A stretch of 63,535 nucleotides of DNA from Desulfuromonas sp. (GCA_002869685.1 PKUE01000054.1:1-63535); one strand, 5' to 3'; counted from the stretch's first letter, positions 1 to 63,535 are shown. The notes: a model not told the origin generated them from the sequence alone. Numbers and translations are program-made.

Positions 1-768
1 ATCCATGGCACGGAGATGCAGTTTGTCGAGATCGAGCTTGATCCCGGCGAAAGCGCTGTCGCCGAAGCCGGTGCCATGATGTACAAAGACAGTACGATCG
101 CCATGGAAACCGTCTTTGGTGACGGTGGCCCGCAAACCGGCGGTTTCATGGGAAAACTCCTCGGTGCCGGGAAACGCCTGGTAACCGGCGAAAGTCTTTT
201 CACCACCGTTTTCACCCATCAGGGGACGGGCAAAGGCCATGTTGCTTTTGGCGCCCCTTATCCCGGCAACATCATCCCCGTCGCGCTGGACTCTCTCGGT
301 GGCACGCTGATCTGCCAGAAAGATGCGTTTCTGTGCGCGGCTCGCGGCGTCTCCATCGGACTGCATCTGCAAAAACGGATTCTCACCGGGCTGTTTGGTG
401 GCGAAGGGTTTATCATGCAGAAACTCGAGGGGGATGGCATGGCGTTTCTGCATGCCGGTGGCAGCATCGTCGAACGCCAGCTGAAGCCGGAAGAGGAATT
501 ACATGTCGATACCGGCTGCGTCGTCGCTTACGAGCCCAAGGTCGGGTTTGATATTCAGCAAGCCGGAGGAATCAAAACGTCTTTGTTCGGTGGCGAGGGA
601 CTGTTCTTCGCCCGGTTGCGGGGGCCTGGAAAAATCTGGCTGCAATCGCTGCCGTTCTCACGCCTGGCAGGGCGCATGCTGCAAGCGGCACCACAGCGCG
701 GTGGCAGCCAGGGGGAAGGCTCTCTTCTTGGCTCACTTGGCAATCTTCTCGATGGAGACAACGGCTAA
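1..768 (+). CDS. AIM24 / TIGR00266 family protein, 5' end missing
   Basis: The frame is open from the first base, and a few residues (IHGTE) precede the first in-frame ATG at 16. The opening HGTEMQFVEIELDPGE is the usual second strand of this family, so the true start lies outside the window. The protein is rich in glycine turns of the type FGGEG, which appear twice (about residues 125 and 195), and ends with the family-like WLQSLPFSRLA. AIM24-like proteins form a beta-barrel-like TRAP-type fold; their bacterial role is not established. It is followed 20 bp later by a membrane protein on the same strand. Function is unknown; the family call is fairly sure. Confidence 0.85.
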   Translation: MHGTEMQFVEIELDPGESAVAEAGAMMYKDSTIAMETVFGDGGPQTGGFMGKLLGAGKRLVTGESLFTTVFTHQGTGKGHVAFGAPYPGNIIPVALDSLGGTLICQKDAFLCAARGVSIGLHLQKRILTGLFGGEGFIMQKLEGDGMAFLHAGGSIVERQLKPEEELHVDTGCVVAYEPKVGFDIQQAGGIKTSLFGGEGLFFARLRGPGKIWLQSLPFSRLAGRMLQAAPQRGGSQGEGSLLGSLGNLLDGDNG

Positions 769-788
769 CCCGGCCGCCCGGAGCAACT

Positions 789-1364
789 ATGTCCAATGCA
801 ACACCCCCTTTTCTTGCCATCATCAGCGAGATCTTTTCCACCAGCTTTCTGCGCTGGAAAGATCATGTCGGCCCACTCACCCTGCTGACCGTCCTGTTTG
901 TTTTATTGTGCTGGATTCCGCTGCTGAATGTCGCCCTGAGTGTCGGTTATGTCCGCTATCTGCTCCGGTTATGCCGTGGCGAACAGGTGGAAATCGGCGA
1001 ACTGTTTCGCGGCTGGGATTGTTTTTTGCCGGCGCTGCTTTACGCCCTGGTGTTGTCGGTAAGCTATTTCATTCTCAGCTGGCTGCCGGGCATCGGCATT
1101 CTGCTGGCAACCGTCGTCGTGCTGGCCGCGCTGCCCGGCTACGTTGCGGTGTTGGAAAACCGCATGGATGGCGTTACTGCGTTTAAGTGGAGCCTGGAAA
1201 CAATTCGTCAGGACCCGTTCAATTGGGGCGTCATCCTGATCAGTTCCAGTTTCCTGTTCAGCCTTGGCGCCCTGTTTTTTGGTCTGGGCGTTTTGATCAC
1301 CCTGCCTTTGGCGACGCTGATTTTTATCTGCCAATACCTGCGCCATCAACCGGACTGGTATTAG
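789..1364 (+). CDS. hypothetical integral membrane protein, about 191 aa
   Basis: The ATG at 789 has a good ribosome site (GGAG, 5 nt upstream). The protein is mostly hydrophobic with about five predicted membrane segments: near residues 28-50, 75-95, 96-115, 145-165 and 167-185. A short charged loop (LCRGEQVEIGELFRGWD) sits between the first two. That loop is reminiscent of YciC/DUF975-like membrane proteins that carry an 'F.GW..F' stretch, but I cannot assign a family. It is 20 bp downstream of the AIM24-like gene and probably co-transcribed. It ends 20 bp from the convergent PrkA-like gene. Confidence 0.75.
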   Translation: MSNATPPFLAIISEIFSTSFLRWKDHVGPLTLLTVLFVLLCWIPLLNVALSVGYVRYLLRLCRGEQVEIGELFRGWDCFLPALLYALVLSVSYFILSWLPGIGILLATVVVLAALPGYVAVLENRMDGVTAFKWSLETIRQDPFNWGVILISSSFLFSLGALFFGLGVLITLPLATLIFICQYLRHQPDWY

Positions 1365-1383
1365 CCCAAACCCATCTGACACG

Positions 1384-3714
1384 CTAGGATGTTTTCCCCG
1401 GCGCTGCCGAAGGTTTCTTGGTGGCAAATGTCTGGGCCAGATTGTTGTCAATCACGTACATGCACATCTCTTTAGCCCCGGCCTGGGAATAACTGTAACG
1501 CCGACGTAAATTGTCGATCAGAAACGCCACATCGGTGCGGATCTTCTTATCGTAGGTTTTGAAACTTTCGCTGGCGTAATCTTTGATCGCGCGACGGAAG
1601 TTCTCATTTTCCAGAAACGGATCGAGCACTTTATCTTTCAGGTAGTAAACGTAACGCTGATACAAATCCTTAAACAGCCGGGTTTTTTCCAACGGAATTC
1701 CAGCGGCGAGAACTTCCTGAGTCAAGGTGGTTCCGGCATACTGTTTCTGCACATCGGCCCGCAATTGCTCACGCTGTTTATCATCTGCGTTATCACCGAG
1801 CAGGCGCAGTTCAATGCGCTTGAAAAAGGCTTCGTCCACTTTGAGCGGATCGCCGGTGTAATTGCACACCACTTCCGTCCCCGGCTCATAGTTGACCGCG
1901 AACAGGTAATTTTTCAACTCGCGGACAATCCCTTCTTCGTTGTAGCTGTACAACGACTCTTTGACTTCCTGCAAGACCGTGTAATCGTACATCCGCTGCA
2001 GTGAGTCGAGAAACCCCGGCGGTATGGACGCCCCCAGTTCTTTGTGCGTTTTGGTAAAGAACTCTTTGAGAACAGTCATATTGATCAACCGTTCGCGATG
2101 ACCGTAGGTGGAGAAAAACAGGTTAAAAATACGGATGGAATCGCGCCCGGAAAAGCCCTTATCCCCTTCCTGTTCCGACTCGGCAATAATATTGCTGCGC
2201 CGCTTGGCCGTCAGCTTGCGATAATCTTCTTCGGTCAGCCATTTGGGAATATTTCCGGTATAAATTTCCATTTTGAGCAACTGCAGATGGGCATCGCAAT
2301 ACAGGTTGTATTTACTCGGATAATCAATCCATTCCGTCAGAGCATCGGAGGTTTGCTTCATACGTGTGGAGATAATCACCCGGGCAAAGTTGTGCAGAAC
2401 CCGTGGCAGGAAGTGCTCATCAATACTCTTGCCGAAGATATTGCGATAGATCTGCACCTCGGTGTTGAGGTCGAGCACATACGGCACCTTGATGTATTCA
2501 ATCCGATCAGAAAACGACTGGATGGTTTCGATATTGCCCTTGTCCTCCGGGTTCATCAGGGCCAGGAACAATGAATTGACATTTTCTTCGATATCTTCGA
2601 GCTTATGCACCCCTTCACTGACGATATTATGCAGTTCAATCAGGCGCTCGGTGTTGTGCGATTTAACATCCATCAGGGCATAAATGCCATTGTTGGTCTT
2701 GGCATGACGTGAAAAGATATAGCGCACCTGATTACTGTCGCGCAACAGATCGTTGATCCGCTTCTGCAACAGTTCGTTGGTGAGAATCGTCTGTTTGATC
2801 GGTTTGTCGCCGGGGGTAAATACACTGATCCCCTCGCCCAGACGTCGGTTGAAACGGTACGGTCGGGCATACACCATATTGAGTACTTCAAGGGGGTCTT
2901 TGAGCAAATCGAGCAATGCCTGATAGATTGAGCTGCAGATGGTGCAGGGCGTATGACGGAACACCCATTCGTACTCTTTTTCGGTGAACAGTTCCCATTT
3001 GGACTGATCGTTTTTAAACAGATCATCAAACACCTGACGGCGTGATTCCTTGGGAATCATCAGGATCGGATGATCGTGGCTGGGACAGGGTACCTCGACG
3101 TAGCCCTGCGGGGTCAGCCCTTCGCTGCTTTTCCGGTTCTCGCGCTGTACGTCTTCATACATCTGCGAAAAGCTGCTGGAAAAGCGGCTGAGTTCGGCAA
3201 GAATTTTTGAGGCTTCGGGATCGGACAACCGCCCCAGCACCTCACGATCCAGGCGCCAGACGGTTTCGTACATGGCTCCCTGCTCGGTATTGACATACTG
3301 CTCAAACTTCATCAGCAGATTATTGAGAAAGGTACTCTTGCCGCTGCCGGGAGGTCCTTCAAAGATGTAGATTTTATTCTGTTGGGCACCGCGCCGCAAT
3401 GCATCGACCAAATGGACCAAACGGTTGGCGAACAGTCGGTCGGCAAAAAACGGATTGTCTGAATCCATAACGAACAACTGCGTACAATCGTAGCCGACAT
3501 AGTGAATCGATTCGGGATCCAACTTGCTGTCATCCTCCATGGGCAAAATATGGCTCGACACCATATCGTGGAACACCTGGAAGATGCTGCGCAGAATCCG
3601 GGTCGGCTGCAGGGATACCTTATGGAGGAAATCCCGGTACGACTGCGGTTCGTAGCGATCGAGATCTTCCTGGCTGAGAATGATCCGTTTCAGGGCTCTG
3701 TCTATTTTATCCAT
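1384..3714 (-). CDS. second, divergent PrkA-like AAA+ protein (about 776 aa)
   Basis: A Walker A motif GPPGSGKST lies near residues 120-128, in an AAA+ core like that of PrkA protein kinases. The C-terminal part (IRIFNLFFSTYGHRERL onward) resembles the PrkA C-terminal kinase-like region. It is about 90 residues longer than the PrkA in the same operon and carries a C-x2-C pair (HTPCTICSS) near residue 265 in an inserted segment. A methionine at 3714 is preferred because AAGGAGCG sits just upstream; an ATG at 3717 directly precedes it. Last gene of a minus-strand operon with prkA, DUF444 and spoVR. Kinase activity is inference; it could be only an ATPase. The family call is good, the function unknown. 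Confidence 0.8.
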   Translation of the reverse strand: MDKIDRALKRIILSQEDLDRYEPQSYRDFLHKVSLQPTRILRSIFQVFHDMVSSHILPMEDDSKLDPESIHYVGYDCTQLFVMDSDNPFFADRLFANRLVHLVDALRRGAQQNKIYIFEGPPGSGKSTFLNNLLMKFEQYVNTEQGAMYETVWRLDREVLGRLSDPEASKILAELSRFSSSFSQMYEDVQRENRKSSEGLTPQGYVEVPCPSHDHPILMIPKESRRQVFDDLFKNDQSKWELFTEKEYEWVFRHTPCTICSSIYQALLDLLKDPLEVLNMVYARPYRFNRRLGEGISVFTPGDKPIKQTILTNELLQKRINDLLRDSNQVRYIFSRHAKTNNGIYALMDVKSHNTERLIELHNIVSEGVHKLEDIEENVNSLFLALMNPEDKGNIETIQSFSDRIEYIKVPYVLDLNTEVQIYRNIFGKSIDEHFLPRVLHNFARVIISTRMKQTSDALTEWIDYPSKYNLYCDAHLQLLKMEIYTGNIPKWLTEEDYRKLTAKRRSNIIAESEQEGDKGFSGRDSIRIFNLFFSTYGHRERLINMTVLKEFFTKTHKELGASIPPGFLDSLQRMYDYTVLQEVKESLYSYNEEGIVRELKNYLFAVNYEPGTEVVCNYTGDPLKVDEAFFKRIELRLLGDNADDKQREQLRADVQKQYAGTTLTQEVLAAGIPLEKTRLFKDLYQRYVYYLKDKVLDPFLENENFRRAIKDYASESFKTYDKKIRTDVAFLIDNLRRRYSYSQAGAKEMCMYVIDNNLAQTFATKKPSAAPGKTS

Positions 3715-3779
3715 CATCGCTCCTTTCCCCGCCGGCATCGTCGTGCGGGGAGTTTGCGCGGGCGGTCAAAACGCGCCAG

Positions 3780-5411
3780 CTAAACCAGGGTTCGGGTCAA
3801 CTGGCGATCTTCCATCCGGTAGATCACTTTGTTCCACTGAATCGGTACGGGCTTGCCTTGCCCATCGTGGCCACGCGATTCTGCTGGCAGGCTGGAGTTG
3901 GGGGCCGGCTCATGAGTCTCCAAGGCCACCGGAGCCCCCCACAGGAATTCGACCCCCAACAGGGTGTTCTGGATAAAATCCCGTACCAGCGGTTTCCCTT
4001 CAAACACATGCTGTAAGGACAGTTCACTGCCCGACGGACGCACATCAATTTCGATGGTGGGTGGATGGTAGAGGGAATCCATCAACATCTGGCGGTAGTC
4101 CTCGGCACTGCGGCTCTTGACATAGTACTGCCACACCATCCGTTCTTCATCGAGTCGCCGGTCCGCCACAAACAGCTGGTGCTGATCGACAAAATCCTGA
4201 TCGACAAAGTCGTTGATAAAATTGAAATCGTTGTAGTTTTCACGAATATCGAAAATCAGTTGATGGCCGGTGGCCTTGTGACTGTCATAGTGCTTCCGTT
4301 CCGTCGCGTCGGCCAGACGCTGGAATTCCAGCGAATAGCGCCCTTTGTCCTCGAATTCTTCAATACTCTGGAACAATCGCAGGCCGAGCGCATAGGGGTT
4401 CAGTCCCACGCGTGGTATGGAGGTAACATTGGAATGCACCCGGGCAAAATCGACTTCGTGACCACGAATTCGTTCATCTTTAAGGAACAGCGTCTCGTGC
4501 CAGTAACTGGCCCAGCCTTCATTCATGATTTTCGTGCGAATTTGCGGCTGAAAATAGATGGAAGTGCTGCGGACCACCTGCATCACCGATTTCATCCACT
4601 CGTTTTCACTACGGTTGAGAAACGGTGAATGGGCGATAAGGTGCTCAATCAAGTCGAGCTTCGGCTGATGACCATTTTTGCGATAGGCCCGATATGCCCC
4701 TTCAAATTCGGGATACTGTTTGACCACTTCGGCAAAGAAATGGGCCTCACCACGCGATTTAAATTTTTCCTGAAAGCTATTGTAGCGCGCCACTTCGGCA
4801 ACATATTCGGTCGGCGTAACCTTCCGTTCCTGTTGCAGGAACAGATCAAAAAAGTAGTTGCAGCGTTTTGATTCCTGCGTGGCTTTGCTCTGTTCAAGCG
4901 TCGATAACGCCCCGTAGTAGCCGACCAAATTGTCGATGCCGCGGGTAAACTCGATCACGTAATCGACCCAGCGCCCCTTTTCAGCACGCAACCGGGCAAT
5001 CAGTCGTTTATCTGCCAGAGCCTGCCCGGCCAGATCGTAATCCCAGGTATGGCGAAAGAACAGGTTGTTCTGAAAGAAATCGATATGCCCCAGCACATGA
5101 TAAAAGATCATCACGTTGAGCCAGTCGGGGTTGTTGTCGTTATAAAATGAGATCGCCGGACGGGTATTGATCACGGTTTCATACGGATTGCCCGGATAAA
5201 GCTCGTATTTGCCTTTTTCCTTGAGCACCTCAACATCATGAACCCAGTAATCGTACAGCGTCGGGATCATCACTTTGGGCGACAGTTCCAGCATGTCACG
5301 GTTGGTGACCACATATTCAAGGCTTTGGTCATCAAAGCGCAATCCGGCATCGCGTGCCCGCTCCTTGCAGCCCTCCATGATTTTTTTGCTGTGCTGATTA
5401 ATCAGTTCCAT
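3780..5411 (-). CDS. spoVR: SpoVR family protein (YcgB-like)
   Basis: 543 residues, typical for SpoVR/YcgB. The conserved stretches FRHTWDYDLAGQALADK (about 120-136) and MNEGWASYWHETLF (about 295-308) are present; the latter contains the His/Glu residues that are invariant in the family. In Bacillus, SpoVR affects the spore cortex; in non-sporing proteobacteria it is found with PrkA and DUF444 and its biochemical role is not known. Here it lies 30 bp downstream of the DUF444 gene and 66 bp upstream of the second PrkA-like gene. The start at 5411 follows AAAAGGATACAGT. The organism gives no sign of sporulation, so a stress role is more likely (inference). Confidence 0.93.
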   Translation of the reverse strand: MELINQHSKKIMEGCKERARDAGLRFDDQSLEYVVTNRDMLELSPKVMIPTLYDYWVHDVEVLKEKGKYELYPGNPYETVINTRPAISFYNDNNPDWLNVMIFYHVLGHIDFFQNNLFFRHTWDYDLAGQALADKRLIARLRAEKGRWVDYVIEFTRGIDNLVGYYGALSTLEQSKATQESKRCNYFFDLFLQQERKVTPTEYVAEVARYNSFQEKFKSRGEAHFFAEVVKQYPEFEGAYRAYRKNGHQPKLDLIEHLIAHSPFLNRSENEWMKSVMQVVRSTSIYFQPQIRTKIMNEGWASYWHETLFLKDERIRGHEVDFARVHSNVTSIPRVGLNPYALGLRLFQSIEEFEDKGRYSLEFQRLADATERKHYDSHKATGHQLIFDIRENYNDFNFINDFVDQDFVDQHQLFVADRRLDEERMVWQYYVKSRSAEDYRQMLMDSLYHPPTIEIDVRPSGSELSLQHVFEGKPLVRDFIQNTLLGVEFLWGAPVALETHEPAPNSSLPAESRGHDGQGKPVPIQWNKVIYRMEDRQLTRTLV

Positions 5412-5441
5412 ACTGTATCCTTTTCATCACCATCCCCGCGA

Positions 5442-6833
5442 TCAGGAGGGTGAAATCAACGTCTTGATCCCTTCAATAATCCGCTCTTCCGGTGCGTCTT
5501 CTCCCATGCTGTCAAGGCGCAGCAGATCACCGTGGGTATCGAGCAGGCCGGACTGATTGATATAGGTTTCCACCTGGGTTTTGCGGTCGCCGCCATAGAG
5601 ATGCTCGGCAATGGTAATCCCCACGCGGCTGGCATAATCCAGCATCCGTTTCAACTCCGGCAGGGTCTCTTTACCGCGGCTGTCCCAGTCATCGCCATCG
5701 GTGCCGTGAAAAACATAAATATTGTAGTCACGAGCCAGATTTTCCTGTTCGACGATATCATTGACCATTTTGTAGGCCGCCATCACCCGGGTTCCACCGG
5801 CAACTTGCATATTGTAGTAGGTGTGAAAATCAGGAACTTCGCGCGCCTCGGTGTCATGCAGAATGAAACGGGTCTCGACCCGACGGGCAAACTGATACAG
5901 CAGCCAGCTGTAGATCATGACATGCTGCGACACCACCAGTTCGGTGGCTTTGCCATGCATGGAACCGGAATAATCACGCACGAAGAACACCATGGCCTGG
6001 GACTCGTAATCCTTTTCACGCGACAGGACCCGGTACACTTTATCCCGCGGGGCAATCAGCAATTGAGAAGGATCCTTCACCCCATCTTCATCAACATTGC
6101 CCAAGGCGATGTTAGTTTCCAACACCCGTCTCAAGGTGGCTTTTTTGTCGAGCAGCTGGCCGAAACCGCGATTGCGATCAGTCAACTCGTAGGTGTACTG
6201 CGTCAGTGAGCTTTTCTTGCCCTTGTTTTTCAGATTGGGCAACTCAAACTGTTCGGTCAGAATCCGGCCAAGATCGTAGGCACTCGACTCCACTTCATGA
6301 GCGGCATCCTTGCCTTCACCAGCCCCCTGCCCCTCTCCTTGCCCTTCGGGGCGAACCGGCGCTTCGCCAATAACCTCGCCTTCATCGCCTTCCCCACTGC
6401 CGCCTTGGCCACCACCACCTGATTCAGGATCGGAAAACTGATTGTCATGGATCAGCTTCTCTTCCACCGTGGTCGGCACGACAATCACTTTGTCGCCAGC
6501 GCCCTGTTGAGGTTTGATCAGTCTGCCCACCTGAATTTTACGTGGGAAACCATCTTTTTCGCGCTGGCGATCGCGTTCAAGCAATTCGTCCAGAGTACGG
6601 ATATGGGTGGTATAGCTGCCTTGCGGCGCGCTCATGGCCTGCAGCATCTGCAGATCGTTGGAAGCATACAGACTCGCGAACGGCCCAAGGGTATTGTCCT
6701 GGCGTGTTGGCACAAACGGACGATGGATCGCTTCGCCGTGGAGCTCTCGCTCCAGGGCAGAGCGCTGCTCCGGCGAAAGCTCCTGTTGCTCCAACTGGTC
6801 AAGCAGCTGCTGTTTGTCGGTCGTTTTTTTCAT
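5442..6833 (-). CDS. yeaH: DUF444 family protein (YeaH/YhbH), VWA-like
   Basis: About 463 residues. The centre holds the MIDAS-like sequence DYSGSMHGK (D-x-S-x-S), which marks a von Willebrand A-type metal-binding fold, followed by YVFHGTDGDDWDS. A Gly/Glu-rich low-complexity segment (about residues 135-185, GGGGQGGSGEGDEGE and similar) separates the N-terminal part from the VWA domain. The family is the constant partner of PrkA and SpoVR (E. coli YeaG-YeaH-YcgB). A GTG at 6851 is in frame, but the ATG at 6833 has the better ribosome site (AAAGGTGA, 7 nt away), so I start there. It starts 36 bp after prkA ends. Confidence 0.92.
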   Translation of the reverse strand: MKKTTDKQQLLDQLEQQELSPEQRSALERELHGEAIHRPFVPTRQDNTLGPFASLYASNDLQMLQAMSAPQGSYTTHIRTLDELLERDRQREKDGFPRKIQVGRLIKPQQGAGDKVIVVPTTVEEKLIHDNQFSDPESGGGGQGGSGEGDEGEVIGEAPVRPEGQGEGQGAGEGKDAAHEVESSAYDLGRILTEQFELPNLKNKGKKSSLTQYTYELTDRNRGFGQLLDKKATLRRVLETNIALGNVDEDGVKDPSQLLIAPRDKVYRVLSREKDYESQAMVFFVRDYSGSMHGKATELVVSQHVMIYSWLLYQFARRVETRFILHDTEAREVPDFHTYYNMQVAGGTRVMAAYKMVNDIVEQENLARDYNIYVFHGTDGDDWDSRGKETLPELKRMLDYASRVGITIAEHLYGGDRKTQVETYINQSGLLDTHGDLLRLDSMGEDAPEERIIEGIKTLISPS

Positions 6834-6868
6834 CAACTGTTCACCTTTCACCCCGGATTGAGCTGGAT

Positions 6869-8932
6869 TTAGCGCTCATCCTGCTGGGTGCAGAAATACT
6901 CAATGGTCTTTTGAGCACAGGTTTTACAGTAATTGAGTTTATTGAACATGGTATCGACCATGCGATCATAGAGCTTCTGATTGTCTTCGTTGGTCCGGTT
7001 GGCCAGCGCACCGATCAAGCTGCCAGCCCCGGCAATGTCAGACTTCAGGCGCACATCGGTCACCGCCTTGACCAGTTCGAGGTTGTCCATAAAGTCGTAA
7101 CCGGGATCAAGGGTGATTTTCTGGCCGTAGATCTTGCGGATCGTGGTACGGAACGATTCCCGTTGCTCGGCAGTTTTCAAGCCAAGACGCTCTTCAATGC
7201 TCTGCACATAGCGTTGGTCGATCTTTAATGCCTTCAACTCACCGGTCTGCGGATCACGATACTTCCACATTTTGTCGGGACCGAGGTTCTCGGCATCGAT
7301 GCCGATCACCATATTGACGTAACTCATCACATCGGTACGCACCGCATGCGGTTCATCCATGTAAGCGTTGAACATCTCGGTCATAATCCGTTCCCGATAG
7401 AGCCCCTGGGCGATCTTGAGATCTTCCAGATACTTGGCGCGATCTCCAGCGTCGGAAACATAGTCGAGAATGACCCGCTCCAGCGTCTTGAACACATCGT
7501 AGGCAAACATGCATTGCCCCTCGTTGGTCTCCGAGCTTTCCATTAACAATTGCATGGCCCGGCCGAGATTCCGCTGCCCCAGGCCTTTCTGACCGAAACG
7601 GCGGGTGATATCCGGTTCCTGATTAAGGGTATCGATCACCTCTGCCAGGGTTTTGATGCTCTTTTCTCCGGCTACCTCACCGGCAGCTAGCTTCATGGTT
7701 TCAATCATGGTCAGCTTTTCGCTGCGCGGCAAACGGGTTAACACGACGGCAACGGAAGCGGCATAGTTCAAGTTGGGGTCCTGATGCAATTGCTCACGCA
7801 TCAGGGTGGTTTTCCGTTCGCCGCCAATGGCGTAATCGGTCAGCTGCTCCTGCATTTTGTAACTGGTATTGTGAGAGACGTAACAGATACGACAACGGTC
7901 GATGATCGGCGCTTCTTCTTTCTCCGACAGGAAGCGATTGAACTCCGAGTTGTTACTGGTGGCAACAATCAGGGTGTCGATGGGCCACTTGTAGCCATCC
8001 ATCTCAATCACCCGATTCTGTATAACCCCAAGATAGACTTGGACCAGGTCTTTTTTGTTTTTATAAATCTCATCACTGAAATGGATACCGCCACCGGCGA
8101 CCCGAGCCAGAGCACCGCGGCGCAGATCGAAGCGGTAGGGATTGTGCGTATCGCTGATATGCAGCAGGCGCTGGATCGACTCTTCACCGAGCAAATCGAC
8201 GGCTGAAGAAGTGATCTTATCCTTGGCGGCATATTTACCGGTAACCGTCCCGAGACTCTCCACCAGAGGCACCGGCGTAATCTCGATAAAATCGAGCATT
8301 GCGTTGATGTCTCCACCGGTAAAGTTGCGGATATCGTTCCAGATATATCCGCTGCACGCGCCCATTGGCCGGTAGTTATCATAGAGCGTAACCAGCTGAG
8401 CATCGGTGAATTTCCCCTGCCGGGCGAGATACTCCAGCGTTTCATCGCGTCCCTCAAACAGGTTCATCGCCAAAACCATGGGATCTTCATAGGTTTGTGA
8501 CTCGATTTCACGAATCTTGCCATAACTGCCCAACTGATCAAGCCCGACAAAGCGGAAGGTGTATTTGCGGTTTTCCGGCCGACTGAGAAACTGGCGATAC
8601 TGGGCACACAGGTTTTCAACGAAAAACGTTTTACCGTTGCCCGGTTCACCGACCAGCACATAGGCCATCTCTTTTGAGGAACCGCCCTCCGAAGCATCTT
8701 TGACAAAGGAAACAAAGCTGTTGATTTCGTCATACATGCCGATGGTGTGCTTGGCTCCTGTTCTGAATATCGGGAAATCGTAAGTGGTCTTGCCATTCAC
8801 CACCACTTTTTCAACGCCCCCTTCCAGAATCATGCGTGCCACCGACTGAAAAGCATTCTCAAACTGACGTTCCCCGGTTTTGACGGCAGCGACATGCTGC
8901 AGCAGTGCAGATGGTTTCCTTCGTGTTGCCAT
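6869..8932 (-). CDS. prkA: PrkA family serine protein kinase
   Basis: 687 residues. A Walker A motif GEPGNGKT lies at 95-102, in a AAA+ domain with the PrkA signature regions NFTGGDINAMLDFIEITP and IVATSNNSEF, followed by the C-terminal kinase-like domain. The last residues (CKTCAQKTIEYFC) form a Cys-x2-Cys...Cys tail that could bind a metal; E. coli YeaG lacks it as far as I recall. Start codon with GGAGGGACTC directly upstream. First gene of the operon prkA-DUF444-spoVR-prkA2. In E. coli the homologous yeaGH operon responds to starvation and depends on RpoS; a sigmaS-like -10 element is present upstream here as well. Confidence 0.93.
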   Translation of the reverse strand: MATRRKPSALLQHVAAVKTGERQFENAFQSVARMILEGGVEKVVVNGKTTYDFPIFRTGAKHTIGMYDEINSFVSFVKDASEGGSSKEMAYVLVGEPGNGKTFFVENLCAQYRQFLSRPENRKYTFRFVGLDQLGSYGKIREIESQTYEDPMVLAMNLFEGRDETLEYLARQGKFTDAQLVTLYDNYRPMGACSGYIWNDIRNFTGGDINAMLDFIEITPVPLVESLGTVTGKYAAKDKITSSAVDLLGEESIQRLLHISDTHNPYRFDLRRGALARVAGGGIHFSDEIYKNKKDLVQVYLGVIQNRVIEMDGYKWPIDTLIVATSNNSEFNRFLSEKEEAPIIDRCRICYVSHNTSYKMQEQLTDYAIGGERKTTLMREQLHQDPNLNYAASVAVVLTRLPRSEKLTMIETMKLAAGEVAGEKSIKTLAEVIDTLNQEPDITRRFGQKGLGQRNLGRAMQLLMESSETNEGQCMFAYDVFKTLERVILDYVSDAGDRAKYLEDLKIAQGLYRERIMTEMFNAYMDEPHAVRTDVMSYVNMVIGIDAENLGPDKMWKYRDPQTGELKALKIDQRYVQSIEERLGLKTAEQRESFRTTIRKIYGQKITLDPGYDFMDNLELVKAVTDVRLKSDIAGAGSLIGALANRTNEDNQKLYDRMVDTMFNKLNYCKTCAQKTIEYFCTQQDER

Positions 8933-9002
8933 GAGTCCCTCCGTTGTATCGATCAGATTCGGTCTAGTTGTGCGGATTAAAATGGATGTGCTCTTATCTT
9001 GA

Positions 9003-9029
9003 AGTATAGCAGTCTGCCCGAGATGACAA
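9003..9029 (-). promoter_or_regulatory. candidate sigmaS-like promoter of the prkA operon
   Basis: Read on the minus strand the sequence is TTGTCA, 15 nt, then GCTATACTTCA about 70 bp before the prkA start. The second element matches the sigmaS consensus KCTAYACTTAA at 10 of 11 positions, including the C at -13. The -35 spacing is short, which sigmaS tolerates better than the housekeeping sigma. The remaining 8933-9203 stretch shows no gene; a short open frame on the plus strand there lacks a ribosome site. Transcription from here is inferred. Confidence 0.5.
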
Positions 9030-9203
9030 CCGATCAGGTGGGATTTTATGGAGCCGTATACGCCACCACAAGCTGGTCAGACGAAGTCTTCCGTTACTGT
9101 CAGAATGCAAGTGCGCGCCAGATCAGAACAAATACGTTGCCATACCCGTGTTAGACGCTCAAACCGTCAGGATGGAAAAAAATTTCCTGCCGGCTCTGCG
9201 GGC

Positions 9204-9241
9204 AAAAAAAAGCCCCCCTTCGCGAGGGAGCGAAGGGGGGC
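9204..9241 (-). terminator. rho-independent terminator after the first symporter operon
   Basis: Perfect 11-bp stem (GCCCCCCTTCG / CGAAGGGGGGC) with an 8-nt loop, followed on the minus strand by eight T. It lies 23 bp past the symporter stop and insulates the prkA promoter region from it. Confidence 0.93.
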
Positions 9242-9263
9242 AAGGGACGAAGAATCACGCAGA

Positions 9264-10868
9264 TTACTCGTCGTTATGTACCTTGTAGAGCAGTTCCTTG
9301 ATCTCAGAAGATGGCTCAGGAGTCATCATTGAGACAATGATCATGGTTGCCAGGACCAGAGGAACACCAACAATCGCGCTTGAGGTGAACGGAATGTAGT
9401 AAGCCAGGATAGACGCCTTAGGAATCAACATCGATCCAAAAGTGACTACCAGACCGACAACCATACCGGCAATAGCGGCTTCTTTAGTTGTACGGCTCCA
9501 CCACAGACCCAGCAGGAACAGCGGGAAGAAGGTGTTCGCGCCGAGAGCAAAGGCCACTGCGGTGATTTGAGCGATCAATGCCGGCGGATTCAGAGCCACA
9601 ACGATGATGGAAACACCGAGGATAATGGTACCGACACGGGCGATCTTCATCTTGCTTTCTTCACTGGCGTTCGGGTTCAGCACACGGAAGTAGATATCGT
9701 GAGCAAATGCCGAGGAACCAGCCATCAACAGACCACCGACGGTGGAGAATGCTGCGGAAACACCACCAGCAGCCAGGAAGCCTGCGAACCACTCAGGCAG
9801 ACCCGCCAATTCAGCCGCGTTAACAACGATGGCGTCAGGGGTGATCGTACCAGCTGTTCCGAGCAGGTTGGAGAACTTGGCGAAAGCAGCGTAAGCCGGT
9901 GCCGTCCAGTAAACCAACGCGATGCAGAACAGACCCCAAACAACCTGCCAGCGAGCGTCGCTAACACGGGGAACGACGTAGAAACGACCGATAACGTGGG
10001 GCAGACCAGCAGTACCAAGCATCAAGGTGATGCACAGTGCGAACCAGTGGTACGCGGTGTACTTGGCAAACGGCAGATAGTAACTGGCGTCTGTTGCCGC
10101 AGCACTGATTCCGTTACCACCGTGACCGATGTCATAAACGGCTGCACCGTAACCAATTTGCGGAACTGCTGAGAAGTAGCCCAGCTTCGATGCGATAAAG
10201 AACAGCGGCAGGAAGAAGGTGATAACGATAACCACGTATTGTACCTGCATGTTTTTGGTTGCACCGAGCATACCGGAGATCAGAACGTAGGCCAGAACAA
10301 CACCGGTACCGACGACAACTGAAGTCTGGTAGTTAATACCGAAGATCCAGTTGAACATCATACCGATACCTTTGTACTGACCAACCGAGTACACGAAGGA
10401 AATCGTGATAACGATCAACGCAGACATCAGGCGCGCGGTGGTGGAGTAGTAACGATCACCGATAAAGTCAGGTGCTGTGTACTTCCCGTAGCGACGTACC
10501 TGGCCAGCCATCAGCACCAGCAACAGAACGTAACCACCGGTCCAGCCGAGTACGTAGGAAATGGCAAAGTAGCCTTTGAGATAGATCAGGCCGGCCATAC
10601 CGAGATAGGATGCAGCTGACATCCAGTTGGATGCGATTGCCATACCGCCGCCGATCTGACCAACACCACGTCCCGCTGCCCAGTAATCCTCTGTGTTCTG
10701 CGCCTTGGAAAAGACACCAACCAGAATAAAGAGGATCAGCAGAGCGATCATCATGATCGCTGGAACAACTTTGAACTTACCTTCCGGGTTGAGGTCGGCA
10801 ACGGCAAACGCGTTGGTTGACATCAACACAAAGAACAGGGACAAGCCCCAATGCATCATTTTTTTCAT
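9264..10868 (-). CDS. sodium:solute symporter, SSS family (acetate-permease type)
   Basis: About 534 residues, with a hydrophobic leader and roughly 13 further membrane segments. The SSS core sequences are present: DYWAAGRGVGQIGGGMAIAS near residue 60-80, SNWMSAASYLGMAGL, and SAAFSTVGGLLMAGSSAFAHD near 370. The ATG at 10868 has GGGAGAG upstream and gives a leader MKKMMHWGLSLFF; longer in-frame starts lack a site. The paired gene upstream is a DUF4212-type small subunit, as in the VC_2705 symporter subfamily. It probably takes up acetate or a related monocarboxylate with Na+ or H+; substrate is inference from family. Ends at a strong terminator. Confidence 0.88.
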   Translation of the reverse strand: MKKMMHWGLSLFFVLMSTNAFAVADLNPEGKFKVVPAIMMIALLILFILVGVFSKAQNTEDYWAAGRGVGQIGGGMAIASNWMSAASYLGMAGLIYLKGYFAISYVLGWTGGYVLLLVLMAGQVRRYGKYTAPDFIGDRYYSTTARLMSALIVITISFVYSVGQYKGIGMMFNWIFGINYQTSVVVGTGVVLAYVLISGMLGATKNMQVQYVVIVITFFLPLFFIASKLGYFSAVPQIGYGAAVYDIGHGGNGISAAATDASYYLPFAKYTAYHWFALCITLMLGTAGLPHVIGRFYVVPRVSDARWQVVWGLFCIALVYWTAPAYAAFAKFSNLLGTAGTITPDAIVVNAAELAGLPEWFAGFLAAGGVSAAFSTVGGLLMAGSSAFAHDIYFRVLNPNASEESKMKIARVGTIILGVSIIVVALNPPALIAQITAVAFALGANTFFPLFLLGLWWSRTTKEAAIAGMVVGLVVTFGSMLIPKASILAYYIPFTSSAIVGVPLVLATMIIVSMMTPEPSSEIKELLYKVHNDE

Positions 10869-10887
10869 AGCGCTCTCTCCCTTTCTC

Positions 10888-11235
10888 TTATTTTTTGTCG
10901 TATTCGGACTCAAGCTTGTCGATAAACCGGCAGTAGACGTAGCACAGGAAAATAAACAGTGCGATCAGGAACTGCGAAGAATACCAGTAATGGAACGGGA
11001 AGCCGAGGAACTGTGTTTCAGTCAGAAAGCTCACACCAGACACCTGAGTAATTTTCTCACCGGTGTTCAGCGTCAACTCAACTGTTTTGTTGGGATCGGC
11101 AACAAGCTTCAAGAGAAAGAGAAAACCGTAAACTGCCACAAACCAGATAACGAGCAGTTTCTTTTTCATCGCCACGTCTTTTTTCATAAAATCGCCGACG
11201 GGCTTAAAAAAATTAATATTGAGATCTTTATTCAT
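10888..11235 (-). CDS. DUF4212-type symporter small subunit
   Basis: 115 residues with two membrane segments (about 24-41 and 75-97). The sequence FPFHYWYSSQFLIALFIFLC followed by YVYCRFIDKLE matches the second helix of DUF4212 proteins, which accompany one subfamily of SSS transporters. A periplasmic loop between the helices (residues 42-70, NKTVELTLNTGEKITQVSG) is longer than usual for the family. The start at 11235 is chosen because AAGGAGGT lies 7 nt upstream; an ATG 6 bp earlier abuts the site. It is 19 bp from the symporter gene, so the two are surely co-transcribed. Confidence 0.8.
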   Translation of the reverse strand: MNKDLNINFFKPVGDFMKKDVAMKKKLLVIWFVAVYGFLFLLKLVADPNKTVELTLNTGEKITQVSGVSFLTETQFLGFPFHYWYSSQFLIALFIFLCYVYCRFIDKLESEYDKK

Positions 11236-11377
11236 ACCCATACCTCCTTGGTGTAAAAGCCCGCAGGGCACCACCCCTGCAAACCACATAAACTTTATAC
11301 CTTGATTGTTCTAACGAATCTGCGTGTGTTTTCCGTCTCCTCCTTTCAGGAAAATTATGATTTTCATGCCATTGAAA

Positions 11378-11536
11378 TTAAAGCGAGTCCGGCTTCTGTC
11401 GGTTGATAATGGAATACAGTGACCGTCTCTTCCGACTGCTCTGCTCGCGGTAATCTTGAAAAAAAGCAAACATGAAGCAAATTAACGCCCCGCCGGTAAT
11501 GATTCCGCCGAGTATGTAATACAAAGTGTCATCCAT
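11378..11536 (-). CDS. small single-pass membrane protein, 52 aa, upstream of symporter genes
   Basis: ATG at 11536 with GGAAAGGAGCG just upstream, stop at 11378. The product begins MDDTLYYILGGIITGGALIC, has one membrane helix (about residues 6-26) and ends in a basic tail (REQSSRKRRSLY) that should stay in the cytoplasm. It lies about 140 bp upstream of the DUF4212 gene on the same strand. I do not recognise the family. Its position suggests a third, very small subunit or a stabiliser of the symporter; this is inference. Confidence 0.65.
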   Translation of the reverse strand: MDDTLYYILGGIITGGALICFMFAFFQDYREQSSRKRRSLYSIINRQKPDSL

Positions 11537-11997
11537 CGCTACGCTCCTTTCCCCGGTTGCACCACCAACCGGATCAAAAGGTGTTTCCTTTTTTAAACTT
11601 ATGACACAGCGACAATTATGCCGTCAAGTAAAATGTTGTTATAAAAATAGCGCATTTATCTATTTTGTCAGCCTAAGAAACATAAAAAAAAACATCACAA
11701 CAAGGCACTCCAATCTATTTTATCTTTATATTTCGAATATTTACCAACACTGTCAACATCTGACAAAAAAAACAAAAAAATAAAACCACCATAGAAAAAC
11801 AAACAAAATCCGGCAAAGCACGAAATAAATAGCCAAAAATAATGACGTTCTAAACCACCACGGTAAAACAGTGGAACAAGAGAATTCCTACCAAGTATGG
11901 CATAAATTTATTCTCATGCAACTCACAGTAATGTCTCGTACAGAAAATATTCAGCGGGTGCTTTAACCTGTCAACAAGGGCTATCAGAAGGGGAGGA
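11537..11997. other. AT-rich intergenic stretch, probable promoter region of the symporter operon
   Basis: About 460 bp without a credible gene, clearly richer in A and T than its surroundings, with several A tracts. On the minus strand TTGACA (plus positions 11751-11756) is followed after 17 nt by AAATAT, a possible promoter for the 52-residue gene and the symporter behind it. I see no clear terminator for the gene ending at 11998 and no sigma54 site. An open frame at 11526-11783 on the plus strand is of low complexity and is not called. Confidence 0.4.
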
Positions 11998-13881
11998 TCA
12001 GGAAGAAATTGTGCTTTTTACGGAGGTACGCAGGGAGACAATCACCAGGACCAGGCTGGACAATGGCAACATCACCAGGGCCGGGTTATTGAGAACAAAA
12101 GGAGCATCACTGGCCAGGTGGCCGTAACGGACATACATTTGCGGCGACAACAGAATCAACACCACCGAACCGATCAGTCCGGTCAGCATCGACCAGACCA
12201 CCCCGGTGCTTGTTGCCCGCGTCCAGAACAATGACATGAGTAATGCCGGCAGATTTGCCGCAGCGGCCAGAGCAAAGGTAAGTCCCGCCAGATAAGAGAC
12301 ATTCATCCCTTCAAAGACAATCCCGAAATAGATGGCTCCACAGCCGACAATGACCGCTGCCATACGGCCGGCGACAACCTTTTCGGAGGCGGTCATGGTC
12401 AAGCCCATGAAACAATCCATGATGTCATGCGCCACAGCACCGGAAGCGGCAATAATCAGCCCGCTGACGCTGCCCAGCACCGCGGCAAAAGCAACCGCCG
12501 TAACAACAGCAAACGCCGCCGCGCCAAAGGAACGCGCCAACAGCGGAATGGTCATATTGCTGTCAAACAGATTTACCGCATTGCTGGTCATGGCGCCAAG
12601 GCTCAGGATCAGGCACATGCAATAAAACAGTGAAATACCCACAATAGCCAGTACAGTAGACTGCCTGGCTGCTTTATGGTTGCCCACAGTGTAGTAACGA
12701 ATCAGTATATGTGGCAGTGCGGCAGTGCCACACAACAGTGCCAGCATCAAAGAGATAAAATCGAGTGCTGACGACCAGTGCCCGGAAGTCAGATCAAACA
12801 TCCCGCCACTACTGAGCACCTCCCCCCCCGACTTGATTTGACGGGTATAAACTTCAACAAGCTGTTCGCCATCGACAAAAGCCTGACGCGGCCACAGGGT
12901 GACCTGACTTTGAGTAAAACAGCGCAAAAAAGAAACTGGATTGAGAGAGTTCTGATCGCAGGGCGCCACCTCGGTCAAGCGTCCCACCTGTACTGCCGGC
13001 ACGGGCATCACCTGACCATCCACCACGGGAGAATCCTCCTGTACCGTCAGATAATGCGCACGGATCAACATGTCCCCGCCCTGAGCATCCTCACCAACCT
13101 GCCACAAACTTCGCTGGCCCAATTCATTCAGAACGGGAAGAAAACCCGCCTGCCAGGCTGGCGACGTACTCCACCCCGGCTCAAGGGTCCAGCCCGGAGC
13201 CAGAGGGTAGCCGTCGCGCCCCTGAACGTGATGAAGCTCTTCACCAACAGGAGGCGGCTGTTCTTGCAAACCACGATCAAGAACCGCGACAGCCAGCAAC
13301 GTTGACACCACCAGCAATGCCGCCCCTTTAAGGCACTGCACATAGGTGGTGGAAGCCATCCCGGACGTGGCCACGATCACGGTCACAACTACCCCGACCA
13401 GCAAAACCCCCAGATAGTAGGGAATCCCCAACAATGGCGTCACCAGCGTGCCGACCCCGACCATTTGTGGAATGAGGTAACACAGACAAATCAACAGAGT
13501 GCTGACTGCTGCAGTCAGGCGCACGCCACGCGACTTGAAGCGGGCATCAATGACATCGGTAAAAGTCACCCGGCCAAAACGGCGAAACGGTTCGGCAACA
13601 ACCAGCAGAGCAAAAATCCAGCCAGCCAGGAAACCAACGGAGTAAAGAAAGCCGTCATAACCGACAGTGGCAATCAAACCGCCAACACCGAGAAACGACG
13701 CCGCGGACAGGTAATCGCCGATAAACGCGAGGCCATTGACACTCCAGTGAATTGAGCCACCGGCAACAAAGTATTCCGAAGGAGAGGATGTCCGGCGCAC
13801 CAAATGGGCAGAAACGCCGATGCCAATGGCAACAACCGCCAGGAACAGGGCAACGGCCAGAGGATCTTGAGGGACAATCAT
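11998..13881 (-). CDS. actP: ActP-like sodium:solute symporter with enlarged periplasmic insert
   Basis: 627 residues, against about 550 for ActP. SSS motifs are present: SPSEYFVAGGSIHWSVNGLA near residue 32-51, FIGDYLSAASFLGVGGLI, and VLGSVSGLIIAASGAVAHD near 468. Between helices about 200 and 370 there is a large hydrophilic insert with two Cys (EVAPCDQ, FLRCFTQ) that must lie outside the membrane. The start overlaps the stop of the DUF485 gene by ATGA, the standard yjcH-actP arrangement. Substrate is probably acetate or another short monocarboxylate; the insert might bind substrate or a partner (inference). Confidence 0.85.
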   Translation of the reverse strand: MIVPQDPLAVALFLAVVAIGIGVSAHLVRRTSSPSEYFVAGGSIHWSVNGLAFIGDYLSAASFLGVGGLIATVGYDGFLYSVGFLAGWIFALLVVAEPFRRFGRVTFTDVIDARFKSRGVRLTAAVSTLLICLCYLIPQMVGVGTLVTPLLGIPYYLGVLLVGVVVTVIVATSGMASTTYVQCLKGAALLVVSTLLAVAVLDRGLQEQPPPVGEELHHVQGRDGYPLAPGWTLEPGWSTSPAWQAGFLPVLNELGQRSLWQVGEDAQGGDMLIRAHYLTVQEDSPVVDGQVMPVPAVQVGRLTEVAPCDQNSLNPVSFLRCFTQSQVTLWPRQAFVDGEQLVEVYTRQIKSGGEVLSSGGMFDLTSGHWSSALDFISLMLALLCGTAALPHILIRYYTVGNHKAARQSTVLAIVGISLFYCMCLILSLGAMTSNAVNLFDSNMTIPLLARSFGAAAFAVVTAVAFAAVLGSVSGLIIAASGAVAHDIMDCFMGLTMTASEKVVAGRMAAVIVGCGAIYFGIVFEGMNVSYLAGLTFALAAAANLPALLMSLFWTRATSTGVVWSMLTGLIGSVVLILLSPQMYVRYGHLASDAPFVLNNPALVMLPLSSLVLVIVSLRTSVKSTISS

Positions 13882-14162
13882 GGCTGCTGTCCCTGCTCGG
13901 CACGCCGCTCAAGACGAACACAGAAGAGATGAAACAGCAAAGCACTCAAACAGGTCACCACCATCAACACCGCGCAGGCCAGCAGACCGAGACCAAGACC
14001 GCCAACCTGATAGCCACTCCATTGCGGCCAGCAGACATGGGCAACCACAAACAGGAGATACAACGCCAGATATCCGGCAAAAATCCGCCGACCGATTCGG
14101 GCGCGGGCCCGACTCAGAGGTTCGGCATGACGCTGTTGCAGTGACAGGGGATGATCGTTCAT
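13878..14162 (-). CDS. DUF485 family membrane protein (YjcH-like)
   Basis: 94 residues with two membrane helices (about 29-48 and 56-80), basic before the first (RARARIGRRI) and after the second (RLERRAEQ). This fits DUF485, the small companion of ActP-type symporters. The ATG at 14162 has GGTGA upstream and gives MNDHPLSLQQRH; an in-frame start 36 bp earlier lacks a site. The stop overlaps the symporter start by four bases, implying translational coupling. Confidence 0.82.
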   Translation of the reverse strand: MNDHPLSLQQRHAEPLSRARARIGRRIFAGYLALYLLFVVAHVCWPQWSGYQVGGLGLGLLACAVLMVVTCLSALLFHLFCVRLERRAEQGQQP

Positions 14163-14215
14163 GAAGTCACCGTAATATAGCAATAAAATGCCTGTCAACG
14201 ACTTTACGCCCGGAC

Positions 14216-14257
14216 GTAAAAAACGGCCCTCCCAGTGCGGAAGGACCGTTATTTTTT
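14216..14257 (-). terminator. rho-independent terminator after the GAF-PAS gene
   Basis: Stem AACGG...CCGTT extended by CCT/AGG with one mismatch, small loop, then a run of six T on the minus strand. It lies 19 bp past the stop of the GAF-PAS gene and separates it from the DUF485-actP pair. A T-run on the other side could also let it work in the plus direction. Confidence 0.8.
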
Positions 14258-14275
14258 CCCATATCGTGGCTCTTT

Positions 14276-15409
14276 TCAGTCTAAAACATGAATATCGACA
14301 ATCACCGCATCCACCGCGCCCTCGGCATCAAAATGGGGAATGCAGCGCAGGTCACACGGTGTGTCGGGATGGTCGCAAAAATCAAGGCTCACTTTCTCGC
14401 GCACCCGTTCACCACAAATAGCTCGGTCAATCAGTGGACGATAGACGGAGGCAAACACCTCGTCACCAACAACGTCAGCCATTTTCCGGTCAACAATTCC
14501 AGCATCCGTCTGCCCGACCATGCGTAAATATTCGACATTGGCCTTGCGATAGACAAAATCACCATCAATGACCGCAATGGGTGATTTCAGAGTATCAACT
14601 ATCATTTCAGCATATTCGCGATTGCGCTCGGCGCGTGCACGGCCGACAATCACGCTCAATGCCGAGCAGAGTCCATCGAGGAAGCGGATATCATCAAGAG
14701 TGAACAAATCGGAACGGGGATCGTTAATTCGAACAACTCCAACGATGCGCCCCTGGTAACGCACAGGAATCAGCGCCAACGAGCCACATGCCTGTTCAGG
14801 GCAGCAGGTATTGATGCAGGCATTCAACCCTACCGCCGTGTCGCTGGACAAGTTGGTGCGATCATTGGTCCAATACACGCCGGTGTCATTGCGGGTAAGG
14901 GTCGCATCAAGAATTTCCCCATCGAGGATCTTGCCACAGATACATTCGAGCTTCGTCGGCACGATCAATTCGGTAACTTCATCCCCCTGACAACCGACAA
15001 TTTCCTGGTGCAGGTGATTATCGCCATCAAGAATGTACAGCGTGATATCATTCACCGCGCAGAAACTGCGCAACATGAAAATGAAATCGCGAAACATGTT
15101 CCGGGCCGAGGGATTGTTTTCAAGCAACTCCATCACCTGCATGGCCAATTCCTGCCGCGCCTGCAACTGGGATATCCGCTCGCTGCCGGTAGCCAGACCG
15201 ATCACGGCAACACTATTCTTGTTCGCCCGGGCCGAGACCACATCGTGCGCATTGAAAACATTGCGATAGATTTCACAGGCCTCGTAATCGCCACTGCAGA
15301 AATCGAACGCTTTCTCAATATTCTCGCTGCTCAGGCTGCGGCAATAACAATCTTCCATCGGTGCCTTCATAAACGGGCAAACACCAGATTTACTTTTTAC
15401 TTCTACCAC
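14276..15409 (-). CDS. GAF-PAS sensory protein with N-terminal Cys motif, no output domain
   Basis: 377 residues from a GTG start with AGAGG upstream. The N-terminus has five cysteines (11, 21, 23, 38, 45) in an arrangement CPFMKAP...CYC...C...C that may bind a cofactor or metal. A GAF domain follows (about 90-250; NDITLYILDGDNHLHQE, LALIPVRYQGRIVGVVRIND), then a PAS domain (about 265-375; SPIAVIDGDFVYRKANVEY). There is no kinase, GGDEF or DNA-binding part, so it probably acts through a partner. The minus-strand neighbour 53 bp upstream is a large uncharacterised protein. Domain calls are sound; the role is unknown. Confidence 0.78.
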   Translation of the reverse strand: MVEVKSKSGVCPFMKAPMEDCYCRSLSSENIEKAFDFCSGDYEACEIYRNVFNAHDVVSARANKNSVAVIGLATGSERISQLQARQELAMQVMELLENNPSARNMFRDFIFMLRSFCAVNDITLYILDGDNHLHQEIVGCQGDEVTELIVPTKLECICGKILDGEILDATLTRNDTGVYWTNDRTNLSSDTAVGLNACINTCCPEQACGSLALIPVRYQGRIVGVVRINDPRSDLFTLDDIRFLDGLCSALSVIVGRARAERNREYAEMIVDTLKSPIAVIDGDFVYRKANVEYLRMVGQTDAGIVDRKMADVVGDEVFASVYRPLIDRAICGERVREKVSLDFCDHPDTPCDLRCIPHFDAEGAVDAVIVDIHVLD

Positions 15410-15461
15410 CAGTCAGTCCTCTCAATTATAGCTGCAAACCGGACAGGCCACGTTCTAAGAC

Positions 15462-17279
15462 CTACAACTCGTGCCCGTCAATCCCTTTTCTGACCGGAGC
15501 CAGAACCTGCTCATCCAGACCATGCCGCAGCAGGTAATTATTCTCCAGTTCTTCGACATAAAAACGGTCCAGGCCACTGTTCACCAGAAAGTCCTCCCGC
15601 AACGCAATATCCTGTTCCGAGATAATCTGGGGCAGCAACTGCTGAAGATAGAAAAATTCCTTCTCGACATTAATCATGACGTCGTGAAAGATCTGCTCCG
15701 GAAACGGCTTATCACCATCCTGGCGGGCCAGAATATCGGACACTTCTTTTTGTAACGCCACCCGGTCCTCCCAACTGACCGCGCGGGAATACTTCAATCG
15801 CAACTGCTCTTTAACCAGATCGAGCAAACGATCATAGGTTTCTTCGGCACTGGAGATGGCACGCAGCTTTATCAGCATGTCGCTGACACTCCAGCCGTTG
15901 CGTAACGCTTCGCGCAGCACATTGACTTTGCGGCGGCCATAAAAACCGAGAAACCTGTTGTTGATCAGATCTTCAAACAGTAACCGGTCAAACAACCCTT
16001 CTTCCAGACGATCGACAGCTTTATAACTACGCTGCAATGCCCGCAGCACCGATTCTTCGATGCGCACACCGACCATGAAGGCCAGATTGTTGATCTCGGT
16101 AACGCTGCGCTCGTAATGCTCAAAATAATCGATGATAGAGGAAAGCTTCTCTACCGATGCGACATCGGCCCCGGCGAATACCATTTCATCACAGGCCTTG
16201 CTGGTTTCGAGCATAATCTGATCAAACATATAGTCGCGATTGTTCATTGCCAGCCGTTTGGCTTCAAGCAGGCGTACCATGTCTTCGCGTGTGATGGCCT
16301 GATCAAGGCGCAACCGGTTCAGCAACAATCCAGAGAGGATTTCCCGCGTTTCGGCAATATAATCCTGCTCCTGATCGACCAGTTTGTCGTATTTCAGATT
16401 GTCATCAAGCGGCTCAAACAGGGCCGGCGGTATTTTATTGCGCGTTGCCAGGGTTTTCAACCGGGTCAAACGGGCATTTTCCTGGCGACTAATGGTGCCA
16501 CGCAAATGGCAGCCAACCAGAATATCGCGATATTCATCCACCACCATGCGGTTATCACGATGTGCGTACATCACCGCAATACGAATTCTCTTCTGCTGGC
16601 GGACATTGATGCCAAGGCGTTGCGCCAGCACTGTCAGATTTTCAAATTCGTCATCGGGAATCGAGCGATAGTTAAAATACAGGCTACGAAACAATTCGGC
16701 ATAAGCCAGATGCTTCTTATTCATCAGACGGATCAGGTAGAAATGGCTCTTATGGCCCAACAACCCGAACAGTTCATCAACCAGCTTGGCGTCATCGGCA
16801 AACGCCACATGCGGCGTGCGTTTGAGCACTTTCCCCAGCAGGCACAACAACCCTTCCTGCTGCGTCTTCAATGCCCCATAAATCGATCCGGTGACAAAGA
16901 AAAAACAGTTGCTGATGGCGTGACCATCTTCAAAAATCGTATCGTAGGGAACCCGGCCAGCGGTGTCGTCACTAAAAACGAGGTCGCCGTTGTCCCGGTA
17001 GCGCGCACCATACATCACCAGGCGGTTTTTCACTTCCCCTTTGAGCAAGTCGGGCAAAGGACGGTCAATCCCATACATGTACTCGCAAAAGGTGCCACCG
17101 TTGCCCCAATGGCTTAAACCGGTCCGGTCGAGCCGCACCTCATTTCCCGGGGAGAAAATGCGCAGAACATCTTCGTCACGCTCGTAGAAATGGCAGCCTT
17201 CGGCATTATGGGCAGCGACCGTGACGTAGTATTCGATATTGTCGTCAATATGGCCGTGAAGTCGTAATTCCTGATGCAT
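15462..17279 (-). CDS. conserved uncharacterised protein of about 605 aa (TIGR04442-like)
   Basis: The sequence resembles what I remember as family TIGR04442, found in Geobacter relatives, but I am not certain. The first 110 residues look beta-rich (EYYVTVAAHNAEGCHFYERDED); the rest is highly charged and mostly helical, without membrane segments, Walker motifs or obvious catalytic signatures. I start at the ATG at 17279 (MHQELRLHGHIDD), which has AGTGAGAG upstream; the frame stays open 63 bp further with no better site. It precedes the GAF-PAS gene by 53 bp, so the two likely form a unit. Function unknown. Confidence 0.75.
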   Translation of the reverse strand: MHQELRLHGHIDDNIEYYVTVAAHNAEGCHFYERDEDVLRIFSPGNEVRLDRTGLSHWGNGGTFCEYMYGIDRPLPDLLKGEVKNRLVMYGARYRDNGDLVFSDDTAGRVPYDTIFEDGHAISNCFFFVTGSIYGALKTQQEGLLCLLGKVLKRTPHVAFADDAKLVDELFGLLGHKSHFYLIRLMNKKHLAYAELFRSLYFNYRSIPDDEFENLTVLAQRLGINVRQQKRIRIAVMYAHRDNRMVVDEYRDILVGCHLRGTISRQENARLTRLKTLATRNKIPPALFEPLDDNLKYDKLVDQEQDYIAETREILSGLLLNRLRLDQAITREDMVRLLEAKRLAMNNRDYMFDQIMLETSKACDEMVFAGADVASVEKLSSIIDYFEHYERSVTEINNLAFMVGVRIEESVLRALQRSYKAVDRLEEGLFDRLLFEDLINNRFLGFYGRRKVNVLREALRNGWSVSDMLIKLRAISSAEETYDRLLDLVKEQLRLKYSRAVSWEDRVALQKEVSDILARQDGDKPFPEQIFHDVMINVEKEFFYLQQLLPQIISEQDIALREDFLVNSGLDRFYVEELENNYLLRHGLDEQVLAPVRKGIDGHEL

Positions 17280-17375
17280 GACTCTCACTATTCCGCAAAA
17301 AGCAACAACGGCCGCCCAGTCAAAACGGACGCCATAAACCATCCCCCGGCAGGGCCTGCAACTGCCAGCCCGCTT

Positions 17376-18146
17376 CTAAAGGGTAACAGACAGACCATCA
17401 TAAGCAAATTCAACATGTTCAGGCAATTGTAGACTATCACGTTCATAGTCAACATCGTGGCTTAGATGGGTCAGAACCACCCGCTTTGCCTGCAGTAGCC
17501 GTGCCATTTCTACCGCTTCATCCACAGTAAAATGTGTCGGGTGATGCCGAAAGCGTAATCCGTCAATGACCAACAGATCCAGATCGCACAGCTGTTCGCG
17601 TGCGGCAACGGGAATCTCACTGCAGTCCGTTAAGTACGCCATTCGCCCAATCCGATAGCCAATCACCTTGTCATGACCGTGGTGCAGCACTACCGGCACA
17701 ATCTCGCGGCCGAACAATTCAAAAGCCCCACTGACTTCGACGGAGCGCAGCTGGGGACGAAACCCTCGTGTCTGTTCCCGAAAGACATAGGAAAAGTTAT
17801 GTTTCAGCTGTTCAAGCACCCAACTGGCGCCATAAATCGGTATATCTTTGCCGGACAAAGCATTGAAACAGCGTAGATCGTCAATTCCGTTAACATGGTC
17901 AGCATGACAATGGGTATAGAGAACCGCATCCACCCGCTTCAATTCATGCGTCAACGCTTGCTCTCTTAAGTCGGTTGCCGTATCAATCAGCACCCGATAT
18001 TCCCCCCAGGCCAACAACGCACTGCAGCGCAACCGTCGGTTTCGGCTATCGTGCGACGCACACACCGAGCAGTCACAACCAATCACCGGGACACCACTAC
18101 TGGTACCGGAACCGAGAATCGTTAGAGTTAATGGTTCTTCTGCCAT
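17376..18146 (-). CDS. MBL-fold metallohydrolase, PhnP-like
   Basis: 256 residues. The metallo-beta-lactamase motif HCHADHVNG lies near 99-107 and HLSHD near 225. The N-terminus TILGSGTSSGVPVIGCDCSVC is typical of PhnP-like phosphodiesterases, including the C-x-C-x2-C structural zinc site. PhnP cleaves cyclic phosphate esters; without a phn operon nearby the substrate is open, and such genes often sit beside housekeeping genes. It is the next minus-strand gene after YgiQ, separated by 100 bp that contain only a small GGGG/CCCC hairpin near 18176-18190. Confidence 0.87.
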   Translation of the reverse strand: MAEEPLTLTILGSGTSSGVPVIGCDCSVCASHDSRNRRLRCSALLAWGEYRVLIDTATDLREQALTHELKRVDAVLYTHCHADHVNGIDDLRCFNALSGKDIPIYGASWVLEQLKHNFSYVFREQTRGFRPQLRSVEVSGAFELFGREIVPVVLHHGHDKVIGYRIGRMAYLTDCSEIPVAAREQLCDLDLLVIDGLRFRHHPTHFTVDEAVEMARLLQAKRVVLTHLSHDVDYERDSLQLPEHVEFAYDGLSVTL

Positions 18147-18246
18147 TTAAGCTCGCCCATTTCATGAACAGATTTTGGGGTTTAACCCCTAATTTTTATC
18201 ACATAACTCATTGATCGGACAAGAATAACCATTCGCTCTGCCAGAA

Positions 18247-20124
18247 TCATCGCCGCCCCGGTACACCCCGTCGCCCCGCAGTCCTCCGACGACGGGAAGC
18301 AGCCTCAGCGGGACGCCCTGTCCTGCCCTTGCCCTCAGGGGCCGGGGGCTTGCCGCCACCCAACAGTGTTGCAGCATCGTGATCACGTCCGCAAAAATGC
18401 AAGGCCTCAAGAATCGGCTTACGACTGGCCGGAAGGTGATAAAGCAACAATGCTTTCTGCCAACGACGCTGGCGCTCCGAATGACAGACCTCCACCGCGT
18501 CACCACTAAACGGATCGATGCCGGTGTGATACATGCACGTCGCCAATGTCCCCGGTGTCGGGGTAAATTCCTGCACCTGCTCCACACGCAGATTAAACCG
18601 CCGCAAAAACAGGGCCGTATCAATCATATCTTCCAGTGTCGATCCGGGATGTCCGGCCATCAGATAGGGGACGATGCCACGGCGTTTCCCCCGCCGTCGA
18701 TTATCCGCGCGGAAGGTTTCAACAAATCGCCCGAACAATGCAGCAGGAGGTTTGCGCATGACAGCCAGCAGCCGATCGCTTAATGCTTCCGGCGCCACTT
18801 TGAGCAGACCACCGACATGATGCTCGAGCAACGCATTGAGATAGTCTTTTTGCTGTTCCAGCAAGTCGTAGCGCACCCCGGAAGCGACAAAGACATGCTT
18901 GACGCCTTCGACCTGCCTGACCTGTTTGAGCAGCTGCGCACCACGACTGGTGCGGACATTGAGATTGCGGCAGATTGTCGGCACCAGGCAGCTGGTTCGA
19001 GAGCACTCCCGGCATCTCCGATCTTCGTGCACTTCGATCCCATACATGTTTGCCGTGGGGCCACCGACATCACTGATGGTGCCGCGAAATTCGGGATCGC
19101 GTTGGAGCTGTTTTACTTCGGCCACCACAGACTCCTCTGAACGCGACTGCACCCGCCGCCCCTGATGACGGGCAATGGCACAAAAAGCACAGCCGCCCTG
19201 ACAGCCACGATGACTGGTAACCGACCAGCGGATCTGCTCAAATGCCGGTATCGGTTGCTGATAGGAAAAATGGGGCCGCCGCGCAAAAGGGAGTTGATAA
19301 AGAGCGTCCAGAACACCCTCTTTCATGGGTGGCGTTGGGGGATTTACCACAACGAACCGCTTACCATGGGGTTGCACCAGAGTTTTTTCCCCCACCTGCT
19401 CCGCCTGCGCAAACGCCTGGGCATAGACGGTCACATCGTTCTCAAGGGCAGAAAAAGCCGGCAGCACCTCGGCATCCGCAGGAGCGCTATTCGTCAGATA
19501 GGCCGTACCGCGAATATCGGTCAACCCGGTCACAGGTTCACCACCGGCAAGGCGCCGCACCACCGCTTCGAGCGCCTGCTCCCCCATGCCGTACACCAGC
19601 AGATCGGCTTTACTGTCTACAAGGATGGAGCGCCGCACCTGATCACTCCAATAATCGTAATGGGCCAGTCGGCGCAGGCTGGCTTCGATGCCACCGATAA
19701 TGACCGGAAGCCCTTTAAACGCACCACGCACCGCGGCCGTATAGGCAATCACCGCCCGATTGGGACGAGCACCACTCTGCCCTCCGGGCGTGTAGGCATC
19801 ATCGCGCCGTTTTTTGCGGGCCGCCGTGTAGTGGTTGACCATGGAATCCATGGCCCCGGAGGAGATCGCCACGCACAACCGCGGCCGCCCCATCACCAGA
19901 AAATCATCCGCACAACGCCAGTCGGGTTGAGCGACGATCCCGACCCGATAGCCCAGCGATTCCAGCCAACGGGCTAGTAACGGGATTCCGAACGAGGGAT
20001 GGTCGACATAGGCGTCACCACTGACAAACAGCACATCAAGTTCTGTCCAGCCACGTGCCGTCATCTCGGCACGGCTGGTGGGAATAAACGTGGTCAATTG
20101 GTGTGAATCGGAGCGATCATTCAT
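18247..20124 (-). CDS. ygiQ: YgiQ family radical SAM protein
   Basis: 625 residues. N-terminal B12-binding-like region (DVLFVSGDAYVDHPSFGIP, with the DxHxxxG-like pattern altered), then the radical SAM core with CQGGCAFCAI around residue 310, followed by GRRVQSRSEESV and the C-terminal UPF0313 region. The basic tail (GRTGRPAEAASRRRRTAG) is of low complexity. Family function is unproven. The ATG at 20124 overlaps the stop of the permease gene by eight bases (ATGAATGA), suggesting coupling to the export operon, which is an unusual context. A longer in-frame start inside the permease gene is less likely. Confidence 0.9.
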   Translation of the reverse strand: MNDRSDSHQLTTFIPTSRAEMTARGWTELDVLFVSGDAYVDHPSFGIPLLARWLESLGYRVGIVAQPDWRCADDFLVMGRPRLCVAISSGAMDSMVNHYTAARKKRRDDAYTPGGQSGARPNRAVIAYTAAVRGAFKGLPVIIGGIEASLRRLAHYDYWSDQVRRSILVDSKADLLVYGMGEQALEAVVRRLAGGEPVTGLTDIRGTAYLTNSAPADAEVLPAFSALENDVTVYAQAFAQAEQVGEKTLVQPHGKRFVVVNPPTPPMKEGVLDALYQLPFARRPHFSYQQPIPAFEQIRWSVTSHRGCQGGCAFCAIARHQGRRVQSRSEESVVAEVKQLQRDPEFRGTISDVGGPTANMYGIEVHEDRRCRECSRTSCLVPTICRNLNVRTSRGAQLLKQVRQVEGVKHVFVASGVRYDLLEQQKDYLNALLEHHVGGLLKVAPEALSDRLLAVMRKPPAALFGRFVETFRADNRRRGKRRGIVPYLMAGHPGSTLEDMIDTALFLRRFNLRVEQVQEFTPTPGTLATCMYHTGIDPFSGDAVEVCHSERQRRWQKALLLYHLPASRKPILEALHFCGRDHDAATLLGGGKPPAPEGKGRTGRPAEAASRRRRTAGRRGVPGRR

Positions 20125-21385
20125 GGCGTAACGCAACAATGGGGTCCAGTCGGGAGGCCCGAATGGCCGGATAAAGGCCGAAAACAACGCCAACAGTGAC
20201 GCTGATCAACAATGAAAGAATCAAACTTCCGGATGTGACCACGGTGCTCAATCCGGTCAGTCGGGTGATAATCCACGGCAGAAACAGGCCGAGAGCAATC
20301 CCCAACACACCACCACAACACGACAGAACGACGGTTTCAATCAAAAACTGCATGACGATCTGACGACGACGGGCGCCAATGGCACGCCGGATACCAATCT
20401 CACGGGTCCGCTCTGTGACCGACGCCAGCATGATATTCATAATGCCAATGCCGCCGACAAGCAGACTGATCCCGGCGATGGCTCCGAGAACAATATTGAA
20501 CCGGCGCTGGGTCTTTTCGGCCTGGCGCAACAGGGCCAGGGGAATCTGCAGTTCAACATCATCATGCTTGTGAAAATGCTGGATCAGGCTTTGTAATGAC
20601 GAGGCACTCTGTTCCACGACCTGCTCCGTCGCCATTTTCACTAAAATCTGGTGCAATTCCACCCGCTCGCGAATACTGGAGCCTGCCCGGCGTTGCCGCA
20701 GGATATCCCCATACCGTTCACGCAAGGTGGACAAGGGCAGATAAAGATCATGATCCTGATCCAACGACTGCACCTCTCCCCCTGTCTGCTCAGCGCTTTG
20801 AACAATGCCAACCACCTGATAACTGTTGCCGGCCACGCGAACAGAGCTGCCAATCGCCTCCTGAAGCGGAAACAGACGGCGAGCCAGCCCCTCTGTGATC
20901 ACCACTACCGTGCTTCGCCGCAAATCGTCCAGAGGGGTCAGCAAGCGTCCGGCGATCAACGGGCGGCGCACCAGAGAGAACCAGAGTGGCGTCGTTCCCA
21001 CCAGGCGCACTGATACAACTTGAGAACCCGTCATCACCTGCTCACGGCGCAATTTTACCGGCACAACAGCCGTTACATCGGGCAATGTCTCTTTCAACCT
21101 TTCCATATCCAAATAGGTCAGGCCGTAGACACTGAGAAAATTGTTCGGCTGTTGCTGTTTGTCCTGCGCCACCGGCTTAACCGACTGCATGATGATGACG
21201 TCACTGCCCAGAGCACGGATCTGTTGCAGGGCTTCCTGTCCGGCCCCACTGCCGACGGCCAGCATGGCGATCACGCTGGCAACGCCAAAAACCATCCCCA
21301 GCATGGTCAGCAACGACCTGAGGCCGTGCAGCATCAGGTTGTTGATCCCCATGCGGATATCGCGCATGACCACCAGCTTTGTCAT
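20117..21385 (-). CDS. MacB-type ABC transporter permease
   Basis: 422 residues: one N-terminal membrane helix (about 21-42), a periplasmic MacB-PCD domain (about 45-270), and three C-terminal helices of the FtsX domain (about 295-415). MNIMLASVTERTREIGIRRA is the classic FtsX-family cytoplasmic loop. Unlike MacB itself the ATPase is on a separate gene, which overlaps the start by ATGA. With the adaptor and TolC-like gene upstream it forms a tripartite exporter, probably for a lipophilic or peptide substrate (inference). Confidence 0.92.
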   Translation of the reverse strand: MTKLVVMRDIRMGINNLMLHGLRSLLTMLGMVFGVASVIAMLAVGSGAGQEALQQIRALGSDVIIMQSVKPVAQDKQQQPNNFLSVYGLTYLDMERLKETLPDVTAVVPVKLRREQVMTGSQVVSVRLVGTTPLWFSLVRRPLIAGRLLTPLDDLRRSTVVVITEGLARRLFPLQEAIGSSVRVAGNSYQVVGIVQSAEQTGGEVQSLDQDHDLYLPLSTLRERYGDILRQRRAGSSIRERVELHQILVKMATEQVVEQSASSLQSLIQHFHKHDDVELQIPLALLRQAEKTQRRFNIVLGAIAGISLLVGGIGIMNIMLASVTERTREIGIRRAIGARRRQIVMQFLIETVVLSCCGGVLGIALGLFLPWIITRLTGLSTVVTSGSLILSLLISVTVGVVFGLYPAIRASRLDPIVALRHE

Positions 21386-22080
21386 AACAGCTCCTGCTCG
21401 GTGGGCACAACACGACCATCACGCAAATAGAGCCGCCGGGACATGTGGATCGCGATATTCTGATCGTGGGTCACGACGATCAGGGTTTTCCCCTGATCGG
21501 ACAGGCTGTGCAGTAGGTCGAGGATCTGCCCGCCGGTGGTGGAATCGAGATTACCGGTCGGTTCATCGGCCAGCAGGATGGGTGGATCATTGGACAGAGC
21601 CCGGGCAATGGCAACCCGCTGCTGCTGCCCGCCGGAAAGTTCGCTGGGACGATGGTGCCCCCGGGCATCGAGTCCAACAAGAGCGGCCAGATGGCGGGAA
21701 CGTTCACGGGCGCGAGCGCCATCCATCCCCGCATAATAGAGTGGCATTTCGATATTTTCTAACACGGTCAGCTGGCTGACCAGATTAAAGCTCTGAAAAA
21801 TGAAGCCAAACCGGTTCAGCCGTACGTCGCTAAGTTGATCGTCATCGAGATCCCGAACATTTTCACCGAGCAGCAGGTAGTCTCCAGCGCTCAACCGATC
21901 AAGACAACCGACCACATTGAGCAGGGTACTTTTGCCCGACCCACTGGCACCGAGAATGGCCCAGGACTCCCCGGCGGCCACATCCCAATCCACACCATCC
22001 AGAGCATGAACCGCCATTTGTCCAGCAGCATAACTGCGACTGGCCTGTTGCAGCTGAATCACTCTTTCAGCGCGCGCCAT
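21382..22080 (-). CDS. ABC transporter ATP-binding protein, MacB/LolD type
   Basis: 232 residues with Walker [10 protein letters not shown] (near 44-52), signature [15 protein letters not shown] (near 147), Walker [14 protein letters not shown] and the H-loop VVTHD. It matches the LolD/MacB group, which uses ATP hydrolysis for mechanotransmission rather than substrate transport through the membrane. Overlaps the adaptor stop (TGATG) upstream and the permease start (ATGA) downstream, so all are translated as a block. Confidence 0.95.
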
Positions 22081-23552
22081 CAGCCCCCCATCGACGTCAA
22101 CGGTGGGTTGAGCTGAATCCGGTCCCCCGCCTTGAGACCCTCGGTAATTTCAACAAAGCTTTCATTGCTCAACCCCAGCGTCACCTCTTGACGGCGCAAG
22201 CGACCGTTTTTCTGCAGGTACACATAGCGATGCCCGCCCTCAAGAACGACTGCCTGAACAGGAATGGCGACCACCTGCTCAAGGTGGGCGACATCGATTT
22301 CAATCCGGCAGTTCATACCACTGCGCAAGCCATCGTCATGCTCCTGCAACTCCAGTTCCGTACGATAGAGTTTTAAATCAGGATTCAACCAGCTGCTCGT
22401 CGCATCGGGAAACAGGGCGACGGACTTTACCACGGCATGAAACGATTTTCCCGGCATGGAATCAACGTAAACCCGCGCCTCCTGCCCGAGTTTGACCTTT
22501 TCGAGGTTAGATTCGTGGATCTGGCTCTCTGCCACCATCGACCCCGAGGAGGGAAGATAGATCAGTTCCTGGCGTTCGAGCACCTCCTGGCCTGCAGCCA
22601 GAGGTTCGGTATTGCTCCGCCAACTACGGGAGTGGGATGTCGCATAAACGACCACCCCGTCCTGGGGAGCAACCAGCACAGTCTTGCCCAATTCATCACG
22701 CGTTTTTTCCAATCGAGCTTTTTCCCGGGTCAACAGGGCTTCCTTTGCATTGAAGTCCGCTTCGGCCTGAACCACATCGGCTTTGGCTCTTCGGCGGATC
22801 CGCTCCAGAGCCATCCGTGTTTTATCGACTTCAGCATGCAACTCGGTCAAGCGACGCACATGGGAGAATTTCAACAACAGATCAAAATCACTGCGGCTTA
22901 ACTCCAGATCGATGCGAGCCTTTTGCGCCGCCAGTTCATCGGCCTGCAATTCAGTCTGCGAGATAAATTTTTCGTCAAACAGCACCTTGGACCATTCAAA
23001 CTTCTCTTCGGCACGGCGTAATTCTTCTTCGTTAACGGCAATCTGTGACTGCAGCTGTTTTTTCTCGTTGGGGAATTCCCCCTGCTCGTATTTACGCAGA
23101 TCATCCTCGGCATAGGTCACCGCCAGACGGGCATCCTCGACATCGCTCTTAGATTGATTTTTTACGACCTCATAATTTTCGCGGGCCTGGACAAAACTGG
23201 CTTCGGCATTCTGCACTGTGATCTGCTGATCGACCAGCCGGTCCTGCAAGGTGCTGGCATCAAGCTCGATCAGCTTGTCCCCTTTGGCCACGGTGGTTCC
23301 CTCCTCCACCAGTGACAGGATGGTGGTTTTGCCCTCAAGGGTATTGAAAATGACCACCTGGTCACGCGCTTTGAGACTGCCGGCGGCTTCCACCGTAACG
23401 TCCAGAGGCATCTGCTCGACACTGATCAGATGAACCGGCTCGCGTGTTCCGCTGGCATCCGGAGTTTCGGAGCGTCCACTCCACAGGATCAGCAGCACCA
23501 GCAACAGTGCCACGCCAAGACTATAAAGGGTGTATTTCGTCTGCCATACCAA
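22080..23552 (-). CDS. periplasmic adaptor (HlyD/MacA-like)
   Basis: 490 residues: a single N-terminal membrane helix (about 8-24), a lipoyl-like/beta-barrel start (EAAGSLKARDQVVIFNTLEG), a long coiled coil (about 95-260, rich in Glu/Lys/Arg/Ala), then barrel domains. It links the MacB-type permease to the TolC-like channel. The start is a TTG at 23552 with GGAGG 9 nt upstream, located inside the last codons of the tolC-like gene (32-bp overlap). No ATG upstream in this frame fits, so a TTG start is a good but not certain choice. Confidence 0.88.
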   Translation of the reverse strand: MVWQTKYTLYSLGVALLLVLLILWSGRSETPDASGTREPVHLISVEQMPLDVTVEAAGSLKARDQVVIFNTLEGKTTILSLVEEGTTVAKGDKLIELDASTLQDRLVDQQITVQNAEASFVQARENYEVVKNQSKSDVEDARLAVTYAEDDLRKYEQGEFPNEKKQLQSQIAVNEEELRRAEEKFEWSKVLFDEKFISQTELQADELAAQKARIDLELSRSDFDLLLKFSHVRRLTELHAEVDKTRMALERIRRRAKADVVQAEADFNAKEALLTREKARLEKTRDELGKTVLVAPQDGVVVYATSHSRSWRSNTEPLAAGQEVLERQELIYLPSSGSMVAESQIHESNLEKVKLGQEARVYVDSMPGKSFHAVVKSVALFPDATSSWLNPDLKLYRTELELQEHDDGLRSGMNCRIEIDVAHLEQVVAIPVQAVVLEGGHRYVYLQKNGRLRRQEVTLGLSNESFVEITEGLKAGDRIQLNPPLTSMGG

Positions 23553-25209
23553 TGGTCATATCCTCCAGCCAGGCCCCCTGATCATCAATGGTCAAGGTTC
23601 CCAGATCGCGTTGCAACTCAAGGGCACTGATCCGATACTGAACCTGGGCCTGCACCAGGGCATTGTGGGCCGATACCAAGGCATCTTCCGCTTCGAGAAG
23701 ATCACGAATCTGAATCCGTCCGGCGCGCAAAAACAGGTTGGTACTTTCGACGCGGCGCCGGGCAACATGCAACGCCATGGTTTGAATGTCAATGGTCTCC
23801 TGCGCTTCTTTGAGTTGTCGCCAAGCATTACGTACCTGTAACTTAACGTTGTCCTCCAGCGCCTCGACAGAACGCCGTTGGGCGTCATAATCCAGCCAGG
23901 CTCGCCGCAGGGCATTGCGCTCTGCCGTGCGTTCGAAAGGAAGATCAAGATTCAACAGCGCCGAATACTGACCCTCATCCGGATCAAGCGACGCATCCTG
24001 ACTGCCCGCGCTGACCAGACTGCGGGAACTGCCATCATGCCCCGATGCGAAAAGGGTCATTTCCGCACGCAAATTGTCTTCGGCCACACGAATGGCCCGT
24101 TTTTCATCGACCACCCGGCCCTGGGCGACGCGCAGGTCGCGGCGTTGGCGCAAAGCCACTGAGGTCAATCCGGTGAGCATCTCCGCTTGTCCCAGATCCA
24201 TCTGCTGCTGGCTGGCCAGATCCGTTAACACGGAACGATCCAATTCAATCAGACTGTCCGGTGGCAAACCAAGCAGGATTTTGAAACGGTCCAGCTGCTG
24301 GGCACTGGTCTGCTGAGCGCTGACCCAGTTGCTGCGCGCCGTCAATTCATTCTGCAACGCCTGATCGACTTCGATCTCAGTGATGCGCCCGGCATCGGCC
24401 AGTCGCCGTGCTCGTTGGCGCGAAGCCACCAACCGTTGGTAGTTATCATAGGCGGTGTCCACCCGATTCATCAGCTCAAGAACCCGCAAATATTCACTGG
24501 CCACATCCACGGCGAAGGTGCGGCGAAAACGCTCAAAATTCCACAGGGCGTAGACCACGTCACGCTCCGCCTGTTGAAGAGGCTCGGTGACAATTTCTCG
24601 CCCCGCCCCACGCAGCAGCGGAATGCTGATACTGGCATCGGCAACAATCCCCCGCGCCGACACCCGGTTGGCAGTCAACAGCTGCACCAGATCAAGTCCC
24701 ACCGAGAGCGCAAATTCAGCACCACTTTTAAACAGGCGGCTGACACCGAGATCGCCGCCATGCTCCAGACCACTGACCCGACTGCCGTTGCTTTTATCCG
24801 TCAACCACTCAGAAGACCACACCGAACTCCAGGTCCCCCGAAACACATCACGTTCAAGATCCAGCGCCAGAGCCACTCTGAATACGGACTCTTTGTTGTC
24901 CTGAAATTCACGACTGTTGTACGCAGCAACATGGAGAGCCTCCGTCAGAGTCAGAGCCACTGGTTCCGTCGCGTCTCCCGTTTGCAAAGGTGGTGTAAAA
25001 TCGACGGTGGCAGGCAATAATCTCTGGCGCAACCGGTCCTCGGGCCGTTGCAACGAAAAGGGATAGTCCACACCAAGATCGGCCTGTTTTTCGGCAATAA
25101 TGGTATAGGCGACATCATCCGCCTGCTGCACTGAAGCGGTTGGGCCAAGACAGCCACTCAGACATAGGCACAAACAAAGAATTAAAAAATACAAACGGCT
25201 ATTCATCAT
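23521..25209 (-). CDS. TolC-family outer membrane efflux lipoprotein
   Basis: About 562 residues from the ATG at 25209 (a second ATG follows directly). The leader ends in LCLSGCLG, a lipobox with Cys as the first mature residue. Two TolC repeats of coiled-coil helices are visible (about 180-350 and 400-560; RVDTAYDNYQRLVASRQRA, TNLFLRAGRIQIRDLLEAED). First gene of the operon tolC-adaptor-ATPase-permease-ygiQ. The intergenic region to hemC is only 170 bp. Ribosome site is weak at both candidate ATGs. Confidence 0.87.
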   Translation of the reverse strand: MMNSRLYFLILCLCLCLSGCLGPTASVQQADDVAYTIIAEKQADLGVDYPFSLQRPEDRLRQRLLPATVDFTPPLQTGDATEPVALTLTEALHVAAYNSREFQDNKESVFRVALALDLERDVFRGTWSSVWSSEWLTDKSNGSRVSGLEHGGDLGVSRLFKSGAEFALSVGLDLVQLLTANRVSARGIVADASISIPLLRGAGREIVTEPLQQAERDVVYALWNFERFRRTFAVDVASEYLRVLELMNRVDTAYDNYQRLVASRQRARRLADAGRITEIEVDQALQNELTARSNWVSAQQTSAQQLDRFKILLGLPPDSLIELDRSVLTDLASQQQMDLGQAEMLTGLTSVALRQRRDLRVAQGRVVDEKRAIRVAEDNLRAEMTLFASGHDGSSRSLVSAGSQDASLDPDEGQYSALLNLDLPFERTAERNALRRAWLDYDAQRRSVEALEDNVKLQVRNAWRQLKEAQETIDIQTMALHVARRRVESTNLFLRAGRIQIRDLLEAEDALVSAHNALVQAQVQYRISALELQRDLGTLTIDDQGAWLEDMTIGMADEIHPL

Positions 25210-25291
25210 ATGAGACGCACTTAAAAATGAGTTACTCAAAAGGTATCATATCTACGCCAGAAACCTATAAAAACCTGCGATTAAGCGGCAA

Positions 25292-25313
25292 AAAAAACGG
25301 CGGGAAAACCGCC
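25292..25313 (-). terminator. terminator-like hairpin in the hemC / tolC divergent region
   Basis: On the minus strand GGCGG TTTTC CCGCC is followed by G and eight T, the form of an intrinsic terminator. It faces the tolC-like gene from upstream, so it could block antisense or upstream transcripts or act as an attenuator in the tolC leader. On the plus strand it precedes a TTGACA (25314-25319) that may be the hemC -35 box. Confidence 0.5.
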
Positions 25314-25378
25314 TTGACAGGGGTAACAATACCTGAAAAAATGCGCCATCCACGAATTTTAACCAAGGTGATGAATTT

Positions 25379-26320
25379 ATGAGTACGAAAATCAAAATCG
25401 GTACCCGGCGCAGCAAGCTTGCCCTGTGGCAGGCTTACTATGTGGAACAATTGCTCCAGGACGCCGGCATGGAAACCGAAATTGTTGAAATCGATACCCG
25501 CGGCGATCAGGTTCTGGATGTTTCCATCGCCAAGATCGGCAGCAAAGGCGTCTTCACCGAAGAGCTTGAAGACCAGCTGCGCAGCGGTGACATTGATATT
25601 GCCGTCCACAGTGCCAAGGATATGCAATCAGAACTCCCGGATGGCTTTGAAATCATCGCCTTTACCATTCGCGAAAAAGTCAACGACGTTGTCGTCAGCC
25701 GTGATCAATCGATCCGTCTCGCTGATACCTGCCGTCCGCTGACCATCGGTTCTTCCTCCGTGCGCCGTCGCGCCATGCTCAAAGCCTATTACCCGCACCT
25801 TAATGTCATCGAAATGCGCGGCAACCTGCAAACCCGCATCGGCAAAATGGACGATGGCCAGTGCGACGCCATCCTGCTTGCCTATGCCGGTGTCAACCGC
25901 ATGGAATACAACGACCTGATCGTTGAGACCCTGCCCCTGGAGCAATTCATCCCTCCCGTTGGTCAGGGCAGCGTTGCCATTGAATCTGCGACATCCCTTG
26001 ATCCCCAAAAACGCGAAATCATCCGTAAAGCTGTCAACCACACGGATACGGAGTACCGCCTGCTCGCCGAACGTGCGTTTCTCAAAACCCTCAAGGGGGG
26101 CTGCAGCATTCCGGCATTCTGTATGGCAGAACTCGAAGGAACTGACCAGCTCAAGGTTACCGGCGGCATGATCAGCCTCGACGGCCAGACGCTGATCAAA
26201 AATGTTCTGACCGGTTCACGCAACGATGCCGAAAAGCTTGGCGACCAGATGGCTCAACGGACTCTGGAGCAGGGCGGTGCCGAGATCCTTGCAGCTATTC
26301 GCGCCGAGCGCGGAGAATAG
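25379..26320 (+). CDS. hemC: porphobilinogen deaminase (hydroxymethylbilane synthase)
   Basis: 313 residues, the normal length. Starts with KIKIGTRRSKLALWQAYYVE, includes VHSAKDMQSELPDGF and the substrate-binding RRRAMLKAYYP region; the dipyrromethane cofactor Cys is in LKGGCSIPAFC near residue 243. It polymerises four porphobilinogens to hydroxymethylbilane in heme synthesis. Ribosome site AAGGTGA is 7 nt from the ATG. It is not linked to hemA-hemD-hemB, which lie about 20 kb away in this window, although in many relatives they are together. Confidence 0.97.
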   Translation: MSTKIKIGTRRSKLALWQAYYVEQLLQDAGMETEIVEIDTRGDQVLDVSIAKIGSKGVFTEELEDQLRSGDIDIAVHSAKDMQSELPDGFEIIAFTIREKVNDVVVSRDQSIRLADTCRPLTIGSSSVRRRAMLKAYYPHLNVIEMRGNLQTRIGKMDDGQCDAILLAYAGVNRMEYNDLIVETLPLEQFIPPVGQGSVAIESATSLDPQKREIIRKAVNHTDTEYRLLAERAFLKTLKGGCSIPAFCMAELEGTDQLKVTGGMISLDGQTLIKNVLTGSRNDAEKLGDQMAQRTLEQGGAEILAAIRAERGE

Positions 26321-26341
26321 CACACCATCCATCAAAAACCG

Positions 26342-26377
26342 AAAAACGGGATGCCCTCCTCGGCATCCCGTTTTTTT
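26342..26377 (+). terminator. rho-independent terminator after hemC
   Basis: Stem AACGGGATGCC / GGCATCCCGTT, 6-nt loop, then seven T. It starts about 22 bp past the hemC stop. Confidence 0.95.
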
Positions 26378-26480
26378 GATTCATTTCAGGTATACGCCCT
26401 GCCCATGTAAATATCGTTGACAAATCACGCCAACTCTCCTTTTTATGAAAGATATTCATGACTGAAAAGGAGCCCCCCAG

Positions 26481-26900
26481 ATGAAATTGTGTTTCCCCAT
26501 TACTGATAATCGTGGTCTGGACAGCCAGACCTTCAGCCATTTTGGTGTTGCCCCGAAACTGCTCGTTGTCGACACACAAACCCGGGACGTGGAGGAAGTG
26601 TTGGTCCATCCCCCCGAAGAGAGCGGCAGCCTGGATAAAGTTCTGTCCACATTGAACCGCGTCAAACCCGACGCTCTTGCGATAACCGGCATCGGCCAGG
26701 GCGCACTGGACCGCGTGCGTCAACAGGGGTTCATCGTCTACCGCGCTGAGAAGACGATTGCAGCCACCCTGGCCAGATTGGACCAGCAACAGTTGGAACA
26801 ATGGCCGGATACCACCGTCTGCACCGGACTGGACGACGCAACACTCGAAGAGCTCAGCAGAGCCACCGGGCTGGAAATCACCATCGACAAATCATGTTGA
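26481..26900 (+). CDS. NifX/NifB-C-like (MTH1175-type) protein, first paralog
   Basis: 139 residues beginning MKLCFPITDNRGLDSQTFSH, with the FGVAPKLLVVD strand and ALAITGIGQGALDRVRQQGF helix typical of the dinitrogenase Fe-Mo cofactor family. No nif gene is nearby. Such small proteins accompany Mrp/NBP35-type ATPases or DUF134 regulators in anaerobes and are thought to bind metal-sulfur clusters; that role is not proved. Upstream TTGACA (26417-26422) with TTTTAT 18 nt later is a possible promoter. It is a clear paralog of the next gene. Confidence 0.87.
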   Translation: MKLCFPITDNRGLDSQTFSHFGVAPKLLVVDTQTRDVEEVLVHPPEESGSLDKVLSTLNRVKPDALAITGIGQGALDRVRQQGFIVYRAEKTIAATLARLDQQQLEQWPDTTVCTGLDDATLEELSRATGLEITIDKSC

Positions 26901-26988
26901 GTGATCGCTTAAAAATCTGAACCGGGCAACCGTGCTGGCATAAATCGGACAACCAACGGGTCGTAACATCCTGTTCATGATTTAATGA

Positions 26989-27034
26989 TTGACTCCTTTG
27001 TCAACCACGCCTATTTTGTGCATATACACAAAAT
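26989..27034 (+). promoter_or_regulatory. promoter with palindromic operator before the second NifX-like gene
   Basis: TTGACT (26989-26994), 17 nt, TATTTT (27012-27017) form a sigma70-type promoter. Overlapping the -10 box is a perfect inverted repeat, ATTTTGTG / CACAAAAT (27013-27020 and 27027-27034) with a 6-nt centre. This is the position of a repressor operator. The DUF134 protein encoded two genes downstream is the obvious candidate to bind it (inference). Confidence 0.6.
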
Positions 27035-27048
27035 AAAGGAGTTCCCCC

Positions 27049-27423
27049 ATGAAGCTATGTTTTCCCGTAACAACCAACCAAGGCATTGACAGTCTGGTCT
27101 TTAACCACTTTGGTTCGGCACCCCTCTTTGTCATCGCCAACACCGACACCATGGCAGTCAGCGAAATCAATAACCAGGACCTCGACCATCAGCATGGTGC
27201 CTGCAACCCGGCACTGGCTTTGGCACAGGGGGTTGTTGACGCCATCGCCGTCCGCGGCATTGGTCAAGGCGCTCTGAATCGCTTGCAGCAAATGGGTTTG
27301 AAAGTCTACAGGGCCGAAGAAACTATTGGTGCCAGCGTGCAGAAGATGCGCGAAGGAACTCTTGAGGAATGGCCAAGCTCAGCGGTTTGCGAAGGGCACG
27401 GCGACCACGATTGCAGTCACTGA
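27049..27423 (+). CDS. NifX/NifB-C-like (MTH1175-type) protein, second paralog
   Basis: 124 residues, beginning MKLCFPVTTNQGIDSLVFNH, aligned over most of its length with the preceding paralog. The end EGHGDHDCSH is rich in His, Asp and Cys and may bind a metal. Ribosome site AAAGGAG, 7 nt before the ATG; the leader CCCCC resembles that of the first paralog. The DUF134 gene follows after 15 bp, so they are one unit. Tandem duplication is the simplest history. Confidence 0.88.
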   Translation: MKLCFPVTTNQGIDSLVFNHFGSAPLFVIANTDTMAVSEINNQDLDHQHGACNPALALAQGVVDAIAVRGIGQGALNRLQQMGLKVYRAEETIGASVQKMREGTLEEWPSSAVCEGHGDHDCSH

Positions 27424-27438
27424 TCAGGATAACGGCTA

Positions 27439-27759
27439 ATGGCACCCCGACCCAAAAAGAAACGAAACTGTTGCGGGCTTGGACATGGCGAACACTGCTT
27501 CAAGCCCGCCCACAAACCCCTGCGCGATTGTGAACAGATTATTCTGGCCAGCGATGAGCTGACAGCCTTAACACTGTGCGATCACCAGGACCTCACCCAG
27601 CAGCAGGCGGGTGAACAGATGGGGGTCTCACGCGGCACAGTCCAGCGCCTGGTTAACCAGGCGCGCAAGAAAATGATCACAGCGCTGCTGCAAGGCAATG
27701 CATTACTACTGGAACCTGCTGGCGGCGCAGAGGGTCGCGTAACGACACAACAACACTAG
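27439..27759 (+). CDS. DUF134 family DNA-binding protein
   Basis: 106 residues. A helix-turn-helix lies at about 55-80 (LTQQQAGEQMGVSRGTVQRL), like sigma-4 domains, and the N-terminus holds a Cys/His cluster (NCCGLGHGEHCFKPAH, about 11-26) that may sense a metal or Fe-S state. DUF134 proteins usually travel with NifX-like genes. The stop shares the palindrome CTAG with the stop of the convergent gene. Confidence 0.87.
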   Translation: MAPRPKKKRNCCGLGHGEHCFKPAHKPLRDCEQIILASDELTALTLCDHQDLTQQQAGEQMGVSRGTVQRLVNQARKKMITALLQGNALLLEPAGGAEGRVTTQQH

Positions 27760-28568
27760 TCCACCGTTCCCTTTACCCGCTCCCCCTTAAATCGCGGCGG
27801 TTTCCGTTCACAGGGAACCGCCGTCGTGCACAGCCCACAACCGGAAATATCCACGCCGAACGACGCATTGCAGCGGGGATTGATCTCATTACGGCTGTAA
27901 TCATGGCAGGCCGACTTATCGTGCCCCTGATCACTGATGGCCTGAACCGGACATCGCGTGATACACAGGCCGCAGGAACCATCGTGCTTAAAAAGACAGC
28001 GGTGATAGGGATCGTCAGTATGGCGCGGGGTCACGGGCAAGCGGGCACTGGTGACGACGCTGCCGATACGGTGGGAAACACCCGCATCACTGATAAAGGC
28101 ATCGCTGAGACCGAAGCTGCCCATGCCGGCAACGAAGGCAGCATGGCGCTCCGACCAGTTGGAGGTAAACCTTTCATAATCGGCCTGCCATTTTTCGAGC
28201 AACAACGGAGCAGCACTTTGCTCGCCAGCGTCGGCAAAGAATGCCTCAGCTTTGTGGCGCAGCTGCTGATTAACCTGTTCTCCGTAATGACGGGTCCGCG
28301 CCCAGGCGCGAGACGGATACAACTGTTCCTTACGATTGGCCAGGATCGTCTCTCTGACAATGGGCAAAATCCAGACCACGACAGTCCCCTGTTGAGCCGG
28401 CTGCTTATAACGACAGCCAAGCACATCTCGGGGGGACAGATGATCTGGACTGACAACCTGTTTAAGACGCTCGAACAGCGGATCATTCAAATCGGCATAA
28501 CCGAACAACGGGTCAGAAAAATACTCCTGTCCTGCCAATGCCTGTCGCATCATCGTTTCAAACGCCAT
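27756..28568 (-). CDS. QueG-like 4Fe-4S protein
   Basis: 270 residues. Near the end lies the double-cluster motif CGLCITRCPVQAI followed by CHDYSR and CGLCTTAVPCE, as in epoxyqueuosine reductase and related corrinoid proteins. It is clearly shorter than QueG (about 350-380) and lacks the usual C-terminal HEAT repeats, so the substrate need not be epoxyqueuosine. The ATG at 28568 has AAGGAGTTGTG upstream; the frame continues 30 bp further. Convergent with the DUF134 gene and overlapping its stop by four bases. Confidence 0.8.
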   Translation of the reverse strand: MAFETMMRQALAGQEYFSDPLFGYADLNDPLFERLKQVVSPDHLSPRDVLGCRYKQPAQQGTVVVWILPIVRETILANRKEQLYPSRAWARTRHYGEQVNQQLRHKAEAFFADAGEQSAAPLLLEKWQADYERFTSNWSERHAAFVAGMGSFGLSDAFISDAGVSHRIGSVVTSARLPVTPRHTDDPYHRCLFKHDGSCGLCITRCPVQAISDQGHDKSACHDYSRNEINPRCNASFGVDISGCGLCTTAVPCERKPPRFKGERVKGTVD

Positions 28569-28672
28569 CACAACTCCTTGACCAAATTCACTGTTCATCT
28601 GCCCACAATGCCACAGACCTCCTGCACTTCCAATCGACTTTTGTCAATGCACCATGCCAGCAGCCACAGAAT

Positions 28673-28689
28673 CTGTGCAAAAGCACAGA
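28673..28689. other. short strong hairpin
   Basis: TCTGTGC AAA GCACAGA, a perfect 7-bp stem with a 3-nt loop. It lies in the gene-free stretch upstream of the QueG-like gene. No T-run follows on either side, so it is not a terminator. Role unknown. Confidence 0.5.
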
Positions 28690-28828
28690 GGATCAACGTG
28701 GGTCACGAATCAATTTTTTACGTGTCTCAACGTGGATGACCGCGACGGGCTTTGTTACAGTTACCACCATCAAGAGTTGTTGTGGCAGGCATCTTTTGAT
28801 TCTCATTTCTTCCTAGTTGAAACACATT

Positions 28829-28866
28829 ATAACGCCGGTTCGGATGCCTCCCCGAACCGGCGTTAT
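28829..28866. other. 15-bp perfect inverted repeat
   Basis: ATAACGCCGGTTCGG and its exact complement CCGAACCGGCGTTAT, with an 8-nt loop. It is among the strongest hairpins in the window. The plus-strand flank CTCGTTTTAG is only weakly terminator-like. It sits about 40 bp from the GC-rich terminator, so this stretch carries two insulated hairpins in a row. Confidence 0.7.
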
Positions 28867-28902
28867 CTCGTTTTAGTGAAGCCATCTCACTCAATGCTGA
28901 AA

Positions 28903-28938
28903 ATAAAAAGCCCCGGTCATTTCGCCGGGGCTTTTCGG
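28903..28938 (-). terminator. rho-independent terminator in the gene-free stretch
   Basis: Stem AGCCCCGG / CCGGGGCT extended by A/T pairs, 8-nt loop, followed on the minus strand by TTTTTATTTTC. The next gene upstream on that strand (rdgC-like) ends 360 bp away, so the terminator may belong to a separate RNA between them. The plus side (CTTTTCGG) is a weaker tail. Confidence 0.75.
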
Positions 28939-29175
28939 TGTTGTATCTGACCTTGTGTTGCGGTCAGGACTCCTCTGTAGGAATCGTCATTTTTCTAGCG
29001 GTTAAGAAACGTTAGCACTAGGTTCAATCCTGTGGTACCCCTTGCTGACCGGGCGGCTCTGAGACTGTCATACTGCCTTCCTCCTGTCGGTACGCGTGGA
29101 CAACCTGAATCGTTCGCTCCCCGTTTGAACATATTTCCGATCTTGTTACATTGACCTTTGTTACGGTTAAAATAG
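28905..29175 (-). ncRNA. candidate structured RNA or leader, gene-free region
   Basis: On the minus strand an irregular stem can form between plus positions 29089-29108 and 29019-29039 (AGGTT/AACCT, GTCC/GGAT, GTACC/GGTAC). Inside the loop a perfect AGGAGG lies 8 nt before an ATG (29071) opening a 15-codon frame (MTVSEPPGQQGVPQD). A terminator closes the region at 28905-28938. I found no match to tmRNA, RNase P RNA, SRP RNA or a known riboswitch by eye. Boundaries are only indicative. Two strong hairpins also lie in the rest of the gene-free stretch 28569-28904. Confidence 0.35.
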
Positions 29176-29299
29176 CGATGTTTGATCACGTGCTTAACTG
29201 ACGGGGAACCGTTGTTGCTGCAAGCGACTCAGGTCATCAGTTAGGTTGTTTAAAGAGTACCATCTATTGTGGCCGTGTAAAGAGGTCACCACAAAATAA

Positions 29300-30457
29300 T
29301 CAACTCTCCAGCCATTGATTGATCTGCTGGCAGCGCTGAGCCCAGTTCGCCGACAGCCGCTCGGAGAGGAACGCAGACAGCAGGCTGTCAAAAAGCTGAA
29401 ATCCTTCAGCCAGAACATGCATCCGCTCATAAAAAATCGACACCCGTTCGTCCTCGATCTCTGCTCCCTTTTCGAGCCGAACCGTCGGACACTTGAACGA
29501 TCCGAACAGGAACAACTCCCCTTTCAATGTCAGACGCCACTGATGTTCTAGTTTCTCAAAGTGAATGGTCGCCTCACCGATCTCTTTGCCCTGGCGTAAC
29601 GCGACACGCACCTCTTCAAAACGATCCTGGGGACCGACAACGGTGACTTTTTGCGCTCCTTCGTTACCCTGACCGGCAAGGAGGAAGCGGTTATCGAGAT
29701 AGGCGGTGAAGGTTTCCCCCTGAGCCGCAGGGCCGTCACAACAAACGCCGTAATCACTGCGCGCGTTGGTCGTGCCATAAAGAAGCCACATCAGAAATTC
29801 GCTGCCAATCCATTGATTGTCGCGGATTTGCTCAAGAACCGACCCGTCCGGTGACGGATTTTCCGCATTCAAAGCTTCCTGCAGTGGCTCGCTCACAACC
29901 GTACGGGCACGCTGCATGGGATAAACACTCACCAGACGCAACCCCGGAAAAGTCTTTTGAAACAGATCGGTCAGATCGTCCATGGCCCGAGTACTGACAC
30001 TGGCAAAGCTCAACCGTCGACTGGGCAGATGCCAGACAACATCCAGCAGGGTTGGACTAGGCAATACGCGAACCAGCAGGCGACTGCGCACCAGCTCTTT
30101 CAATTCGTCGTTTTTATCTTTGGGCACCCGTTGATAGGTTGGGTTTTCTGCCAGAAAACGTTGCTGCTCCCGTTGCAGCTCCCCTTTCACCAACGCCGAA
30201 GGCAAGCGGCGTTGATCGCGTCGCAGAGTGAACGTTACATAATCATCACGCCACCAGGCGGAGGGATTATCGAACTCACTGGACTGAAAATCATCGAGTT
30301 CCACCCAGCCAAGGGCAAGCTCTTCTGCCGAATGATCGATGGACTGAAAGGCATTTTCACTCAGCTTTTCACCAATCCATTGGGCCAGACCCTCTGCAGG
30401 AAAATCGCCGACGACATCGAATTGGCTAAGACTGACGGAATTGGAAAGTAACCCCAT
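29300..30457 (-). CDS. rdgC: RdgC-like recombination-associated protein
   Basis: 385 residues, about 80 longer than E. coli RdgC. The central part (DELKELVRSRLLVRVLPSPT, WHLPSRRLSFASVSTRAMD, DLFQKTFPG) follows the RdgC pattern of charged helices and a WxD-like strand. RdgC forms a ring on DNA and limits RecA. The start has AGGAGCACACAATTTT upstream. Family is fairly sure, exact role in this lineage less so. Confidence 0.78.
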   Translation of the reverse strand: MGLLSNSVSLSQFDVVGDFPAEGLAQWIGEKLSENAFQSIDHSAEELALGWVELDDFQSSEFDNPSAWWRDDYVTFTLRRDQRRLPSALVKGELQREQQRFLAENPTYQRVPKDKNDELKELVRSRLLVRVLPSPTLLDVVWHLPSRRLSFASVSTRAMDDLTDLFQKTFPGLRLVSVYPMQRARTVVSEPLQEALNAENPSPDGSVLEQIRDNQWIGSEFLMWLLYGTTNARSDYGVCCDGPAAQGETFTAYLDNRFLLAGQGNEGAQKVTVVGPQDRFEEVRVALRQGKEIGEATIHFEKLEHQWRLTLKGELFLFGSFKCPTVRLEKGAEIEDERVSIFYERMHVLAEGFQLFDSLLSAFLSERLSANWAQRCQQINQWLES

Positions 30458-30699
30458 AAAATTGTGTGCTCCTGTTGTTTGTTTAAAAGGTCTTCGCTGC
30501 TAAAACCCGTCGAAGATACCGCCGATGGCAGGCTTTGACAAAGACAAAATAGTCCCCCTGAAGAACCATCGTTATTCCGCCTGCAAAAATGGCACGTTAC
30601 GCCATGGACAATCGCGTAGAAACGATTGATAATGTCTCTGGCAAGTCAACCAAGGGTTCGCGTTACGGGTCGGTTTTAGCCTTTTCCCGGAGAAAACAC

Positions 30700-31128
30700 A
30701 TGTCCGACAGCCACAAAGATTATCTGATTATCGTCCAGTGTCATCTGGTTAAGGAGCGCTGCTCCGGCTTTCATTGTGAAAAAGCATTCCATGATCGTAG
30801 TGGCGGTTTTCTCCCGTATGAAAGGTGCAACGACCTGCGTCTGCTGACCATGACCTGTGGTGGTTGCTGTGGCCGTTCTCTGCAGCGAAAACTGATTAAT
30901 CTGTTACACTTAAGCCACAAGAGAGACCAGATTGACCGCTCCAGAATGGTGGTACACCTCTCAACCTGCATCACAAAAGAGAGCCACCATGGTCCGGTTT
31001 GTCCCCATCTCGACTACCTGAAAGCATTGATCGCCCGGCTCGATCTTGACATTGCTGAAGATACCTGGATCAGCAAAACAGCCGAACAGAGACGCCAACA
31101 GGGCGTGTATCCCGTCAAACCAACTTAA
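30700..31128 (+). CDS. CGGC domain protein
   Basis: 142 residues from the ATG at 30700 (GGAG upstream). The eponymous motif TCGGCCGR lies near residue 52-59; further cysteines are C14, C21, C26, C43 and a late CITKESHHGPVCPH. CGGC proteins are small Cys-rich proteins of anaerobes with presumed metal or redox chemistry. A ferredoxin gene follows after 22 bp. Confidence 0.83.
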   Translation: MSDSHKDYLIIVQCHLVKERCSGFHCEKAFHDRSGGFLPYERCNDLRLLTMTCGGCCGRSLQRKLINLLHLSHKRDQIDRSRMVVHLSTCITKESHHGPVCPHLDYLKALIARLDLDIAEDTWISKTAEQRRQQGVYPVKPT

Positions 31129-31150
31129 TCCTTTGACCTGGGAGGGGAAT

Positions 31151-31327
31151 ATGTCTCATCGAATCAACGAAGAGGAATGTATCAGCTGTGGTGCCTGTGA
31201 ACCCGTTTGCCCGGTGGAATGCATTTTTGTCACCGATAACGACAAACGACGGATTGATGCTGAAGCCTGTATTGATTGCGGCGCGTGTGCCGAAGTCTGT
31301 CCTGTCGCTTGCATTGATGCCGAATAA
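31151..31327 (+). CDS. 2[4Fe-4S] ferredoxin, 58 aa
   Basis: Two motifs C-x2-C-x2-C-x3-C-P at residues 10-20 and 40-50, the arrangement of a clostridial-type bacterial ferredoxin (CISCGACEPVCP and CIDCGACAEVCP). The ATG is preceded by GGGAGGGGAAT. Low-potential electron carrier in the cytoplasm. Neighbours are the CGGC protein before and a secreted protein after. Its redox partner is not evident. Confidence 0.94.
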   Translation: MSHRINEEECISCGACEPVCPVECIFVTDNDKRRIDAEACIDCGACAEVCPVACIDAE

Positions 31328-31360
31328 CCCCTTTACCTTTTTGCCCTTGTGGAGGTAGCC

Positions 31361-32038
31361 ATGAAAACTTGGAGATATCGTTCCCTGGCGGCAGCAATTG
31401 TGCTGGTAGTTTTTGCCGGGATACTCCCCGGCAAGACGCTGGCACAGGCGCCCCCCATTACCCAGCTGGCTGTCATGCCGTTTCTGACAGCGGGCAGCTC
31501 GGCTCAACAGAGCAAAGAACTGACCCAGACGTTGGACTGTGAACTCAGCGGCCTGTGCACCTTGCCCGGAGCAACCCTGACCCACGCGGAGCAGACTGTG
31601 ACGCGCCAGATGCATGAAGCCCTGACTGAACGAGTTCCAGACCAGCTACTTCCCCAGCAGGAGGTCACCGACGCGTTTCTCTCCCTGATAAAACGCCCGG
31701 AGGAAACGCCGCGTGATCTGGCACGGCGATTCGGTCAGGAGATCAAAGCCGACTATGTACTGATCGGCATTCTCTGGCGTTTCGATCAACGGGTCGGCGA
31801 ATCGCTCTCTGCGGAACGACCCGCCTCGGTTGCCTTCACCACCTATATGGTCAAGGTTGCAGATGGCTCACTGGTATGGGAAGACCGTTTTGACAAAACT
31901 CAAAGCGCCTTGAGCGACAACCTGCTCAATGCGGTGCTGTTCTTTAAGACCGGAGTAAAATGGCTCAGTGCCGAAGAACTGTCCAACGTCGGCGTGGAAC
32001 AAGTCCTGAAATCATTCCCTGTGCCGCAACGCAACTAG
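31361..32038 (+). CDS. secreted protein, CsgG/FlgT-like fold probable
   Basis: 225 residues with a signal peptide ending LAQA (about residue 28). The mature start ITQLAVMPF and later ADYVLIGILWRFDQR, GSLVWEDRFDKTQSALSDN resemble TolB-N/CsgG/LpoB-type periplasmic proteins, in which an alpha/beta domain begins with such a 'lavlPF' strand. No lipobox. GGAGGTAGCC precedes the ATG. Function unknown. Confidence 0.72.
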   Translation: MKTWRYRSLAAAIVLVVFAGILPGKTLAQAPPITQLAVMPFLTAGSSAQQSKELTQTLDCELSGLCTLPGATLTHAEQTVTRQMHEALTERVPDQLLPQQEVTDAFLSLIKRPEETPRDLARRFGQEIKADYVLIGILWRFDQRVGESLSAERPASVAFTTYMVKVADGSLVWEDRFDKTQSALSDNLLNAVLFFKTGVKWLSAEELSNVGVEQVLKSFPVPQRN

Positions 32039-32061
32039 GCGTTCTCTTTATAACGGACAAT

Positions 32062-32103
32062 AAAAAACGGGCCGGTCATAAATTTTAATGACCGGCCCGT
32101 TTA
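32062..32103. terminator. bidirectional terminator
   Basis: A 15-bp perfect stem (AAACGGGCCGGTCAT / ATGACCGGCCCGTTT) with an 8-nt loop. It serves the plus-strand secreted-protein gene and the convergent aroC, with T-runs on the aroC side and a short one on the other. Confidence 0.88.
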
Positions 32104-32123
32104 TGTCTGTTTTCTTTCGCCGT

Positions 32124-33203
32124 TTAACTACGCATCCGCTGAATCAGCGCCAGATCGGCCAAGACCAATGCGGCCATGGTTTCAACAATCGGGACGGCGC
32201 GTGCAACAACACAAGGATCGTGACGTCCTTTGGCCGCCAGAACCGCCGGATTGCCGTCATAATCCACGGTCTGTTGCTCCTGGCCGATAGTTGCCGGCGG
32301 TTTGAACGCCACCCGGAAATACACCGGTTCGCCATTAGAGATTCCACCCTGAACTCCACCACTGCGATTGGTCACGGTGCCAAGCCGTCCATCCTTCATG
32401 ACGTAGGGATCGTTATGCACCGAACCTCGCTGCCGGGCACCGGCGAATCCGGAACCGATTTCAAACCCTTTAGACGCGGGCAACGACAACATGGCGTGGG
32501 CCAGCATCGCCTCAAGGCGGTCAAAGGCCGGCTCGCCCCAGCCGGCAGGAACATTACGACACACACAGCTTAACACCCCGCCAACGGAATCTTTGGCTTC
32601 ACGAGCAGCGAGAATTTCGGCGGTCATCAGTTCGGCAGCAGCGGCATCGGGGCAACGCACATCGCACGCATCCACCTGAGCGCGGCTCAATGTCGCCATA
32701 TCAGCATCCCCGGCATCAACCATCCCTACCGAACTGACCCAGGAAACAATTTCAATGCCGTATTCTTCCAGAAGAAACTTTTCAGCGATGGCACCGGCAG
32801 CGACCCGACCAATGGTTTCACGCGCACTGGAACGGCCACCACCACTGGACGCATGGGTGCCGTATTTGGCGCGATAAGTGTAATCCGCATGGGAAGGGCG
32901 CGGGACCTGGCTCATGGAGCCGTAATCACCGGGACGCTGATCTTTATTGGCGACCATCAGACCAATGGGTGACCCAAGAGTCTTACCAAACTCAACACCG
33001 GAAAGAAGTTTCACCTGGTCCGCTTCATCCAGATCCGTTCCCAGCTTGTTCTGCCCGGGACGACGGCGGTCCAGTTGCACCTGAATATCCGCTTCAGTCA
33101 ACTCCATGCGCGGGGGAACCCCGTCAACAATTGCCCCAACGGCCGGGCAATGCGATTCGCCAAAGGTCGTTACCTTGAACAGGGTGCCAAAACTGCTCGA
33201 CAT
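32124..33203 (-). CDS. aroC: chorismate synthase
   Basis: 359 residues with [20 protein letters not shown] at the start, [17 protein letters not shown], the FMN-site region [22 protein letters not shown] and the C-terminal [20 protein letters not shown]. It converts EPSP to chorismate, using reduced FMN. Monocistronic here, with the stop near a bidirectional terminator. Confidence 0.98.
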
Positions 33204-33441
33204 GGTTGTTTCTCCTCAATGACTGGAGGTTGTTATTAAACATGACTTTGAATGGCGGGCATCATAGCAGAAAGCCATGACGGTTGCGAACCCTCTCTGC
33301 ATAGAGAAGATAAAAACAGTCTCTTAGACACTGGGATGCATTCATCTTTCATGGCTGGACATTCGTGGGCATAGAGGGAATAATTCGCTTCGGTGCCTGT
33401 CACCAACACCACATCGCCACTTTTTTCATTGAGGACCAACT

Positions 33442-34068
33442 ATGCCCAGTCCCGAGACCCTTGTTTCATTTCTAATGGCTGCCGTTCTTCTGGGACTGGC
33501 TCCCGGCCCGGACAATCTATTTGTTCTGACACAATCCGCTCTGCACGGTTCGAAAGCCGGCTGGCTGGTCACAGCCGGATTATGCACGGGATTGATCGGC
33601 CATACAACAGCCGTAGCTTTTGGCGTCGCGGTTCTTTTTGCCCAGTCGGCATTCGCCTTCAATGTGCTGAAACTTGCCGGTGTCCTCTACCTGCTGTACC
33701 TGGCATGGATGACGTTACGCAATCACAGTGAGGGGGATCGAACAACGCCACCGCCGCGTTTAAGTTATGGAAAACTCTATCGCCGGGGCGTCATCATGAA
33801 CCTGACCAACCCCAAAGTGTCGCTGTTTTTTCTGGCATTTCTTCCCCAGTTCGCGCAACCGGAGATGGGGCCAATCCGCCAGCAACTGCTCCTGCTCGGC
33901 GGGCTGTTTATCGTTGCCACCATCGTCGTTTTCGGCTTGATTGCCAGCCTGTCCGGCCGCATCGGCCAGTATCTGCAACGGCACACAGGTGCCCGTCGCA
34001 CCCTGGATCGGCTCACGGCACTGGTTTTCATTGCGCTGGCGGCCAAGCTGCTGGCCACCAGTCGCTGA
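33442..34068 (+). CDS. LysE/RhtB family amino-acid exporter
   Basis: 208 residues, about six membrane helices. The family motif GLAPGPDNLFVLTQSALHG is at residues 18-36 and MNLTNPKVSLFFLAFLPQF near 119-137. Exports an amino acid or homoserine lactone; substrate cannot be told. Converges on the glycosyltransferase gene with 17 bp between stops. Confidence 0.92.
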   Translation: MPSPETLVSFLMAAVLLGLAPGPDNLFVLTQSALHGSKAGWLVTAGLCTGLIGHTTAVAFGVAVLFAQSAFAFNVLKLAGVLYLLYLAWMTLRNHSEGDRTTPPPRLSYGKLYRRGVIMNLTNPKVSLFFLAFLPQFAQPEMGPIRQQLLLLGGLFIVATIVVFGLIASLSGRIGQYLQRHTGARRTLDRLTALVFIALAAKLLATSR

Positions 34069-34085
34069 AGAAAAATCGGTTGTTT

Positions 34086-35567
34086 TTATCCGTTGTGACG
34101 TACTTCGAGAAAATCTTTGACAAAGACAAGAAGAAACCCGAGAGGAAAGAGGCCAACCAGGGGCAAGGCCAGCCAATGCTGCTGCTGAATGGTCAGAACG
34201 ACGGGCAGGATCGAATAGATCATCAGGCTGCCATTCACCCACAACACCCGATGCGACTTATGGCTGTAGATCGACACCAGACGCTTAACGGGAACATCAC
34301 CTGAAGAACCGTATTTAGCCGTCCGGTTAAAGACGCCACCGCGTTGAAACAAGCCACATAGCGCGGCCCACGCCAGGCTGGGAGCCATTCCCAAAGTCAG
34401 AAGAGGCAATACCGGCACCCACAGCGCAGCTTTCCAACCAATCTCCCGATAGGCATAGAGAAAGAAATAGCTGAGGATCGCCAAACTGGCGAGCAAGAAT
34501 AACGGCAGATCAATCAACAACACCTGCCACAAATGAAAAGTGGAACGCGACAGCAAGGCCGGATACAGGGTGAGACTGGCCATGGCCGCGCACAACCAGC
34601 CAAGGTTAGCCAGCAGATGAGCCATGGCTTCCACCTTGACCCCCAGTGACTGAGGGGAGCGTAATACCAGCGGAAGAATCTTGCGTGCCGTCTGCATAGA
34701 CCCTTTGGCCCAACGCTGTTGCTGTCCACGGAAATCACCTAACGTCACTGGCAGTTCCGACGGCACAACCACATCATCAACGTAACAGAATTTCCAGCCT
34801 TTCATCTGGCAGCGGTAGCTCAGATCGAGATCTTCGGTCACCGTATCCGCCTGCCAGCCGCCGCCGTCCAGAATCGTCTGGCGCCGCCAGACCCCGGCTG
34901 TACCGTTGAAATTGAAGAACAATCCCTGACGACAACGCACCCGGTGCTCAATTCCAAAATGGGGACCAAGCAGAATCGCCTGCAATTGAGTCAGCCAGCT
35001 TTGATCCCGGTTAAGGAACCCCCACCGGGCCTGAACCATACCGATCTCGGGCTGCTTGAAATGCCCCATCGTTCGGCGCAGAAAGTCCTGTTGCGGGATA
35101 AAGTCGGCATCGAACAAGGCGAGAAATTCGCCGCGTGCCTGCGGTGTTGCCACGGCCAGCGCCCCCGCCTTATAGCCCTGACGATTGTCACGGCGTAATA
35201 CGGCAATATCGACCCCCTGGGTCTGCCAGTACGCCACGGCGTCATCAACCACGCCACAGGTGTCATCGGTGGAATCATCCAGCACCTGTATCTGCAATCG
35301 ATCCACCGGCCAATCAAGACGGGCCGTTGCATCGATCAGACGCCGGGCAACAAAACGCTCGTTAAACAACGGCAGCTGAACCGTCACAAGGGGACAAGGA
35401 TCATCTTCAGACCACGATATCGGCTGCGCGGAACGCCGGGACAACTGCAACCAATGGCGCAGCATCCATAAGCGATGCAGTCCATAACAGGCCAATCCCG
35501 CCATCGCCACAAAGTGCAAAGTTGTTAATATATCAATTAAAATTATCATAACGCGTGTTTTTAGCAC
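34086..35567 (-). CDS. processive glycosyltransferase family 2 (cellulose-synthase-like)
   Basis: 493 residues. N-terminal helix, then the GT-A domain with DDSTDDT, LFDADF, VTEDLDLSYR and QQQRWAKGS (D, DxD, D, QxxRW), and four or so C-terminal helices. This is the architecture of enzymes that make beta-glycan or glycolipid at the membrane. The start is uncertain (ATG at 35567 or at 35549); neither has a clear ribosome site. Divergent from the outer membrane gene. Confidence 0.88.
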   Translation of the reverse strand: MLKTRVMIILIDILTTLHFVAMAGLACYGLHRLWMLRHWLQLSRRSAQPISWSEDDPCPLVTVQLPLFNERFVARRLIDATARLDWPVDRLQIQVLDDSTDDTCGVVDDAVAYWQTQGVDIAVLRRDNRQGYKAGALAVATPQARGEFLALFDADFIPQQDFLRRTMGHFKQPEIGMVQARWGFLNRDQSWLTQLQAILLGPHFGIEHRVRCRQGLFFNFNGTAGVWRRQTILDGGGWQADTVTEDLDLSYRCQMKGWKFCYVDDVVVPSELPVTLGDFRGQQQRWAKGSMQTARKILPLVLRSPQSLGVKVEAMAHLLANLGWLCAAMASLTLYPALLSRSTFHLWQVLLIDLPLFLLASLAILSYFFLYAYREIGWKAALWVPVLPLLTLGMAPSLAWAALCGLFQRGGVFNRTAKYGSSGDVPVKRLVSIYSHKSHRVLWVNGSLMIYSILPVVLTIQQQHWLALPLVGLFPLGFLLVFVKDFLEVRHNG

Positions 35568-35745
35568 AGTTTTCGATAGATAGATAATCGATTTTTCTGA
35601 TCGTTTTCAAAATAGACATTATCTATATCTATTGGACTTGCCGATGAAAAACATCGTAAAAGCTGTAGCCATTAACTGATTGTCCTCGTTGTGCCATGAT
35701 CAACCCCCAGAGGACCATGCATTTTCTTTTTGAGGAGGAAGCCAC

Positions 35746-36684
35746 ATGAACTACGCACGTCTCTCGACCATCACGGCTATTGCGGCAACATTGCTGTTGT
35801 GTGCCGCCACCCAACTGTGGGCTGGCGCCTGGACCATGCCCCAGGGGAAACTTTACACTCGTCTGGCGTACAGCGAGTATGAATCCAATCGCTATTTCAA
35901 TGAAAATGGCACCACCCATGATTATTCGCCCAATGAAGCCTTCAAAGCGCTGTCACGTGGGACACTGCCCCGTGAATTTGATTACGATGAACAAACCTGG
36001 TCGTTCTACTCTGAATACGGTCTGATTGACAACCTGACCCTGATTGGCTCCTTTGATTACAAAGAAGCCGAGTGGACCTATCAGGCAGGGATTGGCACCT
36101 CCAGTCCGACGGTGGATAAAACAGCAAAAACATCCGGCCTGGCAGATATCAACCTCGGTCTGCGCTACCGCTTGCTGCAAACACAGAGCGGCGTTCTGTC
36201 ACTGCAGGCTCTGTATAAAACCGGCGAAGCGTATGATGAGAAGGATAAAGATATGGGAACCGACATCCAACTGGGTGACGGTCAGGACGACTTCGACCTG
36301 CGTATCCAATATGGTCAATCCCTGTACCCTCTGATCCCCGGCTACTGCAACGTTGAAGCCGGTTATCGCTGGCGGACCCAGGAATATTCCGATCAGTTCC
36401 GTTACCTGCTCGAAGCGGGCGTCGATATCACCTCCGCCCTCTACGCCCGGACGAAACTGGATGGCTACGCCAGCTTTGGCAACGGTGACGATGCCCCGGA
36501 TGGTAAATACACCGAAATCGATTCCAACCCTTATGAATCTGATCTCGGCAAACTGGAACTGACCCTGGGTTACAAAATCACCAGCCAGTTTTCTGTAGAG
36601 GCCAGTTATTTCAACGAACTCTATGGTGCCAGCACCACTAAAGGTGAGACCTGGTCACTGGCCATTGCCGCAACCCTGTTTTAG
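35746..36684 (+). CDS. outer membrane beta-barrel protein
   Basis: 312 residues with a signal peptide ending LWAGA (about residue 26-28). The rest alternates aromatic and polar residues in short strands (GKLYTRLAYSEYESN, LIDNLTLIGSFDYKEAEW, GLRYRLLQ) and ends ETWSLAIAATLF with a terminal aromatic, the C-terminal signature of outer membrane barrels. GAGGAGG precedes the ATG. The divergent region upstream (35568-35745) has AT-rich repeats (GATAGATAGATAATCGA). It resembles MetA/'transporter' barrels, but no substrate can be named. Confidence 0.82.
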   Translation: MNYARLSTITAIAATLLLCAATQLWAGAWTMPQGKLYTRLAYSEYESNRYFNENGTTHDYSPNEAFKALSRGTLPREFDYDEQTWSFYSEYGLIDNLTLIGSFDYKEAEWTYQAGIGTSSPTVDKTAKTSGLADINLGLRYRLLQTQSGVLSLQALYKTGEAYDEKDKDMGTDIQLGDGQDDFDLRIQYGQSLYPLIPGYCNVEAGYRWRTQEYSDQFRYLLEAGVDITSALYARTKLDGYASFGNGDDAPDGKYTEIDSNPYESDLGKLELTLGYKITSQFSVEASYFNELYGASTTKGETWSLAIAATLF

Positions 36685-36690
36685 ATGGAT

Positions 36691-36722
36691 ACGCCCGGAG
36701 CACCGATGAGTGCTCCGGGCGT
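36691..36722 (+). other. GC-rich hairpin after the outer membrane gene
   Basis: A perfect 12-bp stem ACGCCCGGAGCA / TGCTCCGGGCGT with an 8-nt loop, 6 bp past the stop. There is no T-run behind it, so termination is less certain; it may stabilise the mRNA end. Confidence 0.6.
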
Positions 36723-36734
36723 ACATAGTCAATC

Positions 36735-37508
36735 ATGCCAACCACTGCACACCGAACAATCGCACTGATCATCCCGGCTCGCAACGAGGCAGAATCGCTC
36801 CCCCAGGTTCTTAAAAATATCCCTCAGGGCATCCAGCGCATTATTGTTGTTGATAACGGGTCCACCGATTCAACCGCCCAGCTCGCCCGTTATCATGGCG
36901 CGACCGTCGTTTCACAGCCGCGCCCCGGTTATGGTCAGGCCTGTCTGGCAGGAATTGAGTTCCTGCAACAAGACCCACCGGATCTGCTGGCATTTGCCGA
37001 TGGTGATGGCAGTGACAACCACCGCGAGTTGACACGACTGATCGATATCCTGGAGAGCGAGCAACGTGATCTGGTTCTCGCGCAACGTATTCCTAAAAGT
37101 CGCGAGGCACTCAGTCCGCAACAACGCTTCGGCAACGGGCTGGCAACCTTGCTGATCAGCCTGATCTGGGGTGGCAATTACCAGGATCTCGGTCCTATGC
37201 GGATTATCCGCTGGGACGCGCTGCAAAAACTGGACATGAAAGACTGTAACTTCGGTTGGACCATCGAAATGCAGATCAAAGCCCTGCAACATCACTTGAG
37301 CATTCGGGAAATTCCAGTGACCTACCTGCCGCGGCTGGCAGGCGAGTCCAAGATAAGTCGCACAGTGAGCGGTGTCATCAAAGCGGGCAGTAAAATCCTC
37401 TGGGTGGTGGCTCGGGAAGCTTGGCGCAGCCGGACTCAGCTGTTTAATCGCCTACGGCGTAAAACGGATGTGGCCAGCAAAGCCAGCAAAGGTGCCAGCC
37501 AGATATAA
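36735..37508 (+). CDS. glycosyltransferase family 2 (polyprenyl-P-hexose synthase type)
   Basis: 257 residues. Starts with IALIIPARNEAESLPQVLKN and IIVVDNGSTDST, with FADGDGSDN as the DxD site and YLPRLAGESKISRTVSG as the usual acceptor-side loop. No C-terminal membrane pair. Such enzymes move a sugar from a nucleotide donor to polyprenyl phosphate. The last 73 bases overlap, tail to tail, the end of the convergent GT-C-like gene. Confidence 0.9.
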   Translation: MPTTAHRTIALIIPARNEAESLPQVLKNIPQGIQRIIVVDNGSTDSTAQLARYHGATVVSQPRPGYGQACLAGIEFLQQDPPDLLAFADGDGSDNHRELTRLIDILESEQRDLVLAQRIPKSREALSPQQRFGNGLATLLISLIWGGNYQDLGPMRIIRWDALQKLDMKDCNFGWTIEMQIKALQHHLSIREIPVTYLPRLAGESKISRTVSGVIKAGSKILWVVAREAWRSRTQLFNRLRRKTDVASKASKGASQI

Positions 37509-38779
37509 CCAGCAGTCCAGGGATCTTCCTGCCAGATTCCGGTCAGAAAATATTTTGCCACCACCTGATAGCTGAGCAACACGGCCCAACTCATAACGAT
37601 GGCCGCAGCTCTGGGAACCAGTGCGGTAAACGCGACCAGATAGAGGGCGTACCAGGGGTGCAGTGTCGGGGTCAGCAACAGAAAAAACAGCAATTGTGCG
37701 GACAACAGGGAGACCAGCACCGCCAGTGAACGCTGTCGGTGCTGGCACAATCGCAGCCAGCCCACCAGCAGCACGACAGCAAAAGTGCTGGCCAGGATCA
37801 ACCGGGCCACATCGCCGGACTGAACAAAGGTGCGCAGCTGTTGGAAGGTAAAGCCGGAAAATTCCCAATGGCGTGAATAGGTGCCGAGCGTTTCAAGGCC
37901 ATGCAGAATTTGTGGACAGAACGGCAGTGTAAAGAACACCATGGTTGTCATACCGGCCAGAAAAAAGGTTCGCCGTTGTTCGCCTGGAACCATCAACAGG
38001 CAGAACGGAACAAAGATGACCGGAAACACTTTCACCAGGACCGCCATGGACAAGGCCACCCCGCTCCACAACCCGGCCCACCGACGGCCGGAGACAGCGG
38101 TCCACAGTGAAACTAAAACGAGAAAGACCGCCAGAATATCAATATGGGCGGAGGCCGCACATTCGACAATAACCAGGGGATGCCAGGCATAAAAGGCTAA
38201 CCACCAGAGAGGGCGGCCAAGACGTTGCAACAGCCGCCACAGAATAAAACAACTGCCCAGATCAATCATGATCAACAGCAGTTTATAAGCTATAAGATGC
38301 CCCGCAGCCAGCGCAAAAAACAGTTCCGCCACAGGGGGATACAGAGTAACCAGAGCGGGATGATTGATCTGGTTCTGCAAGATGGCCATCCGGGCCGAGT
38401 CCGCCACCGCCTGTTGCGGTGCCTGGGCATAGGGATTGACACCATGCAGAACATTCAGACCATCCCACAAATATCGATAGACATCGTCTGACAACTGTGG
38501 CGCTGCACTGACAAACAAGACCCGAAAGCAGGCCCCGGTCAGGAGTATCCACCATCCAACCCATTGCGGTGTCGATGTTGCCGGAACAACTAACAGTCCG
38601 GCCAGGATGGCAACAATGCTCCCGCTGACCAGCAAAAACTCGGGAATAAACAGACGCAGATCGTCACGACTTGCCAGAAAAAGATAGGAGAAACAAATAA
38701 TGACCACTGCGAAAAACACCGCCGTACTTACGGCCTTATCGCTCTTCGCCTGGGTTATGTTATTGTGGCTTATGCTCAT
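37436..38779 (-). CDS. polytopic GT-C/GT87-like glycosyltransferase
   Basis: About 447 residues with some eleven membrane helices. The periplasmic loop after the first pair has DDVYRYLWDGLNVLHGVNPYA, like mannosyl- or arabinosyl-type GT-C enzymes that take a polyprenyl-linked sugar. It fits the preceding polyprenyl-sugar synthase. The start is open: an ATG at 38779 (GGAAG upstream) lies inside the rhodanese gene on the other strand; a GTG further down would avoid most of that overlap. The tail overlaps the GT2 gene. Confidence 0.82.
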   Translation of the reverse strand: MSISHNNITQAKSDKAVSTAVFFAVVIICFSYLFLASRDDLRLFIPEFLLVSGSIVAILAGLLVVPATSTPQWVGWWILLTGACFRVLFVSAAPQLSDDVYRYLWDGLNVLHGVNPYAQAPQQAVADSARMAILQNQINHPALVTLYPPVAELFFALAAGHLIAYKLLLIMIDLGSCFILWRLLQRLGRPLWWLAFYAWHPLVIVECAASAHIDILAVFLVLVSLWTAVSGRRWAGLWSGVALSMAVLVKVFPVIFVPFCLLMVPGEQRRTFFLAGMTTMVFFTLPFCPQILHGLETLGTYSRHWEFSGFTFQQLRTFVQSGDVARLILASTFAVVLLVGWLRLCQHRQRSLAVLVSLLSAQLLFFLLLTPTLHPWYALYLVAFTALVPRAAAIVMSWAVLLSYQVVAKYFLTGIWQEDPWTAGYIWLAPLLALLATSVLRRRRLNS

Positions 38780-39581
38780 GACTTCCATTCAAACGGCTTC
38801 CGCCTTTTCCCTGCAGCGTCTCGACATTCAGCGCGGTGCGCAAACCCATGACAGCATGGTTGTCCTTGACGCCCGCCCTCAGGCACAATACCTGGCCGGG
38901 CACATCCCCGGAGCATTCAGTTTCAGCTGGGAGGACTATACCAGACCCGACAGTTACGGCGTCAACTACCGAATTTTTCCAGTCGCGGAACTCTGCTCGG
39001 CATTGGGTGCGTACGGTATTTCGGCACAAAGCACCGTATTGATCTACGGCGATGCCGATACCAGTTGGGGTGGTGAAGGCTGGCTGGCCTGGCTGTTCGC
39101 CTACCTTGGCCATCAAGGCCCGGTTTACCTGCTTGATGGAGGCATTCAGGCCTGGCAGGCTGCCCGACTACCGGTAGTGACTACACCGCCTGCCACAGTT
39201 GAAGCAGTTTCCTACACTGCCGACCTACAGCAACAACTGGCAATTTCCGCTCAACAGATTGCCGCACGCCAGGACCAGATCACGCTGGTTGACACCCGCA
39301 ATTACTGGCTGGAGTGGTTTCCCGGACATCTGCCTCAGGCCGTCCACCTGGACTGGAAAGAGTTCTATCAGGGTGACACGAAATCCCCCCTGGACGGTGA
39401 CGCATTGCGCCAGTTGCTCGCCAGCAAAGGCATTGATGTGAGCAAACCGGTTGTCTACTACTGTACCGGGGGAATTCGCTCCGGATACTGCTGGATGGTT
39501 CATGAGTTATCCGGGTTGCCTTCAGCAATCAATTTCGAGGGAGGCACTGAAGAGTGGGACGCCTACCGAAAGACCCCCTGA
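38700..39581 (+). CDS. exported two-domain rhodanese-like sulfurtransferase
   Basis: 293 residues with a membrane anchor or signal (about 8-35, SLFAWVMLLWLML). Two rhodanese domains: an inactive N-terminal one (VVLDARPQAQYLAGHIPGAF, near 54) and a C-terminal one with the active-site loop YYCTGGIRS near 257-265 (Cys). It would act in the periplasm on persulfide sulfur. AGGAG precedes the ATG. Stop and next start overlap (TGATG). A rhodanese, Fe-S reductase and TVP38 group suggests reduced-sulfur handling (inference). Confidence 0.86.
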   Translation: MTTAKNTAVLTALSLFAWVMLLWLMLMTSIQTASAFSLQRLDIQRGAQTHDSMVVLDARPQAQYLAGHIPGAFSFSWEDYTRPDSYGVNYRIFPVAELCSALGAYGISAQSTVLIYGDADTSWGGEGWLAWLFAYLGHQGPVYLLDGGIQAWQAARLPVVTTPPATVEAVSYTADLQQQLAISAQQIAARQDQITLVDTRNYWLEWFPGHLPQAVHLDWKEFYQGDTKSPLDGDALRQLLASKGIDVSKPVVYYCTGGIRSGYCWMVHELSGLPSAINFEGGTEEWDAYRKTP

Positions 39582-41443
39582 TGAACACGCTGACACAACC
39601 AGCCGATAGTGCCCGCTCCGGAACCTCGTCCGCCTGCCCGATGACCACGTCGGTCGACATAAGGGATCTGGAGATGCTCGTCGATGGCTGCACCGATTGC
39701 GGTGCCTGCATCAAACAGTGCTCTTTTCTGCAACGCCACGGCAGCCCTGCAGCAATCCAATTGCAGCATCGTGACGATCCAGAACTGGGCAAGATCGCTT
39801 TTTCCTGCAGCCTGTGCGGCTTATGCAATGTTATCTGTCCGGCCGAACTCAGCCTGGATCGCTACTTTCTGGCCATGCGCCGTCACTATGTCGACAGTCA
39901 TCCGCAACAACTCAAAAAATACGGAGGGCTGCGGTTCTATGAAACCCTCGGCACCTCAAAGTGGTTCAGCCACTATGCCTTGCCCGACCAATGCCGGGAA
40001 GTGTTCTTCCCCGGCTGTGCCCTGTCCGGCAGTCGCCCTCACCTGACCTGGGAGCTCTACCAGCACATGCGCTGTGACTCCCCCAGCCTCGGGCTGGTTC
40101 TCGACTGTTGCAGTAAACCCTCTCATGACCTTGGAGACCAGCAACGTTTTGAACGTAAATTGTTTCCGCTGATCGATTTTCTCGATCGCCATGGCATTCG
40201 GCAGGTGATCACAGCTTGTCCCAACTGCCACCAGGTGTTCAAACGCTACGCACCCCAGCTGCGCTGCCGTTCCGTCTATGAAGTCCTCAACCAGGGCCAG
40301 CTGCCGGAGCAGCCACAACGTCAGGGAACCGTTACCATCCACGATCCCTGCGTCAGTCGTATGGAGAGCGACATCCATGCTTCGGTACGCAACCTGATTG
40401 ACAAAGTGGGACTGGACTGTCAGGAGATGAAGAACTCCCGACGAACCGCCCTGTGTTGTGGAGAGGGGGGCAGCGTCATGGCGGAGGACCGGGAACTGGC
40501 TCTTTCCTGGCGAGAGCGGCGCGCTGAGCAGGCCGCTGAACGCCAGATCATCAGCTATTGCGCCGGCTGTGTCGATTTTCTGCGCCCAGTGGCATCAACA
40601 AGTCACGTGCTGGATCTGGTTTTCGACCCGCACAATGATTTAGGCCCTGAGCAGCAGAGTCCCGGTTCACTCAAACGCTATCGCAATCGGCTGCAACTGA
40701 AAAAACGCGCCCGAAAACAGATTCAATGCAAAACCTGCGGAGATCGAAGTATGACTACATCCCCCCCCACCCCGTCACGAAAGAAACGGTTCAGTCAGCT
40801 GCTATTGCTGAGCGGACTCATTGCCGCCATCGTCGCCCTGAAGATGACTGGCGCAGCAGATTATCTGCAACCGGAGAAACTGCGCGACTGGATCGCCGCC
40901 GCCGGCATCTGGGCTCCCGCTATTTTTATGTTGATCTATGCAGCGGCACCGGCGCTATTTCTCCCGGGACTGCCCCTGACCATTCTCGGCGGAATTCTTT
41001 TTGGTCAGGTATGGGGTGTGGTCTACACCATCACCGGCGCCACAGCCGGGGCGTGTATTGCATTTCTGGTCGCCCGCTATCTGGGCAGAGACTGGATTCG
41101 GGCTAAACTGACCGCACCACGCTGGCAAAAACTCGATGAAGATGTTGCCCGCAACGGCTGGAAAGTGGTCGCGTTTACCCGATTGATTCCACTGTTCCCC
41201 TTCAACCTGCTTAACTATGCGTTTGGTCTGACCAAGATCCGCTTCAGCCACTACGCGGTTACTTCGTTCATCTGCATGCTCCCGGCAACCATTGCCTTCA
41301 TTTCCCTGTCAAGCTCCCTTGGCGAACTGATCAAAGGACAGATCTCCAAGGAGTTCATCCTCGGTATTCTTCTGGTTGTCGCCCTATCCCTGCTGCCACT
41401 CTGGTGGAAAAAAAGGCAGGCCAAACAGCATGAAACATCATAA
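39581..41443 (+). CDS. fusion: Fe-S CCG oxidoreductase + TVP38/TMEM64 membrane domain
   Basis: 620 residues. First 370: a two-cluster ferredoxin part (CTDCGACIKQC, CSLCGLCNVICP) and two CCG domains (FPGCALSG...DCCSKPSH, HDPCVSR...LCCGEGGS), like GlpC or HdrD. Last 230: a TVP38/DedA-type domain with FLPGLPLTILGGILFG and RLIPLFPFNLLNYAFGLTKI. A linker CKTCGDRSM joins them. An internal ATG at 40751, preceded by GGAG at 8 nt, could start the membrane part separately. In other genomes the two are usually separate genes as far as I know. Role, perhaps electron transfer to sulfur at the membrane, is inference. Confidence 0.85.
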   Translation: MNTLTQPADSARSGTSSACPMTTSVDIRDLEMLVDGCTDCGACIKQCSFLQRHGSPAAIQLQHRDDPELGKIAFSCSLCGLCNVICPAELSLDRYFLAMRRHYVDSHPQQLKKYGGLRFYETLGTSKWFSHYALPDQCREVFFPGCALSGSRPHLTWELYQHMRCDSPSLGLVLDCCSKPSHDLGDQQRFERKLFPLIDFLDRHGIRQVITACPNCHQVFKRYAPQLRCRSVYEVLNQGQLPEQPQRQGTVTIHDPCVSRMESDIHASVRNLIDKVGLDCQEMKNSRRTALCCGEGGSVMAEDRELALSWRERRAEQAAERQIISYCAGCVDFLRPVASTSHVLDLVFDPHNDLGPEQQSPGSLKRYRNRLQLKKRARKQIQCKTCGDRSMTTSPPTPSRKKRFSQLLLLSGLIAAIVALKMTGAADYLQPEKLRDWIAAAGIWAPAIFMLIYAAAPALFLPGLPLTILGGILFGQVWGVVYTITGATAGACIAFLVARYLGRDWIRAKLTAPRWQKLDEDVARNGWKVVAFTRLIPLFPFNLLNYAFGLTKIRFSHYAVTSFICMLPATIAFISLSSSLGELIKGQISKEFILGILLVVALSLLPLWWKKRQAKQHETS

Positions 41444-41891
41444 CCTCGCAGCCTTGACTTTGCTGTGCTGCTGCCTGCTCTGCACGATGGCAGCGGCACA
41501 GCAACTCGAACTGGTGGCCAAAGATCCCGGCAGCTGGCAGGCCACTCCTGCCAAGGGACGGGCTCTGATCACTTTTTCACCGGACAGTGGACATTTCGAA
41601 CTGACTGCCAGCCACCTGCCGGCAGAGCAGGACTATGTCCTGGTGCAGCATCAAGACCGTGGTGATGGACATGGTTATATGATTTGTACGGTGACAACGA
41701 CGCGTCAGGGAACCATTCGGTTCAACGGCTCCTGGTCTCTCTGGGAAGGAAAAATCTGGCTGGTGCGGGCTGAAGATGTTCGGGGAGCGGCGGGGGATCA
41801 AACGCTGGATCAGCTCAAGGGGTGGCATCCTCGTCATTATCTGTTTGAGACGCGCCTTTTGACGGCGTCACACACCCCTGCGGTTTTTTAA
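41430..41891 (+). CDS. secreted protein of unknown function
   Basis: 153 residues with a Cys-rich signal peptide (LTLLCCCLLCTMAAAQQ, cleavage near residue 22). The mature part is small, beta-rich and contains HQDRGDGHGYMI and RFNGSWSLWEGKIWLV. No family recognised. The start overlaps the end of the fusion gene by 14 bases, so it is translationally coupled to it; the end overlaps the convergent Cys-rich gene by 77 bases. Confidence 0.68.
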   Translation: MKHHNLAALTLLCCCLLCTMAAAQQLELVAKDPGSWQATPAKGRALITFSPDSGHFELTASHLPAEQDYVLVQHQDRGDGHGYMICTVTTTRQGTIRFNGSWSLWEGKIWLVRAEDVRGAAGDQTLDQLKGWHPRHYLFETRLLTASHTPAVF

Positions 41892-42132
41892 GCAGGCCGC
41901 GGCGCACCATTTCCACATGCAGCGGGCAGCTGCAATAACACCCCCCACCGAAATCAATATAATAGCCGCACTTGACCTCTTGGGCGGTTTTTCCGGCCTG
42001 TATGGCAACAATCCGCCCATCAATAACCCGTTCAGAGACGGCACTGCAACAATACCCCTTCTTCAGGCATGAATAGCCACAGGGGCAGTTTACCGTTTTG
42101 GCCATCTCTCTTAGTTCATCGTAGGGCGACAT
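41815..42132 (-). CDS. Cys-rich small protein, metal-binding-like
   Basis: 105 residues with ten cysteines (16, 18, 22, 28, 29, 55, 65, 67, 69, 87) in CPCGYSCLKKGYCC and CYCSCPL. The pattern suggests Zn or Fe-S binding. Its last residues (PSKGASQTDNDEDATP) lie in the overlap with the convergent gene and look unstructured. Not recognised; probably cytosolic. Confidence 0.68.
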   Translation of the reverse strand: MSPYDELREMAKTVNCPCGYSCLKKGYCCSAVSERVIDGRIVAIQAGKTAQEVKCGYYIDFGGGCYCSCPLHVEMVRRGLLKKPQGCVTPSKGASQTDNDEDATP

Positions 42133-42319
42133 AGATTCCTCAGCGTTCTCACAAAAAATTGGGCCTTAATTTAACGGATACCTTCTGTTATGGCAACCAG
42201 TTTTTATAATAAACTCCAATCATTTTAGTCATCAATACGATTTGACTTTTCCTCGCCCCCACCGATATACTCTCTGAGTTACACACTTTACCACTCTCCC
42301 GCACGCAAGGCAGAATACC

Positions 42320-45133
42320 ATGATCACCACCGAATTGCCTCACGACCAGGATATCCATAAAATCAACAGTTACGGCAAAGAAAACCTTGAAGAAATTCTT
42401 CACGTCATAGCCGAAACAGTCAATCATCTTACCCAGCAAAACCGCTGTCGCATCTATCTTGAAGACCTGACCAGCGGCAGTTTATCCTGTGCCATCGCCA
42501 CGGGACTACACAGTGACGAGTTACAACTCAACAGTTTCCCGATTAACAGCAGTTCATTCCCGGTTTCGAGCGTTTACGCCAGTCAGGAAGAAGTAACTTT
42601 CGAAGATACCGGCAACTCCGCGCGCTACAATTTTGAACTGGAACGCCGCTGCCAGATCCTGTCCAGCTACATGATCCCCATCCTGTGTAACCACCGGGCC
42701 ATGGGCGTTTTATGTGTCGACAGCGGTCGCTATCAACAGATCCCTTCGCCAGAACGCCGCAGTGAGCTGGTGCGCTTCACCGCCCAGATTGCCACCACCC
42801 TCGATCAGGCGCGCAAATACCACCAGCAACTGCTGCTCGCCCGCCAGGTGGATGAACAGAAAAAACGCGAAGCGGCGTTCTCGATGATGAAATCGGCGGT
42901 GCGCCTGGTGGACAACCTGTCGCTGGCGTCGGTACTGATCCCCTCGGCCAAATCCGCCGACAGCGACGAAGAGGGGCTGCAAATTCTCGCATCCTATTCT
43001 CAGCAGCGCGATGACCGCAAAATCTACGAAGATGAGCAGCTGATCAGCCTGAGCAAAGGGGAGTCGCTGCTGTCACGCTACATTGCCAATAACGGCATCA
43101 TCATTGACGATCGTTTTCTGGCGCCGCTATACATCTCCAACCTTCAGGCCGAGGATCTGCAGAAACGTTATCTGACCGAACAGCTTGGTCTGCAATCCCT
43201 GTATGTCGTCCCCCGTTACGAAGCGAGTACCAAACGGATCATCTGTGTCGTCAATTACTATACCGACAAGAGCTATACTTTCACCGAGTTTGAACAACGC
43301 CTTCTTGAAGCGCACGCCGAAATGGCCGAGCGGGTTATTCAGGAGATCGGTGGCGAGCACATGGAGATCCAGGTCCTCGCGGAGATTAACGACCTGCTGC
43401 AGGAGCGTTTTGACGGCCTGCAACCGTTCCTGCACCGTGTCTTATCCAAAGCGACCGAGTTGATCGGAGCCGACACTGGCAGCATTGCAGTTGTGCGCGA
43501 GCAGGAAGATGGCCGTTGGCTACTGGTTGAAGATGCCTCAGGCAATCTGATCGGGGCCAAAAGTAAGGAATGGCGCAAAAAGAATATCCCGCCCATCCGC
43601 ATTGGTGCTTATGAGCTGCCGCCAGAACAACGCAGCCTGACCGGCTATGCCGCGCACAGCAGCCATAGCCAGCTCATCTCCAATACCGATGACATCAAAG
43701 ATCAGGGAGGTTTTTATCTCGACTTGACCAACAACATCAAAAGTGAGTTGGCCGTACCGGTCATCAGCGAGGAAAAAGTGTTGGCTGTCATCTGCCTCAA
43801 CAGTTTCCGCAGCTATTACTTCACCGAGGAACACAAACGGATTCTACAAATTGTCGGGCGAATGATTTCGCGTTATCTGGCCGACCTGCAGCAGATCGAG
43901 GCACTGACTGGCGAAGTCACGCACCTGCGTTCCGACGTCGGTTACCGCGACCCGAAAATTTCTTCCTACAAACTGGGCAACATCATTGGTAACTCGACGA
44001 AAGCCAAAGAGGTGGTGAAATTCATCCAGACCGTCACCCCACCCATTTTTTACCGGCTGGCTTCGTGGAATCAGAAGAATATTGAAGAAGCGACACTGGG
44101 GCTGCCGTCTATCCTTATCACCGGCGAAACCGGCAGCGGTAAGGAGTTTCTATTCAACAATATCTACTCGCGCCTCAACGAGATGTATCAAGCCCAGCTC
44201 AACCCGCGCAGTGAACTGCCAGTTAAAAAAAGTAACATTGCCGCGTATAGCGGAGAATTGACGTATTCAGAGCTTTTCGGCCACAAACGGGGCGCGTTTA
44301 CCGGCGCCCATACGGACCGCAAAGGGATTCTGGAAGAAGCCCACGGTGGCGTGGTCTTTCTCGACGAGATCGGCGATGCCGACCCCAAAACCCAGGTCCA
44401 GCTGTTACGCTTTCTCGATAATGGCGGCTTTGTCCGTCTGGGCGACAACACTACCCGCTATTCACGGGTCCTGCTCATCGCCGCCACCAACAAAAACCTG
44501 CATCAATTGATTAAAAAGGGATTGTTCCGCGAAGACCTTTACCATCGTCTTTCGGAATTGACGATGGAAGTGCCATCGTTGAACGAGCGCCGCGACGACA
44601 TTCCGGACCTGAGTATTCACTTTTTGGGGAAATTGTTCCGGGTGTATAAGCGCGCGGATGAAAGTAATGACCCACCGGTATTGAACGTCGCCGCCCAGCA
44701 GGTTCTCAAGGAGCATCACTACCAGGGCAACATGCGTGAATTGCGCTCCATTCTGCTGCGCGCTTTGTTTTTCCGCCAGGGCCGGGTGATTGGCCCTGAA
44801 GATATCCTGCGCGCATTGGCCAGTGCGCCAACGTCAGAAGAGAGCGCCCCCAAACGCAGCCTGACGGAAAGAACCGCCAATGAAATTTTCAACACCATCG
44901 TCAATGACCAGGCAGATTTCTGGACGGCGGTGTACACCCCTTATTCGAGCAATCAAATCTCGCGGGATGTGGTCGCGACCATCATCAAATTGGCCCGGGA
45001 GCGCGGAGCCACCAACATGCCACGCATCGCCGCCATGCTCAATGCCTGTGACACCCACAGTGAGGATGACAACGAACGTAAAACGTTTTATAAGTTCAAA
45101 AATTTTCTATACAAGACCATCCGTATCACCTGA
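42320..45133 (+). CDS. sigma54-dependent activator with three GAF-like domains
   Basis: 937 residues. Three GAF-type regions (about 25-165, 185-345, 365-525), then an AAA+ domain: Walker A GETGSGKE (near 603), the sigma54-contact loop GAFTGA (near 656), Walker B VVFLDEIGDADP, and LFREDLYHRL. The stretch before Walker A (TPPIFYRLASWNQ) is longer than usual. The C-terminus lacks a Fis-type helix-turn-helix; instead it has RDVVATIIKLARERGATNMPRIAAMLN, possibly a different DNA-binding helix pair. The ATG has AAGGCAG upstream. It probably binds a small molecule or senses redox and then activates sigma54 promoters; targets unknown. Confidence 0.88.
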   Translation: MITTELPHDQDIHKINSYGKENLEEILHVIAETVNHLTQQNRCRIYLEDLTSGSLSCAIATGLHSDELQLNSFPINSSSFPVSSVYASQEEVTFEDTGNSARYNFELERRCQILSSYMIPILCNHRAMGVLCVDSGRYQQIPSPERRSELVRFTAQIATTLDQARKYHQQLLLARQVDEQKKREAAFSMMKSAVRLVDNLSLASVLIPSAKSADSDEEGLQILASYSQQRDDRKIYEDEQLISLSKGESLLSRYIANNGIIIDDRFLAPLYISNLQAEDLQKRYLTEQLGLQSLYVVPRYEASTKRIICVVNYYTDKSYTFTEFEQRLLEAHAEMAERVIQEIGGEHMEIQVLAEINDLLQERFDGLQPFLHRVLSKATELIGADTGSIAVVREQEDGRWLLVEDASGNLIGAKSKEWRKKNIPPIRIGAYELPPEQRSLTGYAAHSSHSQLISNTDDIKDQGGFYLDLTNNIKSELAVPVISEEKVLAVICLNSFRSYYFTEEHKRILQIVGRMISRYLADLQQIEALTGEVTHLRSDVGYRDPKISSYKLGNIIGNSTKAKEVVKFIQTVTPPIFYRLASWNQKNIEEATLGLPSILITGETGSGKEFLFNNIYSRLNEMYQAQLNPRSELPVKKSNIAAYSGELTYSELFGHKRGAFTGAHTDRKGILEEAHGGVVFLDEIGDADPKTQVQLLRFLDNGGFVRLGDNTTRYSRVLLIAATNKNLHQLIKKGLFREDLYHRLSELTMEVPSLNERRDDIPDLSIHFLGKLFRVYKRADESNDPPVLNVAAQQVLKEHHYQGNMRELRSILLRALFFRQGRVIGPEDILRALASAPTSEESAPKRSLTERTANEIFNTIVNDQADFWTAVYTPYSSNQISRDVVATIIKLARERGATNMPRIAAMLNACDTHSEDDNERKTFYKFKNFLYKTIRIT

Positions 45134-46414
45134 GACACTCTGCAACAGTGCCTCAACAACGTTGCGATCTTCCTGCCGCCAGGGCCCGACACAGACAAAG
45201 AACATCCGCTGCGGGGTCAGACACTGCTGAGCGGCCTGCTGAATCATGGCAGGGTTGACCTGTTGCCACTCCTTAGCATCGTCGCTCAGGGTGTGCATGT
45301 CGTTGGAGATCTCCCCCCATCCGTAGCGGCTGGCCAATTCTTCGACGTTGTCGCGGCTGAAATGAAGCCGGTACAGACCCGTGCGCACCACGCGCTGCAA
45401 CTCGTCATCGGCCACTAATTGCCGGGCACGTTCAACCTCTTCGAGGAGAATTTTCACCACCGGGATCAGTTTTTCCGGTTCGGTGGCCAAATCGATGGAG
45501 AAACACCCGCACTCGGCGTACTCCTCCAGACTGGCATCGACACTGTAAGTCAGGCCGGCCTCTTCACGTAAACTCTGCATCAGACGACAGGCACCACCAT
45601 CGCCAAGGAGATGACGCAGTGCCCGCAGTCCCAGCGAGGTGGCACTCTGCCGCCCGTCGGTCCGCCAGGCCAACTGAAGAGAGATCTGTGAGTCGGAATC
45701 CCGTACCCAACAGGTGCGCACTGTTGCCTCAGGCTGATCAATTTCACGGTACGGAAGTGCTGCACCATGACAGCACCCCTGCCATTGCCCCCAGGCCTTA
45801 CCAACGGTTGCGGCGATCTGCTGGGGGTCAACCGGTCCGGCCACACTGATCACCAGATTATCCGGGGTATAGTGCTTGTGGTGCCAGTCGCGTAAATCGG
45901 CCAGACGGAATTGGCGAATGGTCTGCGGGAAACCGATCACCGGCAACGCCAGTGAATGCTCACGCCACATCATCCGCCCCATCAGATTATCCGGGCAGAC
46001 ATCGTCACCATGCTCGTTGAAATCACTGAGCGCTTCTTCAAGAACAATCGAACGCTCTGTTTCCAGCCCTTCAAAACGGGGAGTTTGCAACAGTACGGCA
46101 AACAGGTCGATGGCCTCGTCAACAAAATCGGGATGGACACTGGCATAATAACTGGTGGTCTCGGCATCGGTGGCCGCGTTTACCGAACCACCGATGGCTT
46201 CAAACGCCTGCTCAATCTGTGGTCCCGTCGCATAGCGCGCGTTGCCGCGAAACATCATATGCTCGAGAAAATGTGACAATCCCGCCTGATCGGCACGTTC
46301 GTAGCGGCTGCCGACACCGACATAGCACACCACTTCGACACTGTGCAGATGAGCGCTCTGCGCCACCAGCAGGCGTACACCGTTTTCATAGGTAAACTTT
46401 TGATATTCTTCCAT
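45107..46414 (-). CDS. M16 family zinc peptidase
   Basis: About 435 residues from the ATG at 46414 (GGGA upstream). The inverted zinc motif is in SHFLEHMMF (HxxEH, near residue 50), and the C-terminal half has the R/Y region GLTYSVDASLEEYAECG. These enzymes degrade short peptides, sometimes at the envelope; no signal peptide is seen. It lies downstream of hemB beyond a terminator and overlaps the tail of the activator gene by 27 bases. Confidence 0.9.
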   Translation of the reverse strand: MEEYQKFTYENGVRLLVAQSAHLHSVEVVCYVGVGSRYERADQAGLSHFLEHMMFRGNARYATGPQIEQAFEAIGGSVNAATDAETTSYYASVHPDFVDEAIDLFAVLLQTPRFEGLETERSIVLEEALSDFNEHGDDVCPDNLMGRMMWREHSLALPVIGFPQTIRQFRLADLRDWHHKHYTPDNLVISVAGPVDPQQIAATVGKAWGQWQGCCHGAALPYREIDQPEATVRTCWVRDSDSQISLQLAWRTDGRQSATSLGLRALRHLLGDGGACRLMQSLREEAGLTYSVDASLEEYAECGCFSIDLATEPEKLIPVVKILLEEVERARQLVADDELQRVVRTGLYRLHFSRDNVEELASRYGWGEISNDMHTLSDDAKEWQQVNPAMIQQAAQQCLTPQRMFFVCVGPWRQEDRNVVEALLQSVSGDTDGLV

Positions 46415-46435
46415 CGTGTCCCGTCGCACCACGCC

Positions 46436-46472
46436 AATAAAACAACAGGGCTTCCGCTTTGCGAAAGCCCTG
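46436..46472 (-). terminator. terminator-like hairpin after hemB
   Basis: An 8-bp stem CAGGGCTT / AAGCCCTG with a GC-containing loop, followed on the minus strand by TTGTTTTATTGG. Placed 26 bp past the hemB stop and just before the M16 gene, so it would close the hem operon. Confidence 0.65.
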
Positions 46473-46498
46473 AACGTTCATACCTCTATCGACCGCGA

Positions 46499-47473
46499 TC
46501 AGCCCTTGAGCAATTGTGCTGCGTCTTTCGCATGATAGGTAATGATCAGGTCCGCACCGGCCCGCTTCATGCCGATCAGAGTTTCCATCATAACCCGGTC
46601 ATAGTCAATCCAACCTTTTTCAGCCGCCGCTTTGACCATGGAATATTCACCTGAGACATTGTACGCCACCAGCGGCAGGTCAAAGCGCTCCTTGATATCA
46701 CGCAGAATATCAAGATAGGCCAGCGCCGGCTTCACCATCAGGAAGTCAGCACACTCGTCAACATCCAGAGCCGCCTCGCGAAACGCCTCAACCCGGTTGG
46801 CCGGATCCATCTGATAACTGCGTCGGTCGCCGAACTGAGGCGTTGAATCCGCGGCATCACGAAACGGTCCGTAGTAGGCACTGGCGTATTTCACCGAGTA
46901 ACTCATAATGGGAATGTGACTGAAATCGTTTTCGTCGAGAATGGTGCGCAATGCGGCAATACGGCCATCCATCATATCACTGGGCGCGACAATATCCGCA
47001 CCGGCCTGAGCATGAGATAACGCTTCTGCCGCAAGCAGTTTCAACGTTTCGTCGTTGTCAACATCACCATCCTTGATCACACCGCAATGGCCATGATCGG
47101 TGTACTCGCACATGCAGACATCGGTGATCACCATCAGACCCGGCACCTCTTTTTTGATGGCGCGGATGGTTTCCTGGATAATACCGCTGTCGCTATAGGC
47201 ATCCTTGCCCATGGGGTCTTTTTCTTCGGGAATGCCAAACAGAATCACCGCCGGGATCCCCAGTTCATAGACTTCTTTGGCCTCGGCGACAATGTGTTCG
47301 ATGGACTGCTGGTAAATCCCCGGCATGGAGGGAATCTCCTGTTTGATGTTGGTGCCGAAAGCACTGAACATCGGGTAAATCAGATCGTCAACACGCAGAT
47401 GGGTCTCGCGCACCATCCGGCGCATCACATCACTGCGCCGCAGGCGGCGGGCACGATATTCGGGAAAAAGCAT
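46499..47473 (-). CDS. hemB: delta-aminolevulinic acid dehydratase (porphobilinogen synthase)
   Basis: 324 residues. Contains the metal-site [14 protein letters not shown] (three Cys, zinc type), the Schiff-base lysine region [19 protein letters not shown] and [12 protein letters not shown]. Joins two 5-aminolevulinates to porphobilinogen. Last gene of SIS-ccsB-hemA-hemD-hemB. Confidence 0.97.
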
Positions 47474-47498
47474 GGTTCACTCTCCTCTTTTATCCGGC

Positions 47499-48299
47499 CT
47501 AGCCGGAAGGGTTAAAATAGTCAATCAGCGCCTGGACTAAACCTTCCAGGGTATATTCAGCGGCTTCAATGGCGACGGTCAATCCCAGCTTTACCGCCGT
47601 CGCCGTTGTTAACGGGCCAATGGATGCCAGCACAACAGACTGCGTTAACGCCGCAGCTTCATTTCCGAGCAGCTGAACAAAATTCTCAACACTCGACGAT
47701 GAACTGAAGGTCACCACATCCACCTCACGACCAGCCAGCAACTGACGAATCTGTTCACCACTGACCTGGGCGGGCAGGGTCCGGTAAAGCACCGGAGCAT
47801 CAACATGGGCCTCCGCGGCCGTCAGCTGACTGGGAATGAAGTCACGAGCCAATTCAGCCCGCGGATACAGAATAGTACGGCCGGAAACCCCTTGCGCCAG
47901 CAAAGCTTCAACCACCGCTTCAGCCCGGTATTCCTGCGGTTGAATTGCGGGCTGGCGGCCATGCCGTTTCAGCACTTTAGCCGTTTTTGGGCCAACACAT
48001 ATCCAACGCAGACGATCCAACGCAGCCGGATTGATCCCGCAGTGCGTCAGGCGTTGGAAAAACATCTCGACAGCATTGACCGAGGTCAGAATCACATCAT
48101 CGTAACACTCCAGCCGGGAAAGTCGCTGATCAATCTCCTGCCAACTTTCCGGTGGCACAATATCGATCAACGGACAGGTGATCGCTGTCGCACCACGGTC
48201 CTCAAGCAGGGTTACGAAACTCTGAGCCTGATGAGCAGCACGAGTAACCAGCACCCGTCGCCCCAGCAAGTCGGGAGAAACCGTCATCGCCTGACTCAA
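47499..48299 (-). CDS. hemD: uroporphyrinogen-III synthase
   Basis: 266 residues with the weakly conserved HemD pattern: [20 protein letters not shown] at the start, [14 protein letters not shown] in the middle, and [18 protein letters not shown] near 195. Cyclises hydroxymethylbilane to uroporphyrinogen III. Its start overlaps the hemA stop (ATGA). Not fused to a methyltransferase, unlike in some relatives. Confidence 0.92.
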
Positions 48300-49600
48300 T
48301 CCGTGTCCACCTGTTTCAGATCCCCCTCAGGTGCAGGCAGTTCCAGATCGAACAGCGTCTGTAACGCATCGACATAAGGCTGAGCATCGGTCTCCTTCTG
48401 GGCTTGTTTGAGGACCCGCGTCGGCGGATGGAGGATTTTGTTGATCAGTGCATTACTCATCGCGGCAATCGCCTTACGGTCTTTGTCACTGAGGTGTTTC
48501 AGGTTGGCAAAGGTTTTCTCAACTTCAGCCTGACGCAACGACTCCAACTTCTGACGCAACGCCACAATGGTCGGCACCACATCAAGACCGGCCAGCCACT
48601 GGCGGAATTGACCGATCTCGTGCTCGATAATCTCCTCGGCAGCAGCAGCCTCTTTTTGCCGCTCCTTGAGATTGGCATTGACCACACCCTGCAAATCATC
48701 AACATCGTAAAGGTAGGCATTGTTGATATCGTTAACCCGTGGATCAATATCACGTGGCACGGCGATATCAATAAAAAACATCGGCCGCTGCTTGCGCTGT
48801 TTCAGAGCATTGTTAACGTGGTCGGGACCGATAATAAAATTGGTCGCCCCCGTCGAAGACAACAGGATATCGACCTGCAACAGATGATCATGGAAGTTTT
48901 CAAACAGAATGGCCTGGCCGGAAAATTCATCGGCGAGTTTTTCTGCCCGCGAAAACGTACGGTTGGTAACCAGAACCCGGTCAACACCGTTATTCATGAA
49001 GTGCTTGGCGGCCAGTTCACACATTTCACCGGCCCCGACCAGCATGACGGTTTTCCCTTCAATGGAACCGAAAATTTTGCGGGCCAGTTCTACCGCGGCA
49101 AACGATACGGAAACAGCATTGCCGGCAATATTGGTTTCGGTGCGCACCCGTTTAGCCACCGAAAACGCCTTGTGCAGAAAACGGTTGAGGATCAGCCCGA
49201 CAGTCTGGTGTTCAACGGCATAACCGTAAGCCGTTTTGATCTGGCCGAGAATCTGCGGTTCGCCGATCACCATGGAATCAAGACTCGCCGACACCTTGAA
49301 CACATGGCGGATCGCCTCATCACCACTGAGACTGTAGAGATGATTGTCCAACGCACTCTCATCGAGCTGATGGTAGGACGCCATAAACCGTTTGAGCTGA
49401 TCAATCCCCACGACAGCATCAGGACCAACAGCATACAACTCCACCCGGTTACAGGTGGAGACAATAATAGCCTCAGCAATTCCGGGCAGGGCCAGCAACT
49501 GATGCAACGGTTCCCGCATGGCTTCAGGAGGAAAAGCAACCTTCTCTCGTACCGCAACCGGGGCGGTTTTATGACTTAAGCCAACAACAAAAATATCCAT
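48296..49600 (-). CDS. hemA: glutamyl-tRNA reductase
   Basis: 434 residues. The active-site Cys is in [10 protein letters not shown] (near 49-58), followed by the NADPH domain ([16 protein letters not shown]) and the dimerisation helices. First committed step of the C5 pathway to 5-aminolevulinate from glutamyl-tRNA. Lies 69 bp after ccsB and overlaps hemD by four bases. Confidence 0.97.
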
Positions 49601-49669
49601 ATATCGTCCATGTAACGTTCTCTATGTTGTGCGTCGTGATCCTGACGGTCCGATTGCCACACCGCGTTA

Positions 49670-50503
49670 TCAACCACCCATAGAGTTATAACTGTGCAAA
49701 CCCGGCAGCAGCAGATTCACACCCAGGAAGGTAAACAGGAGAAAGACAAAGCCAATGATGGCAAAGATGGCGGCACGCCGTCCCCGCCATCCCGTCGTCA
49801 AGCGGCCATGAAGCAAGGCCGCATACAGAAACCAGGTGATCAGCGCCCACGATTCCTTGGGGTCCCAGCTCCAGTAGGTTCCCCAGGCGGATTCCGCCCA
49901 GACCGCACCGGAGATAATCCCCATAGTCATCAGGGGAAAGCCAAAGGTCAGACAGCGGTAATTGATCAGATCCAGGGTATCCAGAGAAGGAAGACGGTAG
50001 TAAAGCGCTGAAAACTTTTTACTCTTAAGCATCCGTTCCTGCAGCAGATAAAAAATCGCCGCAACAAATGCCACGGTAAAAACCGCATTACCTAAAAAAG
50101 CCAGGGCAACATGGATCGGCAGCCAGAAACTGTCGAGGGCCGGATTCAAATCCTGCGGGTGCATCGGAACCAGGCTGCCCAGCAGCATCATCACCATAAT
50201 CAAGGTACTGGTGGTTGCCGCCAGAACCGACATGCGTAACTTCCAATCCACAATCAAGAATGTCCCGGCCAGGGCCCAAGCAAAAAAGGACAGTGATTCG
50301 TGTAGATTGGTCACCGGGGTGTAGCCGATCTCAGCATAACGGGAGATCAATGTCACCGTATGCAGCGCAAATGCAGCCAATAACGCCACGCGACCAAAAC
50401 GATCCATCCCTTTGCGATTGACGACAGCACTGAACAGGTACAGGGCGGTTGTCACGGCATAGGCCACCAGCGTCAGCTTAAACAACATAATATTCAAGCT
50501 CAT
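49670..50503 (-). CDS. ccsB: cytochrome c biogenesis protein CcsB/CcsA (HemX-like)
   Basis: 277 residues, about eight membrane helices. The tryptophan-rich WWD region WGTYWSWDPKESWALITW lies near 207-224, the heme-handling signature of system II cytochrome c maturation. The ATG at 50503 has AGAGGGAT upstream; one codon earlier is another ATG. Placed at the head of hemA-hemD-hemB, it ties heme synthesis to cytochrome assembly. Confidence 0.93.
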   Translation of the reverse strand: MSLNIMLFKLTLVAYAVTTALYLFSAVVNRKGMDRFGRVALLAAFALHTVTLISRYAEIGYTPVTNLHESLSFFAWALAGTFLIVDWKLRMSVLAATTSTLIMVMMLLGSLVPMHPQDLNPALDSFWLPIHVALAFLGNAVFTVAFVAAIFYLLQERMLKSKKFSALYYRLPSLDTLDLINYRCLTFGFPLMTMGIISGAVWAESAWGTYWSWDPKESWALITWFLYAALLHGRLTTGWRGRRAAIFAIIGFVFLLFTFLGVNLLLPGLHSYNSMGG

Positions 50504-50631
50504 CATATCCCTCTTGAAAAAAATTCATTCAACGGCTCATGATCAACACACATCACGTCCAACCGCCCATAGTAGGCGCGGCGGAAAAACACGTCAACCG
50601 CTTTCACTGCTCGGCAGGGAACACGCGAGAA

Positions 50632-51207
50632 TTACATGCCGAACAATTCGCTTTCCACCATCTGACACAAAGCGTGGCCCAGAAACAGCAGGACTTCTGC
50701 CGCCCGTCCGGCAGGGGTCTCCGGGATCGGAGCCAGCGCCGACACCGCAACATCGTGCCACGGGGCACTGTCAATTGTACAGAACACCGTGACTGCGCAA
50801 CCAATATCCTGCGCCAGTTGGGCCGCCGTAATGACTGCCGGGTCCGCCGTGGAATCAAAAATTACCAGCTGATCTCCGGGCTGGGCCAGCGCCTGCAAAG
50901 GACCGCTGTAAACCCGGGAATAGTCTTCGGCCGCCACTAGTGCCGAAGCAACTCCGGCGCTCGGTTCGAGGGACACTGCCGGCAAAGAGGGGCGTTCCAT
51001 ATTCAGCTGGTAGGAAAAAGACTGGGCGATGGCAGCCGCAACAGGGGCAAGTGTCCCACTTCCGAGCAAAAACAGACGTTGCCCCTGAGCAAAGGATTCG
51101 GCCAGCGCGCTGGCCAGCGGATCGAGCATGTCAGCACTCAAGGCCAGACTCTGTTCCATGGCCTGATTGTGTTCCTGAAACAAGGAAAAAAGTTTACTAT
51201 CGGACAT
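50632..51207 (-). CDS. SIS domain protein (GmhA/DiaA-like)
   Basis: 191 residues with the sugar-isomerase fold: FAQGQRLFLLGSGTLAPVAA (phosphosugar loop near 40-59) and QPGDQLVIFDSTADPAV near 113. The length and start match GmhA/DiaA-like proteins, but the usual His/Asp/Glu catalytic set of sedoheptulose isomerase is not obvious. It could be a DiaA-like regulator. First gene of the minus-strand heme group, 125 bp before ccsB. Confidence 0.8.
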   Translation of the reverse strand: MSDSKLFSLFQEHNQAMEQSLALSADMLDPLASALAESFAQGQRLFLLGSGTLAPVAAAIAQSFSYQLNMERPSLPAVSLEPSAGVASALVAAEDYSRVYSGPLQALAQPGDQLVIFDSTADPAVITAAQLAQDIGCAVTVFCTIDSAPWHDVAVSALAPIPETPAGRAAEVLLFLGHALCQMVESELFGM

Positions 51208-51429
51208 AATTAAAATGAGTACTCCCTAAAAAAACACCCATCGCTCCCGGTCAGAAGAGTGACGAAGTTACAAGCAATTGCCGCAGTTTAACACAGGTTC
51301 CCCTGCGGATAAAACCATCTCACAACACCCGCAGCAGCACGCGCTACACCGAATAAAACCTTGCTTTTTGACCACAGTGTTCCTATCATTGAAGCGATTT
51401 ATCACTTATGTACAGGAGGAAACAATCCC

Positions 51430-51759
51430 ATGGCAAACGATAACGTTTTACAGTTTACGGATGATAATTTTGATGCCGACGTTCTGAAATCCGACCAACC
51501 GGTTCTGGTTGACTTCTGGGCAACCTGGTGCGCTCCCTGCAAGGCGATCGCCCCGGTTATTGACGAACTGGCCGAGCAATTCAGTGGCAAAGTAAAAATC
51601 GGCAAAGTCAACGTTGATGAAAACCCAAATACCCCAGGACAATACGGTGTGCGGGGCATTCCGACACTGGTGCTGTTCAAGAATGGCGAAGTAGTGGATC
51701 AACTGGTGGGTGCTATTCCCAAAAACCAGCTGGAAGAGTTCATCAACAAGGCGCTTTAA
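51430..51759 (+). CDS. trxA: thioredoxin
   Basis: 109 residues with the active site [13 protein letters not shown] (near 33-45), a CAPC variant of the usual CGPC. The helix [15 protein letters not shown] has the cis-proline. Start with AGGAGGAAACAATCCC upstream. Cytosolic disulfide reductase. Isolated gene between the SIS protein and the convergent yjgA operon. Confidence 0.96.
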
Positions 51760-51802
51760 TCGTCGCGGGGCCTGCCCCGTTAGCACGCACCACAGTCCCA
51801 TC

Positions 51803-51837
51803 AAAAAAACCCGGAGTTTTTTCCTCCGGGTTTTTTT
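51803..51837. terminator. bidirectional terminator between trxA and yjgA
   Basis: Stem CCCGGAG / CTCCGGG flanked by A and T runs of seven on the two sides. It can end both the plus trxA transcript and the minus operon ending with yjgA. Confidence 0.93.
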
Positions 51838-52348
51838 ATGCTTCCCCAGCCTCCTCAGCTTCACTGGCCGCACGCAACAGGCGAAAAACCTGTCGGTAGG
51901 TGCGCTTATCGGCACTGCCACGGTAACCATTCAACATTTTTTCCAAGGCAAAAGGATCCAGCTGCGGCAGAAGTTCCTGCGCCTCACGCAGGGCGGCTGA
52001 GCGCTGCGCACTATCACAGAGTCGTTCACGCAGCTGCTCAAGCTGGTGGGTGCGACGATTCTCATCACGTTGGTTCTGGTGTTCACCGGACAGAAATGCC
52101 CGCAATTCCTCACACTGATCAGGATCTTTCCTCAGCAATCCGGCAAAAAATTTCAGTTGCCTCTTACGCGATCCGTGCCCACGGGTCTGGCGCACCAACT
52201 CAAGGGCGTCCGCCAATTCGGCAGAAATAGGCAGCAATGGCAATTGCGCTGGAGCCACCTCAGCCAGATCGTGGGCCAACTGCTCCACATCCTTTGCCGC
52301 CCGCTTACGAGCTGATCGGCTGATTTCCTGCGTCTGTTCCTCACTCAT
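51836..52348 (-). CDS. yjgA: ribosome biogenesis factor YjgA/DarP (DUF615)
   Basis: 170 residues. ISRSARKRAAKDVEQLAHDL at the start and HGSRKRQLKFFAGLLRK in the middle are the DUF615 signatures; rest helical and basic. In E. coli the protein binds the 50S precursor. The ATG at 52348 overlaps the dtd stop (TGATG), with AAGGAGT upstream. Last gene of a seven-gene minus operon. Deltaproteobacterial members exist but are less studied. Confidence 0.9.
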   Translation of the reverse strand: MSEEQTQEISRSARKRAAKDVEQLAHDLAEVAPAQLPLLPISAELADALELVRQTRGHGSRKRQLKFFAGLLRKDPDQCEELRAFLSGEHQNQRDENRRTHQLEQLRERLCDSAQRSAALREAQELLPQLDPFALEKMLNGYRGSADKRTYRQVFRLLRAASEAEEAGEA

Positions 52349-52797
52349 CAAAACTCCTTACGACTGTCCAGCAACAACGTCACCGGACCATCATTAATCA
52401 ACGACACCTGCATATCCGCCTGAAACACGCCACACTCGACTTCGACACCACGCTGGCGTACCCGGGCGACAAACGCCTGGTACAGCGCGTCGGCCTCCTG
52501 TGGTGGTGCAGCCGCAGAGAATCCCGGCCGTCGCCCTTTGCGACAATCAGCAAGCAGCGTGAACTGAGAAACAGCCAGCACCTTGCCACCAATCTGCAAC
52601 AGGGAAAGATTCATTTTCCCGTCACTATCTTCAAAAATACGCAGGTTGATCATTTTATCGACCAGGTAATCCACGTCACTGTCATTATCGCCCTGAGCGA
52701 CCCCCAGCAACACCAGGATTCCCTGCTTAATAGCGCCGGTCACACGCTGATCCACCTGAACATCAGCTTGACTGACCCGCTGTAATACCGCCCTCAT
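52348..52797 (-). CDS. dtd: D-aminoacyl-tRNA deacylase
   Basis: 149 residues beginning [16 protein letters not shown]. Contains the catalytic SQFTLLAD and the second motif [11 protein letters not shown]. Removes D-amino acids (and Gly from tRNA-Ala) from mischarged tRNA. Overlaps the HAD gene by four and yjgA by one or two bases. Confidence 0.96.
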
Positions 52798-53435
52798 GAC
52801 ATCTCCCGCCAACGCTGAATCATCCCAGCAGCTTCCTGCGCACTCTCAACTACGGCATCGACCCGACAATCGGTCTGCTGAGCAGAACCGACTAAAACCG
52901 TTTTCATCCCCAGTCGCGCTGCGGTTTGCAGATTGACCAACGAATCCTCAACCATCACACTGCGCCTCGGATCGGCGCCACTGGCCGCCAGAACTGCTCG
53001 ATAGGGCGGCTCCTGGGGTTTGGGAATATAGCGACTGACTCGGATATCAAAAATCGCTTCGAAACATTCGTCGATATTCAGACAGGATAGCACCCGCCGG
53101 GCATGCCCGCTGCTGCCGTTGGTAAACACGAATTTTCGTGCCGACAGCCGGTTCAAAGCCTGTTTCAAAGCAGGGTCCGCACTCAACCGACTCGGCACAT
53201 CAATATCATGCACATAGTCGAGATAGTGTTCCGGATCCGCTCCGTATTCATGAATCAACCCCTGCAGGGTAACACCGTAAGTCTCCCAGTAATGGCGACG
53301 TAAGCCATCGACCTGATCTTCGGCAATCCCCACGACTTCATGCATATAGCGATTGATGCGCACATCGATGAGATTAAATAGATTGTGCCGGGCCGTATAC
53401 AGGGTGTTGTCAAGATCGAAAAAGACCGCGTCCAT
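52794..53435 (-). CDS. HAD family hydrolase, pyrimidine 5'-nucleotidase type
   Basis: 213 residues from the ATG at 53435. Motif [10 protein letters not shown], motif [12 protein letters not shown], motif III lysine [10 protein letters not shown], motif [12 protein letters not shown]. The subgroup resembles Sdt1-like pyrimidine nucleotidases. Substrate is not certain. Overlaps both neighbours (TGATG at dapF, ATGA at dtd). Confidence 0.9.
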
Positions 53436-54280
53436 CAGTCCTCCGGCCACGGATAGTCACCGCTGAACACCTGTTGCGCCGGACCGGTCATCATCACCGG
53501 ACCATCGGCACAGTACTCCAGGGTCAACATTCCGCCACGCAGATGGTTGCGAATCTGCGGTCCGGTTCTCCCGGTGAGAAAGCCTGCCACGGTGACCGCT
53601 GAAGCGCCGGTTCCGCACGCCAGAGTCTCGCCGGCACCGCGTTCCCAGGTTCGCTGACGGACTTCGTCATTGGCCAGGATCTCAACAAATTCTACGTTGA
53701 TCCGCTCCGGGAACCACGGGTGCTGCTCAATCAGCGCCCCCCAATAGGCCACATCAAACTGCTCCACATCATCAACATAAATGACACAATGGGGATTCCC
53801 CATGGAGACGCAGCTGGCGGTAAACGTTCGCCCGGCGACGGTCAAAGGGATCTCCAGAGCCTGCTCCTGCGCTTCACCGATCATGGGAATCTCACCACGA
53901 AGCAAACGTGGTTGTCCCATATTGACAGTGACCTGACTGACCTCGCTGCCCGGGACACCGGCAATCTCAACACTGAGCACCCCGGCCAGCGTTTCAATTG
54001 TCAAAGTCGAGCTATGAGTCAGCTGGTGATCATGAAGGTATTTGGCCACACAGCGAATCCCGTTACCGCACATCTGGGCTTCACTGCCATCCGCATTGAA
54101 CATCCGCATGCGGGCATCGGCACAAGCGGACGGCATAATAAAAATCAGCCCGTCTGAGCCAACACCAAAGTGACGATCACTGATCTTTATGGCCAGTGCG
54201 GCAGGGTCTGTCGGAACCTGTTGAAAACAGTCCACATAAACATAATCGTTGCCGGCTCCATGCATTTTGACAAACTTCAT
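53435..54280 (-). CDS. dapF: diaminopimelate epimerase
   Basis: 281 residues beginning MKFVKMHGAGNDYVYVD. The two catalytic cysteines are in MCGNGIRC and ACGTGASA. Converts LL- to meso-diaminopimelate for lysine and peptidoglycan. The ATG has GGAGGAATTGTC upstream; the frame is open for 48 bp more. Confidence 0.97.
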   Translation of the reverse strand: MKFVKMHGAGNDYVYVDCFQQVPTDPAALAIKISDRHFGVGSDGLIFIMPSACADARMRMFNADGSEAQMCGNGIRCVAKYLHDHQLTHSSTLTIETLAGVLSVEIAGVPGSEVSQVTVNMGQPRLLRGEIPMIGEAQEQALEIPLTVAGRTFTASCVSMGNPHCVIYVDDVEQFDVAYWGALIEQHPWFPERINVEFVEILANDEVRQRTWERGAGETLACGTGASAVTVAGFLTGRTGPQIRNHLRGGMLTLEYCADGPVMMTGPAQQVFSGDYPWPED

Positions 54281-55095
54281 GACAATTCCTCCGTGGTCAA
54301 CACTTCTGCTTCGGTCTCTTCGGAACACGTATCTGCAACAGCAACAACCCGCGTTCCGGCCAGCCGATCGCTCCAGCCCCGCTGGTCTACATCACGCCAG
54401 GTTGCCACAAAGCCGCACCCAAAGCACAACAACGATAACACACTTCCGGTGGAGCGTAACACGACCTGAGCCATTGAGAGTGAACCACCCTCAACATCAA
54501 CCACCTGCAAACGCAACAAGGCCTTCCCCAGAGTCTGACCGTTTCCGTAATGACCCAAAAAGAAATAGCTGAAAATCAACAACATGATCAGCAGATAATA
54601 TGCCAACCGCACCAGGGCTTGCTGGCGAAACAATTCCAGCCACTGTGTCGGCGTCCACAGCATAATTTCCCAGGAAACCCAGGCAAATAAAGCCAGGATA
54701 GCCACAATGGTCACACCATCAATCAGGGTAGCCATCAAGCGACGCACCAACAGGCATTGCGTCTCACTGTCTGTTTCGCCACAGGACCAACCATCCCAGT
54801 TATTGGTCGTTACATGGGGATCGTCGAGTAAAAAAGAAGGCAATGTCGGCTGCTCGGCTCCGGGGTGTTTGTCGAGATCGTGATGGGTGTGGTGAAGCGG
54901 TGGCAAGCCATGGAGAATCCCCCGCGTTTTTTCAGGACGCCGCGGCCCCAGTCCATGAGCCTCGGAACCAAACAAGCTAGGTTGTTTCGCGTCAGGAAGA
55001 ACGCCGGGAGCATAACGGGCCAGCAGAGGTTTTCCACATTTTTTGCAGGTGCTTAACTCATCAAAGCTGTGATAACCACAGTGCGTGCAACGCAT
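54277..55095 (-). CDS. RDD family membrane protein with zinc ribbon
   Basis: 272 residues. N-terminal zinc ribbon (CTHCGYHSFDELSTCKKCG, two CxxC), a linker of about 80 residues, then the RDD domain with about three membrane segments (RRLMATLIDGVTIVAI, MLLIFSYFFLGHYGNGQT). RDD proteins are of unknown or transport-related role. Overlaps dapF by ATGA. Confidence 0.85.
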   Translation of the reverse strand: MRCTHCGYHSFDELSTCKKCGKPLLARYAPGVLPDAKQPSLFGSEAHGLGPRRPEKTRGILHGLPPLHHTHHDLDKHPGAEQPTLPSFLLDDPHVTTNNWDGWSCGETDSETQCLLVRRLMATLIDGVTIVAILALFAWVSWEIMLWTPTQWLELFRQQALVRLAYYLLIMLLIFSYFFLGHYGNGQTLGKALLRLQVVDVEGGSLSMAQVVLRSTGSVLSLLCFGCGFVATWRDVDQRGWSDRLAGTRVVAVADTCSEETEAEVLTTEELS

Positions 55096-55109
55096 GTTCG
55101 TCCTGTCCG

Positions 55110-55859
55110 CTACGGGTTCTGCCCCCGAGGAGGCAGGTTGAGGTCTCCATACACATACTGCAGTACCGCCATCAACGTCAAGCCGGCGGTCTCGGTCCGC
55201 AAAATTCGCGGCCCCAATCCAGCGACCACAAAACCATGCTCAACGGCCAGAGCCACCTCTGCTGCGGTCAAACCGCCTTCGGGACCAACGACAACTGCGA
55301 CATCTGATGGTGCCGAGGACGGCAAGATATCTTTGAGAGACTGTTGCGCCTCTTCCCAGAGCACAAGTTTCAGTTCGGCGTCACAGTTTTGAATCGCTGT
55401 GGAAAAAGGGGTCAGTTCAGCGACCTCAGGCAACCAGGCCCGTTCCGATTGCCGCGCCGCCTCTGTGGCGATTTTCTGCCAGCGCTGCAGTTTGCGCTCC
55501 CGTTTTGCTGGAGCAATGGGATATTGACAGCGCTCACACACAACAGGACTGACCCGACCAACTCCCAATTCGGTGGTTTTCTGCAGAATCAGGTCAAACT
55601 TGTCACTATGAGGGAGCCCCTGAATCAGTGTTACAGACAGGGCACTTTCCTCTTCATGCCATTGCCGGCGGACTTCAACGCGACATCCTTTTGACAAGTC
55701 GTCCAGGCGACACTCAAAGCATTGCCCGACGCCATCACAGATCACGACGTCACTGCCCTCGCGCAAACGCAAAACCGTTTTGACATGGTGAGCAACCTCT
55801 GGCGAGAGATCGACAAAGGTGGTATCTGCTGAAAAATAGGGAATAAAGAAGCGCCGCAT
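55110..55859 (-). CDS. rsmE: 16S rRNA m3U1498 methyltransferase
   Basis: 249 residues beginning MRRFFIPYFSADTTFV. PUA-like part, then the SPOUT knot with VGPEGGLTAAEVALAVEHGF and LGPRILRTETAGLTLMAVLQ. Methylates U1498 of 16S rRNA. Start overlaps the prmA stop (TGATG). Confidence 0.95.
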   Translation of the reverse strand: MRRFFIPYFSADTTFVDLSPEVAHHVKTVLRLREGSDVVICDGVGQCFECRLDDLSKGCRVEVRRQWHEEESALSVTLIQGLPHSDKFDLILQKTTELGVGRVSPVVCERCQYPIAPAKRERKLQRWQKIATEAARQSERAWLPEVAELTPFSTAIQNCDAELKLVLWEEAQQSLKDILPSSAPSDVAVVVGPEGGLTAAEVALAVEHGFVVAGLGPRILRTETAGLTLMAVLQYVYGDLNLPPRGQNP

Positions 55860-56782
55860 CAGCCGTCGCGTCGATACAGAATACAGGCCCATTCCTCTTC
55901 GAAGAACAGGTCGGGTGAGGATAATCCAAGTGTTGAAAAAGCGGCCGTCACCAGAGGGACTTTTTCTTCAAGAATCCCGGAGAGGATCAAAACGCCTCCC
56001 GGTTTTACCCGCTGGATCAGGGCATCAGCCAGACGTACGTTTTCTTCCGCAAGAATATTGGCCAGAACCACGTCGAACTGCCCCGTCAGCTCTTCCAGTA
56101 GACGGTCAGTAACCTCAACCACGTCAGCAACTTGATTAAGGCTGCAGTTTTCCTGCGCCGTTTCGCAAGCCACCGGGTCAATATCACAGGCCACAACATG
56201 CCCGGCGCCCATGGCTGCGGCGGCAATCGCCAGGATCCCCGAACCGGTCCCGACATCGAGAACGCTGTCAATGGCTTCGCCCTGATCAAACAGACCAGCC
56301 ATGGTTTCCAGACACAAACGGGTGGTCCCATGAGTGCCGGTTCCAAACGCCATTCCCGGATCAAGCGTCACCACGACATCGTCGCCCTGAGGCGCGAAAT
56401 CTTCCCAACTCGGCGTGATCACCAGACGTGAACCAATGCGGGTCGGCTTAAAGTGCTGTTTCCATCCTTCAGCCCAGTCCTGCTGCCCCACTTCTCCGAG
56501 CCGAATGTCGACATCCTGCAGCGAAGGAAAAATCGGCACAAGTGAATCCAGACAGTTTCGCACCTCTGCAACGCGGTTGCCCCCGTCATACTCACCGTCA
56601 AAATACGCTTTGATGGTAAACATATCGCCGTCGGTTTCATCCGGGTCCGGCGGAATAAAGGTATCCAACTGCCGTTCTTCGACAACAACACCGACACTAC
56701 CGAGCTGATATAACTCATGGCAGAGCAGATCAGCACAGGGGACGGGAACACGTATCTCAATTTCTATCCATTTATCAGTCAT
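55859..56782 (-). CDS. prmA: ribosomal protein L11 methyltransferase
   Basis: 307 residues with the SAM-binding DVGTGSGILAIAAAAMGAG and the NPPY-like position taken by VVLANILAEENVRL. The N-terminal region IEIEIRVPVPCADLLCHELY is the L11-recognition domain. First gene of the operon prmA-rsmE-RDD-dapF-HAD-dtd-yjgA; translation and amino-acid fidelity functions. Confidence 0.95.
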   Translation of the reverse strand: MTDKWIEIEIRVPVPCADLLCHELYQLGSVGVVVEERQLDTFIPPDPDETDGDMFTIKAYFDGEYDGGNRVAEVRNCLDSLVPIFPSLQDVDIRLGEVGQQDWAEGWKQHFKPTRIGSRLVITPSWEDFAPQGDDVVVTLDPGMAFGTGTHGTTRLCLETMAGLFDQGEAIDSVLDVGTGSGILAIAAAAMGAGHVVACDIDPVACETAQENCSLNQVADVVEVTDRLLEELTGQFDVVLANILAEENVRLADALIQRVKPGGVLILSGILEEKVPLVTAAFSTLGLSSPDLFFEEEWACILYRRDG

Positions 56783-56826
56783 TTCGCTTATGTAGCAAAG
56801 CTGACCTTTAAAGGCAATAAAAAACC

Positions 56827-56855
56827 TTGACAGAGGAGCAATGAGTGCGTTTAAA
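56827..56855 (+). promoter_or_regulatory. candidate sigma70 promoter upstream of ppsR
   Basis: TTGACA, 17 nt, TTTAAA. The -35 box is consensus. It would start transcription near 56862, inside the small frame at 56841; then that frame would not be translated from its first ATG. Confidence 0.5.
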
Positions 56856-57005
56856 TTTTACGGCCAACTAATGAAGCAAGTAACCTATCTGGTACAAGAA
56901 TACCATCATTTAAAAAAGTTTTTTTATGAGAATGGTGAGATTGCGCTTGCAGAACCACCAGGACCTGATATAAACCATAACAGAGGTCTAATGAAGTATC
57001 TATGA
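56841..57005 (+). CDS. possible small protein of 54 aa coupled to ppsR
   Basis: An ATG at 56841 just after GAGGAGCA opens a frame of 54 residues ([20 protein letters not shown], ending in MKYL) that closes with a TGA overlapping the ppsR ATG (ATGA). The ppsR start itself has only a distant GAGG, so coupling to this frame would help it. A promoter-like pair overlaps the beginning, so an inner ATG at 56871 may be the real start. Not recognised; could be a leader frame only. Confidence 0.45.
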
Positions 57006-57808
57006 AACATAATCTGACAGTCTTCCTGCTTTCTGACGCAACGGGTGAAACCGCCGAGAATATTGTTACGGCGGCGTTGACCCAGTTCCGGGGACAGTCA
57101 GTTCAGCTTAACAGAATCAGTAATGTTCGCAGCAAAAATCAAGTTTACGCTGCGCTGGACGCAGCGGCAGAGCAACGGGCTATGGTTATTTACACCATGG
57201 TTAACTGCGAGCTTTCCCGGCTGGTACACGATGAGTGCGAAGCACTCGGACTGACCAGTCTGGACATTATGACGCCGCTGCTGATGAAATGCTCTGAATT
57301 CTTCGGAGCGACACCAAACGAAACACCGGGCCTGCTGCACGGCGTCGATGAAGAGTATTTCCGCCGCATTGAAGCGGTTGAGTTCACGGTACGCAACGAC
57401 GATGGTCAGGAAGTCCGCTTCCTGAACAAGGCGGACATTGTTCTGGTCGGCGTGTCGCGAACCAGCAAAACCCCGTTGTCGATCTATCTGGCTCATCGGG
57501 GCTGGAAAGTCGCCAACATCCCCTTGGTCCACGGCATCGACCCTCCCAGAGAGCTTCTGGAGATGGATCACAATCGGGTAGTCGGACTGATTATCAACCC
57601 AGAGCGGTTGGTGGAACTACGCGCCTCTCGTCTGCGCAACCTCGGCCAGGACCCGAAAACAGCCTACGCCGACTTTGAACAGATCGAACTGGAACTGAAA
57701 CAGGCCCGCACTTTCTTCCGTCGACAGAAATGGGCCATGGTCAACGTTACCGGAAAAGCCGTGGAAGAAACCGCCAACGAAGTTCTGGTCAAATTAAAAC
57801 TTAAGTAA
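57002..57808 (+). CDS. ppsR: pyruvate,water dikinase regulatory protein (DUF299)
   Basis: 268 residues. [14 protein letters not shown] at the start and the P-loop [18 protein letters not shown] near 149 are the family signature. The bifunctional kinase/pyrophosphorylase phosphorylates PEP synthase (or PPDK) with ADP and removes the phosphate with Pi, so it sets PEP formation. No pps gene is in the window. Confidence 0.94.
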
Positions 57809-57885
57809 TTCTTTGTTCAGCATATTGCTGATTTAAACCGAGGCAGTTCGTTCTGCCCTACCGTAAAAATAGAAGGAGATCAACC

Positions 57886-58557
57886 ATGAAAATTCTCGTT
57901 GTAGAAGATGAGAAAAAAGTCGCCAGCTTTATCAAGCGCGGCCTCGAAGAAGAAAATTTCAGTGTCGATATCGCCGCTAACGGTGAAGAAGGTCTTTACA
58001 TGGCCGAAAGCAACCATTACGACCTGATTCTGATGGATATCATGCTGCCCAAAAAGGACGGCTTGACCGTCATCAAGGAGTTACGCGCCAAAGAAGTCAC
58101 TTCTCCGGTTCTGTGCCTGACCGCTAAGGACAGCGTCGAAGATATCGTTGCCGGCCTCGACAGCGGCAGCGACGACTATCTCACCAAACCGTTCGCTTTT
58201 GCCGAGTTGCTGGCCCGCGTTAAAGCGCTGGTTCGTCGTGGTGCCAAAGACCGTGGTGCCGAGATCTATTTCGCCGACCTGCGCCTGGACCCGGTAACCC
58301 ACAAGGTCTGGCGCTCAGACAAAGAGATCGATCTGACGGCCAAGGAATATGGCCTGCTCGAATACTTCATGCGTAATCCCAATCAGGTTCTCACCCGGAC
58401 CATGATTGCTGAGCACGTCTGGGACTACACATTCGATTCGTTTACCAACATCATTGACGTCTACGTCAACTATCTGCGTAAGAAAATCGACAAGGACTAC
58501 AACAAAAAACTGATTCACACCATCCGTGGTGTCGGGTACGTCCTGAAGGAGGACTAA
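57886..58557 (+). CDS. OmpR-family response regulator
   Basis: 223 residues. Receiver domain with acidic pocket VVEDEKK, phosphoacceptor LILMDIMLPKKDG (Asp near 51) and the conserved Lys in YLTKPF; winged helix with VWDYTFDSFTNIIDVYV. Start with GAAGGAGATCAACC. Resembles CusR/QseB-like members but no target is visible. Directly followed by its kinase. Confidence 0.93.
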   Translation: MKILVVEDEKKVASFIKRGLEEENFSVDIAANGEEGLYMAESNHYDLILMDIMLPKKDGLTVIKELRAKEVTSPVLCLTAKDSVEDIVAGLDSGSDDYLTKPFAFAELLARVKALVRRGAKDRGAEIYFADLRLDPVTHKVWRSDKEIDLTAKEYGLLEYFMRNPNQVLTRTMIAEHVWDYTFDSFTNIIDVYVNYLRKKIDKDYNKKLIHTIRGVGYVLKED

Positions 58558-59631
58558 TTGCTGTCAACAGCAAAAAGTCGCCTGACCTTGCTTGTCGCCC
58601 TGGCACTGGCAGTCGCTATGACTGCCAGTGCCGGGCTGGTTTACTTTTCCCGATACAGTTCGCTGCCCACCGGGCTGCAACTTGTCGTGGGTAGCACCAT
58701 CGCCCTGCTGATTCTCAGCGGTTTCACCCTTCTCTTCCGTTTAGCCCTCAATCGTCATCGTCGCACGCTGCTGCTGCTGGTTGACAATTTCCGTGAAATG
58801 TCCATCGACCACCTGTCTTTGCGTGCCGATTTTTCGTCGTCCTGCGTTGAGCTGGAGACATTACGCGACGAATATAACGCCATGCTCGATCGGCTGGAGA
58901 GTGCAGTGCAACGGGTTCGCCAGTTTTCCGGCGATGCCTCCCATGAGCTGAGAACCCCCTTGACCATTCTACGCGGGGAAACCGAGGTCACCCTGCACTG
59001 GGCGAAGACACCGGAAGAGTTCCGCGCCGCTCTGCAATCCAACATGGAAGAGATCGACCGCATGGGCCGGATTCTTGAGGACCTGCTCACACTGGCCAAG
59101 AGCGAATCCGGAGATCTGCCGTTATCCATCCGCCAGCTGAGTTTGAGCGACCTGTTGCAGGAGCTCTACCTTCAGGGACGCACCCTGGCCGAACCCAAGG
59201 GGATCGTGGTCACACTGCATCACGATGCCGATTCGGAAGTGTCTATCCGCGGTGATGACCTGCGTCTGCGCCAGTTGTTTCTCAATCTGCTCAGCAATGC
59301 TATTCGCTACACGCCGGATCAAGGCACAGTCAACATTGAAGTGTCTCGCAATGGCGACAATGTGACCGTTGCCATCATCGACAGTGGCATCGGCATTGCC
59401 AAAGAGCACCTGCCGCATATTTTTGAGCGTTTTTACCGCACTGACGAAGCGCGCAATCGTGCCCACGGCGGTACCGGCCTGGGTCTGGCCATCGTCAAAT
59501 GGATCACCGAAGCCCACGAAGGATCGATCCATGTCGATTCGACGGTTGACAAGGGCAGTCGATTTGAAGTGCGTCTCCCCATTGCCGGTCCAGCGGTCAC
59601 TTCAGCCACCGATAGCGCTGTAGCTGTGTAA
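58558..59631 (+). CDS. membrane histidine kinase of the OmpR pair
   Basis: 357 residues. The start is TTG (AAGGAGG, 5 nt upstream), directly at the TAA of the regulator. Two helices near residues 8-25 and 35-55 with almost no periplasmic loop (about 10 residues), then a linker, H-box SHELRTPLTILRGETEV (His near 129), N-box LNLLSNAIRYT, and G-boxes IDSGIGI, GTGLGLAIVKWI. The lack of a loop suggests it senses the membrane or a partner protein. Confidence 0.9.
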   Translation: MLSTAKSRLTLLVALALAVAMTASAGLVYFSRYSSLPTGLQLVVGSTIALLILSGFTLLFRLALNRHRRTLLLLVDNFREMSIDHLSLRADFSSSCVELETLRDEYNAMLDRLESAVQRVRQFSGDASHELRTPLTILRGETEVTLHWAKTPEEFRAALQSNMEEIDRMGRILEDLLTLAKSESGDLPLSIRQLSLSDLLQELYLQGRTLAEPKGIVVTLHHDADSEVSIRGDDLRLRQLFLNLLSNAIRYTPDQGTVNIEVSRNGDNVTVAIIDSGIGIAKEHLPHIFERFYRTDEARNRAHGGTGLGLAIVKWITEAHEGSIHVDSTVDKGSRFEVRLPIAGPAVTSATDSAVAV

Positions 59632-59814
59632 ACGCACAGTGGCATACCTGATAAATTATTCTTGAAAAAACCATAAAAAACGCCTTTCATCTTCATGGCG
59701 TCTCCCCTTAGAATGCGCGATAGGCTTTGGGGCAATCTTCACAGTTCCGCTTTAAGCCATCCGTGACAGCACTTGTACAACCCGTTTATTGTTGGCTCAA
59801 ATGGAGGTAGTTCG

Positions 59815-61191
59815 ATGAATCGTCTGATCCGTGTTTTCATATCCGTCGCGACAATCCTGCTGGTCCCGGTCTTGAGTTGGGGCAATTCTCCCGACTTTGT
59901 CAAACTGACCAAAGAACTCAAGCCCGCCGTCGTCAATATCAGCACCTCTAAAACGGCAGATGCCCACAGTTCAATGATGAACCAGTTCGATTCTCGCCAT
60001 CGAGACTTTTTTGAAGAGTTTTTCGAAAACTTCTTCCAGGGACGTGAAATCCCGCAACACAAGCAGAAATCACTGGGCTCAGGCTTTATCATCTCGGCGG
60101 ATGGCTACATCCTGACGAATGACCACGTTGTCGATGACGCTGATGAGATCACCGTCCAACTTGCCGGAGGCAAAACATACCCGGCGGTAATTAAGGGCAT
60201 TGATCAGAAACTTGACCTGGCCCTGTTAAAAATTGACAGTGACGAAACGCTGCCGACAGTCAAACTCGGCAACAGTGAACAACTGGAAATCGGCGAATGG
60301 GTGATGGCTATTGGTAACCCGTTCGGCCTTGAGCAAACCGTCACCGTCGGGATTGTCTCGGCAAAAGGGCGCGTTATTGGCGCCGGGCCCTATGACAATT
60401 TCATTCAAACCGATGCATCCATCAACCCCGGCAACTCGGGGGGACCGCTATTCAACACGCGTGGTGAAGTGGTCGGCATCAACACCGCTATCGTTGCCGG
60501 AGGCCAGGGAATTGGCTTTGCCATCCCCATCAATGCCGCCAAAAACATTTTACCGCAACTCAAGGAAACCGGCCATGTCACCCGTGGCTGGCTGGGCGTC
60601 ACCATCCAGCATGTTTCTGAGGAACTGGCGGATTCATTTGGCCTTGAGTCTGCCGAAGGCGCGTTGGTTTCCTCGGTCGCCGCAGGATCGCCCGCGGATC
60701 AAGCGGGCCTGAAAAGGGGCGACATCATTCTGAGCCTCAACGATCAGCATATCGCATCCATGACCGACCTGCCGCGCCTGGTGGCAGAGATCCCCGTTGG
60801 CGAAACTGCCAAGGTCACCGTATTCCGCGACGGAAAAGAACGTGATTTCAATGTCCAGGTTGGCGAATTGGAAGACACCGTTCAAGCGAAAAAGACCTCA
60901 AACAACGACTCTCTCGGCCTGAGTGTGATGGAGATTTCGCCGGAGTTACGCCGCCGTCTGAATATTCAGGCGGAACAGGGTGTTGTTATTACTGCAGTGA
61001 CACCGGCGAGCCCGGCAGCCGAATCGGGTCTGCGTCCCGGCGATGTTATTGTCGAGTTCAATAATCAGCAGATCACTTCAACTCAGGATTTGACAGCTGC
61101 GCTGAAACAATCCGACCAGAATACCATCCAGCGCCTGCTCATCCAACGAGGTAAAGGCTTGTTTTTCATCGCCATCAAAAATGACCACTGA
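59815..61191 (+). CDS. degP: DegP/HtrA-type periplasmic serine protease
   Basis: 458 residues from the ATG at 59815 (TGGAGGTAGTTCG upstream). Signal peptide to about SWGNS (residue 23). Catalytic His in LTNDHVVDDADE, Asp in LDLALLKID, Ser in NPGNSGGPLF. Two PDZ domains follow (about 255-345 and 360-450; GWLGVTIQHVSEELA, GLRPGDVIVEFNNQQI). Degrades or refolds damaged envelope proteins. Lies downstream of the two-component pair and may be its target (inference). Confidence 0.95.
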   Translation: MNRLIRVFISVATILLVPVLSWGNSPDFVKLTKELKPAVVNISTSKTADAHSSMMNQFDSRHRDFFEEFFENFFQGREIPQHKQKSLGSGFIISADGYILTNDHVVDDADEITVQLAGGKTYPAVIKGIDQKLDLALLKIDSDETLPTVKLGNSEQLEIGEWVMAIGNPFGLEQTVTVGIVSAKGRVIGAGPYDNFIQTDASINPGNSGGPLFNTRGEVVGINTAIVAGGQGIGFAIPINAAKNILPQLKETGHVTRGWLGVTIQHVSEELADSFGLESAEGALVSSVAAGSPADQAGLKRGDIILSLNDQHIASMTDLPRLVAEIPVGETAKVTVFRDGKERDFNVQVGELEDTVQAKKTSNNDSLGLSVMEISPELRRRLNIQAEQGVVITAVTPASPAAESGLRPGDVIVEFNNQQITSTQDLTAALKQSDQNTIQRLLIQRGKGLFFIAIKNDH

Positions 61192-61201
61192 CCTGATCCC
61201 G

Positions 61202-61257
61202 CCGCCTGTTTTCTGCGCTGTTCTACTGCGGAAAACAGGCGGTTTCAGCCTTTTCCC
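61202..61257 (+). terminator. terminator-like hairpin after degP
   Basis: A 12-bp stem CCGCCTGTTTTC / GAAAACAGGCGG with a 17-nt loop, followed by TTTCAGCCTTTT. The loop is long, but the position 10 bp past the stop fits a terminator. Confidence 0.65.
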
Positions 61258-61331
61258 CACTTGGTCTGAACACATTGCTTCTGTGCATTTGCACAGTGTT
61301 TTCCCCAGAGTGCTATGCTAGTTTTAATCTT

Positions 61332-62720
61332 ATGCGTATAAAACTTAAGCACCAGATTTTAATGGCCCCGGCGGCGGTCCTGTTGATCATGAGCCTGCTC
61401 CTGGTTTTTCTTCAGTACACCTACTGGGATCTGTCCGTTGAACGACGTCAAGCCGCCAATCTCGGCAAAGTGTTTATTTCGCTGGCTGAAGCGGATCTGG
61501 CTGCCAAACGGATTCATGCGCTGTCAACTTCACTGCGCCGCAACTTCATCCTAAACGCCCCCAAGCTTGAGGAGATGGACCAACTCTACGAGCACTTATC
61601 CAGTGCCATTGACCGCACCCTGCTTTATCTTGAAGTTCCCAAGGAAACGGTGACGGTTCTCAACCAGGCGGTGGCCGATCTGGACCCCTCCGACGGCATC
61701 GACACCGAGCGTTTTATCGAATCACTGTCGATTCTGCGCCCCCAGTTAATCACCCTGATTGAAACCGCCCGCAGCCAACGAGGCAAACTTAATAACCTGA
61801 AAAACGAATACATGGACGAACTGGTCGCACGCACCGCTCTGGTTTCCCTTGTGGTTCTCAGTGCTGCCATTGTCCTGGGTATTTTGCTGTCGCTGTTTTT
61901 TTCCCGCCGCATTTTGCGCCGCATTCAACGGATCTCCAATGGTGCCAGCAGCCTGGTACGTGGCGAGCGGGATATGGTCAGCGCCCCGGAAACCATCAGC
62001 GACGAACTCGATGACTTGACGGTTTCGCTCTTCAACATGGCCGATAAACTCGTCCGCGTCGTTGGCACGGAGAAGTTACTCGAAGGTGGCGAAGAGGAAC
62101 GGCGCCGTATCGCCCGCGACCTCCATGACCAAACCCTGTCTGATCTGTCGTCGGTATTGCGCGACATCCAGGAATTGAAAAACGGCAGTTGTTCAACCGT
62201 TGCAGAACGCCTGGAAGGGGAGTTGCAAAGTGCCATCAACAACCTGCGCGCCGTCATGGACGACCTTCATCCGCAAACCCTTGACGTTCTCGGGCTCAAT
62301 GCGGCACTGCAATCACACATCGAAACCCATCGCAACAGCCACAATGGCAAACAGATGGAAAGTCACTATTACGCCTCTGACGCGGCGGAAGACCTCAGAC
62401 TGCCTAAATCACAGCAACTCCACCTCTATCGGATTGTCGTGGAGGCTGTACACAATGTGTATAAGCATTCCGGTGCAACCCGTTATGAGGTAAATTTTGA
62501 CTGCTCCAACGGCCGGGTCGTTTTAGCGGTTGAAGACAATGGCACCGGTTTTACCCCGTCTGCGGACAGCCTTGGACGGGGTCTGCACAATATTCAGGAA
62601 CGTGCCCGCACCATCGGTGCCAGCGTCATCTGGAAACCGTCGCGCTTCTCCACCGGCACCCGTTTCGAGTTGACCCTACCGATTCCGCACCAATCCGCAC
62701 ACAACGACAAGGCCGCCTGA
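61332..62720 (+). CDS. NarX-like histidine kinase (HisKA_3)
   Basis: 462 residues beginning MRIKLKHQILMAPAAVLLIM. Two membrane helices (about 10-27 and 173-195) enclose a periplasmic four-helix-type sensor of about 145 residues. HAMP-like linker, then the H-box ERRRIARDLHDQTLSDL (near 257) and ATPase with VVEAVHNVYKHSGATRYEV and EDNGTGF. The next gene, 40 bp on, is its regulator. The start has no good ribosome site; the frame stays open 57 bp further upstream. Confidence 0.88.
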   Translation: MRIKLKHQILMAPAAVLLIMSLLLVFLQYTYWDLSVERRQAANLGKVFISLAEADLAAKRIHALSTSLRRNFILNAPKLEEMDQLYEHLSSAIDRTLLYLEVPKETVTVLNQAVADLDPSDGIDTERFIESLSILRPQLITLIETARSQRGKLNNLKNEYMDELVARTALVSLVVLSAAIVLGILLSLFFSRRILRRIQRISNGASSLVRGERDMVSAPETISDELDDLTVSLFNMADKLVRVVGTEKLLEGGEEERRRIARDLHDQTLSDLSSVLRDIQELKNGSCSTVAERLEGELQSAINNLRAVMDDLHPQTLDVLGLNAALQSHIETHRNSHNGKQMESHYYASDAAEDLRLPKSQQLHLYRIVVEAVHNVYKHSGATRYEVNFDCSNGRVVLAVEDNGTGFTPSADSLGRGLHNIQERARTIGASVIWKPSRFSTGTRFELTLPIPHQSAHNDKAA

Positions 62721-62760
62721 ATACATGTCAGGCCCAATGGCCATTACAGGAGATTTCGAC

Positions 62761-63519
62761 ATGGACCCCGTCAATATCATCATTGCCGAAGACAACCCGA
62801 AGGACTTCGAATTTCTTGAGCTTCTGCTTGCGGAGCATCCCCAGGCTTCCTTCCAGATTTCCCGCGCAGCGAATGGCCAGGATGCTCTGGAAATGGCGCT
62901 GAGCACCGATCTGCCCTTGGTCATCAGCGACATTCAGATGCCAGAGATGAACGGCATCGACTTTGCCAAGGCCCTATGGGACCAGAAACCTCAGGCCCGG
63001 ATCATTTTCTGGAGCCAATTTAAAGACGAGATGTATGTCCGCTCCCTGTTGCGTATTGTGCCACCGGAGACGGTGTACGGTTATATCCTCAAATCCAACA
63101 CCAAAGAACGCATTGCCGGTGCTGTTGTCACCGTATTGATCGACGAACAGTGCTGGATCGACCCGGAGGTGCGCAAGGTTCAGGGGCGCACCGGCCACAG
63201 CCAGACGGCTCTGTCCGATATCGAGTTTGAAGCGCTGATCGACATCTCCCTGGGATTGACAGACAATCTGATCGCCCAACGCCGTTATCTGTCACGGCGA
63301 GGTGTCCAGAGTCGTCTCAACTCGCTGTACAACAAACTAAGTATCGATCAGGAGCAATTCCAAGCCGAGAAAGTCGGTGAAGCCTTTAACCCCCGCAACC
63401 GGGCGGTATCTGTCGCCATCCACCGCGGTTTGATCAACTCATTCGAACTTGAGCACGAGGAAAAAGAACTTCAGCAATGGTTGATTCAATTCAAACAGCG
63501 CCATAAAATCAACGACTGA
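62761..63519 (+). CDS. response regulator with LuxR-like helix-turn-helix and C-terminal extension
   Basis: 252 residues. Receiver with AEDNPKD, phosphoacceptor VISDIQMPEMNG (Asp near 55) and YILKSN. A degenerate LuxR-type helix-turn-helix follows (TALSDIEFEALIDISLGLTD, RGVQSRLNSLYNKLSI, about 155-200). An extra 45 residues at the end (FELEHEEKELQQWLIQFK) are helical and charged, beyond the usual NarL length of about 215. GGAG precedes the ATG. The pair resembles NarX/NarL, ligand unknown. Only 16 bp remain after the stop. Confidence 0.88.
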   Translation: MDPVNIIIAEDNPKDFEFLELLLAEHPQASFQISRAANGQDALEMALSTDLPLVISDIQMPEMNGIDFAKALWDQKPQARIIFWSQFKDEMYVRSLLRIVPPETVYGYILKSNTKERIAGAVVTVLIDEQCWIDPEVRKVQGRTGHSQTALSDIEFEALIDISLGLTDNLIAQRRYLSRRGVQSRLNSLYNKLSIDQEQFQAEKVGEAFNPRNRAVSVAIHRGLINSFELEHEEKELQQWLIQFKQRHKIND

Positions 63520-63535
63520 CCTGGCACCACTACGA

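Follow-up and report, generated by a model that had tools for sequence, protein, structure and literature searches.

What is the function of a protein in which a heterodisulfide reductase (Hdr)-like iron-sulfur module is joined to a TVP38-type (VTT) membrane domain? Bacterial VTT proteins of this type (COG0398) occur widely without an agreed function, and Hdr modules with membrane partners are already known in HdrDE, DsrMK and EtfD. The question is raised by a group of genes in a 63,535-nucleotide stretch of Desulfuromonas sp. DNA (GCA_002869685.1, PKUE01000054.1:1-63535), here called the window. An earlier note on this DNA had claimed that three coupled genes encode an exported sulfurtransferase, an Hdr-like protein fused to a TVP38 domain and a secreted protein, and had suggested a role in the handling of persulfide or polysulfide at the membrane. 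We have analyzed the block, its relatives and their neighboring genes.

A block of three translationally coupled genes

The three genes are present as claimed, at 38700-41891. A two-domain rhodanese of 293 aa with a signal-peptide-like N-terminus (38700..39581, + strand; Pfam 9e-29) is followed by a 620-aa fusion of an HdrD-like iron-sulfur module with a VTT (TVP38/YdjX-like) membrane domain (39581..41443, +), and then by a secreted protein of 153 aa (41430..41891, +). The genes are translationally coupled. The rhodanese stop codon and the fusion's ATG share bases (39579-39583, TGATG, in the context CTGATG), and the last 14 nt of the fusion gene overlap the start of the gene for the secreted protein. 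It is likely that the fusion begins at this ATG (39581) rather than at the upstream GTG (39554) that opens the longest reading frame.

Upstream of the block lie genes for an outer-membrane beta-barrel-like protein (35746..36684, +), with a marginal MtrB/PioB match (Pfam E 0.0025, below the cut-off), and for a GT2 glycosyltransferase resembling polyprenyl-phosphate-sugar synthases (36735..37508, +; Pfam and NCBIfam matches), which recurs beside the fusion. They are followed by a GT87 membrane glycosyltransferase gene (37436..38788, −; Pfam 3e-12) that is antisense and overlaps the genes on either side. The next gene downstream encodes a sigma-54 activator (42320..45133, +), assigned by NCBIfam as a 'GPMC system transcriptional regulator' with 1638 bits against a cut-off of 1200. 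The block and these flanking genes are found in the same order in four further genomes of the window's genus and in its family, a recurrence that places the block far beyond chance.

Some smaller features of the locus may be recorded here. The antisense GT87 gene overlaps the coding ends of GT2 and rhodanese by about 70-90 bp, and the alternating arrangement is kept in relatives and resembles a non-contiguous operon. A cysteine-rich reading frame of 105 aa (41815-42132, −) is convergent with the secreted-protein gene and overlaps its end; it is 74-83% identical across the genus, and matches no Pfam or NCBIfam family. The hemA/D/B, ccsB and aroC genes in the vicinity are housekeeping genes, and a scan for promoters and terminators gave no decisive signal.

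Domain organization of the fusion protein

Pfam recognizes Fer4_8/Fer4_17 at residues 34-91 (above cut-off), CCG at 251-331 and VTT_dom at 461-577 (E 2e-29). The N-terminal half contains two [4Fe-4S] motifs (39689..39838, +; Cys 37, 40, 43, 47 and 76, 79, 82, 86), followed by two five-cysteine CCG motifs, the first at 40016..40228 (+; Cys 146, 176, 177, 213, 216) and the second at 40349..40570 (+; Cys 257, 292, 293, 327, 330; Pfam CCG 5e-11). Pfam does not score the first CCG motif in the window protein, while one relative (L105) yields two CCG stretches. All 18 cluster cysteines, eight for the cubane clusters together with both five-cysteine sets, are invariant in an alignment of 55 fusion sequences. 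The textbook spacing of a CCG motif is C-x(31-39)-CC-x(35-36)-CxxC, and the spacings of 29/35 and 34/33 in the fusion fall slightly under this range.

The two halves are connected by a basic linker (40679..40753, +; YRNRLQLKKRARKQI...GDRSM), which in relatives takes the form YxNRLxLK...[ST]RER and is conserved over the domain boundary. The membrane domain (40784..41440, +; PF09335, 2e-29; COG0398/YdjX-like) contains no invariant histidine and no invariant cysteine in the 55 sequences. Residues 360-405, in the linker, include 15 Lys or Arg and a single Asp or Glu, which by the positive-inside rule places the Hdr half on the cytoplasmic side; inspection revealed no Tat or Sec signal ahead of the iron-sulfur part. 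We therefore infer that the Hdr half is probably cytoplasmic.

The fusion reading frame also contains an internal, in-frame GGAG-8nt-ATG at 40739-40753, where the VTT part begins. Seven proteins of the family to which the window's fusion belongs share a GGAG-plus-ATG arrangement, and the methionine is absent from this position in most other lineages. A separate VTT-only product initiated from the internal ATG is possible.

The modelled fusion has a pLDDT of 85, with the N-terminus and linker poorly modelled. The best structural match of the Hdr half is EtfD of M. smegmatis (9ojn; Z 18.9, 3.4 Å, 334 residues aligned), and comparison with HdrB (5odc_B; Z 15.8, 2.9 Å, 215 residues aligned) indicates an HdrB fold; the sequence matches HdrB and HdrC too. 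A structure search with the whole model returned no VTT match, although such a list can be filled by one domain. Which branch of the VTT proteins does the membrane half belong to? Its profile scores 136 bits on E. coli YdjX and 7 bits on YqjA, and hhalign gives 99.8% for YdjX, 99.3% for YdjZ and 3.9% for YqjA. By these profile comparisons the domain resembles YdjX, and not YqjA of the UndP-flippase type (COG0586).

The putative exported rhodanese and the secreted protein

The rhodanese is a tandem PF00581 protein, with two stretches recognized by Pfam. The active-site loop CTGGIRS is in the C-terminal domain and contributes Cys255, which is invariant in an alignment of nine orthologues; the corresponding loop of the N-terminal domain is without cysteine. 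The profile matches rhodanese and mercaptopyruvate sulfurtransferase (MST) structures, including 1uar (E 2.5e-24) and E. coli YnjE (3ipo, E 6e-12). By inspection the N-terminus is hydrophobic and signal-like, ending TASA-FS, and a strongly hydrophobic N-terminus is found in 48 of 54 fusion-adjacent rhodaneses. The protein probably resides in the periplasm.

The small secreted protein belongs to no Pfam or NCBIfam family. It is predicted to form a beta-sandwich for which the nearest structure is Cu,Zn-superoxide dismutase (Z 10.4, 2.9 Å, 104 residues aligned), a match at the level of fold only. An alignment of ten orthologues contains no invariant histidine, and hence no conserved histidine metal ligands. 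A PDB search by sequence gave no match, and neither did Foldseek at E 1e-3.

Recurrence of the fusion

A joint between two domains could result from a sequencing error, the alternative to which the earlier note had drawn attention. The full-length fusion is present in about 20 of 136 genomes of the order. We also scanned species-representative genomes; a contig scan queried with a single protein had given no matches, and a 13-sequence alignment query succeeded, returning 254 relatives. The best 80 of the 254 come from Thermodesulfobacteriota (Desulfuromonadales, Geobacteraceae, Desulfobacterales and others) and Nitrospirota, and in 77 of these 80 a single open frame runs through both domains. 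The three exceptions comprise one with two in-frame TAG codons (a MAG), a second in which a stop falls right where the alignment begins, and a third with a frameshift. Cultivable carriers of the fusion include Desulfuromusa kysingii DSM 7343, Malonomonas rubra DSM 5091, Oryzomonas japonica and Geomesophilobacter sediminis. With these open frames, the conserved linker, which is not expected from recent read-through, and the 18 conserved cluster cysteines, we reject a sequencing error or chance fusion. The survey of relatives that had been suggested has thus revealed wide recurrence, and the fusion is real and old.

Two observations concern individual genomes. In a MAG from the window's genus (L025, G009:C55) two in-frame TAG codons interrupt the fusion and contig ends divide it, its 3′ neighbors lying on another contig (L157); this reflects either decay or assembly error. 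We also considered selenocysteine in the Hdr gene and rejected it; the TGA codons in G031 and G045 lie at the margins of the matches, and the genes themselves are open.

Variant architectures

Are the parts also found apart? In one genome (L036, G055) the order is reversed, VTT preceding Hdr, directly downstream of an exported rhodanese. At three loci (L038, L039, L040) there are separate genes, in the order rhodanese, Hdr, a DUF3047-type secreted protein and VTT. Five genomes (L063-L067) contain an Hdr protein without VTT, followed by MauE/DoxX and an exported rhodanese; in most of these Hdr proteins the linker is of the RER type and one hydrophobic helix lies at the C-terminus. A MauE-rhodanese gene pair is also found near six fusion loci. 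The presence of MauE/DoxX in the place of VTT argues that lipid flipping is not a necessary function of the membrane part. The earlier note had regarded separation of the genes elsewhere, together with a lack of response to sulfur compounds, as weighing against its proposal. Formally such separation does occur, yet the separate parts mostly remain neighbors together with rhodanese, and this strengthens the link among them.

In more than a dozen relatives a further membrane region follows VTT, and these fusions reach about 800-900 aa. VTT is fused to a pyridine-nucleotide-disulfide oxidoreductase at L151, L152 and L156, and close relatives of the Hdr half are fused to an FAD/NAD module at L153 and L154 (NF045663, about 1000 bits). 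Thus each pair among flavin oxidoreductase, Hdr and VTT is fused somewhere, which suggests functional linkage rather than proving it. At L155 (G007:C2), in the window's genus, VTT is fused to a phospholipase-D-like protein.

Genes in the neighborhood of the fusion

At 79 loci we compared genes less than 2.5 kb from the fusion with those lying beyond 4.5 kb on the same contigs; the loci are mutually related, which makes the resulting p-values optimistic. Neighboring families were named by NCBIfam (YdjY NF040466, ArsS TIGR04167, SelD TIGR00476, YedF TIGR03527). Rhodanese makes up 54 of 436 near genes and 2 of 283 far genes (p 1e-10, about 20-fold enriched) and is found at 42 of the 79 loci. The remaining 37 lack a cluster-1 rhodanese over the same distance, in part because of contig ends and crude ORF calling. 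YdjY is also strongly enriched (30 near, 0 far; 29 of 79 loci), although none is found beside the window fusion. GT2 occurs 14 times near and never far (p 8e-4), and the outer-membrane barrel cluster 17 times near and twice far, standing beside 17-19 of the 79 fusions.

Enrichment is weak for ArsS (8 near, 0 far, p 0.018), which occurs in window-type operons at three loci (L089, L091, L133), and for SelD (6 loci near, 0 far, p 0.05). SelD is near-universal in the order, so that its co-occurrence with the fusion at the level of genomes is uninformative. An alkylmercury lyase (MerB)-like gene is close to the fusion in L076 (PF03243), and members of the same cluster are found in L081, L097 and L107.

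The contexts marked by the barrel and by YdjY are mutually exclusive, with no shared locus, and none of the 29 fusions in the YdjY context has a glycosyltransferase of the GT clusters nearby. Each context label requires three changes on a tree of 83 fusions. The barrel context, to which the window belongs, therefore accompanies the fusion in several lineages.

Comparison with known systems

The Hdr half shares with proteins of the HdrD/HdrB type (HdrD, DsrK, TmcB, EtfD) the succession of two ferredoxin-type [4Fe-4S] motifs and two five-cysteine CCG motifs, and its modelled fold matches theirs with Z 16-19. The window fusion nevertheless scores far under the cut-offs of the named NCBIfam Hdr equivalogs. 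In HdrDE and DsrMK the membrane partner (HdrE, DsrM) is a heme-b quinone-reactive subunit, whereas here it is a VTT domain without invariant histidine. Among NCBIfam families the Hdr half is matched best by NF045663 (pyridine nucleotide-disulfide oxidoreductase/dicluster-binding, 'near Sec'), with 224 bits over profile positions 310-667. This misses the 530-bit cut-off, the C-terminal half alone being aligned; the window fusion lacks the FAD/NAD part and has VTT added.

A COG0398 VTT domain is also joined to a redox module in proteins containing an FAD-dependent disulfide oxidoreductase; there the flavoprotein follows VTT, whereas here the iron-sulfur module precedes it. PF07992/PF02852 are the commonest fusion partners of COG0398 DedA proteins, whose function was left open, with lipid scrambling as a possibility (PMC10127716).

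In E. coli the genes ydjX (VTT), ydjY, ydjZ (VTT) and ynjE, encoding an exported rhodanese, occupy one neighborhood, with selD about 6 kb past ynjE; FNR activates ydjXYZ-ynjABCD and ynjE (PMC3688515). This stretch shares with the fusion loci a YdjX-like VTT, YdjY and an exported multi-domain rhodanese, but as separate genes and without an Hdr module. The fusion-adjacent YdjY proteins include a clear homolog of E. coli YdjY (33% identity, E 2e-36). The extHIJKLMNOPQS selenite/tellurite cluster of Geobacter likewise brings together a rhodanese and an outer-membrane porin-like protein (PMC5877670). The window rhodanese is outside the ExtH family (28 bits against a cut-off of 200), and the ext cluster has multiheme cytochromes and neither VTT nor Hdr.

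In the literature searched we found no description of a TVP38-heterodisulfide reductase fusion, and no paper associating TVP38 with ArsS. The building blocks are known; their combination as Hdr-VTT is undescribed within that literature.

A possible mechanism and its alternatives

The fusion and its rhodanese point to an undescribed membrane machine for sulfur or selenium compounds. Persulfide or polysulfide, the substrate proposed earlier, is plausible but too specific; the neighbors in relatives (SelD, YedF, ArsS, YdjY, MauE/DoxX and MerB-like) suggest broader handling of chalcogens or metalloids. Our preferred reading, to which we assign a probability of about 0.4, is a membrane-bound reductase that would take sulfane sulfur or selenium from the periplasmic rhodanese, pass it across the membrane through VTT and reduce it in the cytoplasm. 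The exported rhodanese would pick up periplasmic sulfane sulfur (or selenium) as a cysteine persulfide or perselenide. The VTT domain would convey either the chalcogen species or a small thiol that carries it across the inner membrane. In the cytoplasm the HdrD-like domain, which has two cubane and is predicted to have two non-cubane clusters, would then break the S-S or S-Se bond using electrons from a soluble donor, giving sulfide, selenide or thiol. This reading is favored by the intact fusions with their conserved linker and cluster cysteines, the Hdr-type fold, the enrichment of rhodanese, the variants with MauE/DoxX or reversed order, the three pairwise fusion types and the six loci with SelD nearby. 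Substrate, direction, electron donor and VTT as conduit are all assumed in this scheme. To our knowledge chalcogen transport has been shown for no VTT protein to date, and the suggestion that COG0398 proteins may be lipid scramblases (PMC10127716) stands against a chalcogen conduit. The 37 loci with no cluster-1 rhodanese nearby, and the Geobacteraceae rhodaneses without the catalytic cysteine that are described below, also weigh against this reading. A stronger form, in which VTT is a dedicated translocator of persulfide, perselenide or a similar chalcogen species, mechanically coupled to the non-cubane-cluster reductase, and sulfide or selenide is delivered inside, seems to us doubtful; if true, it would give bacterial COG0398/TVP38 proteins a defined role for the first time, among them YdjX/YdjZ of E. 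coli, with YnjE.

How do other explanations compare? The glycosyltransferases nearby (GT2, GT87, cellulose-synthase-like) raise the idea that VTT flips polyprenyl phosphate for them in lipid-carrier recycling, the Hdr half being regulatory or acting on an unrelated substrate. GT2 stands beside 14 fusions, its window member is close to polyprenyl-phosphate-sugar synthases, and other DedA proteins include UndP flippases (PMC10127716). We nonetheless consider this improbable, given that the VTT profile falls on the COG0398 side, that the YdjY-type fusions have no such glycosyltransferases, and that rhodanese and a disulfide-reductase-type fusion would be left unexplained. Still less probable is a quinone-linked Hdr, in which VTT replaces the diheme subunit of HdrDE or DsrMK and a cytoplasmic disulfide or trisulfide exchanges electrons with menaquinone. 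The best structural match is indeed EtfD, an Hdr-type module in a membrane-bound reductase. However, heme-linked electron transfer is disfavored because VTT has neither invariant histidine nor invariant cysteine and hence no heme ligands, and we know of no VTT protein that binds quinone.

Two further explanations keep closer to thiol and metalloid chemistry. If Hdr drove an outward thiol/disulfide relay through VTT or MauE, in the manner of DsbD, the module would keep the thiols of periplasmic rhodanese, YdjY and cytochrome maturation reduced. The five genomes with MauE/DoxX in place of VTT, the MauE-rhodanese pair at six fusion loci and a cysteine-rich stretch close to the YdjY C-terminus are in keeping with such export of reductant; the absence of an invariant cysteine for thiol carriage from VTT makes it unlikely. 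Alternatively the module may reduce or export thiol-bound arsenic, tellurium, mercury or selenium, as a variant of the VTT-disulfide oxidoreductases that adjoin ArsS in L151 and L152. The eight loci with ArsS nearby, three of them in window-type operons, and the four with a MerB-like neighbor favor detoxification of this kind. We regard it as rather unlikely, since the majority of fusion loci have no metalloid gene and none of ten genomes from the window's genus, the window's included, has an ArsS over the cut-off.

The occurrence of the Hdr-VTT fusion in both orders, frequently with a rhodanese that is probably exported, links COG0398 to sulfur or selenium redox chemistry. The partner set offers a testable route into what this large family of orphan membrane proteins does, and a lead on the orphan ydjXYZ/ynjE genes of E. 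coli. The hosts, of which many are sulfur-, sulfate- and metal-reducing, are relevant to the cycling of sulfur and selenium.

Rhodaneses of the Geobacteraceae-type loci

Fusions of the Geobacteraceae type (L093, L095, L088, L101, L112, L122, L132) adjoin exported single-domain rhodaneses in which serine takes the place of the catalytic cysteine. These proteins end in a C(D/E)CC(K/Q/A)P motif, a tail of the CDCCKP type, and are possibly a repurposed carrier of sulfur or metal.
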